Origin: Limnohabitans sp. MORI2
GTDB lineage: Bacteria > Pseudomonadota > Gammaproteobacteria > Burkholderiales > Burkholderiaceae_C
DNA: 64,000 bases
Assembly (NCBI RefSeq): GCF_027925025.1
Contig: NZ_AP027058.1
Coordinates: 868,001 to 932,000, forward strand
Reading direction: 5' to 3'
The translations under genes and the position numbers were made by a program. The notes beneath the pieces are model-generated. The model made no database searches, had not been told where the DNA came from, and saw only the letters and a program-made list of their open reading frames with translations. This document shows positions 1 to 64,000 of the stretch, one piece after another. Within the stretch, counting starts at the first letter, position 1, and every line of letters begins with the position of its first letter.

Positions 1-653
1 TCAAAGGCAGATCGCTTGGCCCAGGCCGCCAAGACGCCTAAGCCATAGGCCGCAAAAAAGTAGATCGCCCAAACGTCCAGTTCATCCATGCGATTGAATT
101 GCCACATCGATGCCAAACACAGGCAGGCCACGACTACTGACAACCGACGCTGAGTACTGCTTTGTAAGCTGTGGCACAGAAGGATCAGCAATGCGTACAG
201 TTGGAAATCAATGGCTACATACCAAGCGCCACTTGAGAGCGCTTCAAACCCCAGCACATCGTGAAGCAATAAACCATGCGCAGCAAATTGCCACAGCGTG
301 GGTTCGCTGGGTAACCAGTCAGCATGAATGGTGTGACGAGATGCTGCCACAGCTACGCTGATGAGGGCCAACGCCAACGCGTAAAACGGTACCAGACGGA
401 AATAGCGCTTCGCAACTTGCACGAGGGGGTGCGTGATGGGTTTGTTCATGACTGATTGCGCCGCCAAGTAACCACCCACGACCAGGAACACTTGAACCGC
501 CAAGCGTGCATAGCGGTAGAGCCACTCCATGAGTTCCGGCCACATCAAGGTCATGGTGTCTGCCATTGGGCCATAGGCGGAGAAATGGTGCCACACAATG
601 AGTTGTGCAGCCACCACCTTCAAGACGTCCACGGTGAGGGAGCGCTCTAACAC
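1..653 (-). CDS. Acyltransferase 3 family membrane protein (partial, 3' end outside window)
   Basis: About 217 residues are visible before the window edge. The N-terminus (LERSLTVDVLK, then VVAAQLIVWHHFSAYGPM) matches the first helix of the acyltransferase 3 (OafA/YrhL) family, whose conserved His in the WHHF region is present, followed by further hydrophobic helices and the FFRL-like segment RYFRLVPFYAL. Such proteins move acyl groups onto sugars of the envelope. The start is a GTG at 653, 22 bases after the tolA stop and in the same frame, so it is probably translated from the tol transcript. No ATG is available near that point. It sits where tolB is expected in most tol operons. The substrate cannot be told from the sequence. 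Confidence 0.75.
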   Translation of the reverse strand, partial: MLERSLTVDVLKVVAAQLIVWHHFSAYGPMADTMTLMWPELMEWLYRYARLAVQVFLVVGGYLAAQSVMNKPITHPLVQVAKRYFRLVPFYALALALISVAVAASRHTIHADWLPSEPTLWQFAAHGLLLHDVLGFEALSSGAWYVAIDFQLYALLILLCHSLQSSTQRRLSVVVACLCLASMWQFNRMDELDVWAIYFFAAYGLGVLAAWAKRSAF

Positions 654-674
654 CTGAGTTGCTTTCTTGTCGTC

Positions 675-1643
675 TTAATCGTTGGGCTTGAATACCAACA
701 GCAGTGGCGAGTGCACGCGGCCATCGGTGTCGCGCGGCAAGATTTCGGTCTTGTCGATGGCTTTGAGCACCGCGTTGTCCCATGCCGAGTTGCCACTGGA
801 CTTGACCAACTTGCGGCTTACGATGGTGCCGTCGGGTGCGCAACGCACTTCCACTTCGGCCGCAGGGTTGCCAGACACCGAGCTGGGATCAAAAGTGATG
901 TTGGGTTTGACGCGGGCGCGAATGCGGCCGCCGTAGCTGTCAGACGGGCCGGAGGACTTCATGGCAGTGCCAGTGGCGTTCTCGCTACCGCTGGCACCTG
1001 CCAAGCCGGCAATGCGCTTCATGTTTTCTTTGCGAATGGCTTCGAGTTTTTTGGCTTCTTCAGCGGCAGCTTTACTGTCTTTTTGCTCGGCCTGCTTCTT
1101 GGCTTCTTTGTCTTTGCGTTCCTTCTCGGCGCGCTCTTTCTCTTTTTCTTTCTCTTTACGCTCTTTGTCCTTGCGCTCTTCTTCCTTCTTGGCTTCTAGT
1201 TTGCGCTTGTCTTCGTCGAGCTTGGCCTTGGCTTTTTTCTCAGCTTCTTTCTTCAGCTCTTCTTTGCGGCGTTCTTCAGCCTTCAACGCTTCTTGAATCT
1301 TTTTCTCTTCTTCGAGTTTGCGTTTCTTCGCTAGTGCAATGTCTGCATCACGGTTGGGTGCTGGTGGCTCGGGGGCTTTGACCACGGGCTTCGGTGCAGG
1401 TTCTGGTTTGGGCGCAGGAGGCGGCGGGGGGGCTTCGACCTCGACCAACTTAGGCGCTGCCGCCATGGGTACCGCAGACCACAACTCAGCCTCAACCGAC
1501 AGACTGTTGTCTTGCTTCCATTGAATGCCAGCGGTGAGCGCCACGACGAGCAAGGCATGTACCACCAACGACGCGCCCACAGAGCGGCCTGTGCCCTCGG
1601 GGGCGGGCGGTGCAAACTCAATGTGCTTGGGGCGTGCGCTCAT
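675..1643 (-). CDS. tolA: TolA, inner-membrane spanning protein of the Tol-Pal system
   Basis: 322 residues with TolA architecture: a short cytoplasmic start, one membrane helix at about 20-43, a proline-rich linker (about 70-95), a long Lys/Glu/Ala-rich helix (about 100-215) that would span the periplasm, and a C-terminal TolA/TonB-like domain (about 235-322) containing SYGGRIRARVKPNI and VEVRCAPDGTI. TolA couples the TolQ-TolR motor to TolB and Pal at the outer membrane and is needed for outer-membrane invagination at division. It follows tolR by 10 bases in a ybgC-tolQ-tolR-tolA run. The low-complexity DNA at about 1080-1340 simply encodes the charged helix. Confidence 0.93.
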   Translation of the reverse strand: MSARPKHIEFAPPAPEGTGRSVGASLVVHALLVVALTAGIQWKQDNSLSVEAELWSAVPMAAAPKLVEVEAPPPPPAPKPEPAPKPVVKAPEPPAPNRDADIALAKKRKLEEEKKIQEALKAEERRKEELKKEAEKKAKAKLDEDKRKLEAKKEEERKDKERKEKEKEKERAEKERKDKEAKKQAEQKDSKAAAEEAKKLEAIRKENMKRIAGLAGASGSENATGTAMKSSGPSDSYGGRIRARVKPNITFDPSSVSGNPAAEVEVRCAPDGTIVSRKLVKSSGNSAWDNAVLKAIDKTEILPRDTDGRVHSPLLLVFKPND

Positions 1644-1653
1644 GCTTGAAAAA

Positions 1654-2085
1654 TCAGTCCACCAATTGAACAGCCAAGCCCACGCGTTGAACCCCAGCGC
1701 GTTGCAATGTGTCCATGGCCTTCACCACGGTTTCGTACTTGATGGTGCGGTCAGCCGTGATGACCACCGGCCCTTGCGAGCTTTCGCCTTGCAGCTCTTG
1801 CACATCACGCGCCAAGCCTTTGAGGGTGGAGCTGACCGACTTGTTGACCGTGCCTGTGCTCTTGACGGTGATGCGTTCTTCTTTGCTGATTTCGACGTGA
1901 ATCACTTGGTCGGGCACGCTGGCTGCTTTGCCCACGCTGGGCAAATCAATCACGGTGGGCGAGATGAGGGGGGCGGTCACCATGAAGATGATGAGCAACA
2001 CCAACATCACGTCAATGAACGGCACCATGTTGATGTCGTTCATGGCGCGGCGGCCGCGTCCTGAGCGAGGGGCAATCGAAGCCAT
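1654..2085 (-). CDS. tolR: TolR, Tol-Pal motor subunit (ExbD/TolR family)
   Basis: 143 residues. One membrane helix near residues 18-40 (NMVPFIDVMLVLLIIFMV) carries Asp25, the position of the proton-pathway Asp in ExbD/TolR proteins, followed by a periplasmic domain that ends with the amphipathic VQRVGLAVQLVD. TolR works with TolQ to turn the proton gradient into movement of TolA. It lies 14 bases after tolQ and 10 bases before tolA, which fits one operon. Length and order are normal for the family. Confidence 0.95.
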   Translation of the reverse strand: MASIAPRSGRGRRAMNDINMVPFIDVMLVLLIIFMVTAPLISPTVIDLPSVGKAASVPDQVIHVEISKEERITVKSTGTVNKSVSSTLKGLARDVQELQGESSQGPVVITADRTIKYETVVKAMDTLQRAGVQRVGLAVQLVD

Positions 2086-2099
2086 GTGCGTCTTCCTGC

Positions 2100-2789
2100 T
2101 TAGTGAGCTGTACCGCTGGCGCTGACGTTGCGCTGCAAGATGTTGCTGAACTCTTCGATGAAGGTTTCGAGCTTGATGGACACGCGGTCAATGTCACGCG
2201 AGAAGCGGTTGTAGGCCAACACCGCAGGAATCGCAGCAAACAAACCAATGGCGGTGGCCACCAGCGCTTCAGCAATGCCGGGGGCCACTTTGGCCAAGGT
2301 CACTTGTTGCATGCCAGCCAAGCCAGTGAACGCGTGCATGATGCCCCACACCGTGCCAAACAAGCCGACATAAGGCGACACAGAGCCGACAGACGCCAGC
2401 AGCGACAAATTGGATTCAATCGCGTCCATCTCGCGTTGGTAGCTCGCACGCATGGCGCGGCGTGCGCCGTCCATCAAAGCGCTGCTGTCGTTGATGCGGC
2501 GCTCGCGCAGTTTTTGGTACTCGCGCATGCCGCTGGCGAAGATGCGTTCCATCGGGCCAGAGTGCTTGGCATTTTGGGCGGCGGCGGCAAACAACTCGTT
2601 CAGGCTGGTGCCCGACCAAAAGTCGCGCTCGAATTCGTCGTTGAGTTCGTTCACGCGTTTGATGGCGCCGATCTTGCGAAAAATCGCGGCCCAGCTGGTG
2701 ATGGAGACGCCCATCAGCATCAGCACCACAACTTGCACGACCCAACTGGCGTTGAGCAACAAATGAACGATGGAAAAGTCTTGTGTCAT
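2100..2789 (-). CDS. tolQ: TolQ, Tol-Pal motor subunit (MotA/TolQ/ExbB family)
   Basis: 229 residues with three membrane helices: one near the N-terminus (about 14-35) and a pair at about 133-160 and 170-195, containing the typical SVSPYVGLFGTVWGIMHAF and GIAEALVATAIGLFAAIPAV stretches. TolQ forms the proton-conducting stator with TolR. Its ATG overlaps the ybgC stop (ATGA at 2786-2789), so translation is probably coupled to ybgC. Family length and gene order are standard. Confidence 0.95.
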   Translation of the reverse strand: MTQDFSIVHLLLNASWVVQVVVLMLMGVSITSWAAIFRKIGAIKRVNELNDEFERDFWSGTSLNELFAAAAQNAKHSGPMERIFASGMREYQKLRERRINDSSALMDGARRAMRASYQREMDAIESNLSLLASVGSVSPYVGLFGTVWGIMHAFTGLAGMQQVTLAKVAPGIAEALVATAIGLFAAIPAVLAYNRFSRDIDRVSIKLETFIEEFSNILQRNVSASGTAH

Positions 2790-3184
2790 GTCAGGCGTTC
2801 CAATACAGAAGAGGGGATTCTCGCAGGCTTCATGGCGTCAGCATCGACCCAACCGATACGAATCGTGCCTTCGCAAAGTAAAGTTTCACCCAGCCACGCT
2901 TGTTGCGCGATGACGAGGCTGGCGCGGCCGCCTTCGGCCAGTGTGGCAGTGACGCGCAGCTGGTCATCCAGCTTGGCGGGGCGGTGATATTTGACGGTGG
3001 TTTCACTCACCACAAACATGCCACCAGTTTCCTCGCGCAGCGCGTGTTGGCCAATGCCTAGTGCACGCAACCACTCGGTGCGGGCGCGCTCAAAAAATTT
3101 CAGGTAGTTGGCATAAAAGACAATGCCGCCGGCATCGGTGTCTTCCCAATAGACCCGAATCGGGTGTTCAAAAACGGTGCTCAT
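2786..3184 (-). CDS. ybgC: YbgC, acyl-CoA thioesterase of the tol-pal operon
   Basis: 132 residues, a single hotdog domain. The family signature YWEDTDAGGIVFYANYLKFFERARTEW begins at about residue 12 and includes the probable catalytic Asp17. YbgC hydrolyses acyl-CoA and is nearly always the first gene of the tol operon, as here. It lies 3 bases downstream of the aminotransferase gene and overlaps tolQ by 4 bases. The C-terminus (IRIGWVDADAMKPARIPS) is typical of the family. Confidence 0.92.
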   Translation of the reverse strand: MSTVFEHPIRVYWEDTDAGGIVFYANYLKFFERARTEWLRALGIGQHALREETGGMFVVSETTVKYHRPAKLDDQLRVTATLAEGGRASLVIAQQAWLGETLLCEGTIRIGWVDADAMKPARIPSSVLERLT

Positions 3185-3187
3185 GGT

Positions 3188-4375
3188 TTAGCTCAGAATT
3201 TTTTGTAAACGCCCAATCGCAGCTTGCAGCTCAGGCAGCGAACGGGCGGTAGAAAAGCGCACAAAGCGCGAGGTGTCGGCATGGCCAAAGTCACGGCCTG
3301 GGGTGATGGCCAAGTTGGCTTTTTTCATCACTTCAAACGCGAAGTCCCAGCTGCCTTTGACGCCTAGTTTGTCGGCGGCTGCTGTGCAATCGGCCCACGC
3401 GTAAAACGCGCCATCCGGCATGACGGGCACGTTCAGGCCTAGCGCATTGAGCGCGGGCACAAAGTAGTCGCGGCGGGCTTTGAACTCTGCGCGGCGGCGT
3501 TCGTATTCGGCAATGCTCGCGTCTTCAAAGCAAGCAAGGGCGGCGTGTTGCGCCACGGTGCTGGCGCAGATGAAGAGGTTTTGCGCCAAACGTTCCACCA
3601 CGGGCACGAGTGCGTCAGGCACTACGAGCCAGCCCAAACGCCAGCCTGTCATGTTGAAGTATTTGCTGAAGCTGTTGATGCTGATGATTTGGTCGTCAAT
3701 CCCCAGCGCCGATTGCCCAAACTGTGCGTCGTAACTCAAGCCCAAATAAATCTCGTCAATCAGCGTGGTGCCGCCACGATGCGACACCTCGTGGTGAATG
3801 GCTTTCAATTCGTCAGGGTGAATGGATGTGCCTGTGGGGTTAGAGGGCGAGGCTAGCAACACGCCACGTGTGTGCGATGTCCAGTTGGCGCGCACTTGTT
3901 CGGCGCTGAGTTGAAAGCGTTCCGCCGCTGTTGTGGGCACCAACACAGCGCGACCTTCTGCAGCGCTCACAAAGTGGCGGTTGCAGGGGTAGCTCGGGTC
4001 GGGCATAAGCACTTCGTCACCGGCTTCAATCAAAGCCAAGCAAGCCAACTGCAATGCAGCTGATGCACCTGCGGTGATCACGATGCGGCGTGCGGGCACA
4101 TTCACCCCAAAACGGGTGCTGTACCAAGCGCTGATGCGCTCGCGCAATTCAGGAATGCCTAAAGCTGGTGTGTATTGCGTCACGCCATCGTGCACCGCCC
4201 GCGCAGCAGCTTCTTTCACCAAAGGCGGTGCGGTGAAATCGGGCTCACCGATGTTCAAAAAAATCATGGGCGCATCAGTGTGCGCCACCAAAGCGGCACG
4301 CTCGGCGGCGGCTTTGGCCACCTCCATCACATAGAAAGGTTCTATGCGTTGCGCACGCTCAGCAATCTTCATCAT
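3188..4375 (-). CDS. PLP-dependent class I/II aminotransferase
   Basis: 395 residues, the fold-type I aminotransferase pattern throughout: NIGEPDFTAPP near the N-terminus, the PSNPTGT cofactor loop, DEIYLGLSYD with the PLP-ring Asp, the Schiff-base Lys in NSFSKYFNMTGWRLGW (about residue 235), and a C-terminal FVRFS with the carboxylate-binding Arg. It probably moves an amino group between an amino acid and 2-oxoglutarate. Substrate cannot be assigned; aspartate/alanine-type enzymes are closest in motif style. It lies 5 bases after nusB and 3 bases before ybgC. The second Met (4372) could be the start. Confidence 0.9.
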   Translation of the reverse strand: MMKIAERAQRIEPFYVMEVAKAAAERAALVAHTDAPMIFLNIGEPDFTAPPLVKEAAARAVHDGVTQYTPALGIPELRERISAWYSTRFGVNVPARRIVITAGASAALQLACLALIEAGDEVLMPDPSYPCNRHFVSAAEGRAVLVPTTAAERFQLSAEQVRANWTSHTRGVLLASPSNPTGTSIHPDELKAIHHEVSHRGGTTLIDEIYLGLSYDAQFGQSALGIDDQIISINSFSKYFNMTGWRLGWLVVPDALVPVVERLAQNLFICASTVAQHAALACFEDASIAEYERRRAEFKARRDYFVPALNALGLNVPVMPDGAFYAWADCTAAADKLGVKGSWDFAFEVMKKANLAITPGRDFGHADTSRFVRFSTARSLPELQAAIGRLQKILS

Positions 4376-4380
4376 CCGTG

Positions 4381-4896
4381 TCAGAGTTTGCCTTTGGCGC
4401 GGTCGGCTTCGACTTCGAGGGCGCGCAGCTTCGGCGCCAAGCCATTGAGCACGCCGTTCACGTACTTGTGGCCATCTGTGCCGCCAAAAGATTTGGCAAG
4501 CTCAATGTATTCGTTGAGCACCACGCGCCAAGGCACGTCGATGCAGTGTTGAAACTCATAGGCACCCATCCACATCACGGCGTGTTCGATCGGGGAAATT
4601 TCGTCGAACTTGCGGTCGAGCAAAGGTTCAATGAGTGAATCCAAAATTTCGCGTTGCTCGATGCAGCCGTACAGCAGAGCGTCGTAGTGCACCGAGTCGG
4701 ATTTGTGAAAACCGCTCAAGTCGCGGGTGAACACATCAATATCGGCGGCTTCGTTTTGCCCCACCAAGAATTGGTAGAGGCCTTGCAGCGCAAACTCGCG
4801 AGCGCGGCTGCGGCCTGACTTGGCTGCGCTCTTGGTCGCGCCATTGCTGGCCGTTTTGCGTGGCGCTTTATTGCCTGTGCTGGGTGTATCGCTCAT
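4381..4896 (-). CDS. nusB: NusB, transcription antitermination factor
   Basis: 171 residues. A Lys/Ala/Ser-rich N-terminal tail of about 25 residues precedes the NusB helical domain ([17 protein letters not shown], then ARL-type helices and [16 protein letters not shown]). The C-terminal part contains [31 protein letters not shown], the family's most conserved region. NusB binds boxA RNA with NusE to prevent premature termination in rRNA operons. Its ATG overlaps the ribH stop by 4 bases, the usual ribH-nusB coupling. Confidence 0.95.
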
Positions 4897-5366
4897 GCCA
4901 AGCGCTCCAACAACACGGCCATTTCCACCGCCACGCGTGCGGCGTCGCGGCCTTTTTCGGTTTGGCGGGCTACGGCTTGTTCTAAGTTTTCGGTGGTGAG
5001 GATGGCGTTGGCAATCGGCACGTGGTAGTCCATGCCCACGCGGGTCACGCCTGCGCCGGATTCGTTGGCCACCAACTCAAAGTGGTAGGTCTCGCCACGG
5101 ATGATGCAGCCCAGCGCAATGAGGGCGCTGTAGGGCTCGGGGTCTTCAATTTGCGCGAGGGCCGCCAGGGCCAAAGGCACTTCGAGTGCGCCGGGCACTT
5201 CGACCAAGGTGATGCGGTCGTCGGCCACGCCCATGGCTTTGAGCTCGGCCACGCACGCGTCGCGCAAGGCGTTGGTGATGTCTTCGTTGAAACGCGCTTG
5301 GACGATGCCAATTTTCAGAGCGCTGCCATCGAGCGAGGTGGTGGCGTTGGGGTTGGGGATGAACAT
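4893..5366 (-). CDS. ribH: RibH, 6,7-dimethyl-8-ribityllumazine synthase
   Basis: 157 residues from the ATG at 5366 ([10 protein letters not shown]), chosen because it lies 8 bases after the ribBX stop; a longer reading from 5411 would overlap that gene. The enzyme joins 5-amino-6-ribitylaminouracil to the 4-carbon butanone phosphate, the step before riboflavin synthase. Visible motifs: [10 protein letters not shown] at the N-terminus, [11 protein letters not shown], and the catalytic region [19 protein letters not shown] with its His. The C-terminus [19 protein letters not shown] is standard. Confidence 0.94.
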
Positions 5367-5373
5367 AGTTTTC

Positions 5374-6501
5374 TTATTCTTTGGAAAGGTAGCCGGTGAT
5401 TTCGAGACCATAGCCCGTCATGCTGGGCATGCGGCGAGGGTTGCCCATGAGGCGCATTTTGTGCACGCCGCAGTCGCGCAAAATTTGCGCGCCCACGCCG
5501 TAGCTGCGCAAGTCCATGCGGCCACGTTCAGGGCCGTGGGCTGAGCGGGCGGTGCCGTCAAATTGGTTCAACAGCTGCTCGCCACTTTCACCGCAGTTGA
5601 GCAACACCACCACGCCTGTGCCTTCAGCGCTGATGCGCGACAAGGCAGCATCCAAGCCCCATGAGTGCATGACGCGGTTGGGCTCTAGTGCGTCGAGCAC
5701 GGAGAGGGGTTCGTGCACGCGGGCCAGCACTTCGGCGTCGGTGCCCCAAGTGCCTTTGACCAAAGCCATGTGCACGGCGCCGCTGGTCATGTCCTTGTAG
5801 GCATTGGCGGTGAACTCGCCATGCGCGGTGTGCATGGGGCGTGAGCTGACTTTGTGCACCAATGATTCGTTGCGGCTGCGGTAGGCAATGAGGTCGGCAA
5901 TGGTGCCGATCTTCAAGCCATGCTCGGCGGCGAAGAGTTGCAAATCGGGCAAGCGGGCCATCGTGCCGTCGTCTTTCATGATTTCGCAAATCACAGACGA
6001 GGGCGAGCAGCCCGCCATGGCGGCCAAGTCGCAGCCTGCTTCGGTGTGACCCGCGCGCATGAGCACGCCGCCGTCCACCGCTTGCAGCGGGAAGACGTGG
6101 CCGGGTTGCACCAAGTCGGTGGGTTGGCTGGCTTTGGCCACGGCCACAGCAATGGTGCGTGCGCGGTCGGCGGCCGAGATGCCGGTGGTCACGCCCTCGG
6201 CGGCTTCGATGGACACGGTAAACGCCGTGCTGTACACCGTGCCATTGCGTGCGGCCATGGGCGGCAGGCCCAGGAATTCGCAGCGCTCGCGGGTGAGGGT
6301 GAGGCAAATCAGGCCACGGCCGTACTTGGCCATGAAGTTGATAGCTTCGGCTGACACGTGGTCAGACGCGAGCACCAAGTCGCCTTCGTTTTCGCGGTCT
6401 TCTTCGTCCACCAAGATGACGATGCGACCGGCTTTCATGTCGGCCACGATGTCTTCGACGGGGGAAATAGCGACAGGCGTCAAGCCTTGGGTGGCGCTCA
6501 T
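5374..6501 (-). CDS. ribBX: RibBX: DHBP synthase with a degenerate GTP cyclohydrolase II-like domain
   Basis: 375 residues. The N-terminal half is 3,4-dihydroxy-2-butanone 4-phosphate synthase ([16 protein letters not shown] with the metal-binding Glu, and the [11 protein letters not shown] region), which supplies the 4-carbon unit of riboflavin. The C-terminal half aligns with GTP cyclohydrolase II but the zinc cysteines of that family (normally CLTGD..., then CDCG) are replaced by a Cys-free stretch, [18 protein letters not shown], and the catalytic RQEGRGIG loop is absent. It is therefore probably inactive as a cyclohydrolase, like the RibBX variant known in Proteobacteria. A separate ribA would be expected elsewhere. 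The ATG overlaps the ribE stop by 4 bases. Confidence 0.9.
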
Positions 6502-7172
6502 GGGTGTGCTTTCAAAGTGGGGGCGAGGCTCGCGTCCACGCTAAGCATGCGCTCGACGTAGCGGGCCACGGTGTCGATTTCAAGGTTCACGGTGCTGCCG
6601 CTTTGGAGCGAGCCCAGCGCCGTGTTGTCGACGGTGTGGGGAATGAGGTTGATGCTCACCTCGGCGCCGCGCAAGCCCAAAGGGCCGTCGGCGTTGAAAA
6701 AGTCTTGCACGCGGTTGACCGTCAGGCTCACCCCGTTGATGGTGATGGAGCCTTTGTAGGCGAGGTATTTGGCCAAGTCGGTGGGGGCCATGATGCGCAG
6801 CTCCCAGCTCTCGCCCACGCGCTCGAAGTGGCTCACGTGGCCAATGCCATCCACATGGCCCGAGACGATGTGGCCACCCAAACGGTCATGGGCGCGCAGT
6901 GCTTTTTCAAGGTTGACGCGGCCAAGCTCCGCCAAGCCACTGGTGCGAGCCAGTGATTCAGCTGAGATGTCGATGGTGAAGGTGTGTGTGTCGAGGTCGA
7001 AGCTCGTGACCGTCATGCAAGCGCCGTTGAGGGCGATGCTGTCGCCGAGCGCGACGTCGTCGAGGTACCCAGCAGGCGCTTCGAGGGTGAGGCGCTTGCC
7101 GTGGTTTAAAGAGCTACCCAGGTCGTGGACAGCGGTGATGCGCCCCACGCCGGTGATGATTCCGGTGAACAT
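6498..7172 (-). CDS. ribE: Riboflavin synthase, alpha subunit
   Basis: 224 residues. The two lumazine-binding repeats of the family are both visible: the first starts MFTGIITGVGRI, with NGACMTV around residue 50; the second has GGHIVSGHVDGIG near residue 97 and INGVSLTVNRV near 145. It dismutates two 6,7-dimethyl-8-ribityllumazine molecules to give riboflavin. It is 29 bases downstream of ribD and overlaps ribBX by 4 bases. Also called ribC in some species. Confidence 0.94.
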   Translation of the reverse strand: MFTGIITGVGRITAVHDLGSSLNHGKRLTLEAPAGYLDDVALGDSIALNGACMTVTSFDLDTHTFTIDISAESLARTSGLAELGRVNLEKALRAHDRLGGHIVSGHVDGIGHVSHFERVGESWELRIMAPTDLAKYLAYKGSITINGVSLTVNRVQDFFNADGPLGLRGAEVSINLIPHTVDNTALGSLQSGSTVNLEIDTVARYVERMLSVDASLAPTLKAHP

Positions 7173-7201
7173 CCCGCTATTTTCGCAGGTTTACGCCTCG
7201 C

Positions 7202-8305
7202 TTACCGGCTTAGGCGAGCCAATATCCTTAAATCTGGGCCGATTTGTGTCACTTCATGAAACGAGAGCGCTTTTGCATCGTCCAAAGTCGTGAAAGGCCC
7301 TAAATTTGTCATGCCACGGCCTTGGCCCATCAGTTTGGGGGCAAGGTAGGTGAGCAGTTCGTCCACCAAGCCTTCGCGCAAGAGCGAACCGTTGAGTTTG
7401 TGGCCCGCTTCTACATGCACTTCGTTGATTTGCTTTTGGCCAAGGTCTTTGAGCATGGCGGCTAGATCGACCTTGCCGGACGGGTTGGGTAGGCAAATGA
7501 CCTGTGCGCCTTTGGCTTCTAGTGCTTGGCGGCGCTCGGCGTTGTCGACTGCGCAGTAAATCAAAACAGGACGTTGCGGTGTGAAGAGCATAGCCGTGAG
7601 TGGCGTTTCGAGCTGGCTGTCCATCACCACCAGTGCGGGCTGGCGCGGCGTGGGTACGGCACGGACATCGAGCTGCGGATCGTCTTCGAGCACAGTGCCA
7701 ATGCCCGTGAGCACCGCACACGCACGGGCGCGCCAGGCGTGGCCGTCGGTGCGTGCGGGTTCGGAAGTGATCCACTGACTCACGCCGTTTTCCAAAGCGG
7801 TTTGGCCATCCAACGAGGCGGCTAGTTTCATGCGCACCCACGGCGTGCCGTGCGTCATGCGTTTGAAAAAGCCAATGTTCATCTCGTGCGCTTCGTCGGA
7901 CAACAAGCCTACGTCTACTTGTACGCCTGCGGTGCGCAAGCGGGCGGTACCTTGGCCCGCGACTAGAGGGTTGGGGTCTTGCAAGGCCACGACCACGCGG
8001 GCCATGCCTGCGGCGGCGAGTGCATCGCAGCATGGGCCGGTGCGGCCTTGGTGGCTGCAGGGCTCTAGCGTGACGTAGGCGGTAGTGCCTTTCACGTCAT
8101 GGCCCTTGGCCTGTGCATCGCGTAAGGCCATGACCTCGGCGTGGGCCTCGCCCGCGCGCTGCGTGTGGCCGCTGCCCAGCACTTCACCGTGTGTGCCCAC
8201 GATCACACAGCCCACACGCGGGTTGGGCGAGGTGAGGTAAAGCGCGTCATGTGCCAAGCCCAAGGCTTGTTGCATGAAAGCGGTGTCTTGCGCGGAGAAA
8301 CTCAT
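7202..8305 (-). CDS. ribD: RibD, bifunctional riboflavin deaminase-reductase
   Basis: 367 residues. The N-terminal deaminase domain has the zinc site HAEVMAL and PCSHQGRTGPC and the SPNPRVGCVIV motif. The C-terminal reductase domain starts near residue 150 (TPWVRMKLAASLDGQTA) and includes ITSEPARTDGHAWRARACAVLTG and an NADPH-binding VEAGHKLNGSLL near the end. It carries out the deamination and side-chain reduction of the early riboflavin pathway. It begins the rib group; the gap from pilE is only 30 bases and I see no FMN riboswitch there. Confidence 0.93.
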   Translation of the reverse strand: MSFSAQDTAFMQQALGLAHDALYLTSPNPRVGCVIVGTHGEVLGSGHTQRAGEAHAEVMALRDAQAKGHDVKGTTAYVTLEPCSHQGRTGPCCDALAAAGMARVVVALQDPNPLVAGQGTARLRTAGVQVDVGLLSDEAHEMNIGFFKRMTHGTPWVRMKLAASLDGQTALENGVSQWITSEPARTDGHAWRARACAVLTGIGTVLEDDPQLDVRAVPTPRQPALVVMDSQLETPLTAMLFTPQRPVLIYCAVDNAERRQALEAKGAQVICLPNPSGKVDLAAMLKDLGQKQINEVHVEAGHKLNGSLLREGLVDELLTYLAPKLMGQGRGMTNLGPFTTLDDAKALSFHEVTQIGPDLRILARLSR

Positions 8306-8335
8306 GCCGCAATTATGGACGGGCGCGTGACTGAC

Positions 8336-8740
8336 TTAACGGCCCCAACACTGCGCTGCAGTTTGGCTGGCGCCTTGCACGCTGCGCACCCCGAGATGAT
8401 TGATCGTCAAAGTCCCGCAGGTGTCGGCTGCTTGTGGGCCCAACGGCGTCGCGCTGAGGGTGTAACTTTGGACGGTGCTGGTGATGGTCATTTTGTATCG
8501 CTGCCCCTCTACTTGTAGAACAGTGGCTGGTACATCGGCGGCCAGTGGGTAGCTGCCGTTGGCGCTGGCCGCACGCTCTAGCCAATGCGCGGCTTGTAGC
8601 AAAGATGCACGTGCTTGCGAACGCTGGCTACGCAAAATCAAGCTTTGGTAACTTGGCCATGCAAGGCTGGCGAGTAAGGCGACACAAGCCAGCGCAATGA
8701 GCAGTTCAATGAGGGTGAAGCCTTTGGGAGTGCGTGTCAT
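8336..8740 (-). CDS. pilE: PilE-like type IV (minor) pilin
   Basis: 134 residues from the ATG at 8740. The start is set by the class III prepilin leader: MTRTPKG is the leader peptide and FTLIELLIALACVALLASLAWPSY is the N-methylated helix, with Glu at position +5. The remainder is a small globular domain with two cysteines near the end (DTCG, AQCWG), the usual pilin disulfide. It is the last gene of the fimT-pilV-pilW-pilX-pilE cluster and would be processed by PilD. A longer reading upstream to 8998 lacks the leader in the right place. Confidence 0.9.
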   Translation of the reverse strand: MTRTPKGFTLIELLIALACVALLASLAWPSYQSLILRSQRSQARASLLQAAHWLERAASANGSYPLAADVPATVLQVEGQRYKMTITSTVQSYTLSATPLGPQAADTCGTLTINHLGVRSVQGASQTAAQCWGR

Positions 8741-8745
8741 GTGCT

Positions 8746-9360
8746 TCAGTCGTGCAACACATGCCAGCTGTGCCACTGGCCGGTGGGTGATGTGACGCTG
8801 GTTCGTGCCCAAACGGCCTGTAACACCGTGGTGCTGCTGGGCATGACGCCGTTGGCCAGCACGGTGATTCGGTAAATGAAGTTGTCTTGGCTGCTGTTGG
8901 CTTGCGGAAAAATTTCGACCCAATACCAAGCTGTGTTGTCGCCATACGGTGTTTGAGTGGCAGGGATGGCTAGCGCAGTGGCAGTCTGTGTTTTCCAATA
9001 ACTGGCTTTGGCAGCACTAGGCTGGAGTGCGTTGGGTGCACAGATGCCGGCGTTGCATGTATTTGGCAAAAGACGCTGACGCAAGGTGTTGTACTCGGTC
9101 ATGGATGAAGGGAAGAACGCATGGGTTTGCGTGAGGTCACCTGCGATGTGACGCATGTTGTTGTTGGATGCGCCAATAATGTCCGCCACAGCCAAAGGCA
9201 GCGCAGCATGTGCCTTGTGCAGGGTGCGCAGTTGGTCTGTTTCGGCGTTGAGCAGTTGTTCATTGACCCACAAGTGCCGCAGGGCCAGTAACGCTGCGAG
9301 GCTGGCCAGTGCCAGCATCACCATCAGAGTGGGCAAGGCAAAGCCGCGTGATCTTTTCAC
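8746..9360 (-). CDS. pilX: PilX-like minor pilin / pilus assembly protein
   Basis: 204 residues from a GTG at 9360 that overlaps the pilW stop (GTGA), the only start that places the leader correctly: VKRSRG then FALPTLMVMLALASLAALLAL. The leader is of the PilX sub-type, in which the +5 Glu is not conserved. The body contains ADIIGASNNN, a Cys pair (NTCNAGIC) and a WYWVEIF stretch that fit PilX-family proteins from Burkholderiales. PilX helps prime the pilus tip. It ends 5 bases before pilE. Confidence 0.82.
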   Translation of the reverse strand: MKRSRGFALPTLMVMLALASLAALLALRHLWVNEQLLNAETDQLRTLHKAHAALPLAVADIIGASNNNMRHIAGDLTQTHAFFPSSMTEYNTLRQRLLPNTCNAGICAPNALQPSAAKASYWKTQTATALAIPATQTPYGDNTAWYWVEIFPQANSSQDNFIYRITVLANGVMPSSTTVLQAVWARTSVTSPTGQWHSWHVLHD

Positions 9361-10121
9361 GGCATGACTCCATCGCGGTTGCGCAAAGCGATGACGCGCT
9401 TGAATGTGCGGCGCACGCGCCCATCCGATGGCAAGGCTTCGCCTTGACAACCGGTGTAACTCGGGTTGGGCTTTGTGCTGTGGACGGTTTGGATGCTTGC
9501 CACGCGCAAGCACACCTCGATGGCCATTACCTTAGCCATATCGTTCACTTGGTTGGCGGTTTTCCACTGAATCGTTTGCGTGCTGGGGTTGGCCTCGGCA
9601 TAGCGCAGCTGAAAATCTTCCACGCCCTCGGCCAAGGCTTGGTAGGTGCTGCCAATGAGGTTGAGGTCTTTGCAGCTCAGTTCTTTGTTGGTGTTGAGTT
9701 TGTAGTCATTGCGCACACTGGTGTGGGTGCTTGCGGTGTTGCCTTGGCAGTCGATGGCATCAAGCGCATGCCAATGACCCAATGTGAGGCTTTCAACGTA
9801 TTTAGTCCCATTGATGCCTGACAGCGCTGCTTGGCCCACGTCTTCGCTGGCAGAGAGTTCAGCGGTCAATTGCGCGTTGCTGTTGTTCGCGATCAGGTAA
9901 GCCGCGCCACTCATGTGTGCGTGTTCGCGGATGTTGCGCAATGCCACGCGTGCATTGGCGTGTACGGCATCTGCCGCTGCCATGGCGCTCCAAGTTTGTT
10001 TGCTTGTGCCGTAAGCTGCTGTCGCAGCCGCGATGACCCATAAACCCAGTGTCATGCCTATGAGCAGCTCGGGCAAGGTGTAGCCGTGCTGCATGTGCAG
10101 ATGTGCTTGGTGCGTGTTCAT
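9357..10121 (-). CDS. pilW: PilW-like minor pilin
   Basis: 254 residues from the ATG at 10121, which overlaps the pilV stop (ATGA). The leader reads MNTHQAHLHMQHG, then YTLPELLIGMTLGLWVIAAATAAYG, with the conserved Glu at +5; a second Met ten residues in could also start the protein. The rest resembles the PilW family (ALRNIREHAHMSGAAYLI, and VEDFQLRYAE towards the C-terminus). It is a component of the minor-pilin priming complex at the pilus tip. Confidence 0.87.
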   Translation of the reverse strand: MNTHQAHLHMQHGYTLPELLIGMTLGLWVIAAATAAYGTSKQTWSAMAAADAVHANARVALRNIREHAHMSGAAYLIANNSNAQLTAELSASEDVGQAALSGINGTKYVESLTLGHWHALDAIDCQGNTASTHTSVRNDYKLNTNKELSCKDLNLIGSTYQALAEGVEDFQLRYAEANPSTQTIQWKTANQVNDMAKVMAIEVCLRVASIQTVHSTKPNPSYTGCQGEALPSDGRVRRTFKRVIALRNRDGVMP

Positions 10122-10618
10122 CGTGTCGGCATGAAGAACAAACGCCAGCAACTCATTTGCGCAGGGCAAGGGGGTGAGCCCAATGCAGCATCGGTGCGGT
10201 AAGTTTCGTTGGCATCGCGCCATGCCATCACAACGCCCCACCAATCGGGTGGGGTGTGCAACGCAAATACGCTTGCATCGCCTTCGGGCAGTTGGCTGCT
10301 GAGCGACTGCTGGAGTTGCTGCAGGTCCCATGCGGCGAGGTCTTGGCGCGTACAGGCCAAGGCTGCGCAGTCGGGTGCGGTGGTGGTGGCGTTACCCCAT
10401 GTTTTGGCATACAGGTTGCGCTGCTGCGCGTTGAGGGTCATACGTTCGGCCAAGTCGTCTGCGAGGCCCATGGCGATGGTGCGCATCAGCTGATGGCGTT
10501 GTTGTATCAACGCTTGCTGGTGCATCCATAACAGACCCAGTACACCGAAGGTCAAGATCATCAGTGCGATCAAGGCTTCGAACAGGGCAATGCCAGCTTG
10601 TGTTTTCAGTTGCTGCAT
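10118..10618 (-). CDS. pilV: PilV-like minor pilin
   Basis: 166 residues from the ATG at 10618. The leader MQQLKTQAG is followed by IALFEALIALMILTFGVLGLLWM, typical of PilV/GspI-type minor pilins (Glu at +5). It overlaps fimT by 13 bases and pilW by 4, so the run is probably one transcript with coupled translation. The body is short and variable, with two cysteine-containing loops (APDCAALAC and PPCPAQMSC). Confidence 0.85.
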   Translation of the reverse strand: MQQLKTQAGIALFEALIALMILTFGVLGLLWMHQQALIQQRHQLMRTIAMGLADDLAERMTLNAQQRNLYAKTWGNATTTAPDCAALACTRQDLAAWDLQQLQQSLSSQLPEGDASVFALHTPPDWWGVVMAWRDANETYRTDAALGSPPCPAQMSCWRLFFMPTR

Positions 10619-11130
10619 GTGTCTCCCGTTTGCCAACGCAAGCGGCCAGCACTGCTGAGGCACAACACATTCGACACATTGAACGCAGCTTGTCGAGACT
10701 TGATCACCCATCGGTCACCCACTGTGCCTAAATCGCCGCGTGCGCTGATGTCGAGCGGATCGTTTTTAGCGAAGGTGATTTGCAAGGGTGTGAGTTGTTG
10801 CGTGCTTTGCAGCACCGCTTGATCAGCTTTCACCACCAGCTGCCAACCACAGCTCCAATCGGCACCTGCGGATGTTGTCCATGTGCAATCTCGAAGGCGT
10901 GTCAATTGCAAAGCCTCACCTCGCTGCAATGCGCGTACGCGAGCGGTTTGTAAATCGTTCATCAGTTGATCACGCGTGGCTTCAACGTGGCTGCGCTCTT
11001 GCAGGCGTTGCCAGCCAGGAATGGCAAACGATGCCATAACGCCGAGTGCGCCCAAACACACCAGCATTTCAACGAGTGTGAAACCCCTTATGGGTGATGG
11101 CGAAGACGTAAAAAAACCTAGCGATTGCAT
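10606..11130 (-). CDS. fimT: FimT/GspH-like minor pilin
   Basis: 174 residues. The leader MQSLGFFTSSPSPIRG precedes FTLVEMLVCLGALGVMASFAIPGW, with Glu at +5, and the next part (HVEATRDQLMNDLQTARVRALQRGE) is the helix that defines the FimT/GspH group. The C-terminal region holds CSWQ-like and NVLCLSSAGRLRW beta-strand motifs. It is the first gene of the minor pilin cluster, 53 bases after nrdR. Confidence 0.87.
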   Translation of the reverse strand: MQSLGFFTSSPSPIRGFTLVEMLVCLGALGVMASFAIPGWQRLQERSHVEATRDQLMNDLQTARVRALQRGEALQLTRLRDCTWTTSAGADWSCGWQLVVKADQAVLQSTQQLTPLQITFAKNDPLDISARGDLGTVGDRWVIKSRQAAFNVSNVLCLSSAGRLRWQTGDTCSN

Positions 11131-11183
11131 GGCGCAAATGCTAGGTTTTGAATGGGCATCAGCGCATGGCTGAGACTCGAAAA

Positions 11184-11633
11184 CTACTTGCGAACTTCGT
11201 CCACCAAGCTCTTGAAATCATCGATGTCTTCAAAGCTGCGGTACACACTGGCAAAGCGGATGTAGGCGACTTTGTCGAGTTTTTTGAGTTCACGCATGAC
11301 GAGCTCGCCAATCCGGGTCGAGGGCACTTCACGTTGGCCGAGGGACATGAGTTTTTCTTCGATGCGCTCGATGGCGTTGTCGACCTGCTCGGTGCTGACG
11401 GGGCGTTTGCGCAGCGCAAGGCCCATGGATTCGAGAAGCTTTTCGCGTTTGTATTCGATGCGGCGACCGTCTTTTTTGACGATGTTGGGGAAGCTGACGT
11501 CGGGGCGTTCGTAGGTGGTGTAGCGTTTTTCGCAGGCGCCGCATTGGCGACGGCGACGTACGGAGTCACCGTCTTCAGACATGCGGGTTTCGACGACTTG
11601 GGTTTCTAGGTGGCCGCAGAAGGGACATTTCAT
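11184..11633 (-). CDS. nrdR: NrdR, transcriptional repressor of ribonucleotide reductase genes
   Basis: 149 residues. The N-terminal zinc ribbon ([17 protein letters not shown], then [17 protein letters not shown]) binds NrdR boxes, and the ATP-cone domain follows from about residue 49 ([27 protein letters not shown]). It senses ATP/dATP and represses nrd operons. In many betaproteobacteria it lies next to glyA, as here, but a terminator and a cluster of hairpins separate the two genes in this genome. Confidence 0.96.
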
Positions 11634-11699
11634 TTTTACTGCTCTCTTTTGCTTGTTGGTTTACGGTGCTTTTGCGGGCTTTGTTTTTTGCTGGGCTCG

Positions 11700-11776
11700 C
11701 TGAGGGTATTTGGTATTGGCCGCTGCCTCATGCTGGAGTACCAGAAATCGTGGCGGCCAATACCAAACACCCTCAG
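11700..11776. repeat. Hairpin repeat copy 1 (24-bp arms, conserved loop)
   Basis: The left arm at 11700-11723 and right arm at 11753-11776 are inverted repeats with one mismatch in 24 positions. The 29-base loop contains TCATGCTG, three extra bases, then TACCAGAAATC. The same loop sequence occurs in copy 2 (11873-11945) on the opposite strand, although the arms of the two copies differ in sequence. Function unknown. Confidence 0.85.
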
Positions 11777-11806
11777 TCTGCGAACTGCTTTGCTTCGCTC
11801 GCATGT

Positions 11807-11853
11807 TTCACTCGTACCAGTTGTTCCGGCAAAGTTGCCGCGCAACGAGTGAA
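11807..11853. repeat. Nested hairpin between the two loop-sharing repeats
   Basis: Outer arms CACTCGT (11809-11815) and ACGAGTG (11845-11851) enclose GTTG/CAAC and an inner perfect stem CGGCAA-AG-TTGCCG. It lies midway between repeat copies 1 and 2 and also contains the bases GTACCAG next to its left arm, as their loops do. There is no T-run after it, so it is not an obvious terminator. Confidence 0.65.
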
Positions 11854-11872
11854 CCATTTCGAAGCTCAAACG

Positions 11873-11945
11873 GCGCGGGTGATGGGTACGGCGGGTGATG
11901 ATTTCTGGTACAGCATGAAGAACCCGCCGTACCCGTCACCCGTGC
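11873..11945. repeat. Hairpin repeat copy 2 (24-bp arms, same loop, inverted)
   Basis: The left arm at 11873-11896 and right arm at 11922-11945 pair with two mismatches in 24. The 25-base loop read on the minus strand gives TCATGCTG directly followed by TACCAGAAATC, matching copy 1 apart from a 3-base insertion there. Arms keep the spacing of GGGT and GGTA blocks seen in copy 1, but other positions differ in a base-paired way. A 12-bp palindrome (CTCTCCGGAGAG) follows just after it. Confidence 0.85.
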
Positions 11946-12006
11946 CCTCTCCGGAGAGAACCCTTCACGAACGCAACAAACAACAGAACAAAATACCGAA
12001 GACAAA

Positions 12007-12034
12007 CAAAAACCCCGCCACAAAGGACGGGGTC
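12007..12034 (-). terminator. Intrinsic terminator after glyA
   Basis: On the minus strand, 10 bases after the glyA stop, ACCCCG and CGGGGT pair around a short loop and are followed by a run of five T. It should stop most glyA transcription before the hairpin cluster and nrdR. Confidence 0.8.
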
Positions 12035-12043
12035 AAACTGAAG

Positions 12044-13288
<1,245 letters not shown>

Positions 13289-13349
13289 GGTGGCAGTCCT
13301 AGAAAGGAAGATGGTCCCTGCTGGCAAAGGGGTTTGACAAGAAACAGGG

Positions 13350-13475
13350 CTGCCCAGGCGAACGGCTAATCACCCCCAAAGTCAGGGGCGGTGCGCTTCC
13401 CAGTGGTCATACATCCACGTCAGCGGTATCAGGCAAGCCTGATACGCCTATCGCCAGTCGCGCACGGGGTAGAGT
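13350..13475 (-). promoter_or_regulatory. ZTP (pfl) riboswitch upstream of glyA
   Basis: Read on the minus strand, the leader has the conserved blocks of the pfl motif in order: GCGACTGGCGATAGG (about 13466-13447), a perfect 9-bp hairpin with a TT loop (GTATCAGGC/GCCTGATAC), ACCACTGGGAAGCG, a G/C-rich linker, and the 3' pseudoknot block CCGTTCGCCTGGGCA ending at about 13350. It ends about 60 bases before the glyA ATG. The pfl RNA binds ZTP/AICAR-5'-triphosphate and turns on one-carbon and purine genes when 10-formyl-THF is low; glyA is a usual target. Confidence 0.88.
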
Positions 13476-13522
13476 TTACCGCGCTTGCCGGAGGTGCCCA
13501 CAGGCCCTCTTTTAGCCTTTGG

Positions 13523-14359
13523 TTACTCGTCGTCGTCTTTGCCAAAAGGCGTCAAGCGTTGGGCTTTTTCCCACAGGCTCTCCAAACGGGCCGTGGCGGC
13601 TTCGGCTGCCGTTGAGGGTGGAGCTGTGATGGGCACTTTTACACCCTTGGCTACTTGCTGCAAGCGGGCATGTTCAGCCATGACTTTGCCGGCGTAGCCT
13701 TGGTCGTCTTTCAGATTGCCCGCGCCCACATAGAGCTTGAGGCCGCCTTCTAGGCTGCCTGCGCGGGTGATGCACTCTTTGAGCACATTCACGCCCACGC
13801 GCACGTTGGCCACGGGGTCAAAGGCTGCCAGTGCACCGCCAAAGCCTTGGTATTTCTGCTCGTGAACCTTAGTCATGACTTGCATCAAGCCTTGGGCGCC
13901 AACATTGCTTTGAGCGAAGGGGTTGAAGCCCGACTCCACGGCCATGACGGCCAAGATGAGGGTGGGTTCAATTTGGTTGTCAGGGCCCACGTCATAAGCC
14001 TCAGACACCAGCGCGCTCAACGGTTCGGGCGCCACGCGGTATTTTTTGCTCAGCCAGTAGGCCAAGTTCGCTTGTTGTTTGGGCAGGTCGCGTGGGTCGG
14101 TGGCGGTGGCTCGGTCCACGGCGTCGGCATCGGTGGCGATGCCCAGCTCGTCGTATTGGCGCTCTTGAAGCCAGCTGATGACCTTGGCTTCGGTCACCAC
14201 ACGCAGATCGGGGCGCACGGTGAGCGCCACAACAAAAAAGAAGATCGAGAGGCCCACCACGGCCAAGCCGTTGTGAGAAATAGCAAAAAACCCCTGCGCC
14301 ACGTCACCTGCAAAGGTACGTAGACCTAGCTGTAAACGGGCGATGAAAGGAATAGACAT
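13523..14359 (-). CDS. Membrane-anchored lytic transglycosylase (SLT domain)
   Basis: 278 residues. One membrane helix at about 32-48 (VVGLSIFFFVVALTV) anchors the protein, and the SLT domain runs from about residue 130 to 225: the catalytic Glu is in ILAVMAVESGFNPFAQS, followed by GAQGLMQVM and the YVGAGNLKDDQGYAGKVM region. Such enzymes cut peptidoglycan between MurNAc and GlcNAc, in the periplasm. It is divergent from the DUF349 gene. The C-terminal tail ends in acidic residues (KDDDE). Confidence 0.85.
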   Translation of the reverse strand: MSIPFIARLQLGLRTFAGDVAQGFFAISHNGLAVVGLSIFFFVVALTVRPDLRVVTEAKVISWLQERQYDELGIATDADAVDRATATDPRDLPKQQANLAYWLSKKYRVAPEPLSALVSEAYDVGPDNQIEPTLILAVMAVESGFNPFAQSNVGAQGLMQVMTKVHEQKYQGFGGALAAFDPVANVRVGVNVLKECITRAGSLEGGLKLYVGAGNLKDDQGYAGKVMAEHARLQQVAKGVKVPITAPPSTAAEAATARLESLWEKAQRLTPFGKDDDE

Positions 14360-14436
14360 AAATTAATTAAATAAGAAGTAGCCCAAATTTTAAAGCCTCG
14401 GCGACAATCACCCCCAATTTAATGTGAGCCTTACTT

Positions 14437-17043
14437 GTGACTGATTCTTTGACCCCCTCCCTCGACCTCGCCGCCCTAGACCAATTAACGGGTGGTGCTT
14501 TCAGTGTTTCCAGTGCAGCAGACCGCACGGCGCGCTTGCGCGATTGGCTGGCTGGGCAACCTAGCTTGGAACAATTGCAAGCCGTTTTTGACGAAATGAG
14601 TCACCGCGACAAAGGCGCTGCCAAAGTGTTGCGCGAAAAGCTGGACGAACTGCGTCGCAGCAAAGATCAAGACGCCCTCATCGTGGCGTGGGCCGCCAAG
14701 GGCGAAGCTCTGCGTGACGCACCCCACATCAATTTGGCTGACGCTTTGGGTTGGCAGCGTGATGCGGCTAAAGCTGGTGCGCCCTTGTCTCGCGAGCCTT
14801 TGGCGGGTTTAAAAACGGCCTTGGCTGAGCGCGTGAAAGCCATTGAAGATTTGCAGCATCAAACTCAGGTGCAACGTGAAGCTGCCGTGTTGTTGGCGCA
14901 GCGCATTGAAGTGCTCTCTACCAAGCCTTGGCAAGACGCCTTGGCCCAACGTGAAGCCTTGCAAGCTGACCTTGACCGTTGGGTGGCCCAAGCCCAAACT
15001 TTGTCGACAGATACCCAGTGGTCGAGCGTGGATGCGAAGTTCGCGTCGGCCTTGCAAACCAGCACGCAACAGGTGCAAGCCGTGTGGACCGCATTCGGTG
15101 AAGCTTTGAAGTTGACTGAAGTCGCAGCGGCCGATCCAGCAGCGCCTCTGCCCGCGGTGCCCGCATGGTCTGACCAAATTCGTGTGGCCCGTGGCGAAGT
15201 ATTGCCTCAAGCTGAAGCTCTCGTGAAAGCTGTCAAGCCTGTGGCAGTGGATGCCACACGCACTGTGAAGCCTACGGCTGACAAAGCGGTGGTTGACCAA
15301 AAGCGTTTGGAGTTGGCCATGCAAGCCGAAGCCATGTTTAAGCCAGCGCCTGTGGCTAAGCCTGTTGCAGAAGCGGCTTCAACATCGCCAACACCTGAAA
15401 CTGCAGATCAAGCGACTGACGCTGAAAAACCAGTCGCTAAAACTGAGGATGTGGCACGCGTTCCTGCGATGGGCGGTCGCAAGATGCAAGAAACCTTGCG
15501 TGCCTTGCGAGAGCAATGGAAAAAAATTGACAAAGAAGCTGCGCCCAATCCCGCTTTGTGGAAGCGCTTTGACACTGCGTGCAATCGCGCCCACGACGTG
15601 GTGGATGCCTGGCTCAAAGAAGCTCGCGCACAAACTGCGGCACATAAAGCGCAGCGCTTGGCTTTGATTGAGGAAGTGAAAGCCTGGACGGCAACGCATG
15701 GCAATGGCCCCGATTGGAAAGGTGTGGCACGTCAGTTGCACCAGTTCGCTCAGCGTTGGCGTGAGAGCGGGCACTTGAGCGAAAAAATGTTTGCCGAATT
15801 GCAGCCTGTTTGGAAAGCTGCCATTCATGCGGCACATGAACCGCTAGAAGCTGCGCAAAAAGCCAGCTTGGCACGCCGTCATGCCTTGATTGCTGAGGCG
15901 CAGGCTTTGGGTGCTGCGCCCACTTTGCGCGTGGATGCGGTGAAAGCCTTGCAGCAACGTTGGCAAGAAGAAGCGCACACCGTGGTGCTTGATCGCAAGC
16001 TTGAGCAAAAACTGTGGGACGCGTTCCGCCAGCCGATTGATGAAGCCTTTGCACGCAAGTCGTCTGTGCGCGAACAATCGCAAGCTGCATTGACGCCGCA
16101 CGACAAGGCCGTGCTGGAAGCCGCGAAAGCCTTGGATTCGGCCACCGCCAAAGGCGATGCCGCTGCCATTCGGGCGGCGATGCAAGCGTTGGAACAAATT
16201 GCACGTGGTGAAGTGGTGGTTGTTGTACCCGCTGCTGCAGAGCCGGTGGCTACATCTGCACAAGAAGCCTCTGTAACTTCACAAGCGGCTGACACAGTGC
16301 CAGAGGCTTTGGCAGAGGCTGCGCCCACAGATGCTGAGGCTTCAGATGCCGAAGTGGCAGCACAGCCAGTGGTAGAAGCTGCGCCTGTTAAACCCAAAGC
16401 TGCACCACGCCCCGTCGTGGCTGTGCGCGGTGATGACCGACCCGGCCAAAAACGCAGCGAAGCCGCACCTGCAGGTCGCGGTCGCGATGGCAAGCCCAGC
16501 GGAAAGTTCGGTGACAAGCCAGGTTTTGGACGCGAGGGCAAACCAGGTCGTGACGCAGGCCGCGAAGGCTTTGCGCCGCGTGGTCCACGTTTGGGCGATG
16601 CCGCTTTCCGTGCGCAACGCCATGCTTTGGAATCCGCCCAGGATGCTTTGCGTCGTTTGGCTTCACAAGCGCACGGCGAAGTGCTGACTCAGTTGATGCA
16701 GGCTTGGGCAAAGCGCGATGCAGCTCAAGTGCCAGCCGCGCAAGCGATTGGTAGCAAGCTCAGCCCAGCCCAGCGCACACAGTGGACGCAAGCGGTGTCT
16801 GCAGAACCTAAAGGCGATGTGGTCACGCCTTTGTTGCGTTTAGAGGTGGCGGCTGATTTGCCAACGCCTGCCGCACATTTGGATGCACGCCGTGCCTTGC
16901 AGTTGCAAATGCTGACGCGACGCAATGACCCATCGCCTCAAATGACGTGGGCTGCCGATGCGGCTCAAGTGTTGGGTGGTGCGTACGACGAAGGCGCTGC
17001 GCGTCGTTTGCAAGCTGCGCTCAAGGTGTTACTCAAACGCTAA
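14437..17043 (+). CDS. Large DUF349-domain protein
   Basis: 868 residues from a GTG start, the only one near the conserved beginning. DUF349-type helical repeats (KMQETLRALREQWKKIDKEA followed by LWKRFDTACNRAHD, then ARQLHQFAQRWRESG and VKALQQRWQEEAHTV, LWDAFRQPIDEAF) fill about residues 350-560. An Ala/Glu/Val-rich linker and a Gly/Arg-rich, very basic segment (about 660-715: GRGRDGKPSGKFGDK) lead to a C-terminal helical domain. Function is not established for the family; the basic RGG-like segment suggests nucleic-acid contact, which is only inference. It ends against the convergent lpxH gene. Confidence 0.8.
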   Translation: MTDSLTPSLDLAALDQLTGGAFSVSSAADRTARLRDWLAGQPSLEQLQAVFDEMSHRDKGAAKVLREKLDELRRSKDQDALIVAWAAKGEALRDAPHINLADALGWQRDAAKAGAPLSREPLAGLKTALAERVKAIEDLQHQTQVQREAAVLLAQRIEVLSTKPWQDALAQREALQADLDRWVAQAQTLSTDTQWSSVDAKFASALQTSTQQVQAVWTAFGEALKLTEVAAADPAAPLPAVPAWSDQIRVARGEVLPQAEALVKAVKPVAVDATRTVKPTADKAVVDQKRLELAMQAEAMFKPAPVAKPVAEAASTSPTPETADQATDAEKPVAKTEDVARVPAMGGRKMQETLRALREQWKKIDKEAAPNPALWKRFDTACNRAHDVVDAWLKEARAQTAAHKAQRLALIEEVKAWTATHGNGPDWKGVARQLHQFAQRWRESGHLSEKMFAELQPVWKAAIHAAHEPLEAAQKASLARRHALIAEAQALGAAPTLRVDAVKALQQRWQEEAHTVVLDRKLEQKLWDAFRQPIDEAFARKSSVREQSQAALTPHDKAVLEAAKALDSATAKGDAAAIRAAMQALEQIARGEVVVVVPAAAEPVATSAQEASVTSQAADTVPEALAEAAPTDAEASDAEVAAQPVVEAAPVKPKAAPRPVVAVRGDDRPGQKRSEAAPAGRGRDGKPSGKFGDKPGFGREGKPGRDAGREGFAPRGPRLGDAAFRAQRHALESAQDALRRLASQAHGEVLTQLMQAWAKRDAAQVPAAQAIGSKLSPAQRTQWTQAVSAEPKGDVVTPLLRLEVAADLPTPAAHLDARRALQLQMLTRRNDPSPQMTWAADAAQVLGGAYDEGAARRLQAALKVLLKR

Positions 17044-17062
17044 CTCAAGCGCCTAGACAACC

Positions 17063-17905
17063 CTAAGCCATATTGAGTGGCAATCGACAAAGCCCCCTTG
17101 TGGGGCTTTGTGCTTTTTGGCGTATCCAACTGACCACTTCAAGGCGTGGCGGTTGGCTGTTTGCATGCCAGTCGCTCAATACCCAACGGCTTAAACCATC
17201 ACCGAGGTCGTGCACTGCAGGCTTGTGGGTGTGGCCGTGCAACAGCACTTGGGCATCAGCCGCCTTGAGCCACGCGATAGCGGCTTGGCTGTCTACATCG
17301 GCATAGCCGTTGAAGTCCGATTGAGTGGCGTGACTGCGTTTGAGGGCTTCGCTTTGGTTTCGTACGTCTCGAGCGTAGGTCTGGCGTTGAACCAAAGGTT
17401 TGGCTAAAAAGGCGGCTTGCCATTCAGGTTGCCGCACTTGGTTGCGAAATGCCAAGTAGTCGTGGTCGTCTAAGCACAGGGCATCGCCGTGGCTGAGTAA
17501 CAGGCGTGTCGGTGAGGCGTTGCCAATGCTGCCAAGGTCGAGCACCGTGGGATCGCTCAAGCCGTGCATCCCTGTTTTCCGAAGCAGTGTAGTGCCCACC
17601 AAAAAATCACGGTTGCCGCACATGAAGTACACGGGCAGACGCTGTGTTGTGGCTTTGAGCACGTCTAGGCACTGTAAGGCGAAGGAGTCTTGGTTATCGT
17701 CGCCCACCCATACTTCAAACAAGTCACCCAAGATGAAAATTGCATCGGCAGGCGTGCGTGCCATGTGTCGCACCCATGCTTCAAACGTGTCCGGCTCGCT
17801 GGCATCCAAGTGCAAGTCCGAAATGAAGTCCACACGCTGCCAATGCGCTTGCGCTTGTACGCAAGGCACAGGCGATTGGGGCAAAGGTGGTGTGGACATG
17901 TGCAT
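17063..17905 (-). CDS. lpxH: LpxH, UDP-2,3-diacylglucosamine diphosphatase
   Basis: 280 residues. The calcineurin-like metal sites are all visible: FISDLHLD (about residues 28-35), ILGDLFEVWVGDD, the MCGNRDFL loop, SHGDALCLDDHDY and HGHTHKPAVH. LpxH splits UDP-2,3-diacyl-GlcN to lipid X in lipid A synthesis, at the inner membrane face. The last 20 or so residues are encoded by the terminator hairpin of the convergent gene. The N-terminal 22 residues look unstructured; Met3 could also be the start. Confidence 0.92.
   Translation of the reverse strand: MHMSTPPLPQSPVPCVQAQAHWQRVDFISDLHLDASEPDTFEAWVRHMARTPADAIFILGDLFEVWVGDDNQDSFALQCLDVLKATTQRLPVYFMCGNRDFLVGTTLLRKTGMHGLSDPTVLDLGSIGNASPTRLLLSHGDALCLDDHDYLAFRNQVRQPEWQAAFLAKPLVQRQTYARDVRNQSEALKRSHATQSDFNGYADVDSQAAIAWLKAADAQVLLHGHTHKPAVHDLGDGLSRWVLSDWHANSQPPRLEVVSWIRQKAQSPTRGLCRLPLNMA
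17087..17118 (+). terminator. Intrinsic terminator of the DUF349 gene, inside lpxH coding sequence
   Basis: Perfect 10-bp stem ACAAAGCCCC / GGGGCTTTGT (17087-17096, 17102-17111) with a 5-base loop, then G-C-T5 on the plus strand. It lies 44 bases after the DUF349 stop but within the 3' coding end of lpxH. Confidence 0.82.
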
Positions 17906-17957
17906 GGTCCGAAGTCCGCTTGAAGGCGCGTGACTTCAGCAACGTGGAGATGCGCGC

Positions 17958-18464
17958 TTAGAGGGCGACAGCTTTTTCGATGACCACGTCTTCTTTGGGG
18001 ACATCGTCGTGAAAGCCCTTGCGACCTGTTTTGACAGCGGCGATTTTGTCGACCACATCATTGCCACTGACCACTTTGCCAAACACGGCATAGCCCCAGC
18101 CTTGCATGCTTGGTGCTTTGTGGTTCAAGAAGTCGTTGTTGGCGACGTTGATGAAGAACTGGGCTGTGGCTGAATGGGGATCAGACGTGCGTGCCATGGC
18201 CACGGTGTAGTGGTCGTTCTTCAAGCCGTTGTTGGCTTCGTTTTCAATGGGTTCGTCACATTCTTTTTGTGACATGCCCGGTTCGAAGCCGCCGCCTTGC
18301 ACCATGAAGCCTGGGATGACGCGGTGAAAAATGGTTTTGTCGTAGTGGCCTTTGTTCACGTAGTGCAAAAAGTTTTCAGTGCACTTGGGTGCTTTTTCAG
18401 CATCGAGTTCGAGGGTGATGACGCCGAGGTCCAAGATGTGCAGTTCGACTTGTGGGTTGCTCAT
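17958..18464 (-). CDS. ppiB: Cytoplasmic peptidyl-prolyl isomerase (cyclophilin, PpiB type)
   Basis: 168 residues with no signal peptide. The cyclophilin core is intact: [13 protein letters not shown] (catalytic Arg and Phe), then [37 protein letters not shown] and [12 protein letters not shown]. It speeds up proline isomerisation during folding. It is the last gene of a TPR-ppiA-ppiB run; the paralogue just upstream is exported, giving one isomerase for each compartment. Confidence 0.93.
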
Positions 18465-18504
18465 GGTGTGTTTTCCTTAGATGAAAGAGAAAGCCAAGAC
18501 TTGC

Positions 18505-19107
18505 TTAAAGCACGCTGGCCGATTGAATGACGATCGGGGTGCGTGGCACGTCCGAAGGGAAGGGGCCACCAAAACCGGTGGGCACACTGCGAATTTTTTG
18601 TACGGTGTCCATGCCTGAGATGACTTTGCCGAAGACGGTGTAGCCAGGTTGTTGGGGGGATGGGTCAAGGAATGCGTTATCTACCACGTTGATGAAAAAC
18701 TGAGAGGTGGCCGAGTGCGGGGCATTAGTGCGCGCCATCGCGATGGCGCCCACAGTGTTACGTGGGCCGCCTTTGGCTAGGGCTTCACGGCCTTCGTGTT
18801 CGACAGGCGGGCGCGTGCGGCGCTCAATGTAGCGTTGATCGTAACCTCCGCCTTGCACCATGAAGTTGCCAATCACGCGATGGAAGATGGTGCCATCGTA
18901 GTGTTTGTCGCGTACATATTGCAAAAAGTTGTCGACCGTTTTGGGGGCTTTGTCGGGGTAGACCTCGACCACAAACTCGCCCGCATTGGTGACAAATTTC
19001 ACGCGCGGTGCTTCTTGCGCCGTCGCATGATGAGTCAAACAGGCGAGCGCGAGCAGAAACAAGCCAAAACTGTAATGCGTGCGACGAATGAGGCGTGAAA
19101 GGTTCAT
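18505..19107 (-). CDS. ppiA: Periplasmic peptidyl-prolyl isomerase (cyclophilin, PpiA type)
   Basis: 200 residues. An N-terminal signal peptide (about 1-30: basic start, YSFGLFLLALACLTHHATA then QEAP) precedes a cyclophilin domain with FHRVIGNFMVQGGG and NTVGAIAMARTNAPHSATSQFFINVVDN. Its ATG overlaps the stop of the TPR gene upstream (ATGA at 19104-19107), so the two are translationally coupled. It probably arose with the neighbouring ppiB by tandem duplication, an inference from their similarity. Confidence 0.92.
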   Translation of the reverse strand: MNLSRLIRRTHYSFGLFLLALACLTHHATAQEAPRVKFVTNAGEFVVEVYPDKAPKTVDNFLQYVRDKHYDGTIFHRVIGNFMVQGGGYDQRYIERRTRPPVEHEGREALAKGGPRNTVGAIAMARTNAPHSATSQFFINVVDNAFLDPSPQQPGYTVFGKVISGMDTVQKIRSVPTGFGGPFPSDVPRTPIVIQSASVL

Positions 19108-19730
19108 GGTTTGCCTTGTGTGATGTCGAGGATGGGTTTGAGTTGTTCAACTTTTGGAGCAATGCCACGCTGCTTAGGCTCAAGGGCTAAAGATCGCTCA
19201 TACGATTGCTTGGCCATGTTGACCAGTAAGTCACCCATGTTTTCATGAGCCGCTGCATAGTTGGGATTCGCACGCAAGGCATTGTCAAGCGCCGATTTGG
19301 CGCTGGCGTAGTCCCCCTTGGCAGCATACAGAACGCCTAGGTTATTGAACGGTTCGGGTAGTTCAGGGTATTCGCGTGTGAGCTCAAGGTAGATTTGCAA
19401 CGCCATCTCGGGTTGCCCTAACTGTTCAAAAATATAGCCTTGCCAAAAACGCATTTGAGGGTCACGTGGATTGGTCGCTAAATTTTTATTGACCAGCAGC
19501 AATGCCTGTGCGTATTTGGCTTGTCGCAAAAGTTTACGCACATCATTGTGCGGGGTGCTGATGACGATAGGTGTGTTAAGCGTTTGGCCAGGCTGCCATT
19601 CCAGTGCGTCCACACCCTGTGCCTTCGCAGTGCATGCAAATAAACCAAACATCAGACCTAGAGTCCATGCGGCAACCTTTCGATTGGGTTGCGATAACTT
19701 GGCAGGGGTGGGGAAATGAGGGTTTGTCAT
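19104..19730 (-). CDS. Exported tetratricopeptide-repeat protein
   Basis: 208 residues. A signal peptide (about 18-38: VAAWTLGLMFGLFACTAKA) is followed by about three TPR units: ALLLVNKNLATNPRDPQMRFWQGYIFEQLGQ, then MALQIYLELTREYPELPEPFNNLGVLYAAKGD and SAKSALDNALRANPNYAAAHENMGDLLV. TPRs hold other proteins; the partner is not shown by the sequence. It starts the TPR-ppiA-ppiB run and is divergent from cysS, with about 100 bases between the two starts. Confidence 0.85.
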   Translation of the reverse strand: MTNPHFPTPAKLSQPNRKVAAWTLGLMFGLFACTAKAQGVDALEWQPGQTLNTPIVISTPHNDVRKLLRQAKYAQALLLVNKNLATNPRDPQMRFWQGYIFEQLGQPEMALQIYLELTREYPELPEPFNNLGVLYAAKGDYASAKSALDNALRANPNYAAAHENMGDLLVNMAKQSYERSLALEPKQRGIAPKVEQLKPILDITQGKP

Positions 19731-19831
19731 GTGCTTTGTATACTTGGGGCATTGTAAAACAGAGGGCCTTCACGACTCCCTGACTTTTGCAGCTTACTGA
19801 CCCACGTCCGCGGTCTTCTGACGATTTACTC

Positions 19832-21205
19832 ATGACCCTTCGCATTCACAACACGCTCACGCGTGCGCTGGAGAACTTTTCGCCGCTAGAACCTGGCCAT
19901 GTGCGCATGTACGTGTGCGGTATGACCGTGTACGACCTGTGCCATTTGGGCCATGCCCGTTCGATGGTGGCGTTTGATGTGGTGCAGCGTTGGCTCAAGG
20001 CCAGCGGTTACCGCGTGACCTATGTGCGCAACATCACTGACATCGACGACAAAATCATCAAGCGCTCCCTAGAAAACGGCGAAACCGTGCGCGGCTTGAC
20101 TGATCGCATGATCGACGCCTTGCACCAAGACGCCGATGCTTTGGGTATCGAACGCCCTACACACGAACCTCGTGCGATGGACTATGTGCCGCAAATGCTG
20201 TCGATGATTGGCACTTTGCAAGACAAGGGCTTGGCTTACCAAGCCAGCAACGGCGATGTGAATTACGCCGTTCGTAAATTCGATGGCTACGGCAAGCTGT
20301 CTGGCAAGTCGCTGGACGAGTTGCAAGCCGGTGAGCGCGTGGCTGTTGACGATGGCAAGCAAGATCCACTGGACTTCGTGTTGTGGAAATCAGCCAAAGA
20401 GAGCGAACCTGACGAAGTGAAATGGGCCAGCCCATTTGGCGCAGGCCGACCCGGCTGGCACATCGAGTGCTCGGCCATGAGTTGCGAGATGTTGGGCCAG
20501 AGCTTTGACATCCACGGCGGTGGCGCTGACTTGCAGTTCCCACATCACGAAAACGAAATTGCCCAAAGCGAAGGTGCCAACGGCCAAAAGATGGCCAGCG
20601 TTTGGATGCACAACGGCTTCATCAATGTGGACAACGAAAAAATGTCCAAGAGCTTGGGCAACTTCTTCACCATTCGTGATGTGCTGAAAGAATTTGATGC
20701 TGAGACAGTTCGCTTCTTTGTGGTGCGCAGCCACTACCGCAGCCAACTCAATTACAGCGATGTGCATCTGAACGATGCCCGTGGCGCTTTGAAGCGTCTC
20801 TACACCGCACTGGGCACTGTGACGCCTGATGAGGTGACGGTCGATTGGGCCGAGCCCCACGCCGCGCGCTTCAAAGCTGCGATGGACGAAGACTTCGGCA
20901 CGCCCGAAGCTGTGGCCGTTTTGTTTGAACTCGCCAGTGAAGTCAACCGCACGCAATCAGCCCAAACCGCTGGCTTGCTCAAAGCTTTGGGTGGTGTGTT
21001 GGGATTGCTGCAGGACGACCCACAAAGCTTTTTACAAGGCGGTGCATCGGAAGACGAAGATGCCATTCAAACGCAAATTGCAGCACGCGCAGCCGCCAAA
21101 GCGGCCAAGAACTTTGCCGAGGCTGACCGCATTCGCAATGACTTGTTGGCACAGGGCATCGTCCTTAAAGATTCGCCCACGGGCACCACATGGGAGCGTG
21201 GCTAA
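19832..21205 (+). CDS. cysS: CysS, cysteinyl-tRNA synthetase
   Basis: 457 residues from the ATG at 19832 ([11 protein letters not shown]), which matches the normal start; the reading from 19787 adds residues that do not fit the family. It has the zinc Cys and HIGH motif in [18 protein letters not shown], a WHIECSAM zinc region, the KMSKS loop ([10 protein letters not shown]) near residue 270, and the C-terminal DALR-like helices ending [15 protein letters not shown]. It charges tRNA-Cys, whose gene is also in this window at 61262. Confidence 0.97.
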
Positions 21206-21207
21206 AC

Positions 21208-21852
21208 ATGGCCACCACGGAAAAAGTCATCACGGCCACGCCCGAATACTGGGGTGAGGCTTGCAAACACCTGATGAAAAAAGATCGGGTGATGAAGCGC
21301 CTCATTCCTCAGTTTGGTGAGGCTTCGTTGCAGTCGCGTGGCGATGCGTTTGTCACGCTAGCGCGCAGCATTGTGGGCCAACAGGTGTCGGTCAAGGCCG
21401 CTCAAACCGTGTGGGACCGCTTTGCTAAGTTGCCCCGCAAGATCACGCCTGCCAATGTGCTCAAGCTCAAGGTGGACGACATGCGTGCCGCTGGATTGTC
21501 AGCGCGCAAAGTGGAGTACATCGTCGACTTGGCGCTGCACTTTGACAACGGCGCTTTGCATGTGAAGAAATGGTCGGAGATGACGGATGACGCCATCATC
21601 GAAGAGTTGGTCGCTATTCGCGGCATTGGCCGATGGACGGCGGAGATGTTTTTGATGTTCCACCTCATGCGGCCCAATGTGTTGCCGTTGGATGATGTGG
21701 GCTTGATCAACGGAATTAGCCATAACTATTTTTCGGGCGAGGCGGTTAGTCGCAGCGAAGCCCGCGAGGTGGCTGCGGCGTGGGCGCCATATTGCAGTGT
21801 GGCGACTTGGTATATTTGGCGATCGCTAGATCCGCTGCCAGTGTCTTACTGA
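21208..21852 (+). CDS. DNA-3-methyladenine glycosylase, AlkA/HhH-GPD type
   Basis: 214 residues from the ATG at 21208, 2 bases after the cysS stop. The helix-hairpin-helix LVAIRGIGRWTAEMFLMF (about 147-165) is followed by PLDDVGLINGI, where the Asp before VGL is the catalytic residue of the HhH-GPD family. The N-terminal SIVGQQVSVKAAQTVWDRF motif is also typical. It would remove alkylated purines to start base-excision repair. There is no Fe-S cluster motif, as expected for this branch. Confidence 0.88.
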   Translation: MATTEKVITATPEYWGEACKHLMKKDRVMKRLIPQFGEASLQSRGDAFVTLARSIVGQQVSVKAAQTVWDRFAKLPRKITPANVLKLKVDDMRAAGLSARKVEYIVDLALHFDNGALHVKKWSEMTDDAIIEELVAIRGIGRWTAEMFLMFHLMRPNVLPLDDVGLINGISHNYFSGEAVSRSEAREVAAAWAPYCSVATWYIWRSLDPLPVSY

Positions 21853-21872
21853 GCAGCGAAGGAGTATGAATT

Positions 21873-22847
21873 TTGGCTAAACGAACTTTCCTCGACTTTG
21901 AACAACCGATTGCTGAGCTAGAAGGCAAGATCGACGAGCTGCGCTATGTGCAAAGCGAGTCTGCGGTAGATATTTCAGACGAGATTGAACAGCTCAGCAA
22001 GAAAAGCTTGCAGCTAACAAAAGAGATTTACAGCGACCTCACACCTTGGCAAATCACCAAGATTGCCCGTCACGCCGAGCGTCCCTACACGCTGGACTAC
22101 ATCAACGAAATCTTCACCGATTTCGTGGAAATGCATGGCGATCGCCACTTTGCCGATGACTTGAGCATCGTGGGTGGTTTGGCTCGTTTCAATGGCAATG
22201 CTTGTATGGTCTTAGGCCAGCAAAAAGGCCGCGACACCAAAGAGCGCGCTGCGCGTAACTTTGGCATGAGCCGACCTGAGGGCTACCGCAAAGCTTTGCG
22301 TTTGATGAAGACGGCCGAGAAGTTCAAGCTGCCCGTGTTCACGTTTGTGGACACGCCCGGCGCTTATCCCGGCATTGACGCAGAAGAGCGCAGCCAGTCT
22401 GAGGCGATTGGCCGCAATATTTTTGAGATGGCCCAACTCGAAGTGCCGATCATCACCACCATCATTGGTGAAGGTGGCTCGGGTGGCGCACTGGCTATCA
22501 GCGTGGCTGACCAAGTGTTGATGTTGCAGTACTCGGTGTACTCAGTGATCAGCCCTGAAGGCTGTGCCTCGATTTTGTGGAAAACGTCTGACCGTGCTGA
22601 AGACGCAGCCGAACAACTGGGAATCACCGCTCATCGTCTGAAAGCGTTGGGCTTGGTCGACAAAATCGTGAACGAGCCCGTGGGTGGCGCACACCGTGAC
22701 CCCAAGCAAATGGCGGCGCAACTCAAGCGCGGCTTGAACGACGCATGGCGCCAAGTGACGGACATGAAGGTCAAAGAGCTGCTCGACAAGCGTTACGAGC
22801 GTCTGCAAAGCTATGGCCGTTTCACCGACACCAAAGCTGAACGCTAA
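21873..22847 (+). CDS. accA: AccA, acetyl-CoA carboxylase carboxyltransferase alpha subunit
   Basis: 324 residues. The start is TTG at 21873 (Leu read as Met: [17 protein letters not shown]), preceded by GGAG at the right distance; the only nearby ATG (21866) opens a 4-codon reading. Family motifs include [21 protein letters not shown], the [22 protein letters not shown] stretch and [12 protein letters not shown]. With AccD it moves the carboxyl group from biotin to acetyl-CoA. It overlaps tilS by 35 bases. Confidence 0.96.
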
Positions 22848-23778
22848 CTTCCCCTCGCTGGACGCGCTCCAGAATTTAGGTCCATTCGCCGTTGCACTCA
22901 GCGGCGGGGCAGACTCCACCGCCTTACTTGTTGCCTGTGCTGCCCGTTGGCCAGGCAAAGTACATGCCGTACATGTGCACCATGGTTTGCAAGCGGCTGC
23001 CGATGGTTTTGAAGCGCATTGCATGGCGTTGTGTGAACGACTGCACGTGCCGCTGGTGGTGCGGCGCGTCAACGCAGCAAACGCCTCGGGTGAAAGCCCC
23101 GAAGACGCAGCCCGCCAAGCTCGTTACCGAGCGTTTGCAGATGCATTGCAAAACAACTGGGGAGGGCAGATCAATCACATGGTGTTGGCGCAGCACGCAG
23201 ATGACCAAGTGGAAACTTTGATGCTGGCGCTCTCTCGTGGTGCGGGTTTGCCGGGGCTTGCGTGCATGCCTGCTGTCGCAGAGCGTTATGGTGTGACCTA
23301 CCACCGCCCCTGGCTGGAGGTGCCGGGCTCGCACCTGCGTGATGCCCTTAGGGCTGCAGAGGAGTCGTGGGTGGAGGATCCTACCAACGGCGACACTCGC
23401 TACACACGCAACCGCATCCGTGCAGAGCTATTGCCCGTGATTGAGCAAGCTTTTCCTTCGTTTAGGCAAACCTTTGCTCGTAGCGCCTCACATGCTGCGC
23501 AGGCGCAAGCCTTGTTACAAGAGATGGCAGAACAAGATTTGCAACTTGTGGGCAATCCACCAGCCATCAAAGCTTTGCAGCAGCTCAGTGAGGCGCGGCA
23601 ATCGAATGTATTGCGTCATTGGTTGGCGTTAGAGCACTCTCAAGCCAGTGCGGCTCAACTGCAAGCGCTACTGGTTCAAGTGAAAGCGTGCACCACACGA
23701 GGCCACCACATCGACATCAAGGTAGGGCGTGGGTTTGTGCGGCGCGATGGTGCCGTGTTGCGTTGCTACAATCTGTGA
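22813..23778 (+). CDS. tilS: TilS, tRNA(Ile)-lysidine synthetase
   Basis: 321 residues. The PP-loop ATP site [20 protein letters not shown] lies at about residues 27-46, and [40 protein letters not shown] and [16 protein letters not shown] follow as in TilS. It makes lysidine at the wobble base of tRNA-Ile(CAU). The protein is short, lacking most of the C-terminal tRNA-binding domain found in E. coli, as is usual in this group. It begins within the 3' end of accA. Confidence 0.93.
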
Positions 23779-23813
23779 GTTTTTTGCCCATAACACAACA
23801 GTTTTAAAGAAAT

Positions 23814-25082
23814 ATGGCATTGATTGTTCATAAATACGGCGGCACGTCGATGGGCTCAACAGAGCGCATTCGCAACGTCGCCAAGCGCGTGGCCAAGTGG
23901 GCCCGTGCGGGTCACCAAATGGTGGTGGTTCCCTCCGCGATGAGTGGCGAAACCAACCGTTTGCTCGGCCTCGCCAAAGAATTGGGCCCTTCCAAAGCCG
24001 ACTCGGCCTACAACCGCGAACTCGATATGCTGGCCTCTACAGGCGAGCAAGCGTCTTCTGCGTTGTTGGCCATTGCTTTGCAAGCCGAAGGCCAGCCCTC
24101 AGTCAGCTACGCTGGCTGGCAAGTGCCGATCCGCACCAACAACGCCTACACCAAGGCCCGCATTGAGTCGATTGACGATGCACGCGTTCGCGCCGATTTG
24201 GATGCTGGCAAAGTGGTCATCATCACGGGCTTCCAAGGTAAAGACGAAGACGACAACATCACCACGTTAGGCCGTGGCGGTTCAGACACCTCTGCTGTGG
24301 CTGTGGCTGCGGCCATGAAAGCAGACGAGTGCTTGATCTACACCGACGTCGATGGCGTGTACACCACCGACCCACGCGTGGTGCCTGAAGCCCGTCGCTT
24401 AGAAACACTGTGTTTCGAAGAGATGCTGGAAATGGCATCGTTGGGTAGCAAAGTTTTGCAAATTCGCTCGGTTGAGTTTGCAGGTAAATACAAGGTGCCG
24501 CTGCGCGTGTTGTCCAGCTTCACCGCGTGGGACATTGACATCAACGAAGAAGCCAAATCAGGCACGTTGATCACCTTTGAGGAAGACGAAAAAATGGAAC
24601 AAGCAATCGTATCGGGCATCGCATTCAACCGTGACGAAGCCAAAATTTCTGTGGTCGGCGTGCCTGATAAGCCAGGTATCGCGTACCAAATCTTGGGTGC
24701 TGTGGCTGAAGCCAACATTGAAGTGGACATGATCATCCAAAACATCAGCAAGGATGGCAAAACCGACTTCAGCTTCACTGTGCACCGCAACGATTACGCC
24801 CGCACAACAGATTTGTTGAAAGACAAAGTGTTGCCAGCTTTGGGTGCAACCGATGTGCAAGGCGACACCAAGATTTGTAAAGTGTCCATCGTCGGTATCG
24901 GCATGCGCAGCCACGTGGGTGTGGCCAGTAAGATGTTCCGCTCATTGAGCGAAGAGGGCATCAACATCCAAATGATCTCGACATCTGAAATCAAAACATC
25001 GGTTGTGATCGACGAGAAATACATGGAACTCGCTGTGCGCGCGTTGCATAAAGCTTTCGATTTGGACCAGCCGTCCGCATAA
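23814..25082 (+). CDS. lysC: LysC, aspartate kinase
   Basis: 422 residues. The kinase part starts with VHKYGGTSMGSTERI and contains TLGRGGSDTSAVAVAAAM and DVDGVYTTDPR; two ACT domains follow from about residue 265 (ISVVGVPDKPGIAYQILGAVAEANIEVDMI, then VSIVGIGMRSHVGVASKMF). It phosphorylates aspartate at the entry to lysine, threonine and methionine synthesis and is normally inhibited by end products through the ACT domains. It precedes the tRNA-Ser gene. Confidence 0.96.
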   Translation: MALIVHKYGGTSMGSTERIRNVAKRVAKWARAGHQMVVVPSAMSGETNRLLGLAKELGPSKADSAYNRELDMLASTGEQASSALLAIALQAEGQPSVSYAGWQVPIRTNNAYTKARIESIDDARVRADLDAGKVVIITGFQGKDEDDNITTLGRGGSDTSAVAVAAAMKADECLIYTDVDGVYTTDPRVVPEARRLETLCFEEMLEMASLGSKVLQIRSVEFAGKYKVPLRVLSSFTAWDIDINEEAKSGTLITFEEDEKMEQAIVSGIAFNRDEAKISVVGVPDKPGIAYQILGAVAEANIEVDMIIQNISKDGKTDFSFTVHRNDYARTTDLLKDKVLPALGATDVQGDTKICKVSIVGIGMRSHVGVASKMFRSLSEEGINIQMISTSEIKTSVVIDEKYMELAVRALHKAFDLDQPSA

Positions 25083-25107
25083 GTTAGGGCATAATACGCA
25101 CCAGCTG

Positions 25108-25199
25108 GAAACGTGACCGAGTGGCCGAAGGTGCTCCCCTGCTAAGGGAGTATGGGGTGTAGAGCCTCATCGAGGGTTCGAATCCCTCCGTTTCCGCCA
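25108..25199 (+). tRNA. tRNA-Ser (anticodon GCU)
   Basis: 92 bases including the encoded CCA. The acceptor GGAAACG pairs with CGTTTCC, the anticodon stem-loop CTCCCCTGCTAAGGGAG gives anticodon GCT, and a long variable arm (TATGGGGTGTAGAGCCTCATC) marks class II. The T arm is GAGGGTTCGAATCCCTC. A -10-like CATAAT lies about 15 bases upstream. Its last 20 bases are the left attachment site of the island. Confidence 0.97.
25180..25199 (+). repeat. attL: 3' end of tRNA-Ser used as attachment site
   Basis: The final 20 bases of the tRNA, GAATCCCTCCGTTTCCGCCA, recur at 36699-36717 with one T missing. The left copy keeps the tRNA functional. Confidence 0.85.
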
Positions 25200-25208
25200 G
25201 CAACATTG

Positions 25209-25245
25209 GAAACCCCGACTCACACTGTGCTTCGGGGTTTTTTCT
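25209..25245 (+). terminator. Terminator after tRNA-Ser
   Basis: AACCCCGA (25211-25218) and TCGGGGTT (25232-25239) form a perfect 8-bp stem, followed by six T. It lies on the island side of attL, so the island brings its own terminator for the tRNA transcript. Confidence 0.82.
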
Positions 25246-25434
25246 TAAAGAAAGCACACCCCTCTGGGGCGCTTGAATTTACTGAGTTTTTCCTGCTTGG
25301 CCCGCTCAAAAGCTGGCCTGCTGCAGTCCTTCACTTACTTACTGCGTTTGAATCATTCCCTTTGCTTAACCGCTGAGGGGTTGTTTTGCTGTCTTCTTGG
25401 GTGCGCATGCGTGTCCATGAAGCCGGTGGTTTAT

Positions 25435-25493
25435 GTGGGTAACAGAAGGGGTAAAAGCGGTCGATACCCGCAGTGCTCTCAGCTGTTACCCGC
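25435..25493. promoter_or_regulatory. Nested inverted repeats upstream of the integrase (possible operator)
   Basis: GTGGGTAACAG (25435-25445) faces CTGTTACCCGC (25483-25493), and inside it GGGGTA (25448-25453) faces TACCCG (25465-25470). The outer right half ends 14 bases before the integrase ATG. The GGGTAAC core resembles the repeats at 30002-30248. Probably a binding site for an island regulator or for the integrase itself; this is inference. The rest of 25246-25434 shows nothing I can assign. Confidence 0.55.
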
Positions 25494-25507
25494 AAATCGG
25501 AGTAACT

Positions 25508-26725
25508 ATGCTGACAGACGTCCAGGCCAAAAAGGCTAAGGCATTCACAAACCACTACAAACTGCCAGACGAGCGGGGCCTTCACCTGCTGGTAAAGACC
25601 AACGGTTCAAAACTTTGGCAACTGCGCTACAGGCACCTAGGTAAGGAAAAAACTGCGTCTTTGGGACAGTACCCGGACGTCAGCCTTGCTGAAGCGCGAG
25701 AAAAGCGCGAAGCACTAAGAAAGCTCATAGCCAAGGGGGTCGACCCTATATTGGCTAAGCAGGCCGATAAAGAAGCGCAGAGGGTGGCAAGCCTAAGTAC
25801 CTTTGAAGTCGTTGCACGACAGTGGTACCCACATTGGAGTGCCAATAAGCATGCTCGGCACGCTGAGTATGTTTTGGCTCGGCTCGAAGCGGATGTCTTT
25901 CCAGCCATTGGTCATAGGCCCATTTCGCAGATTCAGGCCCCCGAACTTGTTGCCATGGTCAAAAAGATTGAGGCTCGCGGAGCCCTTGACATTGCTAAGC
26001 GGTCGCTCCAAACGACTGGGCAGGTGTTTAGATATGCCATCGCTCATGGACTTGGCGGTGCAATCCGAAATCCAGCGACTGATATCAAACCATTAGACGT
26101 TCTAACTCCACGTCGCAAGCAAAACTACGCTCGTCTTGATCCAAAAGAGTTTCCAGTCTTGCTGAGAAAAATTGAAGCCTACAACGGGTCACCCATCACT
26201 AGACTGGCCATGAAGCTGATGTCACTGACCTTTGTGCGTACAGGGGAGCTGATCAATGCAAAGTGGTCTGAGTTCGACCTAGAAGGAGGTCGTTGGGATA
26301 TTCCAGCGTCACGAATGAAGATGCGGACGGCGCATGTCGTGCCCCTTTCCAGTCAAGCTGTTCAGGTCCTGTTGGTGCTGAAAGAGATTTCAGGTCATCG
26401 TGAGTACTTGTTCACAAGCGAACGTGACTACTCCAAACCAATGAGCAACAACACCATTTTGGGCGCGCTCAAACGTATGGGGTACGCAGGGCAGATGACT
26501 GGACATGGTTTTCGTGGGCTTGCCTCGACGCTGTTGCACGAGCAAGGCTACGACCATCAGCACATTGAGCTGCAACTGGCACACCAAGAACGAAACTCCG
26601 TTTCTGCTGCGTACAACCACGCAACATATCTAATCCAAAGGACACGCATGATGCAAGACTGGGGTGATTTTATTGAGCAGCAAGCTAGAAGTAACGTTAT
26701 GCAACTTACGCGAGGTGCTGCATGA
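25508..26725 (+). CDS. int: P4-type tyrosine site-specific integrase
   Basis: 405 residues from the ATG at 25508 (MLTDVQAKKAKAF), preceded by CGGAG. The N-terminal DUF4102 arm-binding domain (LPDERGLHLLVKTNGSKLWQLRYRHLGKEKTASLGQYPDVSLAEARE) is followed by a core-binding region and a catalytic domain with Arg in FVRTGELINAKW, a Lys/Arg-rich PASRMKMRTAHVVPLS, HGFRGLASTLLHEQG and the Tyr in SAAYNHATY. It integrates the island at the adjacent tRNA-Ser. Placement beside attL and transcription inward are typical of P4-type integrases. It overlaps the next gene by 4 bases. Confidence 0.95.
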   Translation: MLTDVQAKKAKAFTNHYKLPDERGLHLLVKTNGSKLWQLRYRHLGKEKTASLGQYPDVSLAEAREKREALRKLIAKGVDPILAKQADKEAQRVASLSTFEVVARQWYPHWSANKHARHAEYVLARLEADVFPAIGHRPISQIQAPELVAMVKKIEARGALDIAKRSLQTTGQVFRYAIAHGLGGAIRNPATDIKPLDVLTPRRKQNYARLDPKEFPVLLRKIEAYNGSPITRLAMKLMSLTFVRTGELINAKWSEFDLEGGRWDIPASRMKMRTAHVVPLSSQAVQVLLVLKEISGHREYLFTSERDYSKPMSNNTILGALKRMGYAGQMTGHGFRGLASTLLHEQGYDHQHIELQLAHQERNSVSAAYNHATYLIQRTRMMQDWGDFIEQQARSNVMQLTRGAA

Positions 26726-27219
26726 ATCACGCTGATATGTACAAAACAATTTGGCCGCGTGTCGAGCGCGACATTTCCCATGGGGCTCGCAAATGCGGTT
26801 GCAAAAGCGGCGATGAAAAATATGATCACTTCTTGCGACAAACACGCATTGTTGCAGACGCATTGGAGACGTTCTCCAAGGCCGATCGTAAAGCTTGGAT
26901 GGCCCAGGTTGTCGCTACAAATGAAGACCTGATTGCGCCATCTAAGAACGAGTCAAAAGACGCACGATCTGCTTCATGGAGAACAACCTGTGCTGGGCGT
27001 GTACCCAACCGACAACTTCAGCAGGCGTCTGAAAAACGTAAACGTTTGAAGGCCATAGGTGAAATCGTGGCCGAATTCACGGCTAAGTCCAAGAGGGCCA
27101 CTGCAAAGGTGGTTAATAAAGAGTTGAGTGAAAGCTATAAGCATCTGGCACTCGTGGAGACGGACACCATTAGAAAAGAATTACGGTCCTTAAAAGCGGC
27201 ACGCCAGTCTGACGTTTAA
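26722..27219 (+). CDS. Island protein of unknown function
   Basis: 165 residues, start overlapping the integrase stop (ATGA). I do not recognise it. A Cys pair (RKCGCKSGD) occurs near residue 25; the C-terminal half is very basic (EKRKRLKAIGEIVAEFTAKSKRATAKVVNKEL) and looks like two helices that could bind nucleic acid. Its tight link to int suggests a role in excision, integration or control of the element, which is only inference. Confidence 0.6.
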   Translation: MNHADMYKTIWPRVERDISHGARKCGCKSGDEKYDHFLRQTRIVADALETFSKADRKAWMAQVVATNEDLIAPSKNESKDARSASWRTTCAGRVPNRQLQQASEKRKRLKAIGEIVAEFTAKSKRATAKVVNKELSESYKHLALVETDTIRKELRSLKAARQSDV

Positions 27220-27265
27220 AAGTTCCAAAATATCTTTGGAGCTTCATCAACTCATGGAGCCCCAT

Positions 27266-27514
27266 ATGAACGAAAAAATATCACATGATTCAAACCGTAG
27301 CGCTTCGCTGTATGCGTTACCAGACTTACTGGCTAAGGGAAGTTTTTCTAAGTCGTATGTTTACAACCTAATGGCACGCAACTGCTTTCCTAAGCCAACG
27401 CTTGTCTTAGGTCCCCGGTTCACTAGGTGGTCAGCTGCAGAGTGTGACAAGTGGTTTGCCAATCCAACTCAATGGATCGAATCGCAGAAAAAAAACGTCT
27501 CAAAGGGGGCATGA
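27266..27514 (+). CDS. AlpA/MerR-like small HTH regulator
   Basis: 82 residues from the ATG at 27266, with GGAG 7 bases upstream. The pattern LYALPDLLAKGSFSKSYVYNLMARNCFPKPTLVLGPRFTRWSAAECDKWF is that of AlpA-family excisionase/activator proteins: a winged HTH with the conserved FPKP turn and RW-S-EVDxW-like end. In P4-like elements such proteins control int and replication genes. It overlaps the next gene by 4 bases (ATGA). Confidence 0.8.
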   Translation: MNEKISHDSNRSASLYALPDLLAKGSFSKSYVYNLMARNCFPKPTLVLGPRFTRWSAAECDKWFANPTQWIESQKKNVSKGA

Positions 27515-28575
27515 TGGACACGCTCACCTTCCTCAAATTAATCTTGCCGGAAGATGGATACAAGTTCGTTGGTCTGAGTCGTGCCGGTTCGTCCGGCATC
27601 GCCCACAAGGCGTATGAGTCACTGGAGCTGATGGCTGATGCCATCGCTTTCTACGACAAGCAAACTAACTTAACTGTCTACCACGCATGCGCTGCGTACA
27701 AAGAAGCCAGCTACGAAGCCGTAGTCAATGGCGAAACTAAAAGGAAATACCGTGGCCAGCCCAACTTGCTCAAGGCGAAGTCGCTATGGTGCGATATCGA
27801 CTGCGGTGAAAAGAAAGCTGCAGAGGGCAAGGGTTACGCCACCAAAGGCGATGCTGTCAAGGCTATCGGTAGGTTCTGTGCTGAAAAGGGCCTGCCCGAC
27901 CCCATGATCGTAGACTCAGGTGGCGGTATCCATTGCTACTGGCCACTGACTAAAACGGTAGGACCGAGGAAGTGGAACTTGATGGCCACGATGCTAAAAG
28001 CTGCGTTCAAGGAAGCCGGACTGCTGGTCGATCCGACGCGTACTGCTGATATGTCATCGGTGTTGCGTCCTGTGGGTTCCCACAATCGCAAGCCTGGGCG
28101 TGAGGTGCGGGAGGTTAAGACAAAGTCCGTCCCAACGTTCGTGGTGCCCGAACAGCTGTTCAAGACGCTCAGCGAAATTACCCAATCCGTCGAGCTGCCG
28201 CATAATAACAAGTACGCCGAGCATGTAGCGCTTAACGATGACTTGACCGCGCACTTGGCAACGCTGGTTGAGGCTTCAGTTGACTTTGAGCTTGTCAAAG
28301 CAGGCTGCAACGTGGTGGCTTGGGCATCAGACCCTAGTAATCAGAATAATGTTGAAGAACCTTTGTGGCGAGGGCTACTTGGTATTGTGAAATTTTGTGA
28401 CGAGGCAAGCCAGCTCGCACATCAAGTCAGTGCACATCACAGCAAATATGACTCTGACGAGACTCTGCAAAAGCTCGAAGGCTGGACAACAGGTCCCACG
28501 ACCTGCGCCTATTTCGCAAGCTACAAGCCTGACTTGTGCCGCGCATGCAAACACATTGAAGCGGTGGCAGCATGA
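27511..28575 (+). CDS. Primase-polymerase-like (AEP fold) replication protein
   Basis: 354 residues from the ATG at 27511 (or 27514). The central region has AEP primase signatures: KSLWCDIDCGEKK, giving a DxD metal site at about residue 95, and DPMIVDSGGGIHCYWPL, the SGGGxHxYW block near residue 133. RPVGSHNRKPGREVREV follows as in phage and satellite prim-pol proteins. A C-terminal Cys cluster (TTCAYF, DLCRACKHI) could bind zinc. It probably primes replication of the island for the VapE-type helicase encoded by the next gene, which it overlaps by 4 bases. Confidence 0.75.
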   Translation: MMDTLTFLKLILPEDGYKFVGLSRAGSSGIAHKAYESLELMADAIAFYDKQTNLTVYHACAAYKEASYEAVVNGETKRKYRGQPNLLKAKSLWCDIDCGEKKAAEGKGYATKGDAVKAIGRFCAEKGLPDPMIVDSGGGIHCYWPLTKTVGPRKWNLMATMLKAAFKEAGLLVDPTRTADMSSVLRPVGSHNRKPGREVREVKTKSVPTFVVPEQLFKTLSEITQSVELPHNNKYAEHVALNDDLTAHLATLVEASVDFELVKAGCNVVAWASDPSNQNNVEEPLWRGLLGIVKFCDEASQLAHQVSAHHSKYDSDETLQKLEGWTTGPTTCAYFASYKPDLCRACKHIEAVAA

Positions 28576-29984
28576 AGTTGCCGTCCTTCAAGTCACCTAT
28601 CGTCCTGGGCCTGAGCAGAACTGCAGCCACCCAGCAATACACAACTTTTGGTTCACAAAATCAGCGTGCCTTCACGCGTGCAGAACTTGAGAGAGCACTT
28701 CCAGATTGGTCCGTGCGCATAGTCATGGAATCGGATGGCTCCACGAATTACAAAAAACTCAAGCCACATAACACCACGGCAAATATTGAGGCCGTGATCA
28801 GACTGTACGGTTGGGTCGTACGCTTCAACATCATGACCAAGCGTACAGAGTTAACGCGGAATGCTGTTGTGATTCCAGGTGACGACATCGAAAACATTGC
28901 CTTGACTCTGCTGGGTGACGATGTGGTCGTAGCAGGGCTCGCGCGTGAAGGCCTCAACAAGCTGGTAGATGCGGTTGCTGTGAAAAATAGTTACCACCCA
29001 GTCTTGGATTGGATCAAGCTCAAACCTTGGGATGGGGTTTCTCGTTTGCACCTGTTTCATCAAACCCTGCACTTGGTACAGCCTACTAAGGCTTTGCTCC
29101 GAGCAAAGCTAATGAACTGTTGGTCATTGCAGGTGATAGGCGCAATGATGGAACTCAATGGCATTGCGGCAGCTGGGGCTTTGGTTCTGTCAGGGCCACA
29201 AAACTGCGGCAAGAGCTATTGGGTTAGGAATTTGTGCCCAGTCCCCGGAGCCATCGGAACCGGGTTACACCTTGACCCCGCTCAAAAAGACAGTGTCTTG
29301 GCATCTTTGCGGTATCTGATTTCCGAACTCGGCGAAATCGATAGCACCACCAGCCGAAGTCATACCGGCATGCTCAAGGCTTTTTTGACCAACGGTAAAG
29401 ACGTTATCCGTCTTCCCTACGCGGCGAAGGATACCGAATACCCACGACGAACTGTGTTTGTTGGCACGGTAAATGGCACGGGCTTTCTTGTCGATGACAC
29501 TGGGAACAGGCGCTTCTGGGTTCTGGAAGTAGATCGCTGTAATGTCCTTTCGCCGGATGATATGCAACAGGTCTGGGCAGAGTACTTGCATATGTACGAG
29601 CAGGGTGAACGATGGCATCTTGATCAAGCCACCTTGGCGGAGTTGAATGCATCCAACGTTGATCACACTCGCATAGACCCTCTCCGCGAGCAGATAGCTA
29701 CGCGTTTTGATTGGGGAAGCGTTAGCTGGGCTGTAGTGAATCCTTCGAATTGGCAAGCATTTCCCGAGGTGAAGTGGGTAACGGCTACGGATGTGTGCAT
29801 CTTGGTAGGGAGGGATCAGCCTAGTCGTGCAGATTGCACTCGTGCTGGGACGATCGTGCGTCAACTTCAATCGGATAACGTCAGCTCAGCTGGTGCTATT
29901 AACTTCAAGTCTGTCCTTCGTAAATCAAATGGTCTTACCTTGCTTGGTGTTCCAGCCAAAACCTTGGCACAGGAGGCGCTATGA
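28572..29984 (+). CDS. VapE-type superfamily 3-like helicase/ATPase
   Basis: 470 residues. The ATPase domain contains Walker A SGPQNCGKSYW (about residue 208), Walker B-like LRYLISELGEID, then the family-typical RSHTGMLKAFLTNGKDVIRLPYAAKDTEYPRRTVFVGTVN and NRRFWVLEVD. This order defines the virulence-associated E (VapE) family found in satellites and pathogenicity islands, where it unwinds the element's origin. It overlaps both neighbours by 4 bases, so primase, helicase and the following gene form one translation-coupled unit. Confidence 0.85.
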   Translation: MKLPSFKSPIVLGLSRTAATQQYTTFGSQNQRAFTRAELERALPDWSVRIVMESDGSTNYKKLKPHNTTANIEAVIRLYGWVVRFNIMTKRTELTRNAVVIPGDDIENIALTLLGDDVVVAGLAREGLNKLVDAVAVKNSYHPVLDWIKLKPWDGVSRLHLFHQTLHLVQPTKALLRAKLMNCWSLQVIGAMMELNGIAAAGALVLSGPQNCGKSYWVRNLCPVPGAIGTGLHLDPAQKDSVLASLRYLISELGEIDSTTSRSHTGMLKAFLTNGKDVIRLPYAAKDTEYPRRTVFVGTVNGTGFLVDDTGNRRFWVLEVDRCNVLSPDDMQQVWAEYLHMYEQGERWHLDQATLAELNASNVDHTRIDPLREQIATRFDWGSVSWAVVNPSNWQAFPEVKWVTATDVCILVGRDQPSRADCTRAGTIVRQLQSDNVSSAGAINFKSVLRKSNGLTLLGVPAKTLAQEAL

Positions 29985-30619
29985 CCGAGAAAATACAAAA
30001 TCAGGGTGACCATGGGGTGACCTGCTATAAACAATTTGAGGTGGATACCCTGAAGGTCACCCTGCCTGAAAACGGCCTCTTTCAGAGGGAAATCCCATTG
30101 CCGAGTTCTATGAGGGTAACCCAGGGTAACCACTTTTCAGAAAGTGGCGTAAGCAATACCAAGGCTGTTGGAACGCGGCCCCAGATGAGCGCTAGTGAAT
30201 TCGAGCCCTTTATAAGAAGTGGTCAACTTGGATACCCTGGTTACCCTGTGCAAGCTTGCATGAGTCCACTGCAGCCACCAGTGATCGGGGCGACCCTACG
30301 CGAGTCTGTTAACCGTCTCGTTCGTGAAGCAACAGCCACAACCACCATGACACCACATACACACGTAGCCACTGGTCCCATCGCGGATGGTTATGTCACG
30401 CAGATCACGAACTGGGTCCAACGTTTGACACCGGCGCAGCTTGGGCGCTGTTTTTCCATGGACGAGGTAATGACGCTTGCAGGCCTAAAAGGCCGATATC
30501 GTGACCACGCATCAGTCAGGTACACAGGCGAAGCCCTCAGACGCTGTGGCTTCAAACAAAAACGCGACTGGACAGCAGCAGGGCGCAACAAACGTTACTG
30601 GGTAAAGGAAACATTGTGA
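29981..30619 (+). CDS. Island protein of unknown function, coding sequence carries repeat cluster
   Basis: 212 residues, ATG overlapping the VapE stop. Two parts: an N-terminal half of low complexity whose residues seem to be set by the DNA repeats (GVTC, KVTL, RVTQGN, YPGYPV), and a C-terminal part from about residue 110 (GPIADGYVTQITNWVQRLTPAQLGRCFSMDEVMTLAGL, then VRYTGEALRRCGFKQKRDW) that looks like a winged-helix domain. A DNA-binding initiator or control protein acting at the repeats within its own gene is plausible but unproved. Confidence 0.55.
   Translation: MTEKIQNQGDHGVTCYKQFEVDTLKVTLPENGLFQREIPLPSSMRVTQGNHFSESGVSNTKAVGTRPQMSASEFEPFIRSGQLGYPGYPVQACMSPLQPPVIGATLRESVNRLVREATATTTMTPHTHVATGPIADGYVTQITNWVQRLTPAQLGRCFSMDEVMTLAGLKGRYRDHASVRYTGEALRRCGFKQKRDWTAAGRNKRYWVKETL
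30002..30248. repeat. Cluster of GGTNACC repeats (possible iterons / replication origin)
   Basis: Six GGTNACC cores occur in 245 bases. AGGGT(A/G)ACC is at 30003 (+), 30055 (-), 30113 (+), 30123 (+) and 30239 (-), and GGGGTGACC at 30014 (+). GGATACCCTG also occurs at 30043 and again near 30230. The copies fall in different codon frames, so the sequence is conserved as DNA and not as protein. Position just after primase and helicase genes suits an origin. Confidence 0.65.
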
Positions 30620-30870
30620 AAACTCGCACCAAACAAAAAGTGGGAATCCAACATCAACTGGATCAATTGGCAAATTACATGGCGGTTGTAAATGATGTGG
30701 CTATAGAACTTGAAATTGCTTGTGGCTGGTATCACGATTCATCGCCTCAATACGGTGGCCCCCCTAGTGCCGATCAGTTAAAAAATCACGCAGCTCGACT
30801 GCGAGAGTCATATGGCGGTATGGCCACTGTTACAGGAGTTGATCCATGTGAAAAACTTCCGTCTATCTAA
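30616..30870 (+). CDS. Small island protein of unknown function
   Basis: 84 residues from a GTG that overlaps the upstream stop (GTGA). An N-terminal amphipathic helix (HQLDQLANYMAVVNDVAIELEIAC) is followed by a polar, Gly/Pro-containing stretch. I do not recognise it. Coupling to the replication genes is the only clue to its role. Confidence 0.5.
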   Translation: MKTRTKQKVGIQHQLDQLANYMAVVNDVAIELEIACGWYHDSSPQYGGPPSADQLKNHAARLRESYGGMATVTGVDPCEKLPSI

Positions 30871-30894
30871 CAATCACCCCACCAGGTGAACTAG

Positions 30895-31659
30895 TTGCTG
30901 AATTTGAATCATGGTAGCGCTCTACTTCATCAGGCGGAGAATGAATTGACAACACCCGGACCAACCTTAATCAAAAAATGCAGTCACTGTGCGGGGTTTA
31001 TGAAGGAGCGGACGATTGCTTCGGGTAGCAACTTTGGTGCTCGATACTGGACAGATGGAAGAGTTGATGCGTCCATGCTTCCCTTGCCGCCTAGTGCTGT
31101 GCGTTGTCCTTATTGCCACTCCTTGCTTTGGCTTTCAAGTTTGGAGGAGGTCGGTGAGATTCCCGGGCCTAGGGGTTTTAGTGTTCCGCGGCCGGAATAC
31201 GACAACTCCTTTGATGCTCTTCCATTCATTGAGAAGCTGGAAGCAGATGATTACTTGATGGCGGTAAGAAAAGGTGAGTTCTCAAAAGATCAAGAGGCAT
31301 ATCTGCGCACCATGTACTGGAGGCTGATGAATGATCCTCGACGACGAAGTCAGACTTCAATCGCACTCAGCGCGGATGAGCAAACTAATCTTAGAAGCCT
31401 ACTTCAACTTGTCATCGAAACGGATGAGCCAAGTCGCTTGATTCGTGCAGAAATATATCGTGAGTTGGGTGAGTTCAAAGAGTGCGAGAAAGCCCTTGAT
31501 TACGATTTCAGTGAGGAGAACATCCCTGCTGCAGTTACGATTTACGTGTTACAAGAAGAAAGAAACTCTTCGGTCGGGGAAATTCATCCCGAGGGAATGG
31601 AAGTCGTTACTTGTCATTACTACAGATATCAAAAGAAGCTTAAGCCTGTTGTTAATTAA
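30895..31659 (+). CDS. Zinc-ribbon protein of an uncharacterised family
   Basis: 254 residues if the TTG at 30895 (after AGGTGA) is used; a second TTG at 30946 (after GGAG) would give 237. Two CxxC pairs (KKCSHCAGF, then VRCPYCHSLLW) flank ASGSNFGARYWTDGRVDASMLPLPP, forming a zinc ribbon. The C-terminal half is helical (EAYLRTMYWRLMNDPRRRSQ, LLQLVIETDEPSRLIRAEIYRELGEFKECEKAL), with a TPR-like end. Similar zinc ribbon plus helical proteins occur widely in bacteria without a known function. It is the last plus-strand gene before the opposed cassette. Confidence 0.65.
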   Translation: MLNLNHGSALLHQAENELTTPGPTLIKKCSHCAGFMKERTIASGSNFGARYWTDGRVDASMLPLPPSAVRCPYCHSLLWLSSLEEVGEIPGPRGFSVPRPEYDNSFDALPFIEKLEADDYLMAVRKGEFSKDQEAYLRTMYWRLMNDPRRRSQTSIALSADEQTNLRSLLQLVIETDEPSRLIRAEIYRELGEFKECEKALDYDFSEENIPAAVTIYVLQEERNSSVGEIHPEGMEVVTCHYYRYQKKLKPVVN

Positions 31660-31732
31660 AAATTTGACATTTCAGTTTGGTGGCGAAGCGTTGAGTATGG
31701 ATTAATTTTCAACGGAAATTCATTATTCATTT

Positions 31733-32110
31733 TTAGTGATCCTTAATATTAATCAGAATGTTTTTTAATATCAATGTGATATTCATTGCATTATTAGATG
31801 AAAATCTTTCTAGTTCATCATTAAGAATAAACATCTGATTTTTTGAATCAAAAAAAATTAGACGTTCATGAAGATGGTTTCTTGTTTTTAAAAGTATATG
31901 AACTATTGGTTTGTGGCGCTGTACCTTGAGTGTATAAAGTAACCTGGCGCCTTTTTCGTGCAAATCGTTTTCTATGTCTGCAGCAAGTGGAGGTAGAAGT
32001 TCATCAAGAAGGATGGATGTCTGTTTTTTCAGTGAATCTGAATTAATCAACTCTAACGCAAGTTTCTTTGTGGCTTGGTAGGCATTAATTTGCTGATTAA
32101 TATCTGTCAT
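31733..32110 (-). CDS. Small protein ending the recombinase/ParB operon
   Basis: 125 residues, ATG overlapping the ParB-2 stop by 4 bases (32107-32110). It is not recognised. It begins with helical sequence (INAYQATKKLALELINSDSLKKQTSILLDELLPPLAADI) and then shows beta-type strands (ARLLYTLKVQRHKPIVHILLKT, RLIFFDSKNQMFIL). No signal peptide, membrane segment or catalytic motif is visible. As the fourth gene of a coupled operon it is probably a partner of the ParB-like proteins. Confidence 0.6.
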   Translation of the reverse strand: MTDINQQINAYQATKKLALELINSDSLKKQTSILLDELLPPLAADIENDLHEKGARLLYTLKVQRHKPIVHILLKTRNHLHERLIFFDSKNQMFILNDELERFSSNNAMNITLILKNILINIKDH

Positions 32111-32988
32111 TTTTCTAAGGAGGTGTTGTTTACAATGTTTGAAAATTCAGTATAAACATCTGGTTGAAATTGTTTAATGTATCTGGAAATTGTTGGATTA
32201 TCGAGCATCTTTATTAAAAAACCTTTCGCAAGAACAAGATTCAATACATCTTGTCCGTATGAGTCTTCTACCAGTTTGTACTGCTCTTGAAGATTACCCA
32301 TTTCCCGCTCCATCTTGTTCATTTGTTCCGCACTTACTCCTCGGACTTTCTTCGGTGCAAACTCATTGGTAAGCAATGAAGCGGGTGATGCTGCTAGAAG
32401 CGCTTCAGCATAAGTCACTGTAATATTGTTGGCGGAAAGCATTAATTCTACACATTCAATCTGTCTAGTAGGTTTCATTTTTTTAAGAATTCCACCTATC
32501 TTTATTGAAAATATTTGATCTCTCAGTAAATCGGCTGCCTCTGTGCATACGCCATCAAGCAACCTAACTTTTCGCATAATGTTTCCGAGGTCAATATTAA
32601 GACTCTTTGCCAGCTTTTCAGGAGAAACTCCGCGATTAATGGCTCGCTTAATCATTAAATGCTCTTGAACAGTTGAAAGTCGATTTACTCTGTTGTTATA
32701 AGTGTAGGTTTCGTCGTCTGTTGCAATTAAACATTGTGATTCGGAGAGGCCAAGTGTTCGCATAGCGTGAAGGCGGGTATGTCCATCAAGTAATATGTGC
32801 ATTCCCGAGTCAGTTGTTGCTGAGCAAATTGTCAAAGGCTCAATTAAGCCAATTGCTCGAATCGATTCGAGTACCTGCTTGTATTTTCTCGAAACGTTAA
32901 TGTTCTCGGGTAGCTTTCTGGAGGGGAGTATTTTTTCAAATTTAACCAATACTGGCTCAGGTATAAAACCAAGAGAAACATTACTCAT
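32107..32988 (-). CDS. ParB/RepB-like protein 2 (DGHTR variant)
   Basis: 293 residues from the ATG at 32988, which overlaps the ParB-1 stop (ATGA) and has AGGAG 8 bases upstream; the longer reading to 33009 overlaps ParB-1 by 25 bases. The ParB N-terminal domain (LPSRKLPENI, then YKQVLESIRAIGLIEPLTI) carries LLDGHTRLHAM in place of the usual GERR nucleotide motif, like RepB C-terminal-domain partition proteins. HTH-like SPEKLAKSLNIDLGNIMRKVRLLDG follows. No ParA is near, so ordinary plasmid segregation is unlikely. Confidence 0.75.
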   Translation of the reverse strand: MSNVSLGFIPEPVLVKFEKILPSRKLPENINVSRKYKQVLESIRAIGLIEPLTICSATTDSGMHILLDGHTRLHAMRTLGLSESQCLIATDDETYTYNNRVNRLSTVQEHLMIKRAINRGVSPEKLAKSLNIDLGNIMRKVRLLDGVCTEAADLLRDQIFSIKIGGILKKMKPTRQIECVELMLSANNITVTYAEALLAASPASLLTNEFAPKKVRGVSAEQMNKMEREMGNLQEQYKLVEDSYGQDVLNLVLAKGFLIKMLDNPTISRYIKQFQPDVYTEFSNIVNNTSLEK

Positions 32989-33890
32989 ATCTGATCTCCT
33001 GAGGGCCACACGCGTTCTGCTAAATAGGTAGGAAGTGTATCTAGTCCCTCTGCGCGCATAAGGGTAGAAAACTCCTCTTCAGCTAATAGTGAGCGCAATG
33101 CTCCAATGACGAACATGAGTTTTTGTTGCGTAAAGTTTGATTTTTTTACAAGTAATTTTTGTCTATCTACTTCACGCTGGTAACTTCGAACCAAGCTGGA
33201 GGACGTAACTCCTGTGTCGCGTTTCGTTTTAACTCTATAACCAAGAGTTTTCCCCAATGTTTGCCGTTTCTCTACTAATCTCTTTGCATTGATTAGCTGT
33301 TTACCTTTTAATTTTCCTGTTTCGTAAGCTTCTTGAAGTGCAGTCTGAATTTCTTTATCGTCATTCCCCGCACGATTTATTGCTAGAGCTACGTATAAAG
33401 GTATTTTTCCGGCTTCTACCGCTGTCAAAAGACGATCCTCCTTATTTCCAAGCAGTTGAAGGATCCCTTGGATATAATCAGTACTAAGTCCAGTTTTCTC
33501 CGCGATAGTAGATTTGTTATATCCTTGATCTCGTAAACGCTGTATACCTGCGAGCATTTCAACTGCTCGACAGTTTCTTCTTGCGATGTTTTCTGCTAGG
33601 CTCATGATGAAAGCATCATCATCATTGACGTTTACAAGTATGGCTGGAATATTCTTTTCACCCAGCGCCTTAAATGCTTTCATTCTTCCTTCACCACAAA
33701 CAAGTAAGTAGCGTTCTTCGCCGTTCTCACTTGGTCGTGAAGTTACCGTAATTGGTTTTTTTAAGCCAATAGCTTTTATGTTCTCCACGATTTCATCGAA
33801 AATTTTATTATTTCTTTCCCTTGGATTTAGGACCTCAATTAAATCTATAGGAATTAACTTGAGCTCGCTTTTGTGTGGCGTCTTGTTCAT
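32985..33890 (-). CDS. ParB/RepB-like protein 1 (GEGR variant)
   Basis: 301 residues, ATG overlapping the recombinase stop by 4 bases. The ParB N-terminal domain begins LKLIPIDLIEVLNPRERNNKIFDEIVENIKAIGLKKPITV, with LLVCGEGRMKAFKAL near residue 70 (close to the CTP-binding GERRxRA motif) and MSLAENIARRNC matching the ENxxR block. A HTH (KSTIAEKTGLSTDYIQGILQLL) lies at about 130-150, and a Lys-rich C-terminal part follows. It differs clearly from ParB-2, so the pair is not a recent duplicate. Confidence 0.8.
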   Translation of the reverse strand: MNKTPHKSELKLIPIDLIEVLNPRERNNKIFDEIVENIKAIGLKKPITVTSRPSENGEERYLLVCGEGRMKAFKALGEKNIPAILVNVNDDDAFIMSLAENIARRNCRAVEMLAGIQRLRDQGYNKSTIAEKTGLSTDYIQGILQLLGNKEDRLLTAVEAGKIPLYVALAINRAGNDDKEIQTALQEAYETGKLKGKQLINAKRLVEKRQTLGKTLGYRVKTKRDTGVTSSSLVRSYQREVDRQKLLVKKSNFTQQKLMFVIGALRSLLAEEEFSTLMRAEGLDTLPTYLAERVWPSGDQI

Positions 33891-35461
33891 GCTGCTCTCC
33901 TAATGAGGGTTCTCTCTGCCATACCATAAAGATATTCAAGGCTCTCATAACGGTAGCTTTCAAACTCAACACTATTGCGCTCGGCAAGACTGATGCCTTG
34001 CAAACTAAAGTCAAGCCTCGGTAAAAGGTAGTAGTCCAAAGGACTTTCGTTACTTTCGTTCAATCTTATGGCTATAGTAATATCTGGTTGTAGCCCTGTG
34101 TCAAATCTAATCTTCCACCGAAGCTTTCCTGTTGCAATAGACTGACAACGTGCAAGAACAATTGAAACTGTAAATTCTTTATTTACAGTAATTATTTCTG
34201 TGCAATTATCTCTTTGTGTATAGCCGCCAATTTCGTTGATTCTATTTTCAGTTTCATTAACTATTTGAGGGTGCATTTGCCTAAGGTAGCGGTTTACTTC
34301 TAAGTATCGATAATCCCTATCAGGCGTGAAGCCTACAGCCTTATATGCACGAATAAGACTGCCGAATCTTTGTATATAAGCAGATGAAGAGGGCATATCT
34401 TCAGTCTCATCGATTACGATGCCGGATAAGTATCCACGCTTCTGATAAAGCATTCGAAGTTTTTCAATCAATTCATCATTGCTAAACCTGTGCGCACGTG
34501 CTCGGATAATTCCTTGTACTGTGTAAAAAGATTCAGTGGAAACAATTGCTTCAAATGCAGAATCCTTTTTAATCCACATTTGCGGTGTGTTGATAATCCG
34601 AAGTTTTTTTAACTTGTAAGATATTCGGTTGTATACATTATTTCCGATGTATTTTTCGTTTGTTAGAACTTGATGAACTGTAGACCTGGTCCAACGTCTA
34701 TTTAAATCTGTTCTTATTCCTAAGGTATTGAGTCGATTAGCAATTTCTGTTTCAAGGATTCCATCGTTGATGAACCATTCGTAGATTTGATTAACGATTT
34801 TTATTTCTTCATCTGGTCCAGGCATTAATATTACCCGATCAGTTTGCAGATGCTTATGCTCACCGCGATTCAGCTCGCCTTTTATTGATCCATTTTGATC
34901 AATTAATACTCGCCGCAAACCATACCCAGCTTGCCCTCCTTGTCGATAGCCCATTTCAATGAGTCTGCATTGACCTGCGAACACTTTAGTTGATAATTCA
35001 CGGCTGTATTCACCAGCCATTGCACGTTTAACACCTTTAACTATGGTGGATACAGGGGATCCATCGTTTTCAAATTGTTCTGCACAGTAAGCTACTTGAA
35101 TGCCTTTTCGACGGCAAATATATTCGTAATATGCGCTTTCATCTGCATCCTGAAAGCGACCCCAGCGACTGATATCGTAAACTAAAATTATTTGAAAATC
35201 TGCGTTACCAGATTCCACTAATTTAATTAGCTCTTGCAGGCTTTGTCTGCCTTCTATCCTAAGCCCGCTCTTACCCTCATCGGCATAGGTTCTTATGATT
35301 TCTATTCCGCGTTTATTTGCGTATTCATTAATTTTCTCTGCTTGGTTTTCGGTCGAATATTGCTGATGCTCCGTCGACATACGCACATATCTAACGGCTT
35401 GAAAAGTTGATTTTCGAGTTGCTTCGTTGTTTGAAGAGATGTCATACTGCATTGTGTTCAT
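33887..35461 (-). CDS. Large serine recombinase (resolvase/invertase family)
   Basis: 524 residues. The resolvase domain starts at about residue 20 with VRYVRMSTEHQQYSTENQ (catalytic Ser29, Arg27) and continues DEGKSGLRIEGR, IILVYDISRWGR. A recombinase domain follows from about 180 (GYRQGGQAGYGLRRVLID, IVNQIYEWFINDGILETEIANRLNTLGIRTDLNRRWTRSTVHQVLTNEKYIGNNVYNR). The last 200 residues resemble no zinc ribbon or coiled coil I know and are unusual. It uses AT-rich codons unlike the host. It begins the four-gene coupled block. Confidence 0.88.
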   Translation of the reverse strand: MNTMQYDISSNNEATRKSTFQAVRYVRMSTEHQQYSTENQAEKINEYANKRGIEIIRTYADEGKSGLRIEGRQSLQELIKLVESGNADFQIILVYDISRWGRFQDADESAYYEYICRRKGIQVAYCAEQFENDGSPVSTIVKGVKRAMAGEYSRELSTKVFAGQCRLIEMGYRQGGQAGYGLRRVLIDQNGSIKGELNRGEHKHLQTDRVILMPGPDEEIKIVNQIYEWFINDGILETEIANRLNTLGIRTDLNRRWTRSTVHQVLTNEKYIGNNVYNRISYKLKKLRIINTPQMWIKKDSAFEAIVSTESFYTVQGIIRARAHRFSNDELIEKLRMLYQKRGYLSGIVIDETEDMPSSSAYIQRFGSLIRAYKAVGFTPDRDYRYLEVNRYLRQMHPQIVNETENRINEIGGYTQRDNCTEIITVNKEFTVSIVLARCQSIATGKLRWKIRFDTGLQPDITIAIRLNESNESPLDYYLLPRLDFSLQGISLAERNSVEFESYRYESLEYLYGMAERTLIRRAA

Positions 35462-35621
35462 CGTTTCAGCTTGGTAAATATTTTTTTGCTTTTGAATTCA
35501 CATCAACTTCATACGATATAAGCCAATAAATTTGGTGTCGTGGTGGGTTGCGGTAAAAAGCTGTTAACGCATACGGTAGCCCTTCAAACGATGATTGGCT
35601 ATTAAGTCATCTCTTTACGAC

Positions 35622-36047
35622 TTAGACATTTGTGTTGAAAGCCTCTTCATATCTGGTTATTTCGATAATCCACGAGTCTATCTTTGCGCTATTGTTATTG
35701 GCAATGAGTTTAAGCTTGAATAGACCATTTGCAAATGGAAGCCAGCTAGATGACAAGTCCATCTTTATGAAATGATCGTTATGCGTACTATTATCTTTGA
35801 GAGTTTGTTTTCCTTGATTTTTTTCCGATTCTCTGTACTTTCGCCAGTAATCTCGATTCCGATTCGCCCAGGCTTTTTGTGCTGACGCTTGGTTTTTTTT
35901 ATAGTCCGGATCAGTCTGAAGTTTGTTTTTTTGCCACTTCTTGCGACGTTCTTTTTGGCATGTCGTAGCTGCGCAGTAGGTTTGTTTGGGCGCTTGCGGA
36001 ACTGGCTTAAAGGTTTTTCCGCAGTTGATGCATTTCTTTGTGTTCAT
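35622..36047 (-). CDS. Zinc-knuckle protein associated with the recombinase cassette
   Basis: 141 residues. Cys6, Cys9, Cys25 and Cys30 (KKCINCGK, then TYCAATTCQKERRKKW) form a likely zinc site, followed by a highly basic, aromatic helix (QTDPDYKKNQASAQKAWANRNRDYWRKYRESEKN). I recall similar short proteins, with this Cys pattern and DPDY-AQ-W-DYWRxYR helix, next to recombinase/ParB genes in other Proteobacteria; that memory needs a database check. It is co-directional with the recombinase, 160 bases upstream, and is probably DNA-binding. The C-terminal 50 residues are not alike. Confidence 0.7.
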   Translation of the reverse strand: MNTKKCINCGKTFKPVPQAPKQTYCAATTCQKERRKKWQKNKLQTDPDYKKNQASAQKAWANRNRDYWRKYRESEKNQGKQTLKDNSTHNDHFIKMDLSSSWLPFANGLFKLKLIANNNSAKIDSWIIEITRYEEAFNTNV

Positions 36048-36327
36048 CTAAATTCTCCGTGTAGCGAAGAGACAAATGAAATCATCTATTGCACTCCAAG
36101 TGTGTTAAGAATCGTTAAATATCTTTTGTAAGTGCTTTGTGTGGCAAACATACACACGTAGCTAAAAAAAGTAACCTTGCGATACGAGCGATAGCTAAGT
36201 ACCCCAAGGGGGGCTTTTTCATTTGGTCCACCCCGTACCCCCATACCCCAATGATGTCGCGTCAATACCTGTAGTGAGCCAGCATTCACACCGTGCCGGC
36301 TGTATGTATCACTAACAGGAGTTGACT

Positions 36328-36489
36328 ATGAGCCGTAAACACTTCATCTTGATCGCACAAGCAATTCGCAACAACATCCCAGACCGAGAGTTGCGCCAAA
36401 TTCTGGCTGAGTCATTGGTTACTGGACTAGCTGCATGCAACCCAAACTTCAGTGCTTCTCGGTTTCTTGTTGCTGCAGTGGGGGAGTAA
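36328..36489 (+). CDS. Small phage/island-type protein (53 aa)
   Basis: A 53-codon gene with a strong ribosome site (AGGAG, 8 bases before ATG). It encodes MSRKHFILIAQAIRNNI, then DRELRQILAESLVTGLAACNPNFSASRFLVAAVGE. This layout (short helix, basic start, NPNF-S-RFL-AA end) matches a family of tiny proteins common in phages and integrative elements, function unknown. It is followed at once by a terminator. The 280 bases upstream (36048-36327) hold the promoter region shared with the zinc-knuckle gene; nothing else is clear there. Confidence 0.7.
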   Translation: MSRKHFILIAQAIRNNIPDRELRQILAESLVTGLAACNPNFSASRFLVAAVGE

Positions 36490-36508
36490 CGAAGTTAACC
36501 TTTACATT

Positions 36509-36533
36509 CGGCCCTTAGGGGCCGTTTGTCTTT
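36509..36533 (+). terminator. Terminator after the 53-aa island gene
   Basis: CGGCCC (36509-36514) and GGGCCG (36519-36524) pair around a 4-base loop, followed by a T-rich tail TTTGTCTTT. Confidence 0.7.
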
Positions 36534-36698
36534 GTGCGCTTACGGTTTTGCTAGACCTTATGATTCTTGATTGATGTAGCTGATATAAACTCAAAGTCCC
36601 GAAAGTGCTTCATAAGTGTTTGCGGGTATCAATTCGGGTAACGAGTTGAAGGAAATTTGCCAAGGTTGTCTTAGTTGTTGAGCTGTGACGGATGATGT

Positions 36699-36717
36699 GA
36701 ATCCCTCCGTTCCGCCA
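36699..36717 (+). repeat. attR: copy of the tRNA-Ser 3' end
   Basis: GAATCCCTCCGTTCCGCCA matches the last 20 bases of tRNA-Ser (25180-25199) except for one missing T. No tRNA 5' part precedes it, as expected for the distal end of a tRNA-inserted island. Confidence 0.82.
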
Positions 36718-36725
36718 AACCCTAA

Positions 36726-36760
36726 AACCCTGTGATGCATCGTGTCACAGGGTTTTTTTT
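36726..36760 (+). terminator. Probable original tRNA-Ser terminator, displaced by the island
   Basis: AACCCTGTGA (36726-36735) pairs fully with TCACAGGGTT (36745-36754), with eight T after it. It lies just beyond attR, so before insertion it would have followed the tRNA-Ser gene directly. Confidence 0.75.
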
Positions 36761-36930
36761 CAGTCTTTGTTTTTTGCATGAGTGATGGCAAAGGGCAGTA
36801 GTCCAAGCGGAAAAAAAATTGCGCCAATGTGCATGAAAACATCTGTTTGCATGAGAAAAAAGCCCAGTGCTGTCAATGTCAGACCATAGGGAACGAGTTT
36901 GCTCAGCCCAATATGCGGTAGTTTCTTCAT
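36760..36930 (-). CDS. Small two-helix membrane protein (56 aa)
   Basis: 56 residues: MKKLPHIGLSKLVPYG, a first hydrophobic helix LTLTALGFFLMQTDVF, then a second, MHIGAIFFPLGLLPFAI, and a Lys-rich tail THAKNKD. The two helices with a basic start and end are a typical small inner-membrane protein. It lies just outside attR and belongs to the chromosome. I do not know a function, and no ribosome site is strong. Confidence 0.5.
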   Translation of the reverse strand: MKKLPHIGLSKLVPYGLTLTALGFFLMQTDVFMHIGAIFFPLGLLPFAITHAKNKD

Positions 36931-37215
36931 TCGGTGATGGTAATGCTTGATCGGTTTGATGATGAAAAGTTAGTTAAGGTTGATCTAATTATGTGTAAGA
37001 CTTAAAAAGTAATCACTTTCTTTGTAAGTTTAAATTTGATAATTTGATAAATTCGAAATCTTAGTGATTCATTTGGCTGCTACTCAGTTAACAAATGGAC
37101 AGTTGATTTTTGTAAAGTAGTCATATTGATGGAATTGCAGGTTTAAATTGATAAATCTAACATTCGTGCAACAAAAGCAATTTTGCTGGATGTTGTTAGA
37201 TAAGGTCAATTACCT

Positions 37216-38310
37216 GTGTTCTCAGCTGCACGCATCACCCGTCAATGTGTTTCATGCCTCGGCTTGTTGTTGGCTGCAGCGACTGCTCAAGCGCAAGACA
37301 TGCCTTGGCATTTGGGTTCACTCAACAGCGCAGCGGCTCCTGCTGCCATTAATACAGCTGGTACCAAACCTGGCCCATATGAAGTGGTTGTGGCTGTGAT
37401 CGATGGTGGCGTGTTGCCAAATCATCCTAGTTTGTCTGGCCGACTACTGCCTGGTTATGACATGATGTCGTCGCCAAATAATTTAAAAGGTGGGCGTTCT
37501 ACAGATTTCGGCCCTGACGCCCGTGATGCTAAATGCGGCGAGCGTGTGGTATCTGGTACTTATCGTACACACGGTACTGAGGTGGCCAGCTTAATCGCAG
37601 GTAATGGTCGTGATGGTGTGATTGGTGTGAATCCCGCAGCCAAGATTCTGCCAATTCGCTTGTTTGGCTCATGTGCAATGACACGAGCTGACTTATTAGA
37701 TGCTATGGCGTGGGCTGGTGGCTTGCCGGTCGCTGGGGTTCCTGCTAACCCTTATCCTGCACGCATTATCAATTTGAGTTTTTCTGGTGGTAAGACTGTT
37801 TGCGGCGCTGATTTGCAAGGTTTGATCAGCCGATTAGCTCAAAAGAACATTTTTGTCGTTGCTGCAGTGGGTAATACATTCGGGAAAAAATTGGCAGAGC
37901 CTTCCAACTGTGAAGGAGTCATCTCAGTTGGTGCTGTGGACGCCGAAAACAATATCGAAAACTACTCAGCCTTAGATGCGCGTACAGTGATTTACGCTCC
38001 TGGCGGCGGTAAGGACTTAAGAGGTAACGCACCTTGGCACATTAATAAATTGAAAGTGGCGTCCTACGATGTTGACTTTAAAGGAGATGAGACACCCTTG
38101 GCGGCTGCACGCGCGATAGGCACAAGCTATGCTGCACCTTTGGTGTCTGGGTTCTTATCTTTGATTCTGTCTCAACGCCCAGATATGTCACCTGTACAGT
38201 TTCTGAGCGAATTGCCAAAGTACACCCGTCCAGTCAATCCTACTGACAAGTGTCCAGAATGCTCGCCCAAGGGCATAACAATGACGACGCTTTCTGTTTC
38301 TGCACGTTAG
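37216..38310 (+). CDS. Secreted S8 (subtilisin-like) serine protease with Cys-motif tail
   Basis: 364 residues from a GTG start. A signal peptide (about 1-27, ending ATAQAQ) precedes the peptidase domain. The catalytic triad is visible: Asp in VVAVIDGGV, His in YRTHGTEVASLIAG, Ser in GTSYAAPLVSG. NLSFSGGKTV and VVAAVGNTF complete the fold. The C-terminal segment 321-354 ends KCPECSPKG and is homologous to the tail of the truncated CHASE2 protein encoded at 40335. About 285 bases of AT-rich DNA upstream (36931-37215) have no gene I can support. Likely periplasmic or secreted. Confidence 0.88.
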   Translation: MFSAARITRQCVSCLGLLLAAATAQAQDMPWHLGSLNSAAAPAAINTAGTKPGPYEVVVAVIDGGVLPNHPSLSGRLLPGYDMMSSPNNLKGGRSTDFGPDARDAKCGERVVSGTYRTHGTEVASLIAGNGRDGVIGVNPAAKILPIRLFGSCAMTRADLLDAMAWAGGLPVAGVPANPYPARIINLSFSGGKTVCGADLQGLISRLAQKNIFVVAAVGNTFGKKLAEPSNCEGVISVGAVDAENNIENYSALDARTVIYAPGGGKDLRGNAPWHINKLKVASYDVDFKGDETPLAAARAIGTSYAAPLVSGFLSLILSQRPDMSPVQFLSELPKYTRPVNPTDKCPECSPKGITMTTLSVSAR

Positions 38311-38470
38311 TTTCTAAAAACCAACAATTCTCCAAGAACTTGTTTGAATAAATGCGAACTTTAATGTAGCATAAGGTATTCTTTTAGGTCGGTTTGACTT
38401 AACAAGATTTATCATTGTTCTTACAAATTGATTTCTAGAATTCATCGAAATCGATTGGTTTGGAGGATTT

Positions 38471-39865
38471 ATGAACAAAACGATTGTTAAGTCAATAGTT
38501 GCTGTATCTGGTATTGCTGGTGCGTTGGTTATCGCCTTTGTGCTTTTATTCGGTGCGATTCGTCACGCCATCATTGAAGACAATGAGGCATTGGTCCATT
38601 CAGTTGCTCAAAGCTTACTGCCCGCGTTGCTCGCTAATGATACGGAGCAAGTCGGTGCCTTATTGAAGGCCTTGGAGACCCATCCCGGGGTTCAATCTGC
38701 AGAGTTAATTAGTGCACAAGGTGCGTCAATCGCTAGCTACGCTCGTTCTGGCGAATCAACCGATCTTTCGGGCGCATCGTTTGAGCTGGCAGGCGTTGAT
38801 GATGGGCAACTTCATGTGATGGCGCCACTTACGTTTGACAGTTTGATCATTGCAAACTTGCACATCGCCGTTAATTTGTGGCCCACCTATCTGCGCATCA
38901 TGACTTGGGTTGGTCTTTTATTGATCCTACCCAGTGTCGTTTTTGTCATGGTCAAACAACTGCGACTCAAGCTTCGCTTTGAAGTCATCAAAAAGGGCGA
39001 TGGATCAGGAGGCAATGGAGAGGTCTTCAATCTGAACACCGCAATAAGTACGGCAATGAGCGATGCGGATATCAGTGTTGAATTTCAGCCAATACAGAGA
39101 ATGAGTGATGGAGGCCTCTTTGGCATGGAGGCAGTGGTCGCTTGGAGGCATCCATCAGGTCAAACATTCCATATTTCCCCTGCTGATTTTGTTGCAATGG
39201 CCAAGTTGCATGATGTCTGCTTTTCTTTTGATGAGTGGTTGCTCACGACGGCTTGTAAGCAAGCAGCAGAATGGCAACAGCAATATGGGCCATTGGTGTT
39301 AGCGATTCATCTCAGCGCCGCTCAATTCAGTGACTTGGAGTTTGCGCAGAGAGTTCGGATGATTTGTGCGCAAACACAATATCCCCATCAACTCTTGGAG
39401 TTGGAGGTTCGTGAATCTGTCATCAATAGCAAGACAAGGCCAGTTGATCAAAGTTTGGATGCGTTTTCAGCGCAAGGCTTGAGCATAACGATCAAAGATT
39501 TTGGACTATTGAATATCGCACAAGAGCTGTTGAATCTATCAGTTGTTAACAAGGTGAAATTGGATAGAAAATTGATCAGGCGAATCGCATGTGATGAAAC
39601 CATCGCCTTTTTTGTTCAATCACTCATCTCTAGCGCAGTCGCGAGTGATTTGCAGGTCACTGCGAGTGGAATTGAACAAAAAGATCAAAAAGATGCGCTC
39701 CAGAGAATGGGATGCAACTTAGGGCAAGGGCCATTTTTTAATCCGCCGCTTTCGGCTAAAGACTTCGATGCATTTCTAAAAACTCGCTCGTTTCAAACTT
39801 CAAATGGCTCTTTTGCGCAGTCGACCGCACTTGATTTACACGGTCTAGCCACAACAACCCGATAG
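38471..39865 (+). CDS. Membrane EAL-domain protein, probably catalytically inactive
   Basis: 464 residues. Two membrane helices (about 9-30 and 141-160) flank a periplasmic sensor of about 110 residues, followed by an EAL domain from about 190. Key residues are changed: the EAL motif reads EAV (LFGMEAVVAW), the metal-site Asn is His (LAIHLSAAQF), and DDFGTG is KDFGLLN. The Lys in VKLDRKLI and later Glu are kept. It therefore probably binds but does not cut cyclic di-GMP, or acts by protein contact. A strong GGAGG site precedes the ATG. It is flanked by the S8 protease and an opposite-strand operon. Confidence 0.85.
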   Translation: MNKTIVKSIVAVSGIAGALVIAFVLLFGAIRHAIIEDNEALVHSVAQSLLPALLANDTEQVGALLKALETHPGVQSAELISAQGASIASYARSGESTDLSGASFELAGVDDGQLHVMAPLTFDSLIIANLHIAVNLWPTYLRIMTWVGLLLILPSVVFVMVKQLRLKLRFEVIKKGDGSGGNGEVFNLNTAISTAMSDADISVEFQPIQRMSDGGLFGMEAVVAWRHPSGQTFHISPADFVAMAKLHDVCFSFDEWLLTTACKQAAEWQQQYGPLVLAIHLSAAQFSDLEFAQRVRMICAQTQYPHQLLELEVRESVINSKTRPVDQSLDAFSAQGLSITIKDFGLLNIAQELLNLSVVNKVKLDRKLIRRIACDETIAFFVQSLISSAVASDLQVTASGIEQKDQKDALQRMGCNLGQGPFFNPPLSAKDFDAFLKTRSFQTSNGSFAQSTALDLHGLATTTR

Positions 39866-39870
39866 CTCAT

Positions 39871-40338
39871 TTAGAAACAAGGTTGGATGTCATCAGTATT
39901 GGTTGGGGTCTGCAAATAACCTACGGCCGGAAAATGTTGCGTGATGCATTTGGCCATTTGAAGTTCATTCTCGACAGGGTAAAGATTGCTTTGAATGATG
40001 GAGCTTTTACGAGCTAATGCTTGAATGGTTGTGGTTTGCAATCCGAGAGAGGTTAGTGCTGCCGCTGTCATCGCTCTGTCACTGAGCGAAAAACAGGCCG
40101 ATAAGGGAATGCCGCTAACACGAACTGGGACCCCTGAGTAAATATCAATCAAATCATTGATCGATACACCAATCACATTCGTGGATGCGTTGATTGTGGC
40201 AATTGAAAAATCATTTTCTTTGGTCACAACAGCGTTGTTTTGTGCTGTCTCTTGGCCGTTTCGTGAGCAATGCCAGACCGGTTGCGCCCAACAAGACATG
40301 TACCCCAAAGCAACAGAGAAAACTAGGATGCGCTTCAC
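39871..40338 (-). CDS. Small secreted protein, weakly like phosphate-binding-type domains
   Basis: 155 residues from a GTG that overlaps the CHASE2 gene stop (GTGA). A signal peptide (about 1-19, ending SCWAQ) leads to a domain with NVIGVSINDLIDIYSGVPVRVSGIPLSACF and a C-terminal VGYLQ. This faintly resembles small PstS-type proteins, in which a DLxxIYxG turn is common. That link is weak and the role is unknown. It is the last gene of the regulator-FecR-CHASE2 operon. Confidence 0.55.
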   Translation of the reverse strand: MKRILVFSVALGYMSCWAQPVWHCSRNGQETAQNNAVVTKENDFSIATINASTNVIGVSINDLIDIYSGVPVRVSGIPLSACFSLSDRAMTAAALTSLGLQTTTIQALARKSSIIQSNLYPVENELQMAKCITQHFPAVGYLQTPTNTDDIQPCF

Positions 40339-40934
40339 GGCCGTGCTATGCCGGCATTGGCCGCCAGTCCTTTGGGTAAGCACTCTGCGCACTTTTCATG
40401 CGGTGCAACTTGGCGTAAAAATTTTGGTAATTCCTTGAATAAGTCTGATGGTTTTTTGTCAGGGTTATGAGAGAGTGTGGCGGCCTCAGCCAGTGGAGAT
40501 ACTGGTGGCGTCGGACGCCATTCCATGGGCGCGTGCTCTGAAGGTTGAAATGCAATTGGTAAGACGCTTCGATGCTTTTTAAGTGCTACCGCCAGTTCCT
40601 CATCATCTCTTGTTGCGTCAAGAAATAACAGGTCGAATCCAATCGATTTAGGACGGCAGCAAGCGTCGTCAAGTTGATCTAATAGTTGGGTGTATTTGTT
40701 GCGCGCAAGAGGCCAACCTCCGAGTTCTTCAAGTGATTGATCGTCGACTGCAATGATCACGATGTTGTGAGTTGGACGGAATCCTTGAAGCCGCATCAGG
40801 TGGTCATACAGCACGTTACTTAATGGCTGTGTAACCCCAAAAAAAATCAACGAGGCGAGCAGCACTACCGCAATGAGTGCAGTGGCTCGCCACTCGATGT
40901 GCAAGCGTCTCTTGCGTTGTTTATGATCTTTCAA
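40335..40934 (-). CDS. Truncated CHASE2-domain protein with an S8-protease-like tail
   Basis: 199 residues. One membrane helix (about 18-36) precedes a partial CHASE2 sensor (LYDHLMRLQGFRPTHNIVIIAVDDQSLEELGGWPLARNKYTQLLDQLDDACCRPKSIGFDLLFLD). Normal CHASE2 proteins continue for about 200 further residues and end in three helices and a cyclase, kinase or GGDEF domain; all of these are missing. Residues 157-190 (ending KCAECLPKG) instead match the tail of the S8 protease at 37216. It overlaps both neighbours by 4 bases, so it is still translated. Probably a chimera. Confidence 0.75.
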   Translation of the reverse strand: MKDHKQRKRRLHIEWRATALIAVVLLASLIFFGVTQPLSNVLYDHLMRLQGFRPTHNIVIIAVDDQSLEELGGWPLARNKYTQLLDQLDDACCRPKSIGFDLLFLDATRDDEELAVALKKHRSVLPIAFQPSEHAPMEWRPTPPVSPLAEAATLSHNPDKKPSDLFKELPKFLRQVAPHEKCAECLPKGLAANAGIARP

Positions 40935-42256
40935 GGTGTGGAAGCTGTCAGTGTGAAGAGGTCAAAGGCCCCTGATTGCTTAGTCAGGGCGGGATTGAGT
41001 CCTTCACGCATTGTTGTGTATGACATGGTCCAGGTGTAGCGACCCGAGGGTAGTCCTTCGATGGTGAATTGACCATTGTGCGACTGAAGCTTCTTGGTTG
41101 ATACGAGTTCTTGTGTACCGCTTTGAGCGTGACGAATCAAGGAAAACGTGATCGTTGTGCCTTCGGTTTTGGGCGTGTTAAATGTTGCTCTACAGCGTGC
41201 TGATTTCACTTCATTCACCGTGAAGCAAAATCCGTACTGTTGCAAAGGCCCCATGAGCCCAGCTTTTGAAACGGATGCTAGTTGATAAAAAAAAGCATCT
41301 TTGTTCAGAGGTGGGGTTTTAATCTGTGTGATCTGCGCTGCTTTCTGTAAGCGCTCACCAAGCAGGTTGACATGCTGTCCGCTTGTGATTGTGTAATGAT
41401 TTGCCAGTTGCACAGGGGTGAATTGAAGGTCGTAAATCTCCTCGTTTGCGTTAATGCGTTCTGCCTTTTTAAATTCAGGTGCATCTAAAAGGTTTTCAAC
41501 TGGTAACGCTTTGCCTGAGTTGTCAAAGGTTATCCCCTGTCCTTTGCTGACAGGTTTCGCCTCATCGTCGTTCTGCCCTTTAGCGCTCACAACGCCTGCC
41601 AGTACTTCGACTTGTCCAGTTTGTTCGGTTGTTTCATATCCAACGCGAAATTCGGTTCCTCTCACGCCAGTCATCGATAGCGGGGTTCGAACTTCGAAAG
41701 GGGTTGTTTGTGCTCGTCCTTTGAAAACATCGAGTTCTACCCTGCCTTTGATGAGATCTAATTGAACTTCAGGGGTTGTTTCGATCGCATTTTTTCTGAG
41801 AATGGCAATTTTGATGGCAGCACTGGAGGGTAGTCGAAGTGTTGAACCATCTTCGAGTTGCATCGCTGAATGACATTCAGCGGGAATGTCAATGATTGCA
41901 CCTTCCCTAAGGATGCTGCCAATTTGAATCTGTTTTGGGGGTACTCCGGCACGAATCGACTGAGCGCAATTGAGTGCAATCACGGTGGCTTGCGATGGGC
42001 TTTGTTTGACCGCACTTCTAGGAATTTTTAGTACTTCCCCTTCGGGAAGTAAGTTGATGTTTCGTAAGTGGTTTAAGCTGCGAATGAATTCAAGATCAGT
42101 AGATTGCTTCAGGTATTTTCTTGAAAGTTTAATGAGCGTATCGCCGCGCTTAATTTTGTAAAAAATTAGCGGTAATCCTTTCTCAGCATCAGATGCTTGG
42201 CTCAATGTTGGGATGCATAAAAAACAAAGCAGTAGCAAGCTACAAAACTTATGCAT
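40931..42256 (-). CDS. Exported FecR-domain protein with LysM motif
   Basis: 441 residues from the ATG at 42256, which follows TGAGGAA and overlaps the response-regulator stop by 8 bases; a TTG at 42271 is also possible. After a signal peptide (ending TLSQAS) comes a LysM-like repeat (IFYKIKRGDTLIKLSRKYLK, to LPEGEVLKIP), a FecR domain (about 130-225: LEDGSTLRLPSSAAIKI, RTPLSMTGVRGTEFRVGY) and two Ig-like C-terminal domains. LysM suggests peptidoglycan contact. FecR proteins of this type usually pair with a CHASE2 sensor, as here. Confidence 0.82.
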   Translation of the reverse strand: MHKFCSLLLLCFLCIPTLSQASDAEKGLPLIFYKIKRGDTLIKLSRKYLKQSTDLEFIRSLNHLRNINLLPEGEVLKIPRSAVKQSPSQATVIALNCAQSIRAGVPPKQIQIGSILREGAIIDIPAECHSAMQLEDGSTLRLPSSAAIKIAILRKNAIETTPEVQLDLIKGRVELDVFKGRAQTTPFEVRTPLSMTGVRGTEFRVGYETTEQTGQVEVLAGVVSAKGQNDDEAKPVSKGQGITFDNSGKALPVENLLDAPEFKKAERINANEEIYDLQFTPVQLANHYTITSGQHVNLLGERLQKAAQITQIKTPPLNKDAFFYQLASVSKAGLMGPLQQYGFCFTVNEVKSARCRATFNTPKTEGTTITFSLIRHAQSGTQELVSTKKLQSHNGQFTIEGLPSGRYTWTMSYTTMREGLNPALTKQSGAFDLFTLTASTP

Positions 42257-42956
42257 CTCTATGTTCCTCAACAGCCATCAACCTGTATCCGAATCCATAA
42301 ATCGGTTTGAGTCTCAATTTAGGAGATGTTGCAGCTAGATCTAGTTTCTTTCTCAGCCATGAAATGTGGACATCCAAGGACCGAGAGAGCGCATCGCCGC
42401 CGCCGCCCCAAACCTCTTGCATGAGTCGGTCTCTGGAAATCGCGCGTTCATGATTTTCGAAAAGAAACATGGCTAACTTGAATTCTTTTTCTGAAAGATT
42501 GACGCTTAAGTCTTCAAATTCGACGGTGTTAGACAATTGATTAAATTTATAACCGAGTAGATTCCGGATGATGTCTTGGTTGTTTCTCTCGGGGTATGTG
42601 CGTCGAATGAGGGCGTTGATTCGAGCCAAAAACTCCTGCGGTCGTACGGGCTTGGTGCAATAGTCATCAGCTCCTGCGTTGAGGGCTTCGGTTATATCTT
42701 GTTCATCTGTCTTACTGGTCAGAAAAAGCACGGGCTCTTTGAGTCCTCGTATTTCGCGAATATGTTTGAGCACCTCAATGCCGGATACGCGCGGGACCCT
42801 CCAGTCCAACACATACAAGTCAATCGTGTCACGTCCGATGGCTTTAATCATGTCGGCGCCATTGCTAAATGTGTTGGTTGTGTGGCCGGCTTTTTCCAGT
42901 ATTTCGCAGACGTATTGAGCCAGTTGAGGTTCGTCTTCTAAGAGTCCGATGTACAT
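42249..42956 (-). CDS. OmpR-family response regulator
   Basis: 235 residues. The receiver domain has the acidic pair in GLLEDEP, the phospho-Asp in YVLDWRVPRVSGI (about residue 52), the Thr in LFLTSKT and Lys in CTKPVRPQEFL. A winged-helix domain follows from about 140 (VNLSEKEFKLAMFLFENHERAISRDRLMQEVWG, then LDVHISWLRKKLDL). There is no partner histidine kinase in the operon; the CHASE2 and FecR proteins are the likely sensory side. It is divergent from the bactofilin genes. Confidence 0.92.
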   Translation of the reverse strand: MYIGLLEDEPQLAQYVCEILEKAGHTTNTFSNGADMIKAIGRDTIDLYVLDWRVPRVSGIEVLKHIREIRGLKEPVLFLTSKTDEQDITEALNAGADDYCTKPVRPQEFLARINALIRRTYPERNNQDIIRNLLGYKFNQLSNTVEFEDLSVNLSEKEFKLAMFLFENHERAISRDRLMQEVWGGGGDALSRSLDVHISWLRKKLDLAATSPKLRLKPIYGFGYRLMAVEEHRDA

Positions 42957-43368
42957 AGTTGCAGGTCAATTTAGAAAGTTGCGATCGCAGTTTTCAAGTG
43001 TTTCGTAAAAATCATGCCAACAAATCCAATTGCTGCAAACGCTTCGGGATCGCGAAGGCGCAATGGATTCGCCTGCCACACCAGTCATGATGAAAGTGTT
43101 ATGCATGATGAAGGTTTATTAATGTCGCATGATGTTAGCGAAAGCTTTGTCTTGGGCGTGAAACTTTCAAGCGCCCCTTGCTCAAGTATCAGGTTGTGTC
43201 GATATGAGCCTTATACGCGTATCCAGATGAGAAGGTGTTAGGAAGAACATTCAAAAAATTCGCTAAGTAGTTGCATTGAAAGAATTTTTTTTACAAATAA
43301 ACAACAAAAAATTGCAAAAAATGTAGTTTTTGTGGGTTTGTTTGCTAAGATTAATGCAAGGAGTCCAT
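42957..43368. other. Intergenic region between response regulator and bactofilin
   Basis: 412 bases with no gene I can support; the short reading at 43014-43241 has no ribosome site and unusual composition. The distal part (about 43240-43360) is very AT-rich and should hold the bactofilin promoter, ending with AAGGAG before the ATG. This span may also carry the divergent promoter of the response regulator. Confidence 0.5.
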
Positions 43369-43740
43369 ATGTCTAATCAATCTGATTCACTCGAAAGTGT
43401 TGTTATCGGTGACGGCGTTGTCGTCAAAGGTACATTTACAGTCCCATCAAAAGCCATCATCAATGGCGTGATTGAGGGGGATTTAACGGCAGAAGAGGTC
43501 TTGATTGGCCCTACTGGCAAGATTACAGGGCGAGTTTCGGCCAAAGTCATCGATGTGCGTGGTCAATTGCACAACACCATTATTTCTGAGAAGAGCCTGA
43601 TTGTTCGCTCCACGGGCAAGATCGCAGGCAAAGTTCAATACTCTGAGATTGAAATAGAAAAAGGTGGCGAAATCGAGGGTACTTTGAGTCAAGATGCTAA
43701 CGGCCCAGCGATGAATGTAGGCTCGTCTGCGGCGGCTTAA
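43369..43740 (+). CDS. Bactofilin A
   Basis: 123 residues from the ATG at 43369 (AAGGAG 5 bases upstream). The right-handed beta-helix of bactofilins is clear from regular repeats: VVIGDGVVVKGTFTVPSKAIINGVIEGDLTAEEVLIGPTGKITGRVSAKVIDVRGQLHNTIISEKSLIVRSTGKIAGKVQYSEIEIEKGGEIEGTL in six-residue strands. Bactofilins form polymers at the membrane and often recruit peptidoglycan enzymes. It is 11 bases before the M23 gene. Confidence 0.93.
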   Translation: MSNQSDSLESVVIGDGVVVKGTFTVPSKAIINGVIEGDLTAEEVLIGPTGKITGRVSAKVIDVRGQLHNTIISEKSLIVRSTGKIAGKVQYSEIEIEKGGEIEGTLSQDANGPAMNVGSSAAA

Positions 43741-43751
43741 TCTACTAGTTT

Positions 43752-44792
43752 ATGTTGCGGCGCATCTTTACAACTGCTCGTATGCTGCCTGGACTTGTGT
43801 CCAGCGGTTGGACACGGCAGTATGACGATGCGCGCATCATTCTGGAGCAAAACGGCGATCTCCATTACCTTAATGTCAGTGCTCGCATTCAACGCATTCT
43901 GGTGCGTGGGGGCATTTTGGCAACTGGGGCGATGCTGGTGGCGATTGGTGTACTACTGGTGACCAGCATCAGTTTGATGATCAGTCGTTCTAAGTTAGAG
44001 CGTTCGCATGAAGAGGTTTACAGGGCATTGCTCAGCAGTGCTTCTGACTCGGAAACCGGTGAGCAACTCACGATGAGTGATGAGCAAATGGTTGCATTGG
44101 CTCAGACAATCCGTGATCGCGATATGAGCATTCGGCGGTTTGTCGATACTTCTATGGTGGCAGTTTCGCAAGAAAACGTGACCATGAAGTCTCAGCTGGA
44201 GTCATCGGGTTTGACTGAGAAGATTGTGAAAATCATTCAACAAAATGCGGCTAATGGTGGCTTCAATTTGGAAGATGATGTTAAAAGCAATCCTTTGTTG
44301 CGCGGTAAGGTGGCTGACGAATTGTCAACCAATCGCGGATTGCGCGAGGTGTTGTATGCCTTGCCTAGCAGAATGCCTGTGCCCAACTACAGCGTGACAT
44401 CTGACTTTGGTGTTCGGCGTCATCCTTTGTCTGGTCAAACACATTTCCACACGGGCGTAGATATGTTGAGCCAAACTGGAGATGAGAAGGTGCACCCAGT
44501 TAAGCCAGGTGTCGTGGTTCTAGCTCAATTTCATACCCAGTATGGCAATACAGTTGTCGTTCGCCATACCAATGGCGTGGAATCCTTGTATGCACACTTG
44601 GCCAATATTGAAGTTAAATTGGGTGACAAAGTCACCACAGAGTCTGTGCTGGGCAACATTGGCAGCACAGGATCTTCGTCAACAGGTAAGCACCTACATT
44701 TGGAAATTTTGATTGGTGGTTATCCAGTCAACCCACAGAAAGTTATACGGACGGCGCAATATGTTCAACAAATCCAAAACCAACAACGTTAA
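43752..44792 (+). CDS. Membrane-anchored M23 peptidase (LytM domain)
   Basis: 346 residues. One membrane helix at about 58-80 (ATGAMLVAIGVLLVTSISLM), a coiled-coil stretch, then an M23 domain from about 220. The zinc ligands are present: His and Asp in HFHTGVDML, and the HxH motif in GKHLHLEI, with NTVVVRHTNGVESLYAHLA between them. It should cut peptide cross-links in peptidoglycan. Gene order bactofilin-M23-bactofilin fits the known use of bactofilins as scaffolds for LytM enzymes. It overlaps the next gene by 32 bases. Confidence 0.92.
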   Translation: MLRRIFTTARMLPGLVSSGWTRQYDDARIILEQNGDLHYLNVSARIQRILVRGGILATGAMLVAIGVLLVTSISLMISRSKLERSHEEVYRALLSSASDSETGEQLTMSDEQMVALAQTIRDRDMSIRRFVDTSMVAVSQENVTMKSQLESSGLTEKIVKIIQQNAANGGFNLEDDVKSNPLLRGKVADELSTNRGLREVLYALPSRMPVPNYSVTSDFGVRRHPLSGQTHFHTGVDMLSQTGDEKVHPVKPGVVVLAQFHTQYGNTVVVRHTNGVESLYAHLANIEVKLGDKVTTESVLGNIGSTGSSSTGKHLHLEILIGGYPVNPQKVIRTAQYVQQIQNQQR

Positions 44793-45261
44793 CAATCAAT
44801 CTCAAGTTGCTAACTCAGAGCTCGAAGCCGAGCAAGAGTTGGCCGAAACCGTGGAACCAGAAGTTTCTGAGCCGGTAGCAACGCCTGCTCAGACCAATAC
44901 ATCACCTACACCAGCAAGAAGCAGCATGATGGACATGATCTCAACAACAGCGACTAAACCTTCAATCCTCAGTGAAGGTTTCTCTTTCCGAGGTGAAATT
45001 GCTGCCAAAGGCGCAATTCATGTGGAAGGTGCTTTGAATGGTCAAATTCAAGTTGACGAGCTCACCATTGGTGCACGCGGGCAAGTTGAAGGTGTTGTGA
45101 CATGTTCTAGCTTGCATATCAAAGGCAAATTTTCAGGAACTGCAACATGTAATGAGCTCATTGTCACATCATCTGCATCTGTAGATGGGCATGTTGTTTA
45201 CCAAACTCTCTCTGTTCAAAAGGGCGCTTCTATCAAGGGCGAACTTTTGTTGGTGAAATAA
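44761..45261 (+). CDS. Bactofilin B, longer paralogue
   Basis: 166 residues from the ATG at 44761, inside the 3' end of the M23 gene. An N-terminal Glu/Pro/Thr-rich tail of about 75 residues precedes the beta-helix (SILSEGFSFRGEIAAKGAIHVEGALNGQIQVDELTIGARGQVEGVVTCSSLHIKGKFSGTATCNEL and on). Its extended tail sets it apart from bactofilin A and may bind the peptidase or the membrane. The two differ enough that they are old paralogues. Confidence 0.92.
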   Translation: MFNKSKTNNVNNQSQVANSELEAEQELAETVEPEVSEPVATPAQTNTSPTPARSSMMDMISTTATKPSILSEGFSFRGEIAAKGAIHVEGALNGQIQVDELTIGARGQVEGVVTCSSLHIKGKFSGTATCNELIVTSSASVDGHVVYQTLSVQKGASIKGELLLVK

Positions 45262-45294
45262 ACCAAGCTCTTTGCGCGCTAGTCTGCATCCGCT

Positions 45295-46077
45295 ATGAGT
45301 CAAGAAGAATTGTTTGTCAATGGTGACTTGCTTAGGTTGAGTCGCGAAGCGCGTGGATGGGTTTTGAATGACATGGCAACGCGCGCATGCATGTCGGTCA
45401 AGCAAATTCGTCAACTTGAAGAAGGCGGCACAAGCGCTTTTTATAGTGCTGCAGTGAAAGCAACTGCAGCTAAGAAGGTTGCTGCGTTGCTTGGTTTGTC
45501 AGTCGATGCAGTGTTCGCTCAAACTGCAAAGCCCATGTTGGATACTTCTTTGGATGGCTCAGAAGTTGTAGCAGCAAAAATTTTAGGCTCGCAAGTTGAT
45601 GTCAATGACAGTGAGCAAGCACCATTAGTTGAACCTAGTGCTGTCACGCAATTTCAAACATTGGCGCCATCTGAGGGTGTTCAAAGCGAAACAATCGATT
45701 CCGCGTCGAATGCCGAAGCTACTGCTAAATCCAAAACTTCCCTCTTAACGATTGCTGCATTGTTTGCGGCGGCGCTTGGTGCAGCTGCGTATCTGCAACC
45801 CAAAGAGGAGTTGGTGGGGGAATCTGCGCCTCCTGTTCAGGTGTTGCCTGCAGATGTGACCGATCCTGCCAGTGCTGCGAGCGCTTCCGATGCCAGTGCT
45901 TCAGTGGCGGATGCTCAAGCGGCGGCTTCTGTGTCTGTGGCAGCCGTGAAGTCTGTTTCAAGTGCATCTGTGGTTGCCCCTGTCGCGAGTGCAACTCGTC
46001 TGGTTTCATCTCAGCCTGTCGTGGCCAGCTCAACAGCAGCGCCATCACCCTCATCAGCTGCGAGCAAAGCGCCCTAA
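45295..46077 (+). CDS. RodZ-like HTH membrane protein
   Basis: 260 residues. An N-terminal HTH of the RodZ type (LLRLSREARGWVLNDMATRACMSVKQIRQLEEGG, then TAAKKVAALLGL) occupies about 10-75; a single membrane helix lies at about 149-166 (SLLTIAALFAAALGAAAYL); the rest is Ala/Ser/Val-rich and disordered. Topology matches RodZ, which links the cytoskeleton to the cell wall. It is the last gene of the bactofilin cluster and ends at a bidirectional terminator. No DUF4115 domain is present. Confidence 0.75.
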   Translation: MSQEELFVNGDLLRLSREARGWVLNDMATRACMSVKQIRQLEEGGTSAFYSAAVKATAAKKVAALLGLSVDAVFAQTAKPMLDTSLDGSEVVAAKILGSQVDVNDSEQAPLVEPSAVTQFQTLAPSEGVQSETIDSASNAEATAKSKTSLLTIAALFAAALGAAAYLQPKEELVGESAPPVQVLPADVTDPASAASASDASASVADAQAAASVSVAAVKSVSSASVVAPVASATRLVSSQPVVASSTAAPSPSSAASKAP

Positions 46078-46103
46078 GCGACGGTGACATCCTGTTTGGA
46101 ACT

Positions 46104-46136
46104 AAAAAGCCGCCGTTGCGCGGCTTTTATTTTTTC
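46104..46136. terminator. Bidirectional terminator between the HTH gene and hemH
   Basis: AAAAGCCGC (46105-46113) pairs with GCGGCTTTT (46120-46128). T-runs follow on the plus strand and A-runs precede it, so it can serve both convergent genes. It overlaps the hemH stop codon. Confidence 0.85.
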
Positions 46137-47224
46137 GCTCCCAACTCAAGTGCATGCGCTTGACTGATTTGAAGTTGCTGCGCATTTGGCGTGTCTAACG
46201 GCCATCCAGTGAGGTGTGAATGGCACAACTGATGTAGGCCTTGAATCCATGTGGCACTGTCATTCAAACAGTGGATGTAGTGAAAAACCTCACCACCCGC
46301 ATTCAGATAAGCCTCTCGTGCTTCTTGTGAAATCTCTTCAAGGGTTTCAAGACAGTCGCTCGTAAAGCCCGGGCAAATCAAATCGACGCGCTTGATCTCT
46401 TGTTGCGCCAGCGCAATGAGGGAGGGCTCAGTGTAAGGTTCAAGCCACTTGGCTTTGCCAAAACGCGATTGAAAGGTCACCATGTATTGCTCTTTGCTAA
46501 GTTTCAATGCCTCAGCGAGCAAGCGCGCAGTTTTGTAGCACTCACAGTGGTATGGGTCACCGAGGTGCAGCGTGCGCTCAGGTACGCCATGAAAACTCAT
46601 GACCAAACGCTCGCCTTGACCATGCTGCGCCCAGTGGCTACGAACACCCTCAGCCAGCGCGTGGATGTACGCCGGATGGTCGTGGTAATGGTTGATGAAA
46701 CGAAACTCTGGCAATAGTCGGGTACGCAAGCCCCAGTGGTAGACCGCATCCATCACACTAGCGGTTGTGGTGCCTGAGTATTGAGGGTACGCGGGCAAGA
46801 TCAAGATGCGTGTGAAACCTTCGGCTTTGAGTGCATCGAGTTGGCTATCGATGGATGGGTTGCCGTATCTCATGGCGTAGCGCACGGTGACGGATTCGCC
46901 TTGTGCGTTAAAAGCTGCCTGCAATGCCGTTGACTGCTTGTTCGTCCACACTTTCAGTGGTGAACCTTCGGGACCCCAAATAGTTGCGTATTTGGCGGCG
47001 GATTTGGCTGGGCGCACGCGCAATATGATGCCGTGCAAAATGACCATCCACACCAAACGTGGAATCTCGACCACACGCGGATCGCCTAAGAACTCTGCGA
47101 GGTAGCGACGCACGGCCGCCGCTGTGGGCTCATCGGGTGTGCCGAGGTTACACAGGAGTACGGCAGTACGCGGTGCTTGTCCGTGTGTGAACGCGGGTTC
47201 GGGTTTGAATGTAGGTTTGAACAT
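46127..47224 (-). CDS. hemH: HemH, ferrochelatase
   Basis: 365 residues. Family motifs: AVLLCNLGTPDEPT at the start, the metal-site His in MSFHGVPERTLHLGDPY (about residue 210), and the Glu-containing ICPGFTSDCLETLEEIS near 270-285. It inserts ferrous iron into protoporphyrin IX at the inner membrane, the last step of heme synthesis. Divergent from the HAD hydrolase, 21 bases apart. The second conserved glutamate of the family is kept. Confidence 0.95.
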   Translation of the reverse strand: MFKPTFKPEPAFTHGQAPRTAVLLCNLGTPDEPTAAAVRRYLAEFLGDPRVVEIPRLVWMVILHGIILRVRPAKSAAKYATIWGPEGSPLKVWTNKQSTALQAAFNAQGESVTVRYAMRYGNPSIDSQLDALKAEGFTRILILPAYPQYSGTTTASVMDAVYHWGLRTRLLPEFRFINHYHDHPAYIHALAEGVRSHWAQHGQGERLVMSFHGVPERTLHLGDPYHCECYKTARLLAEALKLSKEQYMVTFQSRFGKAKWLEPYTEPSLIALAQQEIKRVDLICPGFTSDCLETLEEISQEAREAYLNAGGEVFHYIHCLNDSATWIQGLHQLCHSHLTGWPLDTPNAQQLQISQAHALELGAKK

Positions 47225-47245
47225 GATGCGGTATTCTCGCCTAGC

Positions 47246-47941
47246 ATGCTAAACCTTTCAAAAATCCAAGCCATTACGCTTGATCTCGATGACACGCTAT
47301 GGCCCGTGTGGCCCACCATCGCTCGCGCAGAAGAAGCGTTGCAAGCTTGGTTGACTGAGCACGCACCGGCAACGGCTCGTTTATGTGCGCAGGGCGAGAT
47401 GAAAAAACAAATTCGTGCAGAGATTAACCATCGCCATGCGAGTCAGGCGCACGACTTGACGTTTTTACGCCGTGAGGCGATTCGTGAAAGCTTGCTTCGT
47501 GCGGGTGATTCACCTGACTTTGCCGATGCTGCATTTGAGGTGTTTTTTACAGAACGCCAAAACGTTGTGCTGTACGAAGGGGTAGAGCTGGCCTTGTCTC
47601 GGTTGGCTACGCGTTATCCATTGGTGGGGTTGTCCAACGGCAATGCCGATGTCTTCCGTACGGCGGCGGGACCTTATTTCAAAGCTGCCGTGAGTGCGCG
47701 GGTGTGTGGTGTGGCCAAACCCGATATGAGAATTTTTCAAACCGCAGCTGATCAGCTCGATTTGCCAATGGACGCTGTGTTGCATCTGGGAGATGACGCG
47801 ACCACCGATGTTTGGGGCGCCTTGAATGCCGGCATGCAAGCTGTGTGGATCAACACCCAAGGCCATGATTGGCCGCACGACTCAGCGCAACCTTTGACGG
47901 TCCATCATTTGGCTGAGGTGTGTGACTACTTGTTGACCTGA
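47246..47941 (+). CDS. HAD-family hydrolase
   Basis: 231 residues from the ATG at 47246, giving MLNLSKIQAITLDLDDTLWPVWPTI, where the DxD of HAD motif I is standard; a longer reading from 47177 would start in hemH. Motif II is GLSNGNADV, motif III has the Lys in VAKPDMRIF and motif IV is LHLGDDATTDVWGAL. The cap is of the alpha-helical type. Likely a phosphatase with unknown substrate. Its 3' end overlaps the convergent hpnE by 60 bases. Confidence 0.9.
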   Translation: MLNLSKIQAITLDLDDTLWPVWPTIARAEEALQAWLTEHAPATARLCAQGEMKKQIRAEINHRHASQAHDLTFLRREAIRESLLRAGDSPDFADAAFEVFFTERQNVVLYEGVELALSRLATRYPLVGLSNGNADVFRTAAGPYFKAAVSARVCGVAKPDMRIFQTAADQLDLPMDAVLHLGDDATTDVWGALNAGMQAVWINTQGHDWPHDSAQPLTVHHLAEVCDYLLT

Positions 47942-49165
47942 GCGTACTGCCCCCTCCAGCGTAGAGGGGTATGGGCCGCAGATGTAGTCACCGCAAGCCC
48001 ATATGTTTTCAGCGACCTGTGGCTCTGGCCTTTCTAGTAAAGGCGTACATGCCAGTGTGGCGCGTTTCTCAAACACAGTTTGAACCACCTCTAAGTTAGA
48101 GAGTTCTAGCTGTTCACACACTTGGTCGTGCACTTGCTCGGTCAGCTCATCGCGCTCACCTTCGCACGCACTCACCACAGCAGCCAATAGTCCGTGTTGT
48201 TCGCAGAGCGCACCTTTGTCAAATACGAACTGTGCAGGGGCGGTCGCATCGCTGTGCAAAGCCACCATTGGACGGGGCAAACCTTGAAACCCAGAATCTT
48301 TGCAGTGCAAGTACACCGTGGCAATGGCTGCGTGTGGAAGTTCTGCGCATTGGTAAGCCCACTGTGGGGCGATGTCTGCCGTTAAGCGTGCTGCATCCCA
48401 AGATGGGCACGCCAGCAAAATGGGGGTGTCGGGTGTTACCGTGTGCTGCAGTGCCTCCATCTGCGTTGCACTGACGCGTGTTCCCAGGTGAATTTCAGCA
48501 CCTTGGTCGCTGAGCCATTGCAAGCAGGCGTTGGGCAGCAATGCGCCGAGGTCAACACGTGGCACGAGGAGGTCTGCGTGACCTGTTTCCATGAGCGCAT
48601 CTTGCAGCACGCGTAAAAACACAGTGGCACTGGCTTGGTGTACTGGTGTGTTGAGTGCAGACAGGCATAGAGGCTCAATCAATTGAGCCATCACGCGAGG
48701 GCTGATGCGCGCAGCGCTACATAGTTGCGCCACAGTCCAAGTTGGAATGCATTCAAAGTGGGTGCGTTGCCAACCCCATGCGGCTTGCAGGAGTTGGGCT
48801 TTGTCTTGCAGACGCCAACCCTGTGCTTTGGCAATGCCTGCCAGAAGGTTAAGGGGGCTTGGCCAATCGGGCAGTCTGAGGCCTTGGCCATCGGCAAACC
48901 GTAAATCCAGCGGTATGCGTTGTAAGAGTGTTTTGGGGTCGAGGCCCACGGTTCGCATGAGCGCCAAGGTGTCACGGTACGCACCAATCAGCACATGTTG
49001 GCCATTGTCCAAAGGCTTGCCTGCAAAACTTTGTGTCAAGCTGCGCGCTCGGCCACCGGCGGTGTGGGTGGCTTCAAATATGCGCACATGCCAACCGGCT
49101 TGGGTGGCGGCCACGGCAGCGGCCAAACCCGCCCAGCCTGCGCCCACGATGGTGAGTTGCTTCAT
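47882..49165 (-). CDS. hpnE: HpnE, squalene-forming FAD-dependent desaturase
   Basis: 427 residues. The N-terminal Rossmann motif (TIVGAGWAGLAAAVAATQAGWHVRIFEAT) and GGRARSL bind FAD, and the C-terminal ENIWACGDYICGPYPSTLEGAVRSGQQV is the second flavin motif of the amine oxidase/desaturase family. It acts after HpnD, reducing hydroxysqualene to squalene. It is the last of hpnC-hpnD-hpnE, 15 bases after hpnD. Its 3' end overlaps the HAD gene. Confidence 0.9.
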   Translation of the reverse strand: MKQLTIVGAGWAGLAAAVAATQAGWHVRIFEATHTAGGRARSLTQSFAGKPLDNGQHVLIGAYRDTLALMRTVGLDPKTLLQRIPLDLRFADGQGLRLPDWPSPLNLLAGIAKAQGWRLQDKAQLLQAAWGWQRTHFECIPTWTVAQLCSAARISPRVMAQLIEPLCLSALNTPVHQASATVFLRVLQDALMETGHADLLVPRVDLGALLPNACLQWLSDQGAEIHLGTRVSATQMEALQHTVTPDTPILLACPSWDAARLTADIAPQWAYQCAELPHAAIATVYLHCKDSGFQGLPRPMVALHSDATAPAQFVFDKGALCEQHGLLAAVVSACEGERDELTEQVHDQVCEQLELSNLEVVQTVFEKRATLACTPLLERPEPQVAENIWACGDYICGPYPSTLEGAVRSGQQVVTHLSQMMDRQRLR

Positions 49166-49180
49166 GCCGCGATGGAGCGT

Positions 49181-50020
49181 TTAGAAACGGCCCAAGGCCT
49201 GCATCTTCCAAGCTAGCCAGAGCTTGCGCAGTGGTGTGAGGGCGACGCGTTGCTTGAGCACAGGAAATTTTTGGGCTTCAATTTCACGCAACAACGTACG
49301 GTAAATGCTGGCCATCATGAGTCCGGGTTTTTGATGTTTCCAGTCATGCGTGGGCAGCAAGGCCAAGGCTTCGTCATACAGCGCATGTGCGCGTGCGGCT
49401 TGAAATTGCATCAACGCTTGAAAACGCTCGGAATCCAAACGATTCAAAATTTCATGCGCTTTCACATCAAACTGCTGAAGCTCAGTGACGGGCAGGTAAA
49501 TGCGCCCACGCAGTGCGTCTTCACCCACATCGCGAATGATGTTGGTGAGCTGAAAGGCTTGGCCCAATTTATGCGCGTAGGCGGTGGTTGTGGCGTCGGT
49601 TTGACCAAAAATCTTGGCCGACACTTCGCCCACCACGCCCGCCACCAAGTGGCAGTAGCGCGTGAGGTTAGGGTAGTCGAGGTAGCGCGTTTGGGTCAGG
49701 TCCATCTCGCAGCCATCGATCACCGATTGCAACGCAGCCTCTTCGAGGTTGAACTCCGTCACCCACGGCATCAACGCTTGCGTGACTGGGTGATTGGGCT
49801 TGCCCGCGAACGCTTGGCGTACTTCGTTGTGCCACCACGCCAATTTGCTGGCTGCGACGCCCGGGTCGCTCACTTCATCGACCACATCGTCCACCTCGCG
49901 GCAGAAAGCATAGAACGCCGTGATGGCGGCACGGCGCTGTGGTGGCAAAAACAAAAAGGCATAGTAAAAGCTGCTGCCTGAGGCGGAGGCTTTTTGCTGA
50001 ACGTAGTCTTGAGGTGTCAT
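49181..50020 (-). CDS. hpnD: HpnD, presqualene diphosphate synthase
   Basis: 279 residues from the ATG at 50020 (MTPQDYVQQKASASGSSFYYAF). Both aspartate-rich motifs of the squalene/phytoene synthase family are present: REVDDVVDE near residue 45 and FQLTNIIRDVGEDA near residue 165. It condenses two farnesyl diphosphates to presqualene diphosphate. The reading from 50041 adds seven residues and is less likely. It lies 48 bases after hpnC. Confidence 0.92.
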   Translation of the reverse strand: MTPQDYVQQKASASGSSFYYAFLFLPPQRRAAITAFYAFCREVDDVVDEVSDPGVAASKLAWWHNEVRQAFAGKPNHPVTQALMPWVTEFNLEEAALQSVIDGCEMDLTQTRYLDYPNLTRYCHLVAGVVGEVSAKIFGQTDATTTAYAHKLGQAFQLTNIIRDVGEDALRGRIYLPVTELQQFDVKAHEILNRLDSERFQALMQFQAARAHALYDEALALLPTHDWKHQKPGLMMASIYRTLLREIEAQKFPVLKQRVALTPLRKLWLAWKMQALGRF

Positions 50021-50068
50021 GTGTGCCCGATTATCGGGCACACAGCTTGTGCGCTTAAGGCGCTTGAA

Positions 50069-50857
50069 TTACATGCGCAAGCTGCGCCAGAGGATGCGAA
50101 ACATGTCTAGCTTCTTCAGCGTTGGGCGAGCAAGTTGTGTGTGGTCGGTAGTTTCGGGCCGTGCATCCAATTGGTCCAGGATGCGCAAACCGCCTTGCAC
50201 CACAGCACGCAGCTCCCATCCTGCACGGCCTTTGATTTGGTGAACCAAGGGCGCACCTTGCGCCATCAAAGAGCGTGCAAAACGCAGCTCTTCCTCAAGT
50301 GTGTGGTCTTGGGGCAAGTAGTTGCGGCCACGACGCAAGTCTTCGGCGCGGTCTTGCCAAAAGTTGATCAGTTGCAACGCGGTGCAAATGGCGTCGCTTT
50401 GCGCCAGTGCGGACGCATCGCTCACACCATACAAATGCAGCATCAAACGGCCCACAGGGTTCGCAGAGCGTCGGCAATAGTCCAGCAGTTCGGCACGGTT
50501 TCTGTAGCTTTGGCCAACGCTGGTGTAAATCACATCTTGCTCAAAGGCGTCGAGCAGGTCAAACAATGGCATCTGGGGTAGTTGGTGTTGCGCAGCCACT
50601 TGGCGCAGCGGCGTAAAGACATGTGGCCAGCGCACGCTGGGCACATAGCTTGTGCGTGCATGGCTGAGGCACTGCTGCAAATCGGCTCGGTATTCGCCTA
50701 AGGCGTCTAAACGGTGGTGTGCAGGGTCAAAGCCCTCATCTGCCAAATCGTCTGCGGTACGGGCAAAGTGGTACAGCGCTGCAACCGCTGGGCGCAAATG
50801 GGCAGGGCAGAGCCATGAGGCGACGGGAAAGTTTTCGTAGTGGTCGATGCGAGACAT
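50069..50857 (-). CDS. hpnC: HpnC, hydroxysqualene synthase
   Basis: 262 residues. The family's Asp motifs are FARTADDLADEG (about 32-43) and FWQDRAEDLRRGRNY (about 165-180). The N-terminal ENFPVASWLCPAHLRPAVAALYHFAR is typical of HpnC. It converts presqualene diphosphate to hydroxysqualene, between HpnD and HpnE. Together the three genes make squalene from FPP; squalene-hopene cyclase is not in this window, so the end product cannot be read. Confidence 0.9.
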   Translation of the reverse strand: MSRIDHYENFPVASWLCPAHLRPAVAALYHFARTADDLADEGFDPAHHRLDALGEYRADLQQCLSHARTSYVPSVRWPHVFTPLRQVAAQHQLPQMPLFDLLDAFEQDVIYTSVGQSYRNRAELLDYCRRSANPVGRLMLHLYGVSDASALAQSDAICTALQLINFWQDRAEDLRRGRNYLPQDHTLEEELRFARSLMAQGAPLVHQIKGRAGWELRAVVQGGLRILDQLDARPETTDHTQLARPTLKKLDMFRILWRSLRM

Positions 50858-50916
50858 AAATTGCCCCTATTGTCGCTTGGCCTTGTAAATTCAAGGTTTA
50901 CCGATATCGAGTACAT

Positions 50917-50939
50917 TACTAACCAATCGGTCATTAGTA
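50917..50939. promoter_or_regulatory. TetR-type operator before the RND pump genes
   Basis: TACTAA (50917-50922) and TTAGTA (50934-50939) form a palindrome around ACC-x4-GGT, the pattern of TetR-family efflux repressors. It lies 14 bases before the adaptor start and 60 bases before hpnC on the other strand. No TetR gene is present within the window. Confidence 0.6.
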
Positions 50940-50952
50940 TTTTGAAGACTTT

Positions 50953-52047
50953 ATGATTCCTACAATTTATACCCATTCTCGTTGGCTTTTGGCCTGTCTC
51001 AGTGCTGCTTTGTTGCTTGGTTGTAGCAAAGCGCCTCCCGAACAAGAGCCTGTGCGCGCGGTGAAGGTTCTCACGGTGGGGGCTTCGGCCACGTCGTTTG
51101 ATTTGGAGTTTTCGGGTGAGGTACGTGCACGCGTGGAGTCAAATCTCGGGTTTCGGGTGGGGGGCAAGCTCATTGCACGCCAAGCTGAGCTTGGTCAGCG
51201 TGTGAAGTCAGGGCAACTGCTCGCGCAAATTGACCCGCAGGACTACCGTGTGACCGCCGAGGCAGCGGCTGCACAGCTGATCGCCGCTCAAAGCAACCGA
51301 GATGTGGCGGCTGCTGACTTGAAGCGTTATCAAGGGCTGTTTGAACAAGGTTTTATCAGTGCTGCTGAACTAGAGCGTCGTCAAGCCAACGACAAGGCTG
51401 CGCAAGCCCAATGGCGTCAAGCACAAGCTCAAAGTACCGTGCAGGGCAACCAATCCAATTACACACACTTGCTGGCAGACGGTGCGGGTGTGATCACTTC
51501 TGTGGATGCTTCTGCGGGGCAGGTGGTGGCGGCTGGTCAACCGGTGCTTCGCTTGGCTTTGGATGGCCCGCGTGATGTTGTGTTCTCAGTGTCAGAAGAT
51601 AAGTTAGCTTCTTTGAAAGCTGGCGTCCTGGTGGATGTACGCCAATGGTCGGACGGTAAAACGTATGAAGCCAAAGTGCGCGATGTTTCTGCAAGCGCCG
51701 ATGTCATCACGCGCACGTTTGTGGTCAAAGCGGCCTTGCCTAAAGAGGTCGATCCTGTGTTGGGTTCGACCGTGACGGTGAGTTTGCGCGCCTCTCATCT
51801 GAAGGGCGAGATGCCACGCATCAAGTTGCCCACCCAAGCCTTGCGTACCGAAGCTGGCGCCACATCGGTTTGGTTGTTGGATGCTGCCAGCATGACTGTC
51901 AAAGCTCAAACTATTCAAGTAACAGCGGTCGATGGCAATGAGGTGGTCGTTGACTCAGGGTTGCAAAACGGCGACCAAGTCGTGGTCTCGGGTGTGCATG
52001 TGTTGACGGCTGGACAGAAGGTGTCGATCTTCGGCGCAGCCAAGTGA
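50953..52047 (+). CDS. RND efflux periplasmic adaptor (lipoprotein)
   Basis: 364 residues. A signal peptide with lipobox (LSAALLLGCSKAPP; Cys about residue 24) anchors it to the inner membrane. Then come barrel-sandwich halves (RVESNLGFRVGGKLIARQAELGQRVKSGQLLAQIDP, and SNYTHLLADGAGVITSVDASAGQVVAAGQPVLRLALDGP), a short hairpin (about 95-165), and a beta-barrel plus membrane-proximal domain. It links the RND pump to an outer-membrane channel, which is not encoded here. Confidence 0.92.
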   Translation: MIPTIYTHSRWLLACLSAALLLGCSKAPPEQEPVRAVKVLTVGASATSFDLEFSGEVRARVESNLGFRVGGKLIARQAELGQRVKSGQLLAQIDPQDYRVTAEAAAAQLIAAQSNRDVAAADLKRYQGLFEQGFISAAELERRQANDKAAQAQWRQAQAQSTVQGNQSNYTHLLADGAGVITSVDASAGQVVAAGQPVLRLALDGPRDVVFSVSEDKLASLKAGVLVDVRQWSDGKTYEAKVRDVSASADVITRTFVVKAALPKEVDPVLGSTVTVSLRASHLKGEMPRIKLPTQALRTEAGATSVWLLDAASMTVKAQTIQVTAVDGNEVVVDSGLQNGDQVVVSGVHVLTAGQKVSIFGAAK

Positions 52048-52048
52048 G

Positions 52049-55000
52049 ATGAGCATGGAAAAGTTCAACCTCTCACAGTGGGCCATAGAGCACCCCGCAC
52101 TCACCCGTTATTTGATGGTCGTGCTCATGGTGTTGGGCATGGCGTCATATTTCCAGCTGGGGCAAGACGAAGACCCGCCATTCACCTTCCGCGCCATGGT
52201 GGTGCGTACGTATTGGCCGGGTGCTACTGCGCAGCAAGTGGCCGAGCAGGTAACCGACAAGCTAGAGCGCACTCTGCAAGAGGTGCCCTACGCCGACAAG
52301 ATTCGCAGCTACTCCAAGCCGGGCGAATCGCAAATCATTTTCCAGATCAAGGACTATTCCAAGCCTGCAGATGTGCCCAATGTGTGGTACTCCGTGCGCA
52401 AGAAAATTGGGGATATTCGTTACACCTTGCCGCAAGGTGTGCAAGGGCCATTCTTCAACGATGAATTTGGCGATGTATTTGGCGTGATTTACGCCCTAGA
52501 TGCACCCGGCTTCAACCCTGCGGAGGTGAAGAAATTTGCTGATGATGTGCGTCAGCAACTTTTGCGCGTCAAAGACGTCGCCAAGGTCGAGCAATTTGGC
52601 GTGCAAGACGAAAAAATCTTTGTGGAAATTCCACAAAAGCGATTAGTGCAATTGGGGCTCGATCTCAGTGCGGTGCTCTCGCAATTGGGGCAAGAAAACG
52701 CCATTGAAAACGCAGGCACGATTCAGACGCCTGTTGATGTGTTGCAAGTTCGGGTTGATGGTCAGTTTGAGACAGAAGAACAGTTGCGTGCCATGCCCAT
52801 TCGTGGCAGCTCAGGCCAGCAGGTGAAGTTGGGTGACATCGCCAAAGTTAAACGTGGCTATGTAGAGCCCGCCGTGGTGAAAGTTCATCACCAAGGAAAA
52901 GACGTGATCGCGCTAGGTGTGTCGATGGCCAAAGGTGGTGACATCATTGCCTTGGGCAAGGCGCTGGAAGTTGCTACGGCACGTATTGAGAAAACTCTGC
53001 CTGCAGGTGTGACCTTGGCGCAAGTGCAAGACCAACCCAAGGCCGTCGCAAAGTCAGTCGGCGAGTTTGTGCGTGTCTTGATTGAGGCTGTCTTGATTGT
53101 GTTGGTGGTCAGCTTCGTGTCTCTGGGTTTGCACAAAGGCGGACGCTACGGATGGTATGTCGATGTACGACCCGGATTGGTGGTGGCTATCACGATTCCG
53201 CTGGTGCTGGCCATGACGTTTTTAGCCATGAACTACTGGGGCATTGGGCTACACAAAATTTCGCTGGGCTCGCTCATCATCGCTTTGGGACTGTTGGTGG
53301 ATGACGCCATCATTGCCGTGGAAATGATGGTGCGAAAGATGGAAGAGGGCTATGACCGCATCCGTGCAGCCACCTTTGCGTATGAGGTGACGGCCATGCC
53401 CATGTTGACAGGCACGCTCATCACGGCGGCGGGCTTCTTGCCCATCGGTATGGCCAAGTCCACCGTGGGTGAATACACCTTTGCAATTTTTGCCGTGACC
53501 GTGATTGCGTTGGTGTTGAGCTGGTGGGTGTCGGTGTACTTTGTGCCGTACTTGGGTACCTTGCTGCTGCAAGTCAAACCGCATGGTGAACACGGTGGCG
53601 AGCACGAGTTGTTTGACAGTCCGTTTTACAAACACTTTCGTGCCGCCGTGACTTGGTGCGTTGAGTACCGTTGGAAAGCCATCGGCATCACCTTGCTGCT
53701 GTTTGCATTGGGTTTGGTGGGCATGGGGCGTGTGCAACAGCAGTTCTTCCCAGACTCGGCACGTCCTGAAATTTTGGTGGACCTCTGGTTCCCTGAGGGA
53801 ACCTCGTTCAAAGAAAACGAGGCCGTCACCAAAACTGTGGAACAGCGATTGCTCAAAGAGCAGGGCGTGCAAACGGTCAGCACTTGGATTGGTTCAGGCG
53901 CGCCACGTTTTTACTTGCCATTGGATCAAGTGTTTCCTCAATCCAACGTGTCGCAAATCATTGTGGTGCCAGACGATTTGAAGCGTCGCGAAGCTTTGCG
54001 TTTGGCTTGGCCCGCCATGCTGGCGCAGGAATTTCCAGAGGTGCGTGCCCGTGTCAAGTTGTTGCCCAATGGCCCGCCCGTGCCTTATCCCGTCCAATTC
54101 CGCGTGGTCGGTTCTGACCCTAAGCTGTTGCGCGTTCGCGCGGATGAGGTCAAGGCCACCATGCGCGCCAACCCCGCCACGCGTGGGACGAACGACAACT
54201 GGAACGAAAACGTCAAAGCCATCAGTCTGGATGTCGATCAAGCCAAGGCGCGCAACTTGGGGGTGAGTAACCAATCTATCGCCCAGGCTGTACGCACTTT
54301 GTTGGTGGGTTCTACCGTCGAGCAATTCCGCGAAGACAACAAGCTGATTGACATCGTGCTGCGTCAACCTTTGGAAGAGCGTGATGCGATCACTGATTTG
54401 GGCAATGCCTATGTGCCCACCAGCTCTGGCCGCATGATTCCACTGGCGCAAGTTGCCAAACTCAATTTCACCTGGGAGCCTGGTGTCATGTGGCGTGAGG
54501 GCCGTGAATACGCCATCACGGTGCAGTGCGACATCATCGAAGGCTTACAAGGTGCAACCGTGACCAAGCAGCTGTTGCCAGAACTCAAACAGCTCGAAGC
54601 GAAGTGGGGTCAATCCGAGGCGCCCAATTACCGCATTGAAGTGGCTGGCGCTGTGGAAGAAAGCTCAAAAGGCTCCAGCTCAATTTCTGCAGGTATGCCT
54701 GTGATGCTGTTCATCACTTTCACCTTGTTGATGTTGCAACTGCAAAGCTTCAGCCGCGCCATGTTGGTGTTCCTGACCGGTCCTTTGGGCTTGGCCGGCG
54801 TGGCTGGCGCTCTGTTGGCACTTAATCGTCCATTCGGTTTTGTCGCTTTGCTTGGCGTGATTGCCTTGATGGGCATGATTCAGCGCAACTCGGTCATCTT
54901 GATTGACCAAATCGAGCAAGACCGAGCCAATGGCGTACCAGCTTGGGAGGCGATTGTGGAGTCAGCTGTGCGTCGTTTGCGTCCCATCGTGTTGACGGCT

Positions 55001-55171
55001 GCGGCTGCTGTACTCGCCATGATTCCGCTCACACGCAGCGTTTTTTGGGGCCCTATGGCGGTTGCCATCATGGGCGGCCTCATCGTGGCCACGGTCTTGA
55101 CGCTTCTTGCGCTACCTGCGATGTACGCGGCGTGGTTTAAGGTCGAAAAGCCGTCTAAAATGGCAAGCTGA
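52049..55171 (+). CDS. RND efflux pump, HAE1-like permease
   Basis: 1040 residues, 1 base after the adaptor. Twelve helices are expected; the proton-relay Asp pair is in GLLVDDAIIAVEMM (helix 4), and the second half has GMIQRNSVILIDQI. Porter domains lie between helices 1-2 and 7-8. It exports drugs, solvents or metabolites using proton force; the substrate is not shown. The pair is probably controlled through the TetR-like operator upstream. A terminator follows. Confidence 0.94.
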   Translation: MSMEKFNLSQWAIEHPALTRYLMVVLMVLGMASYFQLGQDEDPPFTFRAMVVRTYWPGATAQQVAEQVTDKLERTLQEVPYADKIRSYSKPGESQIIFQIKDYSKPADVPNVWYSVRKKIGDIRYTLPQGVQGPFFNDEFGDVFGVIYALDAPGFNPAEVKKFADDVRQQLLRVKDVAKVEQFGVQDEKIFVEIPQKRLVQLGLDLSAVLSQLGQENAIENAGTIQTPVDVLQVRVDGQFETEEQLRAMPIRGSSGQQVKLGDIAKVKRGYVEPAVVKVHHQGKDVIALGVSMAKGGDIIALGKALEVATARIEKTLPAGVTLAQVQDQPKAVAKSVGEFVRVLIEAVLIVLVVSFVSLGLHKGGRYGWYVDVRPGLVVAITIPLVLAMTFLAMNYWGIGLHKISLGSLIIALGLLVDDAIIAVEMMVRKMEEGYDRIRAATFAYEVTAMPMLTGTLITAAGFLPIGMAKSTVGEYTFAIFAVTVIALVLSWWVSVYFVPYLGTLLLQVKPHGEHGGEHELFDSPFYKHFRAAVTWCVEYRWKAIGITLLLFALGLVGMGRVQQQFFPDSARPEILVDLWFPEGTSFKENEAVTKTVEQRLLKEQGVQTVSTWIGSGAPRFYLPLDQVFPQSNVSQIIVVPDDLKRREALRLAWPAMLAQEFPEVRARVKLLPNGPPVPYPVQFRVVGSDPKLLRVRADEVKATMRANPATRGTNDNWNENVKAISLDVDQAKARNLGVSNQSIAQAVRTLLVGSTVEQFREDNKLIDIVLRQPLEERDAITDLGNAYVPTSSGRMIPLAQVAKLNFTWEPGVMWREGREYAITVQCDIIEGLQGATVTKQLLPELKQLEAKWGQSEAPNYRIEVAGAVEESSKGSSSISAGMPVMLFITFTLLMLQLQSFSRAMLVFLTGPLGLAGVAGALLALNRPFGFVALLGVIALMGMIQRNSVILIDQIEQDRANGVPAWEAIVESAVRRLRPIVLTAAAAVLAMIPLTRSVFWGPMAVAIMGGLIVATVLTLLALPAMYAAWFKVEKPSKMAS

Positions 55172-55182
55172 CCGATTTCAAG

Positions 55183-55214
55183 CGGGTGGTCTACCTGACC
55201 ACCCGTTGTTATTT
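55183..55214 (+). terminator. Terminator after the RND permease
   Basis: CGGGTGGTC (55183-55191) pairs with GACCACCCG (55197-55205) around a 5-base loop, followed by TTGTTATTT. It separates the pump genes from tRNA-Leu. Confidence 0.75.
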
Positions 55215-55222
55215 AGAAACCC

Positions 55223-55309
55223 GCGCGGGTGGCGAAATTGGTAGACGCACCAGGTTTAGGTCCTGACGTCCGCAAGGATGTGCGGGTTCGAGTCCCGCCC
55301 CGCGCACCA
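55223..55309 (+). tRNA. tRNA-Leu (anticodon UAG)
   Basis: 87 bases including CCA. GCGCGGG pairs with CCCGCGC; the anticodon loop TTTAGGT holds TAG; a class II variable arm (GACGTCCGCAAGGATGT region) and T arm GCGGGTTCGAGTCCCGC follow. It precedes tig, an order common in Comamonadaceae. Confidence 0.95.
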
Positions 55310-55369
55310 TTTGATTGATAGCAAGCGGCCCTGTGGCCGCTGCAAACCATGCCAAATTAGGAGAAATAC

Positions 55370-56680
55370 ATGGCTGTGACCGTTGAAACTTTGGAAAAAC
55401 TGGAACGCAAGATCACCTTGAGCTTGCCCGTAGACGTGATTACCAAAGAAGTGGACGTGCGTTTGAAGCGCGTGGCACGCCAAGTCAAGATTGACGGTTT
55501 CCGTCCAGGCAAAGTGCCGATGAACATCGTGGCTCAGCGTTATGGCTATTCCACACAGTTCGAAGTGATGAACGACAAAGTGGGCGAAGCCTTTGCTGTG
55601 GCCACCAACGAAGCCAAGTTGCGCGTTGCTGGTCAACCCCGCATCACTGAAAAAGAAGGCGCGCCAGAGGGCCAAATGCAATTCGAAGCCATCTTCGAGG
55701 TGTACCCAGAAGTGAAATTTGCCGACATGGGCAGCGTTGAAGTGGAAACTGTGTCTGCCGAAGTGACAGACGCCGCCATCGACAAAACGATTGATATCTT
55801 GCGCAAGCAACGCCGCACCTTCGCACAACGCCCTGCAGATGGCGCTGCTGCTGATGGCGACCGCGTGACCATCGACTTCGAAGGCAAGATCGACGGCGAG
55901 CCATTCCAAGGCGGTAAAGCCGAAGACTTCCAGTTCTTGCTCGGCGAAGGTCAAATGCTCAAAGAATTTGAAGACGCTGTGCGCGGTATGAAGTCTGGCG
56001 AAAGCAAAACTTTCCCATTGAACTTCCCAGCCGATTACCACGGTAAAGAAGTGGCTGGCAAACAGTCTGATTTCTTGGTGACCTTGAAGAAAGTCGAAGC
56101 TGCCAACTTGCCAGAAGTGACCGACGAATTGGCCAAGTCTTTGGGCGTGGCTGACGCGACAGTGGCTGGCTTGCGCGCTGACATCAAGAAAAACTTGGAG
56201 CGCGAAGTGAAATTCCGCTTGCTGGGTCGCAACAAGCAAGCTGCTTTGGACGCAGTGGCTTCTAAAGCTGAACTCGACTTGCCAAACGCCAGCGTGCAAG
56301 CTGAGTTGGCACGTATGGTCGAAGGTGCTCGCGCTGACCTCAAGCAACGCGGCATCAAAGACGCCGACAAAGCACCGATCCCCGAAGACATCTTCCGCCC
56401 ACAAGCTGAAAAGCGTGTGCGCATGGGCTTGGTGGTGGCCGACTTGGTTCGCGCCAACAACTTGCAAGCGACACCAGAACAAATCAAAGCACACATCGAA
56501 GAATTGGCCTCTAGCTACGAGAAGCCAGCCGACGTGGTGCGTTGGTACTACAGCGACATGAGCCGTTTGGGCGAAGTTGAAGCCATCGTCATTGAAAACA
56601 ATGTGACTGACTTCATCTTGTCTAAAGCCAAGGTGAACGCCAAGGCCATTTCATTCGATGAGTTGATGGGCCAAGCCTAA
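55370..56680 (+). CDS. tig: Trigger factor
   Basis: 436 residues. The N-terminal ribosome-binding domain includes the signature DGFRPGKVPMNIVAQRYG (about 43-60; F-R-K type), then the FKBP-like PPIase domain (about 165-245: ADGDRVTIDFEGKIDGEPFQGG, LIPGFED-like MLKEFEDAVRGMKSGE) and a helical C-terminal chaperone domain. It folds nascent chains at the ribosome exit. It starts the tig-clpP-clpX-lon proteostasis group, with AGGAG before its ATG. Confidence 0.97.
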   Translation: MAVTVETLEKLERKITLSLPVDVITKEVDVRLKRVARQVKIDGFRPGKVPMNIVAQRYGYSTQFEVMNDKVGEAFAVATNEAKLRVAGQPRITEKEGAPEGQMQFEAIFEVYPEVKFADMGSVEVETVSAEVTDAAIDKTIDILRKQRRTFAQRPADGAAADGDRVTIDFEGKIDGEPFQGGKAEDFQFLLGEGQMLKEFEDAVRGMKSGESKTFPLNFPADYHGKEVAGKQSDFLVTLKKVEAANLPEVTDELAKSLGVADATVAGLRADIKKNLEREVKFRLLGRNKQAALDAVASKAELDLPNASVQAELARMVEGARADLKQRGIKDADKAPIPEDIFRPQAEKRVRMGLVVADLVRANNLQATPEQIKAHIEELASSYEKPADVVRWYYSDMSRLGEVEAIVIENNVTDFILSKAKVNAKAISFDELMGQA

Positions 56681-56704
56681 TCAACCCCCACAAGGAATAA
56701 CAAC

Positions 56705-57313
56705 ATGAGCGCACTGGATACACAAGCCTTGGGTATGGTTCCCATGGTCATTGAGCAGTCGGGCCGCGGCGAGCGGTCTTATGACATCTATTCACGTTTG
56801 CTCAAAGAGCGCGTGATCTTTTTGGTGGGTGAGGTCAATGACCAAACCGCCAACTTGGTGGTGGCTCAGTTGTTGTTCTTGGAGAGCGAAAACCCAGACA
56901 AGGACATTTCGCTCTACATCAACTCTCCTGGTGGTTCGGTGAGTGCTGGCATGTCGATTTACGACACCATGAACTTCATCAAGCCCCACGTCTCGACACT
57001 GTGCATTGGCATGGCTGCGAGCATGGGCGCGTTCTTGTTGGCCGCAGGTGAGAAGGGTAAGCGCTTTTCTTTGCCCAACTCCAAGGTCATGATTCACCAG
57101 CCTTTGGGCGGCACACGTGGCCAAGCCACAGAGATCGAAATCCATGCCCGCGAAATCTTGAAAACACGCGAGCAATTGAACAAGATCTTGGCTGAGCGCA
57201 CAGGCCAGCCGTTGGAAAAAATCCAACGCGATACCGAACGCGATTACTATCTGAGTGCTGACGAAGCCAAAGAATACGGTTTGGTCGATCAAGTGATCAG
57301 CAAGCGCAGCTAA
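56705..57313 (+). CDS. clpP: ClpP, ATP-dependent protease proteolytic subunit
   Basis: 202 residues. The catalytic triad is visible: Ser in [11 protein letters not shown] (about residue 107), His in [11 protein letters not shown] (about 132) and Asp in TERDYYLS. It forms the barrel that degrades substrates fed by ClpX, encoded 24 bases downstream. A short leader of about 10 residues is usual. AAGGA precedes the start. Confidence 0.97.
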
Positions 57314-57337
57314 ACGACACAACTCAGACAAGTTCTC

Positions 57338-58603
57338 ATGGTTGATAAAAAAAGCACTTCTGCCGAAAAAACGCTCTACTGCACTTTTTGCGGTAAGAGC
57401 CAGCACGAAGTCAAAAAACTCATCGCTGGTCCTTCAGTGTTCATTTGCGATGAGTGTATTGACTTGTGCAACGAAATCATCCGTGATGAACTGCCAAGTC
57501 TAGAAGCTGCTAAAGAAAACGGCAGCGACTTGCCAACGCCCGCAGAAATCAAAGCCAACCTCGACAACTATGTGATTGGCCAAGAGCCTGCCAAGCGAAC
57601 TTTGGCTGTGGCGGTGTACAACCACTACAAGCGCTTGAAGCACAAAGAGTCGTCCAAAAAAGATGATGTCGAGCTGACCAAAAGCAACATCTTGCTGATT
57701 GGCCCCACAGGCTCTGGCAAAACTTTGCTGGCGCAAACCATGGCGCGCATGTTGAATGTGCCTTTCGTCATGGCCGACGCCACCACCTTGACTGAAGCTG
57801 GTTATGTGGGCGAGGACGTTGAGAACATCATTCAAAAGCTGTTGCAAAGCTGTGACTACGATGTGGAGCGTGCACAGCGCGGCATCGTCTACATCGACGA
57901 AATCGACAAGATCTCACGCAAATCTGACAACCCGTCTATCACCCGTGATGTGTCAGGCGAGGGCGTGCAACAAGCCTTGCTCAAGCTGATTGAAGGAACG
58001 ATGGCGAGCATCCCGCCTCAAGGTGGTCGCAAGCATCCAAATCAAGACTTCTTGCAAATCGACACGACCAACATCTTGTTCATTTGCGGCGGCGCGTTTG
58101 CTGGGCTTGAAAAAGTCATTGAAAACCGCACAGCGGCCTCAGGCATTGGCTTTGGTGCCACAGTCAAGAGCAAAGAAACACGCAGCTTGTCTGAGGTGTT
58201 TGGCGAGGTCGAACCTGCTGACATCATTAAATTTGGTCTGATTCCCGAACTCGTAGGCCGTATGCCCGTGGTCGCCACCTTGGCTGAGCTGACCGAGGAT
58301 GCCTTGGTGCAAATCTTGACTGAGCCAAAGAATGCGTTGGTCAAGCAATACAGCAAGCTGTTGGCCATGGAAGGTACTGAGCTCGAAATTCGCCCTGCGG
58401 CCTTGCGTGCGATTGCCAAGAAAGCATTGGCGCGTAAAACAGGTGCGCGCGGTTTACGCTCCATCCTTGAACAATCCTTGATCGACACCATGTACGAATT
58501 ACCCAATTCGACCAATGTTGAAAAAGTGGTGGTAGAAGAAGCCACCATCGAAGAAAACAAACCGCCTTTGTTGGTGTACCGAGAGGCCGCCAAAAAGGCT
58601 TGA
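57338..58603 (+). CDS. clpX: ClpX, ATPase subunit of the Clp protease
   Basis: 421 residues. The N-terminal zinc-binding domain ([18 protein letters not shown], then [11 protein letters not shown]) is followed by an AAA+ domain: Walker [14 protein letters not shown], the pore loop GYVGEDVE, Walker [11 protein letters not shown], the RKHPNQDF stretch and sensor 2 [11 protein letters not shown]. It unfolds tagged proteins for ClpP. Spacing to clpP supports one operon. Confidence 0.98.
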
Positions 58604-58615
58604 TGATTGAACTCG

Positions 58616-58646
58616 GGGACAGTGCAACAAAGCCTGTCCCTTTTTT
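58616..58646 (+). terminator. Terminator between clpX and lon
   Basis: GGGACAG (58616-58622) pairs with CTGTCCC (58634-58640), followed by six T. It suggests that lon has its own promoter or depends on read-through. Confidence 0.78.
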
Positions 58647-58661
58647 ACTGGAAGGCTGACC

Positions 58662-61079
58662 ATGTCTGGACAACCCCCGCTGCCCGCTACCCCTTTAGAA
58701 CTGCCACTGTTGCCCTTGCGCGATGTGGTGGTGTTCCCGCACATGGTCATCCCCTTGTTTGTGGGACGTCCTAAGAGCATCAAAGCACTCGAAGCTGCCA
58801 TGGCGGCTGAGCGCCGCATCATGTTGGTGGCACAAAAAGCAGCCGCCAAAGATGAGCCCTCAGTCACGGACATGTTCGAAGTCGGCTGTGTCTCGACCAT
58901 TTTGCAAATGCTCAAGCTGCCTGATGGCACGGTCAAGGTGTTGGTCGAAGGCCAGCAACGCGCCAAGGTAGATGGCATTGAAGATGGTGAATCGCATTTC
59001 ACAGCGCATGTCACACCGATCGAAGTGGTGGCTGCTGAGTCGGGCAGCGAGGTGGAGGCTTTGCGCCGAGCTGTGATGCAACAGTTTGACCAATACGTCA
59101 AATTGAACAAAAAGATTCCGCCAGAAATTTTGACCTCGATTTCTAGCATTGACGATGCAGGCCGCTTGGCCGACACCATTGCCGCTCACTTGCCATTAAA
59201 GCTCGAAAGCAAGCAAGTGGTGCTCGATTTGTCGCCTGTGCGCGAACGTTTGTCCAACTTGTTTGAGCAAATTGAACGCGAAGTTGAAATCCTCAACGTC
59301 GATAAAAAAATCCGTGGCCGCGTCAAGCGCCAAATGGAAAAGAACCAACGCGACTTCTACCTGAACGAACAGGTCAAAGCCATCCAAAAAGAGCTTGGCG
59401 AAGGCGAAGAGGGCGCGGACATTGAAGAGATTGAGAAAAAGATCAAGGCTGCTCGCATGCCCCAAGAGGCACGTAAAAAGGCAGAGGCTGAACTCAAGAA
59501 GCTCAAACTCATGTCCCCCATGTCAGCCGAGGCCACCGTGGTGCGTAACTTCCTCGACGTGCTGGTGGGCTTGCCTTGGCACAAGAAAACCAAAATCAAA
59601 CACGACTTGGCCAATGCCGAGGATGTTCTGAATGCAGACCACTTTGGCTTGGAAAAAGTCAAAGACCGCATCTTGGAATACCTTGCTGTGCAACAACGCG
59701 TCGACAAGGTGAAGGCTCCGATTCTTTGCTTGGTCGGTCCTCCTGGTGTGGGTAAAACCTCTCTGGGCCAATCTATCGCCAAAGCCACAGGTCGCAAGTA
59801 CGTGCGCATGGCCTTGGGCGGTATGCGTGACGAGGCCGAGATTCGTGGTCACCGTCGCACCTACATTGGTGCGATGCCCGGCAAGGTGCTGCAAAGCTTG
59901 ACCAAGGTCGGCACACGCAACCCCTTGTTCTTGCTCGACGAAATCGACAAGCTCGGCATGGACTCGCGCGGTGATCCTTCCAGCGCCTTGCTCGAAGTGT
60001 TGGACCCCGAACAAAACAACAAGTTTGCTGACCACTACGTGGAAGTCGATTACGACTTGAGCGACGTGATGTTTGTGGCGACATCCAACTCGATGAACAT
60101 TCCACCAGCGTTGCTGGACCGTATGGAAGTCATCCGTTTGTCGGGTTACACCGAAGACGAAAAAACACACATTGCCACCAAGTATTTGCTGCCTAAGCAA
60201 ATGAAGAACAACGGCGTGAAACCCGAAGAGCTGTCGGTGGACGAAGCGGCTGTGCGCGACATCGTGCGCTACTACACCCGTGAAGCTGGTGTGCGCTCGC
60301 TAGAACGCGAAATGTCCAAGATTTGCCGCAAGGTGGTCAAGGCCTTGTTGCTCAAGCAAATGACGCCACAAGTCAAAGTCACGGCAGACAACTTGCCCGA
60401 CTTCCTTGGCGTACGTAAGTACACCTACGGTCGTGCAGAAGCTGAAAACCAAGTGGGCCAAGTGGTTGGCTTGGCTTGGACCGAAGTGGGCGGTGATTTG
60501 CTGACGATTGAAGCCGCCATCATGACCGGCAAAGGCACGATCACACGTACCGGTTCGCTCGGTGATGTCATGAAAGAGTCAGTTGAGGCAGCGCGCACAG
60601 TGGTGCGTAGCCGCGCACGTCATTTAGGCATTTCTGAAGACATCCTTGAGAAGCGTGACATTCACATTCACGTGCCTGATGGTGCAACGCCCAAAGACGG
60701 CCCCAGTGCTGGCGCTGCTATGACCACCGCGTTGGTCTCTGCTCTCACAGGCATTCCTGTGCGTGCAGATGTGGCCATGACGGGTGAGATCACCTTGCGT
60801 GGTGAAGTCACGGCGATCGGTGGCTTGAAAGAGAAGCTCTTAGCCGCATTGCGCGGTGGCATCAAGACGGTATTGATCCCAGAAGAAAACGTCAAAGACC
60901 TGCAAGAGATTCCAGAAAACGTGAAGAACGGTTTGGAAATCGTGCCGGTGCGTTGGATCGATAAAGTGCTTGAAATTGCACTCGAGAAGATGCCTACGCC
61001 ACTGCCCGACGAAGTGCCAGCTGTGGCTGCCGCGACTGCTGCAGGCGCCGAGACAAAAGCGCAAGCCATCAAGCATTAA
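58662..61079 (+). CDS. lon: Lon, ATP-dependent protease
   Basis: 805 residues with the full LonA layout: LON N-terminal domain (LPLLPLRDVVVFPHMVIPLFVGR), a long helical linker, AAA+ domain with Walker A LVGPPGVGKTSLGQ (about residue 357) and Walker B LFLLDEIDKLG, and the protease domain with the Ser in KDGPSAGAAMTTAL (about 680) and the Lys in GGLKEKLLAAL. It removes damaged and regulatory proteins. Ends just before tRNA-Gly. Confidence 0.98.
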   Translation: MSGQPPLPATPLELPLLPLRDVVVFPHMVIPLFVGRPKSIKALEAAMAAERRIMLVAQKAAAKDEPSVTDMFEVGCVSTILQMLKLPDGTVKVLVEGQQRAKVDGIEDGESHFTAHVTPIEVVAAESGSEVEALRRAVMQQFDQYVKLNKKIPPEILTSISSIDDAGRLADTIAAHLPLKLESKQVVLDLSPVRERLSNLFEQIEREVEILNVDKKIRGRVKRQMEKNQRDFYLNEQVKAIQKELGEGEEGADIEEIEKKIKAARMPQEARKKAEAELKKLKLMSPMSAEATVVRNFLDVLVGLPWHKKTKIKHDLANAEDVLNADHFGLEKVKDRILEYLAVQQRVDKVKAPILCLVGPPGVGKTSLGQSIAKATGRKYVRMALGGMRDEAEIRGHRRTYIGAMPGKVLQSLTKVGTRNPLFLLDEIDKLGMDSRGDPSSALLEVLDPEQNNKFADHYVEVDYDLSDVMFVATSNSMNIPPALLDRMEVIRLSGYTEDEKTHIATKYLLPKQMKNNGVKPEELSVDEAAVRDIVRYYTREAGVRSLEREMSKICRKVVKALLLKQMTPQVKVTADNLPDFLGVRKYTYGRAEAENQVGQVVGLAWTEVGGDLLTIEAAIMTGKGTITRTGSLGDVMKESVEAARTVVRSRARHLGISEDILEKRDIHIHVPDGATPKDGPSAGAAMTTALVSALTGIPVRADVAMTGEITLRGEVTAIGGLKEKLLAALRGGIKTVLIPEENVKDLQEIPENVKNGLEIVPVRWIDKVLEIALEKMPTPLPDEVPAVAAATAAGAETKAQAIKH

Positions 61080-61136
61080 GATTTTTCTAGCGCACACCAA
61101 AACAGCGTGAAAAATGCGCTAGAATATGCGTCTTAC

Positions 61137-61212
61137 GCGGGAATAGCTCAGTTGGTAGAGCGCAACCTTGCCAAGGTTGAGGTCGCGAGTTCGAGCCTCG
61201 TTTCCCGCTCCA
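61137..61212 (+). tRNA. tRNA-Gly (anticodon GCC)
   Basis: 76 bases including CCA. GCGGGAA pairs with TTCCCGC; the anticodon stem-loop CAACCTTGCCAAGGTTG gives GCC; D and T arms are normal. A -10-like TAGAATATG is just upstream. Confidence 0.97.
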
Positions 61213-61220
61213 AATTCGAT

Positions 61221-61249
61221 AAGGGAAGCACACCATGCTTCCCTTTTTC
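61221..61249 (+). terminator. Hairpin with T-run between tRNA-Gly and tRNA-Cys
   Basis: AAGGGAAGCA pairs with TGCTTCCCTT (10 bp) around a 5-base loop and is followed by T's. It could end or weaken the tRNA-Gly transcript before tRNA-Cys. Confidence 0.75.
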
Positions 61250-61261
61250 GTCAAAGTTAAT

Positions 61262-61335
61262 GGCGCGATAGCAAAGCGGTTATGCACCGGATTGCAAATC
61301 CGTTTAGCCCAGTTCGACTCTGGGTCGCGCCTCCA
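61262..61335 (+). tRNA. tRNA-Cys (anticodon GCA)
   Basis: 74 bases including CCA. GGCGCGA pairs with TCGCGCC; anticodon stem-loop CCGGATTGCAAATCCG gives GCA. No own promoter is evident. Confidence 0.96.
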
Positions 61336-61338
61336 GAC

Positions 61339-61377
61339 AAAGGGCACTTATCGTGAGGTGAGTGCCCTTTTTTTATT
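61339..61377 (+). terminator. Terminator after tRNA-Cys
   Basis: AAAGGGCACT (61339-61348) pairs with AGTGCCCTTT (61361-61370) and is followed by T's. Confidence 0.85.
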
Positions 61378-61437
61378 TGACAGAAATTTCTGTCTATTCG
61401 CATTCAAGGTTCTAGTTCAAATGTTCTATATGATTTT

Positions 61438-61533
61438 TTTCTAGTCATTGCTAGCATCTGCTTGTGTTTGAACAGAACACAAGTCATCCTTAGACTAGAA
61501 ATCCCCGTGTAGCAGTACATGGGGATTTTTTTA
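61438..61533 (+). ncRNA. Candidate small structured RNA with its own terminator
   Basis: TTTCTAGTC (61438-61446) pairs perfectly with GACTAGAAA (61493-61501), enclosing a perfect inner hairpin CTTGTGTT/AACACAAG (61461-61468, 61476-61483). This is followed directly by a terminator hairpin: ATCCCCGTGTA/TACATGGGGAT (61501-61511, 61516-61526, one mismatch) and T6. A -10-like TATGAT lies at about 61428. No plus-strand gene needs this terminator, and the preceding tRNA-Cys already has one, so an independent RNA of about 95 bases is likely. I do not recognise a known family. Confidence 0.5.
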
Positions 61534-61549
61534 TCTCAATTCGGCTGTC

Positions 61550-61951
61550 TCACTCGACCTCACGCTTTAAATAAAGGCTGGTTTTGTAGAGCGCGAATAC
61601 GAAAAGGTTAAAAAGCATAACGACCATCGCAAAACTGCCATACCGCTTCAGTTTATTCGCGGCCTTGGCTTTTTCTAGATCAGCGATCGCTTGTTCTGTG
61701 CGCGTATGTATGTCATTGCCCTGATTGCAAATTTGATGGGTGGCATCGTAGGCCTCAGGTTGGTTCATCGCGTTTTTCTCACAGTTTTTCATGAGTTTGT
61801 CAGCGCTCGAATGCAAAGCTTGCTCTTTCTCGAACATTTCGGTCAAGCTGTTGAGTTCAGATTCATAGCGCCAGTTGGCGATGACATAGGCGACGCCAAG
61901 ACTGACAATGAAAATTAAAAGCCAGATCTGCTGCGGACGTGTGAGTTTCAT
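61550..61951 (-). CDS. Small membrane protein with coiled-coil middle
   Basis: 133 residues from the ATG at 61951, which overlaps the DUF1330 stop by 4 bases. Helix 1 (about 7-27: IWLLIFIVSLGVAYVIANW), then about 75 polar residues with two Cys and a helical pattern (LTEMFEKEQALHSSADKLMKNCEKNAM, EQAIADLEKAKAANKLKR), then helix 2 (YGSFAMVVMLFNLFVFALY). No domain recognised. Confidence 0.65.
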   Translation of the reverse strand: MKLTRPQQIWLLIFIVSLGVAYVIANWRYESELNSLTEMFEKEQALHSSADKLMKNCEKNAMNQPEAYDATHQICNQGNDIHTRTEQAIADLEKAKAANKLKRYGSFAMVVMLFNLFVFALYKTSLYLKREVE

Positions 61952-62244
61952 GTGTCGTAGCCGTCGACGATGGCAATCGTTCCGATTGAGTTGTTGGTTC
62001 GATGGGAGAGGATGGCTTGATAGGCATGACTGTGGTACCAAGCTTCAGCCGTCTCTCGGTTTGGAAATTCCACAACGACTTGGCGCTCACCTTGGGGCTG
62101 CCCTTCCAGTTGGGTGGAGTGCCCACCTCGAACCAAGTATTTGCCTCCAAACGCTTCAATGGTTTGGGGGACTTGGCCAGCATAGGTTGCATAAGCAACA
62201 GGGTTGGTGATGGTGATTTGACCGACTAAGTAGGCTTTGGTCAT
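61948..62244 (-). CDS. DUF1330 family protein
   Basis: 98 residues. The pattern KAYLVGQITITNPVAYATYAGQVPQTIEAFGGKYLVRGG, then VVVEFPNRETAEAWYHSHAYQAI is the ferredoxin-like DUF1330 family (ABM superfamily). No biochemical role is settled for it. It is 23 bases downstream of the DUF3297 gene and is coupled to the membrane protein gene that follows. Confidence 0.85.
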   Translation of the reverse strand: MTKAYLVGQITITNPVAYATYAGQVPQTIEAFGGKYLVRGGHSTQLEGQPQGERQVVVEFPNRETAEAWYHSHAYQAILSHRTNNSIGTIAIVDGYDT

Positions 62245-62267
62245 CTGAGGCTTTCGTGTGGGATGTT

Positions 62268-62519
62268 TTAACGATAAAACGCTTCAACCTTACCTTTGAG
62301 TTTGATCAGCAAAGGTTTTCCCTTGCGATCCAGTGTTTTGTTGGAGGGGACTTTGATCCAACCTTCAGACAAACAATACTCTTCTACATCGAAGCGATCT
62401 TTGTTATTGAAGCGAATGCCAATGTCGTGCTCGAACACCGCAGCCACGTAATGTGGGCTGCGCGGGTCAATCGACAAATGATCGGGGAGCGTGGGGCGTT
62501 GTGTGTTTGCATCAGTCAT
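62268..62519 (-). CDS. DUF3297 family protein
   Basis: 83 residues from the ATG at 62519. The family pattern PDHLSIDPRSPHYVAAVFEHDIGIRFNNKDRFDVEEYCLSEGWIKVPSNKTLDRKGKPL covers nearly the whole protein. Its role is unknown; members are short and soluble. The longer reading to 62597 includes an unrelated N-terminus. Confidence 0.85.
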   Translation of the reverse strand: MTDANTQRPTLPDHLSIDPRSPHYVAAVFEHDIGIRFNNKDRFDVEEYCLSEGWIKVPSNKTLDRKGKPLLIKLKGKVEAFYR

Positions 62520-62600
62520 GCCTGTGATTTTCCATGATTTATGCGATGCGATGCACGTCAAGAGATGACGATAGGTTTGCAAATAAAATCCGAACACCTT

Positions 62601-63056
62601 ATGTCCAAATATTTATTTTTATTCTGCGTTGTTGTTTGGCATTCAAACCTGTGGGCAGGGTGGGTGTTTCTCACCAACAACAGCCACGGGGCTAACGATT
62701 ACTACTACGCACCCGTCGAGGACAAGGGCAAGATCAAGGTATTGCGCACGTTCACCCAAATGCCGGTGGATGCCAAGGTGCCTTTTCATACACCGAAGGC
62801 CGTCGTGAAAGTGACTTTGTATAACTACTCATCAGAGCAGTCGACGTACGAAATCAATTGCCAAGAGCAAACGATTCAATTGATGGAGCGAATTTTCTAC
62901 CGCGATATGGTGGGTAAAGTGCCATTCATCACGCATCAGGCCAAAGATACGTTTATTCAGCAGAGTAATTCAGAGTTTGCGAAGCAATTCATCAAGACGC
63001 CTTTGCATTTTGATGACATCCGACACTACCGGATGCACGAGGCCGCTTGTCGATAA
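62601..63056 (+). CDS. Secreted surface-adhesin-E-like protein
   Basis: 151 residues from the ATG at 62601. A signal peptide (about 1-18, ending NLWA) precedes a domain with GWVFLTNNSHGANDYYYAPVED, KIKVLRTF, VKVTLYNYSSEQSTYEINCQEQTIQLMERIFYRDMVGK. This order (strand, Y-Y, colour-like repeat, one Cys before the TIQL strand) matches the surface-adhesin E family seen widely in Burkholderiales. Only one or two Cys remain. Function unknown. Confidence 0.7.
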   Translation: MSKYLFLFCVVVWHSNLWAGWVFLTNNSHGANDYYYAPVEDKGKIKVLRTFTQMPVDAKVPFHTPKAVVKVTLYNYSSEQSTYEINCQEQTIQLMERIFYRDMVGKVPFITHQAKDTFIQQSNSEFAKQFIKTPLHFDDIRHYRMHEAACR

Positions 63057-63062
63057 AAAGGG

Positions 63063-63130
63063 GACCGCTCCCGGCGGTGAATTGGAGTCCACACGCGCCC
63101 TAAAACTTCGGGCTGGTGGCGAGAGCGGTC
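63063..63130. repeat. Structured inverted repeat between convergent genes
   Basis: GACCGCTC (63063-63070) and GAGCGGTC (63123-63130) form a perfect 8-bp outer stem; smaller stems are possible inside (GCCC/GGGC and CGCC/GGCG). There is no T-run, so it is not a standard terminator. Nature unknown. Confidence 0.4.
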
Positions 63131-63189
63131 ATAAACCTAAGCAACCTTGAACCCTATATATCGGTCCAAAGTGCCAAGGCTTTAGCGGT

Positions 63190-63807
63190 TTAACCGATCA
63201 AATCCACACGACCGTCCAAACTCATCACGCCAGTGATGACGCTGAGCTTGGGATGACGCTTGAGCACTTGACGGCGGAACTCGTTCAAGGCTTCTGCATG
63301 TGCTTCAGTTTCGTCGTGCTTGTCAGCCACTTTGTCATCACCGAAGGCCAACTTGGCTGCGCCGCAATCGCGGTGGGTGATGCCCACCACGCGTTTGATG
63401 TGGTGCAAAGACACGGTGATGTCCAAGTTGTCCCAATAGGCTTTGTGCCAAGCTGAGAATTTGGGGTGCACAGCGCCGATGGGGCCGCCAGCAATCACGA
63501 ATTGGCTGTAGTTGTCGGTCAACTTGTCGCGGCTGATGCCTTGCAGCAAGCCCATGTATTGCCAGCTCAGGGTGGTAAAGCGTGGGTCAATGCAGTTGAC
63601 CAACATGGCTTCGTAGTTGCCGCTGGCAGCTTGCGCTTGAAAAGGCGAGAGGCCCATCAAACCGCCAGCCACAGTGGCGGCACCTGCGGCTAAGAAGCCG
63701 CGGCGTGAGTGGTTGCCGGCCAATTGAAGCGGGCCGCAGCAGGCGCAAGTAGGGGTCATGTTGCTCACAATAATGTCCTTGTTGTGGTTAAAAAGAGAGT
63801 TAGCCAT
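63190..63807 (-). CDS. Tat-exported beta-carbonic-anhydrase-like protein
   Basis: 205 residues, or 189 from a later ATG at 63759 (MTPTCACCG). A twin-arginine signal (NHSRRGFLAAGAATVAGGLMGLSPFQAQA) leads to a domain with LVNCIDPRFTTL, LHHIKRVVGITHRDCGAAKLAFGD and VITGVMSLDGRVDLI. VNCIDPR and HRDCG are the Cys-Asp-Arg and His-x-x-Cys zinc motifs of beta-carbonic anhydrases. Periplasmic location is unusual for the class. The N-terminal Cys cluster (CACCG) is odd. Confidence 0.8.
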   Translation of the reverse strand: MANSLFNHNKDIIVSNMTPTCACCGPLQLAGNHSRRGFLAAGAATVAGGLMGLSPFQAQAASGNYEAMLVNCIDPRFTTLSWQYMGLLQGISRDKLTDNYSQFVIAGGPIGAVHPKFSAWHKAYWDNLDITVSLHHIKRVVGITHRDCGAAKLAFGDDKVADKHDETEAHAEALNEFRRQVLKRHPKLSVITGVMSLDGRVDLIG

Positions 63808-63909
63808 GGGTTGTCGGCATCAAACCGATAGGCTTTAGTAATTTTGATGATTTTTCCAGAATTTAATCATCCTCGGGCTTGGGGCTAATGCCCATGCGTG
63901 CCGTCGATA

Positions 63910-64000
63910 ATGATGTCAACCATGTCTAGCACTCCGTCTGCGTCTTCTACTTTTCGCGTTTTGAGCCTCATCCCCCCGATGACGCAACTCAACACGCCTT
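63910..64000 (+). CDS. Start of a probable B12-binding radical SAM protein (partial)
   Basis: Only 30 codons are in the window. The start could be 63910, 63913 or 63922; no ribosome site decides between them. After a Ser/Thr-rich stretch it reads FRVLSLIPPMTQLNTP, which resembles the N-terminal LLxPPxxxxxTP of cobalamin-binding radical SAM enzymes. The call rests on this short motif only. Confidence 0.45.
   Translation, partial: MMSTMSSTPSASSTFRVLSLIPPMTQLNTP

Follow-up and report, generated by a model that had tools for sequence, protein, structure and literature searches.

Genes and features at the locus

The window analyzed here is a stretch of 64,000 nucleotides from Limnohabitans sp. 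MORI2. It includes a set of five ORFs, all on the minus strand and at the coordinates first given for them, encoding a small zinc-knuckle protein (ZnK), a serine recombinase, two ParB-family proteins (ParB-1 and ParB-2) and a protein of 125 amino acids (Table 1). The recombinase gene overlaps that of ParB-1 by 4 nt (33887-33890), and the ParB-2 gene overlaps the 125-aa gene by the same length (32107-32110). The 4-nt overlap of ParB-1 and ParB-2 (32985-32988) requires the ATG at 32988 as the start of ParB-2; its longest ORF begins with a GTG at 33009. All three of the 4-bp start/stop overlaps described in the original prediction are present, the second with this ATG start. Its account of an AT-rich cassette without ParA also holds: the GC content is 38-41% at 32-36 kb vs 49-53% at 25-31 kb, and no ParA gene is found in the set as judged from the ORF list.

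Table 1. Features of the gene set and its host island in the window
Feature	Position	Strand	Remarks
tRNA-Ser	25107..25199	+	Likely att site used by the P4-like host island
Tyrosine integrase	25433..26725	+	Belongs to the host island, not to the unit; identity read by eye
125-aa gene	31733..32110	-	Local passenger, outside the conserved unit
ParB-2	32107..32988	-	PF07506; longest ORF 32107-33009
ParB-1	32985..33890	-	PF02195 and PF07506
Serine recombinase, 524 aa	33887..35461	-	Resolvase and Recombinase domains (Pfam)
ZnK, small zinc-knuckle protein, 141 aa	35622..36047	-	First gene in one form of the unit
ZnK leader	36048..36086	-	Hairpin with GGAG elsewhere; weak by eye in the window
Interval with the probable ZnK-side edge of the unit	36081..36136	.	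Similarity limits of loci L047 and L057
Likely attR of the host island	36699..36717	+	Copy of the tRNA-Ser 3' end, one base missing

The unit occupies the distal end of a P4-like island. The integrase of this island follows the tRNA-Ser gene, and the island likely ends at the imperfect copy of the tRNA-Ser 3' end (Table 1). Similarity between the window and a unit from the same genus (L047) runs as far as 36081. Similarity to L057, an island end beside another tRNA-Ser in a genome with no match to the recombinase (G177), begins at 36136 and proceeds outward, on a contig that ends 76 bases beyond this point. The ZnK-side edge of the unit therefore probably lies between these two positions. The original prediction proposed a comparison with close relatives to find the crossover ends; the similarity limits provide this probable interval on one side, and the exact ends of the window unit were not found. 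A candidate direct repeat around the window copy, with 13 of 14 nt shared between 31936 and 36168, was rejected as no better than those in shuffled sequence, and the window copy shows no direct repeats of its own.

Conservation of the gene set

The recombinase, ParB-1 and ParB-2 genes are consecutive in 12 annotated plasmid neighbourhoods, which were selected through a match to ParB-2 or to the unit. The hosts are Methylibium, Variovorax, Sphingobium (two), Pseudomonas aeruginosa, Agrobacterium (three), Xanthobacter, Rhizobium, Aminobacter and Marinibacterium. The trio is also present in four unannotated records (L009-L011 and L064). It is decayed at one S. meliloti locus (L063), where the ParB pieces are broken and the recombinase is unmatched, and it does not occur in three regions taken as flank matches (L059-L061). 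Among 29 pattern matches in viral contigs, none was a relative.

Relatives of ParB-2 were identified in at least 567 stretches of genome contigs, the best 80 of which, those nearest to the window, were used together with L102 (the same place as L105, below). Among these 81 loci ParB-1 is present in 81, the recombinase in 78 and ZnK in 75, while a homologue of the 125-aa gene is present in none. The recombinase is missing in L109, which begins at a contig start, and in L161 and L172. To offset the bias of starting from ParB-2, we also searched 398 genomes of the phylum beginning with the recombinase. Matches at E 1e-100 or better were found in 36 genomes at 43 places, and the best 30 of the 43, window included, were examined. 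Among these 30, ParB-1 lies directly downstream of the recombinase in all 24 loci with at least 45% identity (window included), and ParB-2 is present in 22 of the 24, both misses being cut loci. Six loci at 41-43% identity have both ParBs in two cases and just a distant ParB-like gene in four. Within Limnohabitans the recombinase is present in 4 of 84 genomes.

The overlapping gene starts are conserved as well. When scored with the start codon nearest the preceding stop, 67 of 73 other loci show an overlap of exactly 4 nt between the recombinase and ParB-1, and 67 of 75 show one between ParB-1 and ParB-2. The core of the unit is the recombinase, ParB-1 and ParB-2, encoded by overlapping genes. 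The expectation that the set co-occurs beyond this island is borne out by the linkage of the trio in both the 24-locus and the 81-locus censuses. The proposed gene order survives for these three genes, and for ZnK in one form of the unit; it fails for the 125-aa gene, which has no homologue in any of the 81 loci and which we rejected as a member. Searches of Pfam, PADLOC and PHROGs with this protein gave nothing, and NCBIfam gave a single weak row (E 0.021). The 'five-gene' cassette of the original prediction is accordingly reduced to a three-gene core, with ZnK in one form and the 125-aa gene a local addition.

The serine recombinase

Both the Resolvase and the Recombinase (PF07508) domains were identified in all 36 recombinases scanned. 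R27 and S29 are invariant in 17 recombinases from a sample not selected by motif. R26, S28, R71 and R153 (in numbering that is one lower) are invariant in 52 recombinases, most of which were selected by the motif YxRMST. With its catalytic residues kept, the protein is predicted to be an active enzyme. Among 71 recombinases carrying YxRMST (73 minus two removed in advance), the distance from the motif to the end of the protein is 508 aa in 70, and EYSRxLS is found in 70.

The C-terminal region is less typical of large serine integrases such as SPbeta SprA, Bxb1 and phiC31. At the profile level these recombinases have the Recombinase domain of the canonical family, but Zn_ribbon_recom is absent from the 15 families listed (E up to 1) in 36 of 36 members. 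Instead all 36 match HNH_repeat, a homing-endonuclease-type repeat, although in the window recombinase this match scores under its curated cut-off, and the genes of two ParBs adjoin that of the enzyme. A PD-(D/E)xK-like fold is predicted for the C-terminus, which shows 6-13% identity to the nucleases I-Ssp6803I and Hjc, both members of the PD-(D/E)xK fold class. In contrast to these nucleases, the domain is fused to a recombinase. D453, P458, D459 and R465 are invariant in 52 of 52 recombinases. However, position 463, where the PD-(D/E)xK class usually has D or E, is alanine in 44 and valine in 8 of the 52.

ParB-1 and ParB-2

Both proteins match the RepB family PF07506 (6.7e-15 for ParB-1 and 1.1e-40 for ParB-2). 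The ParB-1 profile in addition matches Spo0J, Noc and KorB chains, and that of ParB-2 matches Noc (3.7e-10). ParB proteins form CTP clamps with GERRxRA- and ENxxR-like motifs. ParB-1 retains GxGR and ENxAR in 18 of 18 sequences. All 18 ParB-2 sequences read DGHxR at the nucleotide motif and carry YN....R where ParB-1 has ENxAR. The original prediction of two divergent ParBs is upheld by these differing motifs in proteins that both match PF07506. The two look less like duplicates of one protein than like the members of a specialised pair, and we infer that they may form a mixed clamp.

The profile matches relate the pair to ParB, Noc, KorB and RepB. However, in this unit the ParBs are a fixed divergent pair that follows a recombinase and is not accompanied by ParA. 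None of the 12 annotated neighbourhoods that hold the trio contains a ParA product; the ParA beside ParB that characterizes ParABS systems is thus absent both there and from the window ORF list.

The ZnK gene and its leader

ZnK has no Pfam or NCBIfam match and a weak match to a PHROG HNH family (1.3e-5). A homologue is present in 75 of the 81 loci nearest to the window and in 3 of 24 loci found by the recombinase-first search; ZnK belongs to only one form of the unit. A hairpin recurs upstream of the gene and contains the ribosome-binding GGAG within its 3' arm. The mean folding energy of the leader is -13.1 over 71 loci vs -7.4 (SD 0.24) for mononucleotide shuffles, and changes on both sides of the pair are found in five of eight base pairs, based on 20 rows chosen by eye from the 71. 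A recurrent hairpin containing GGAG suggests that ZnK may be under translational control.

Edges and movement of the unit

Several pairs of copies that are 90-97% identical have different surroundings, with similarity that ends abruptly at both sides. Left edges are mostly within approximately 45 bases of the ZnK start, and at 230-310 bases in two Burkholderia-type pairs. Right edges are found just past ParB-2, at approximately +222 after a dyad, or past a DUF3987 gene and a series of ATTTCGC repeats. L118/L126, L138/L140 and similar pairs have longer stretches in common on one or both sides, and the pair L051/L128, which ends at a contig edge, was left out. Comparison of such near-identical copies in changed flanks indicates that the unit moves in one piece, in agreement with the original view of a mobile unit nested in a P4-like island.

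Direct repeats enclose the unit alone at L105, in Agrobacterium, in Sphingobium and at L135; in 60 of 62 loci they do not. At L105 in Limnohabitans, 46 nt of tRNA-Val(CAC) are repeated around a 5.0-kb unit consisting of ZnK, the three core genes and one small ORF, and no other recombinase ORF of at least 90 aa lies between the repeats. In five relatives examined tRNA-Val is uninterrupted. However, the left neighbour gene of L105 was not found in these relatives, and a search of 250 genomes gave no match to it at E 1e-60, so they do not provide a clean empty site. L135, in a Pseudomonas, has a 51-nt direct repeat at its edges. L105 and L135 are the only 2 of 62 loci with repeats exceeding the controls, in which left and right flanks were taken from different loci (maximum 16); the repeat at L127 equals this maximum and was dropped. 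On the Sphingobium plasmid pSF1 a repeat of approximately 65 nt flanks both sides of a block that holds the trio, and a single copy is found in a plasmid whose slot carries other genes.

We considered a universal tRNA T-loop target and rejected it, as an exact T-loop-like motif is present at both edges of the trio in two Agrobacterium loci only. Rhizobium AB2/73 and Aminobacter have a T-loop-like motif at the outer edge. The profile used omitted 2 of 28 sites by choice and included one row from the wrong strand, which makes its negatives elsewhere weak. In three sets of loci, genes for tRNAs were found in 3 of 28, in none of 6 and in 4 of 60.

A dispersed repeat on Agrobacterium pAt plasmids

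On the pAt plasmids of Agrobacterium C58 and Sta005, a repeat stands before the recombinase and again beyond ParB-2, with the same spacing on both sides. With at most one mismatch it is present 11 times on pAt of C58, in a single orientation with none in reverse (0 for a reversed-pattern control), whereas Sta005 has 7 copies in one orientation and 4 in the other. At the same stringency CFBP5507 has four copies and LMG305 has two (control 1). These last two have repeat sites, yet no recombinase of the family was identified in them at E 1e-20; another recombinase could serve the Agrobacterium sites.

We examined three of the nine other C58 sites for breaks in homology, defined as a match to other plasmids that ends or begins within the site or at most 15 bases away. 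Breaks were identified in 3 of 23 records at the first site (99.6-99.9% identity), in 14 of 30 among the matches listed (of 62) at the second and in 3 of 30 records at the third (98.8-99.9% identity); the remaining records are full-length or stop elsewhere. The end of a Fic gene near the second site may inflate its count. At the three sites examined the pAt repeat thus coincides with points at which homology from plasmid to plasmid is interrupted.

Interpretation and alternatives

We think it reasonably probable that the cassette represents a self-contained unit for site-specific recombination that is widespread and has the ParBs as DNA-bound partners. The chemistry and the role of the ParBs are what we infer here, whereas the mobility of the unit comes from the comparison of copies. 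In such a unit the recombinase would cut and join DNA at sites at the unit edges, and its C-terminus, with the HNH repeat and the PD-(D/E)xK-like part, would pick the site in place of the usual zinc ribbon. ParB-1 and ParB-2 would bind DNA next to the site, perhaps in the form of a mixed clamp under nucleotide control, and might bring sites together or set the choice between integration and excision. Sites common to adjacent blocks could allow the unit to swap or gather passengers, often defence genes. A broader version is less probable: a recombinase with a homing-endonuclease-like end and a two-part ParB clamp would constitute a new recombination machine, which on megaplasmids, itself or through relatives, would serve dispersed, equally oriented T-loop-like sites in an integron-like shuffling of large blocks.

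A rather unlikely alternative is that the unit is passive cargo, moved by tyrosine integrases, Tn7-like transposases or homologous recombination, and that the set serves, for example, multimer resolution or stabilisation of its carrier. The window copy does lie within a P4-like island that has its own integrase (read by eye), and genes of the Tni type are near 11 of 104 loci, with a second serine recombinase near 7. The Sphingobium slot carries other gene blocks in other plasmids, and ParB-family members are partition proteins in known systems. However, the unit at L105 stands alone between tRNA-Val repeats, similar edges recur amid different surroundings, and no ParA accompanies the ParBs in the 12 annotated neighbourhoods. 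The set might instead belong to a replicating element such as a satellite or small integrative plasmid, replicated by DUF3987 and the ATTTCGC repeats, partitioned by the ParBs and integrated by the recombinase. A DUF3987 gene directly follows ParB-2 in 22 of 105 loci (the one tested corresponds to PF13148), and in many of the loci displayed ATTTCGC repeats in 9-bp steps lie behind it. We regard this reading as improbable, given that 83 of the 105 loci, window included, have no DUF3987 at this position and that neither ParA nor a known initiator was seen.

Least probable of those considered is an anti-phage defence system in which the recombinase or the ParBs act on invading DNA. Within 6.5 kb of 104 loci we identified AbiEii (14), HmaA (10), WYL (9) and Fic (6) genes, at least one of which is near 29 of the 104, a count that has no control group; these loci are not independent as some have surroundings in common. 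The one HmaA tested is a full-length match to the PADLOC HmaA model (2127 bits). One source (PMC10853773) treats members of the ParB superfamily in the context of conflict systems. On the other side, PADLOC run on the set gives a single weak match, of ParB-2 to the methyltransferase model MTase_II (0.0025), the trio is constant while its defence neighbours change between loci, and the conserved catalytic residues of the recombinase fit DNA joining. The suggestion of a 'defence unit' in the original prediction is accordingly not supported. As a separate observation, the defence-type neighbours at 29 of 104 loci are a lead in the general direction of that prediction.

Known systems resemble the preferred reading, that of a self-contained recombination unit, in some respects. 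Recombinase-in-trio (RIT) elements consist of three tyrosine recombinases encoded by overlapping genes that move as a unit. The set described here is likewise three overlapping genes in one mobile unit, but combines a single serine recombinase with two ParBs. The C58 pAt sites, all in one orientation, recall integron cassettes and pdif modules, which have several short sites per replicon at the borders of blocks. However, the enzyme class and the site sequence differ, and the enzyme for the C58 candidate sites is putative. Among the titles listed in our literature search, which covered few subscription papers and no preprints, none was recognised as describing the set, which looks like a previously undescribed means by which blocks of genes are moved.

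If this is correct, it would provide a function for many ParA-less genes annotated as 'plasmid partitioning protein RepB C-terminal domain-containing', and would link ParB clamps, associated with chromosome and plasmid segregation, to the control of recombination. It would also represent a new C-terminal design for large serine recombinases, enzymes that serve as genome-engineering tools, and a mechanism by which defence genes and other blocks may move among islands and megaplasmids.

Atypical copies and neighboring elements

The trio of serine recombinase, ParB-1 and ParB-2 is also present on NZ_CP110863.1, a linear record whose label names a Firmicute, Lactiplantibacillus plantarum. This trio resembles those of Alphaproteobacteria, and its occurrence under a Firmicute label is possibly due to contamination. 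On pSINMEB01 of S. meliloti BL225C the unit is decayed; pieces of ParB remain and no recombinase match was found at this site. A second serine recombinase, different from the unit's own, lies close to the unit in loci L178, L160, L162, L169, L179, L132 and L004.

The pAt plasmids of Agrobacterium contain a recurrent repeat of 21–30 nt (L080, L091, L095 and further sites on C58 pAt), which is found in a single orientation throughout C58 pAt. At the sites examined, homology between plasmids breaks at this repeat. Two plasmids that lack the trio carry the repeat too.

Features at the edges of the unit

Upstream of the zinc-knuckle gene, a hairpin with the ribosome site inside its 3' arm recurs across 71 loci of the genome-contig set (L102–L183). 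The arms show covariation, with pairs counted in 20 rows picked by eye among the 71.

Positions of features at the right edge and island end
Feature	Locus	Position
ATTTCGC repeats	L114 (example)	about 1383-1454 after ParB-2
Long dyad	L118, L119, L126	about 222 after ParB-2
Small ORF, at island end	window	36327-36489

The region of the small ORF also adjoins tRNA-Ser in another genome of the same genus (L057). Many units bearing DUF3987 have ATTTCGC direct repeats at their right edge, 3' of that gene, in two clusters with 9-bp steps. The long dyad consists of TGCCGCTG ... CAGCGGCA with an inner TTCG/CGAA, is likewise located at the unit's right edge, and has similar counterparts in L148 and L160. 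In L118, L119 and L126 it is a possible candidate for a ParB or recombination site.
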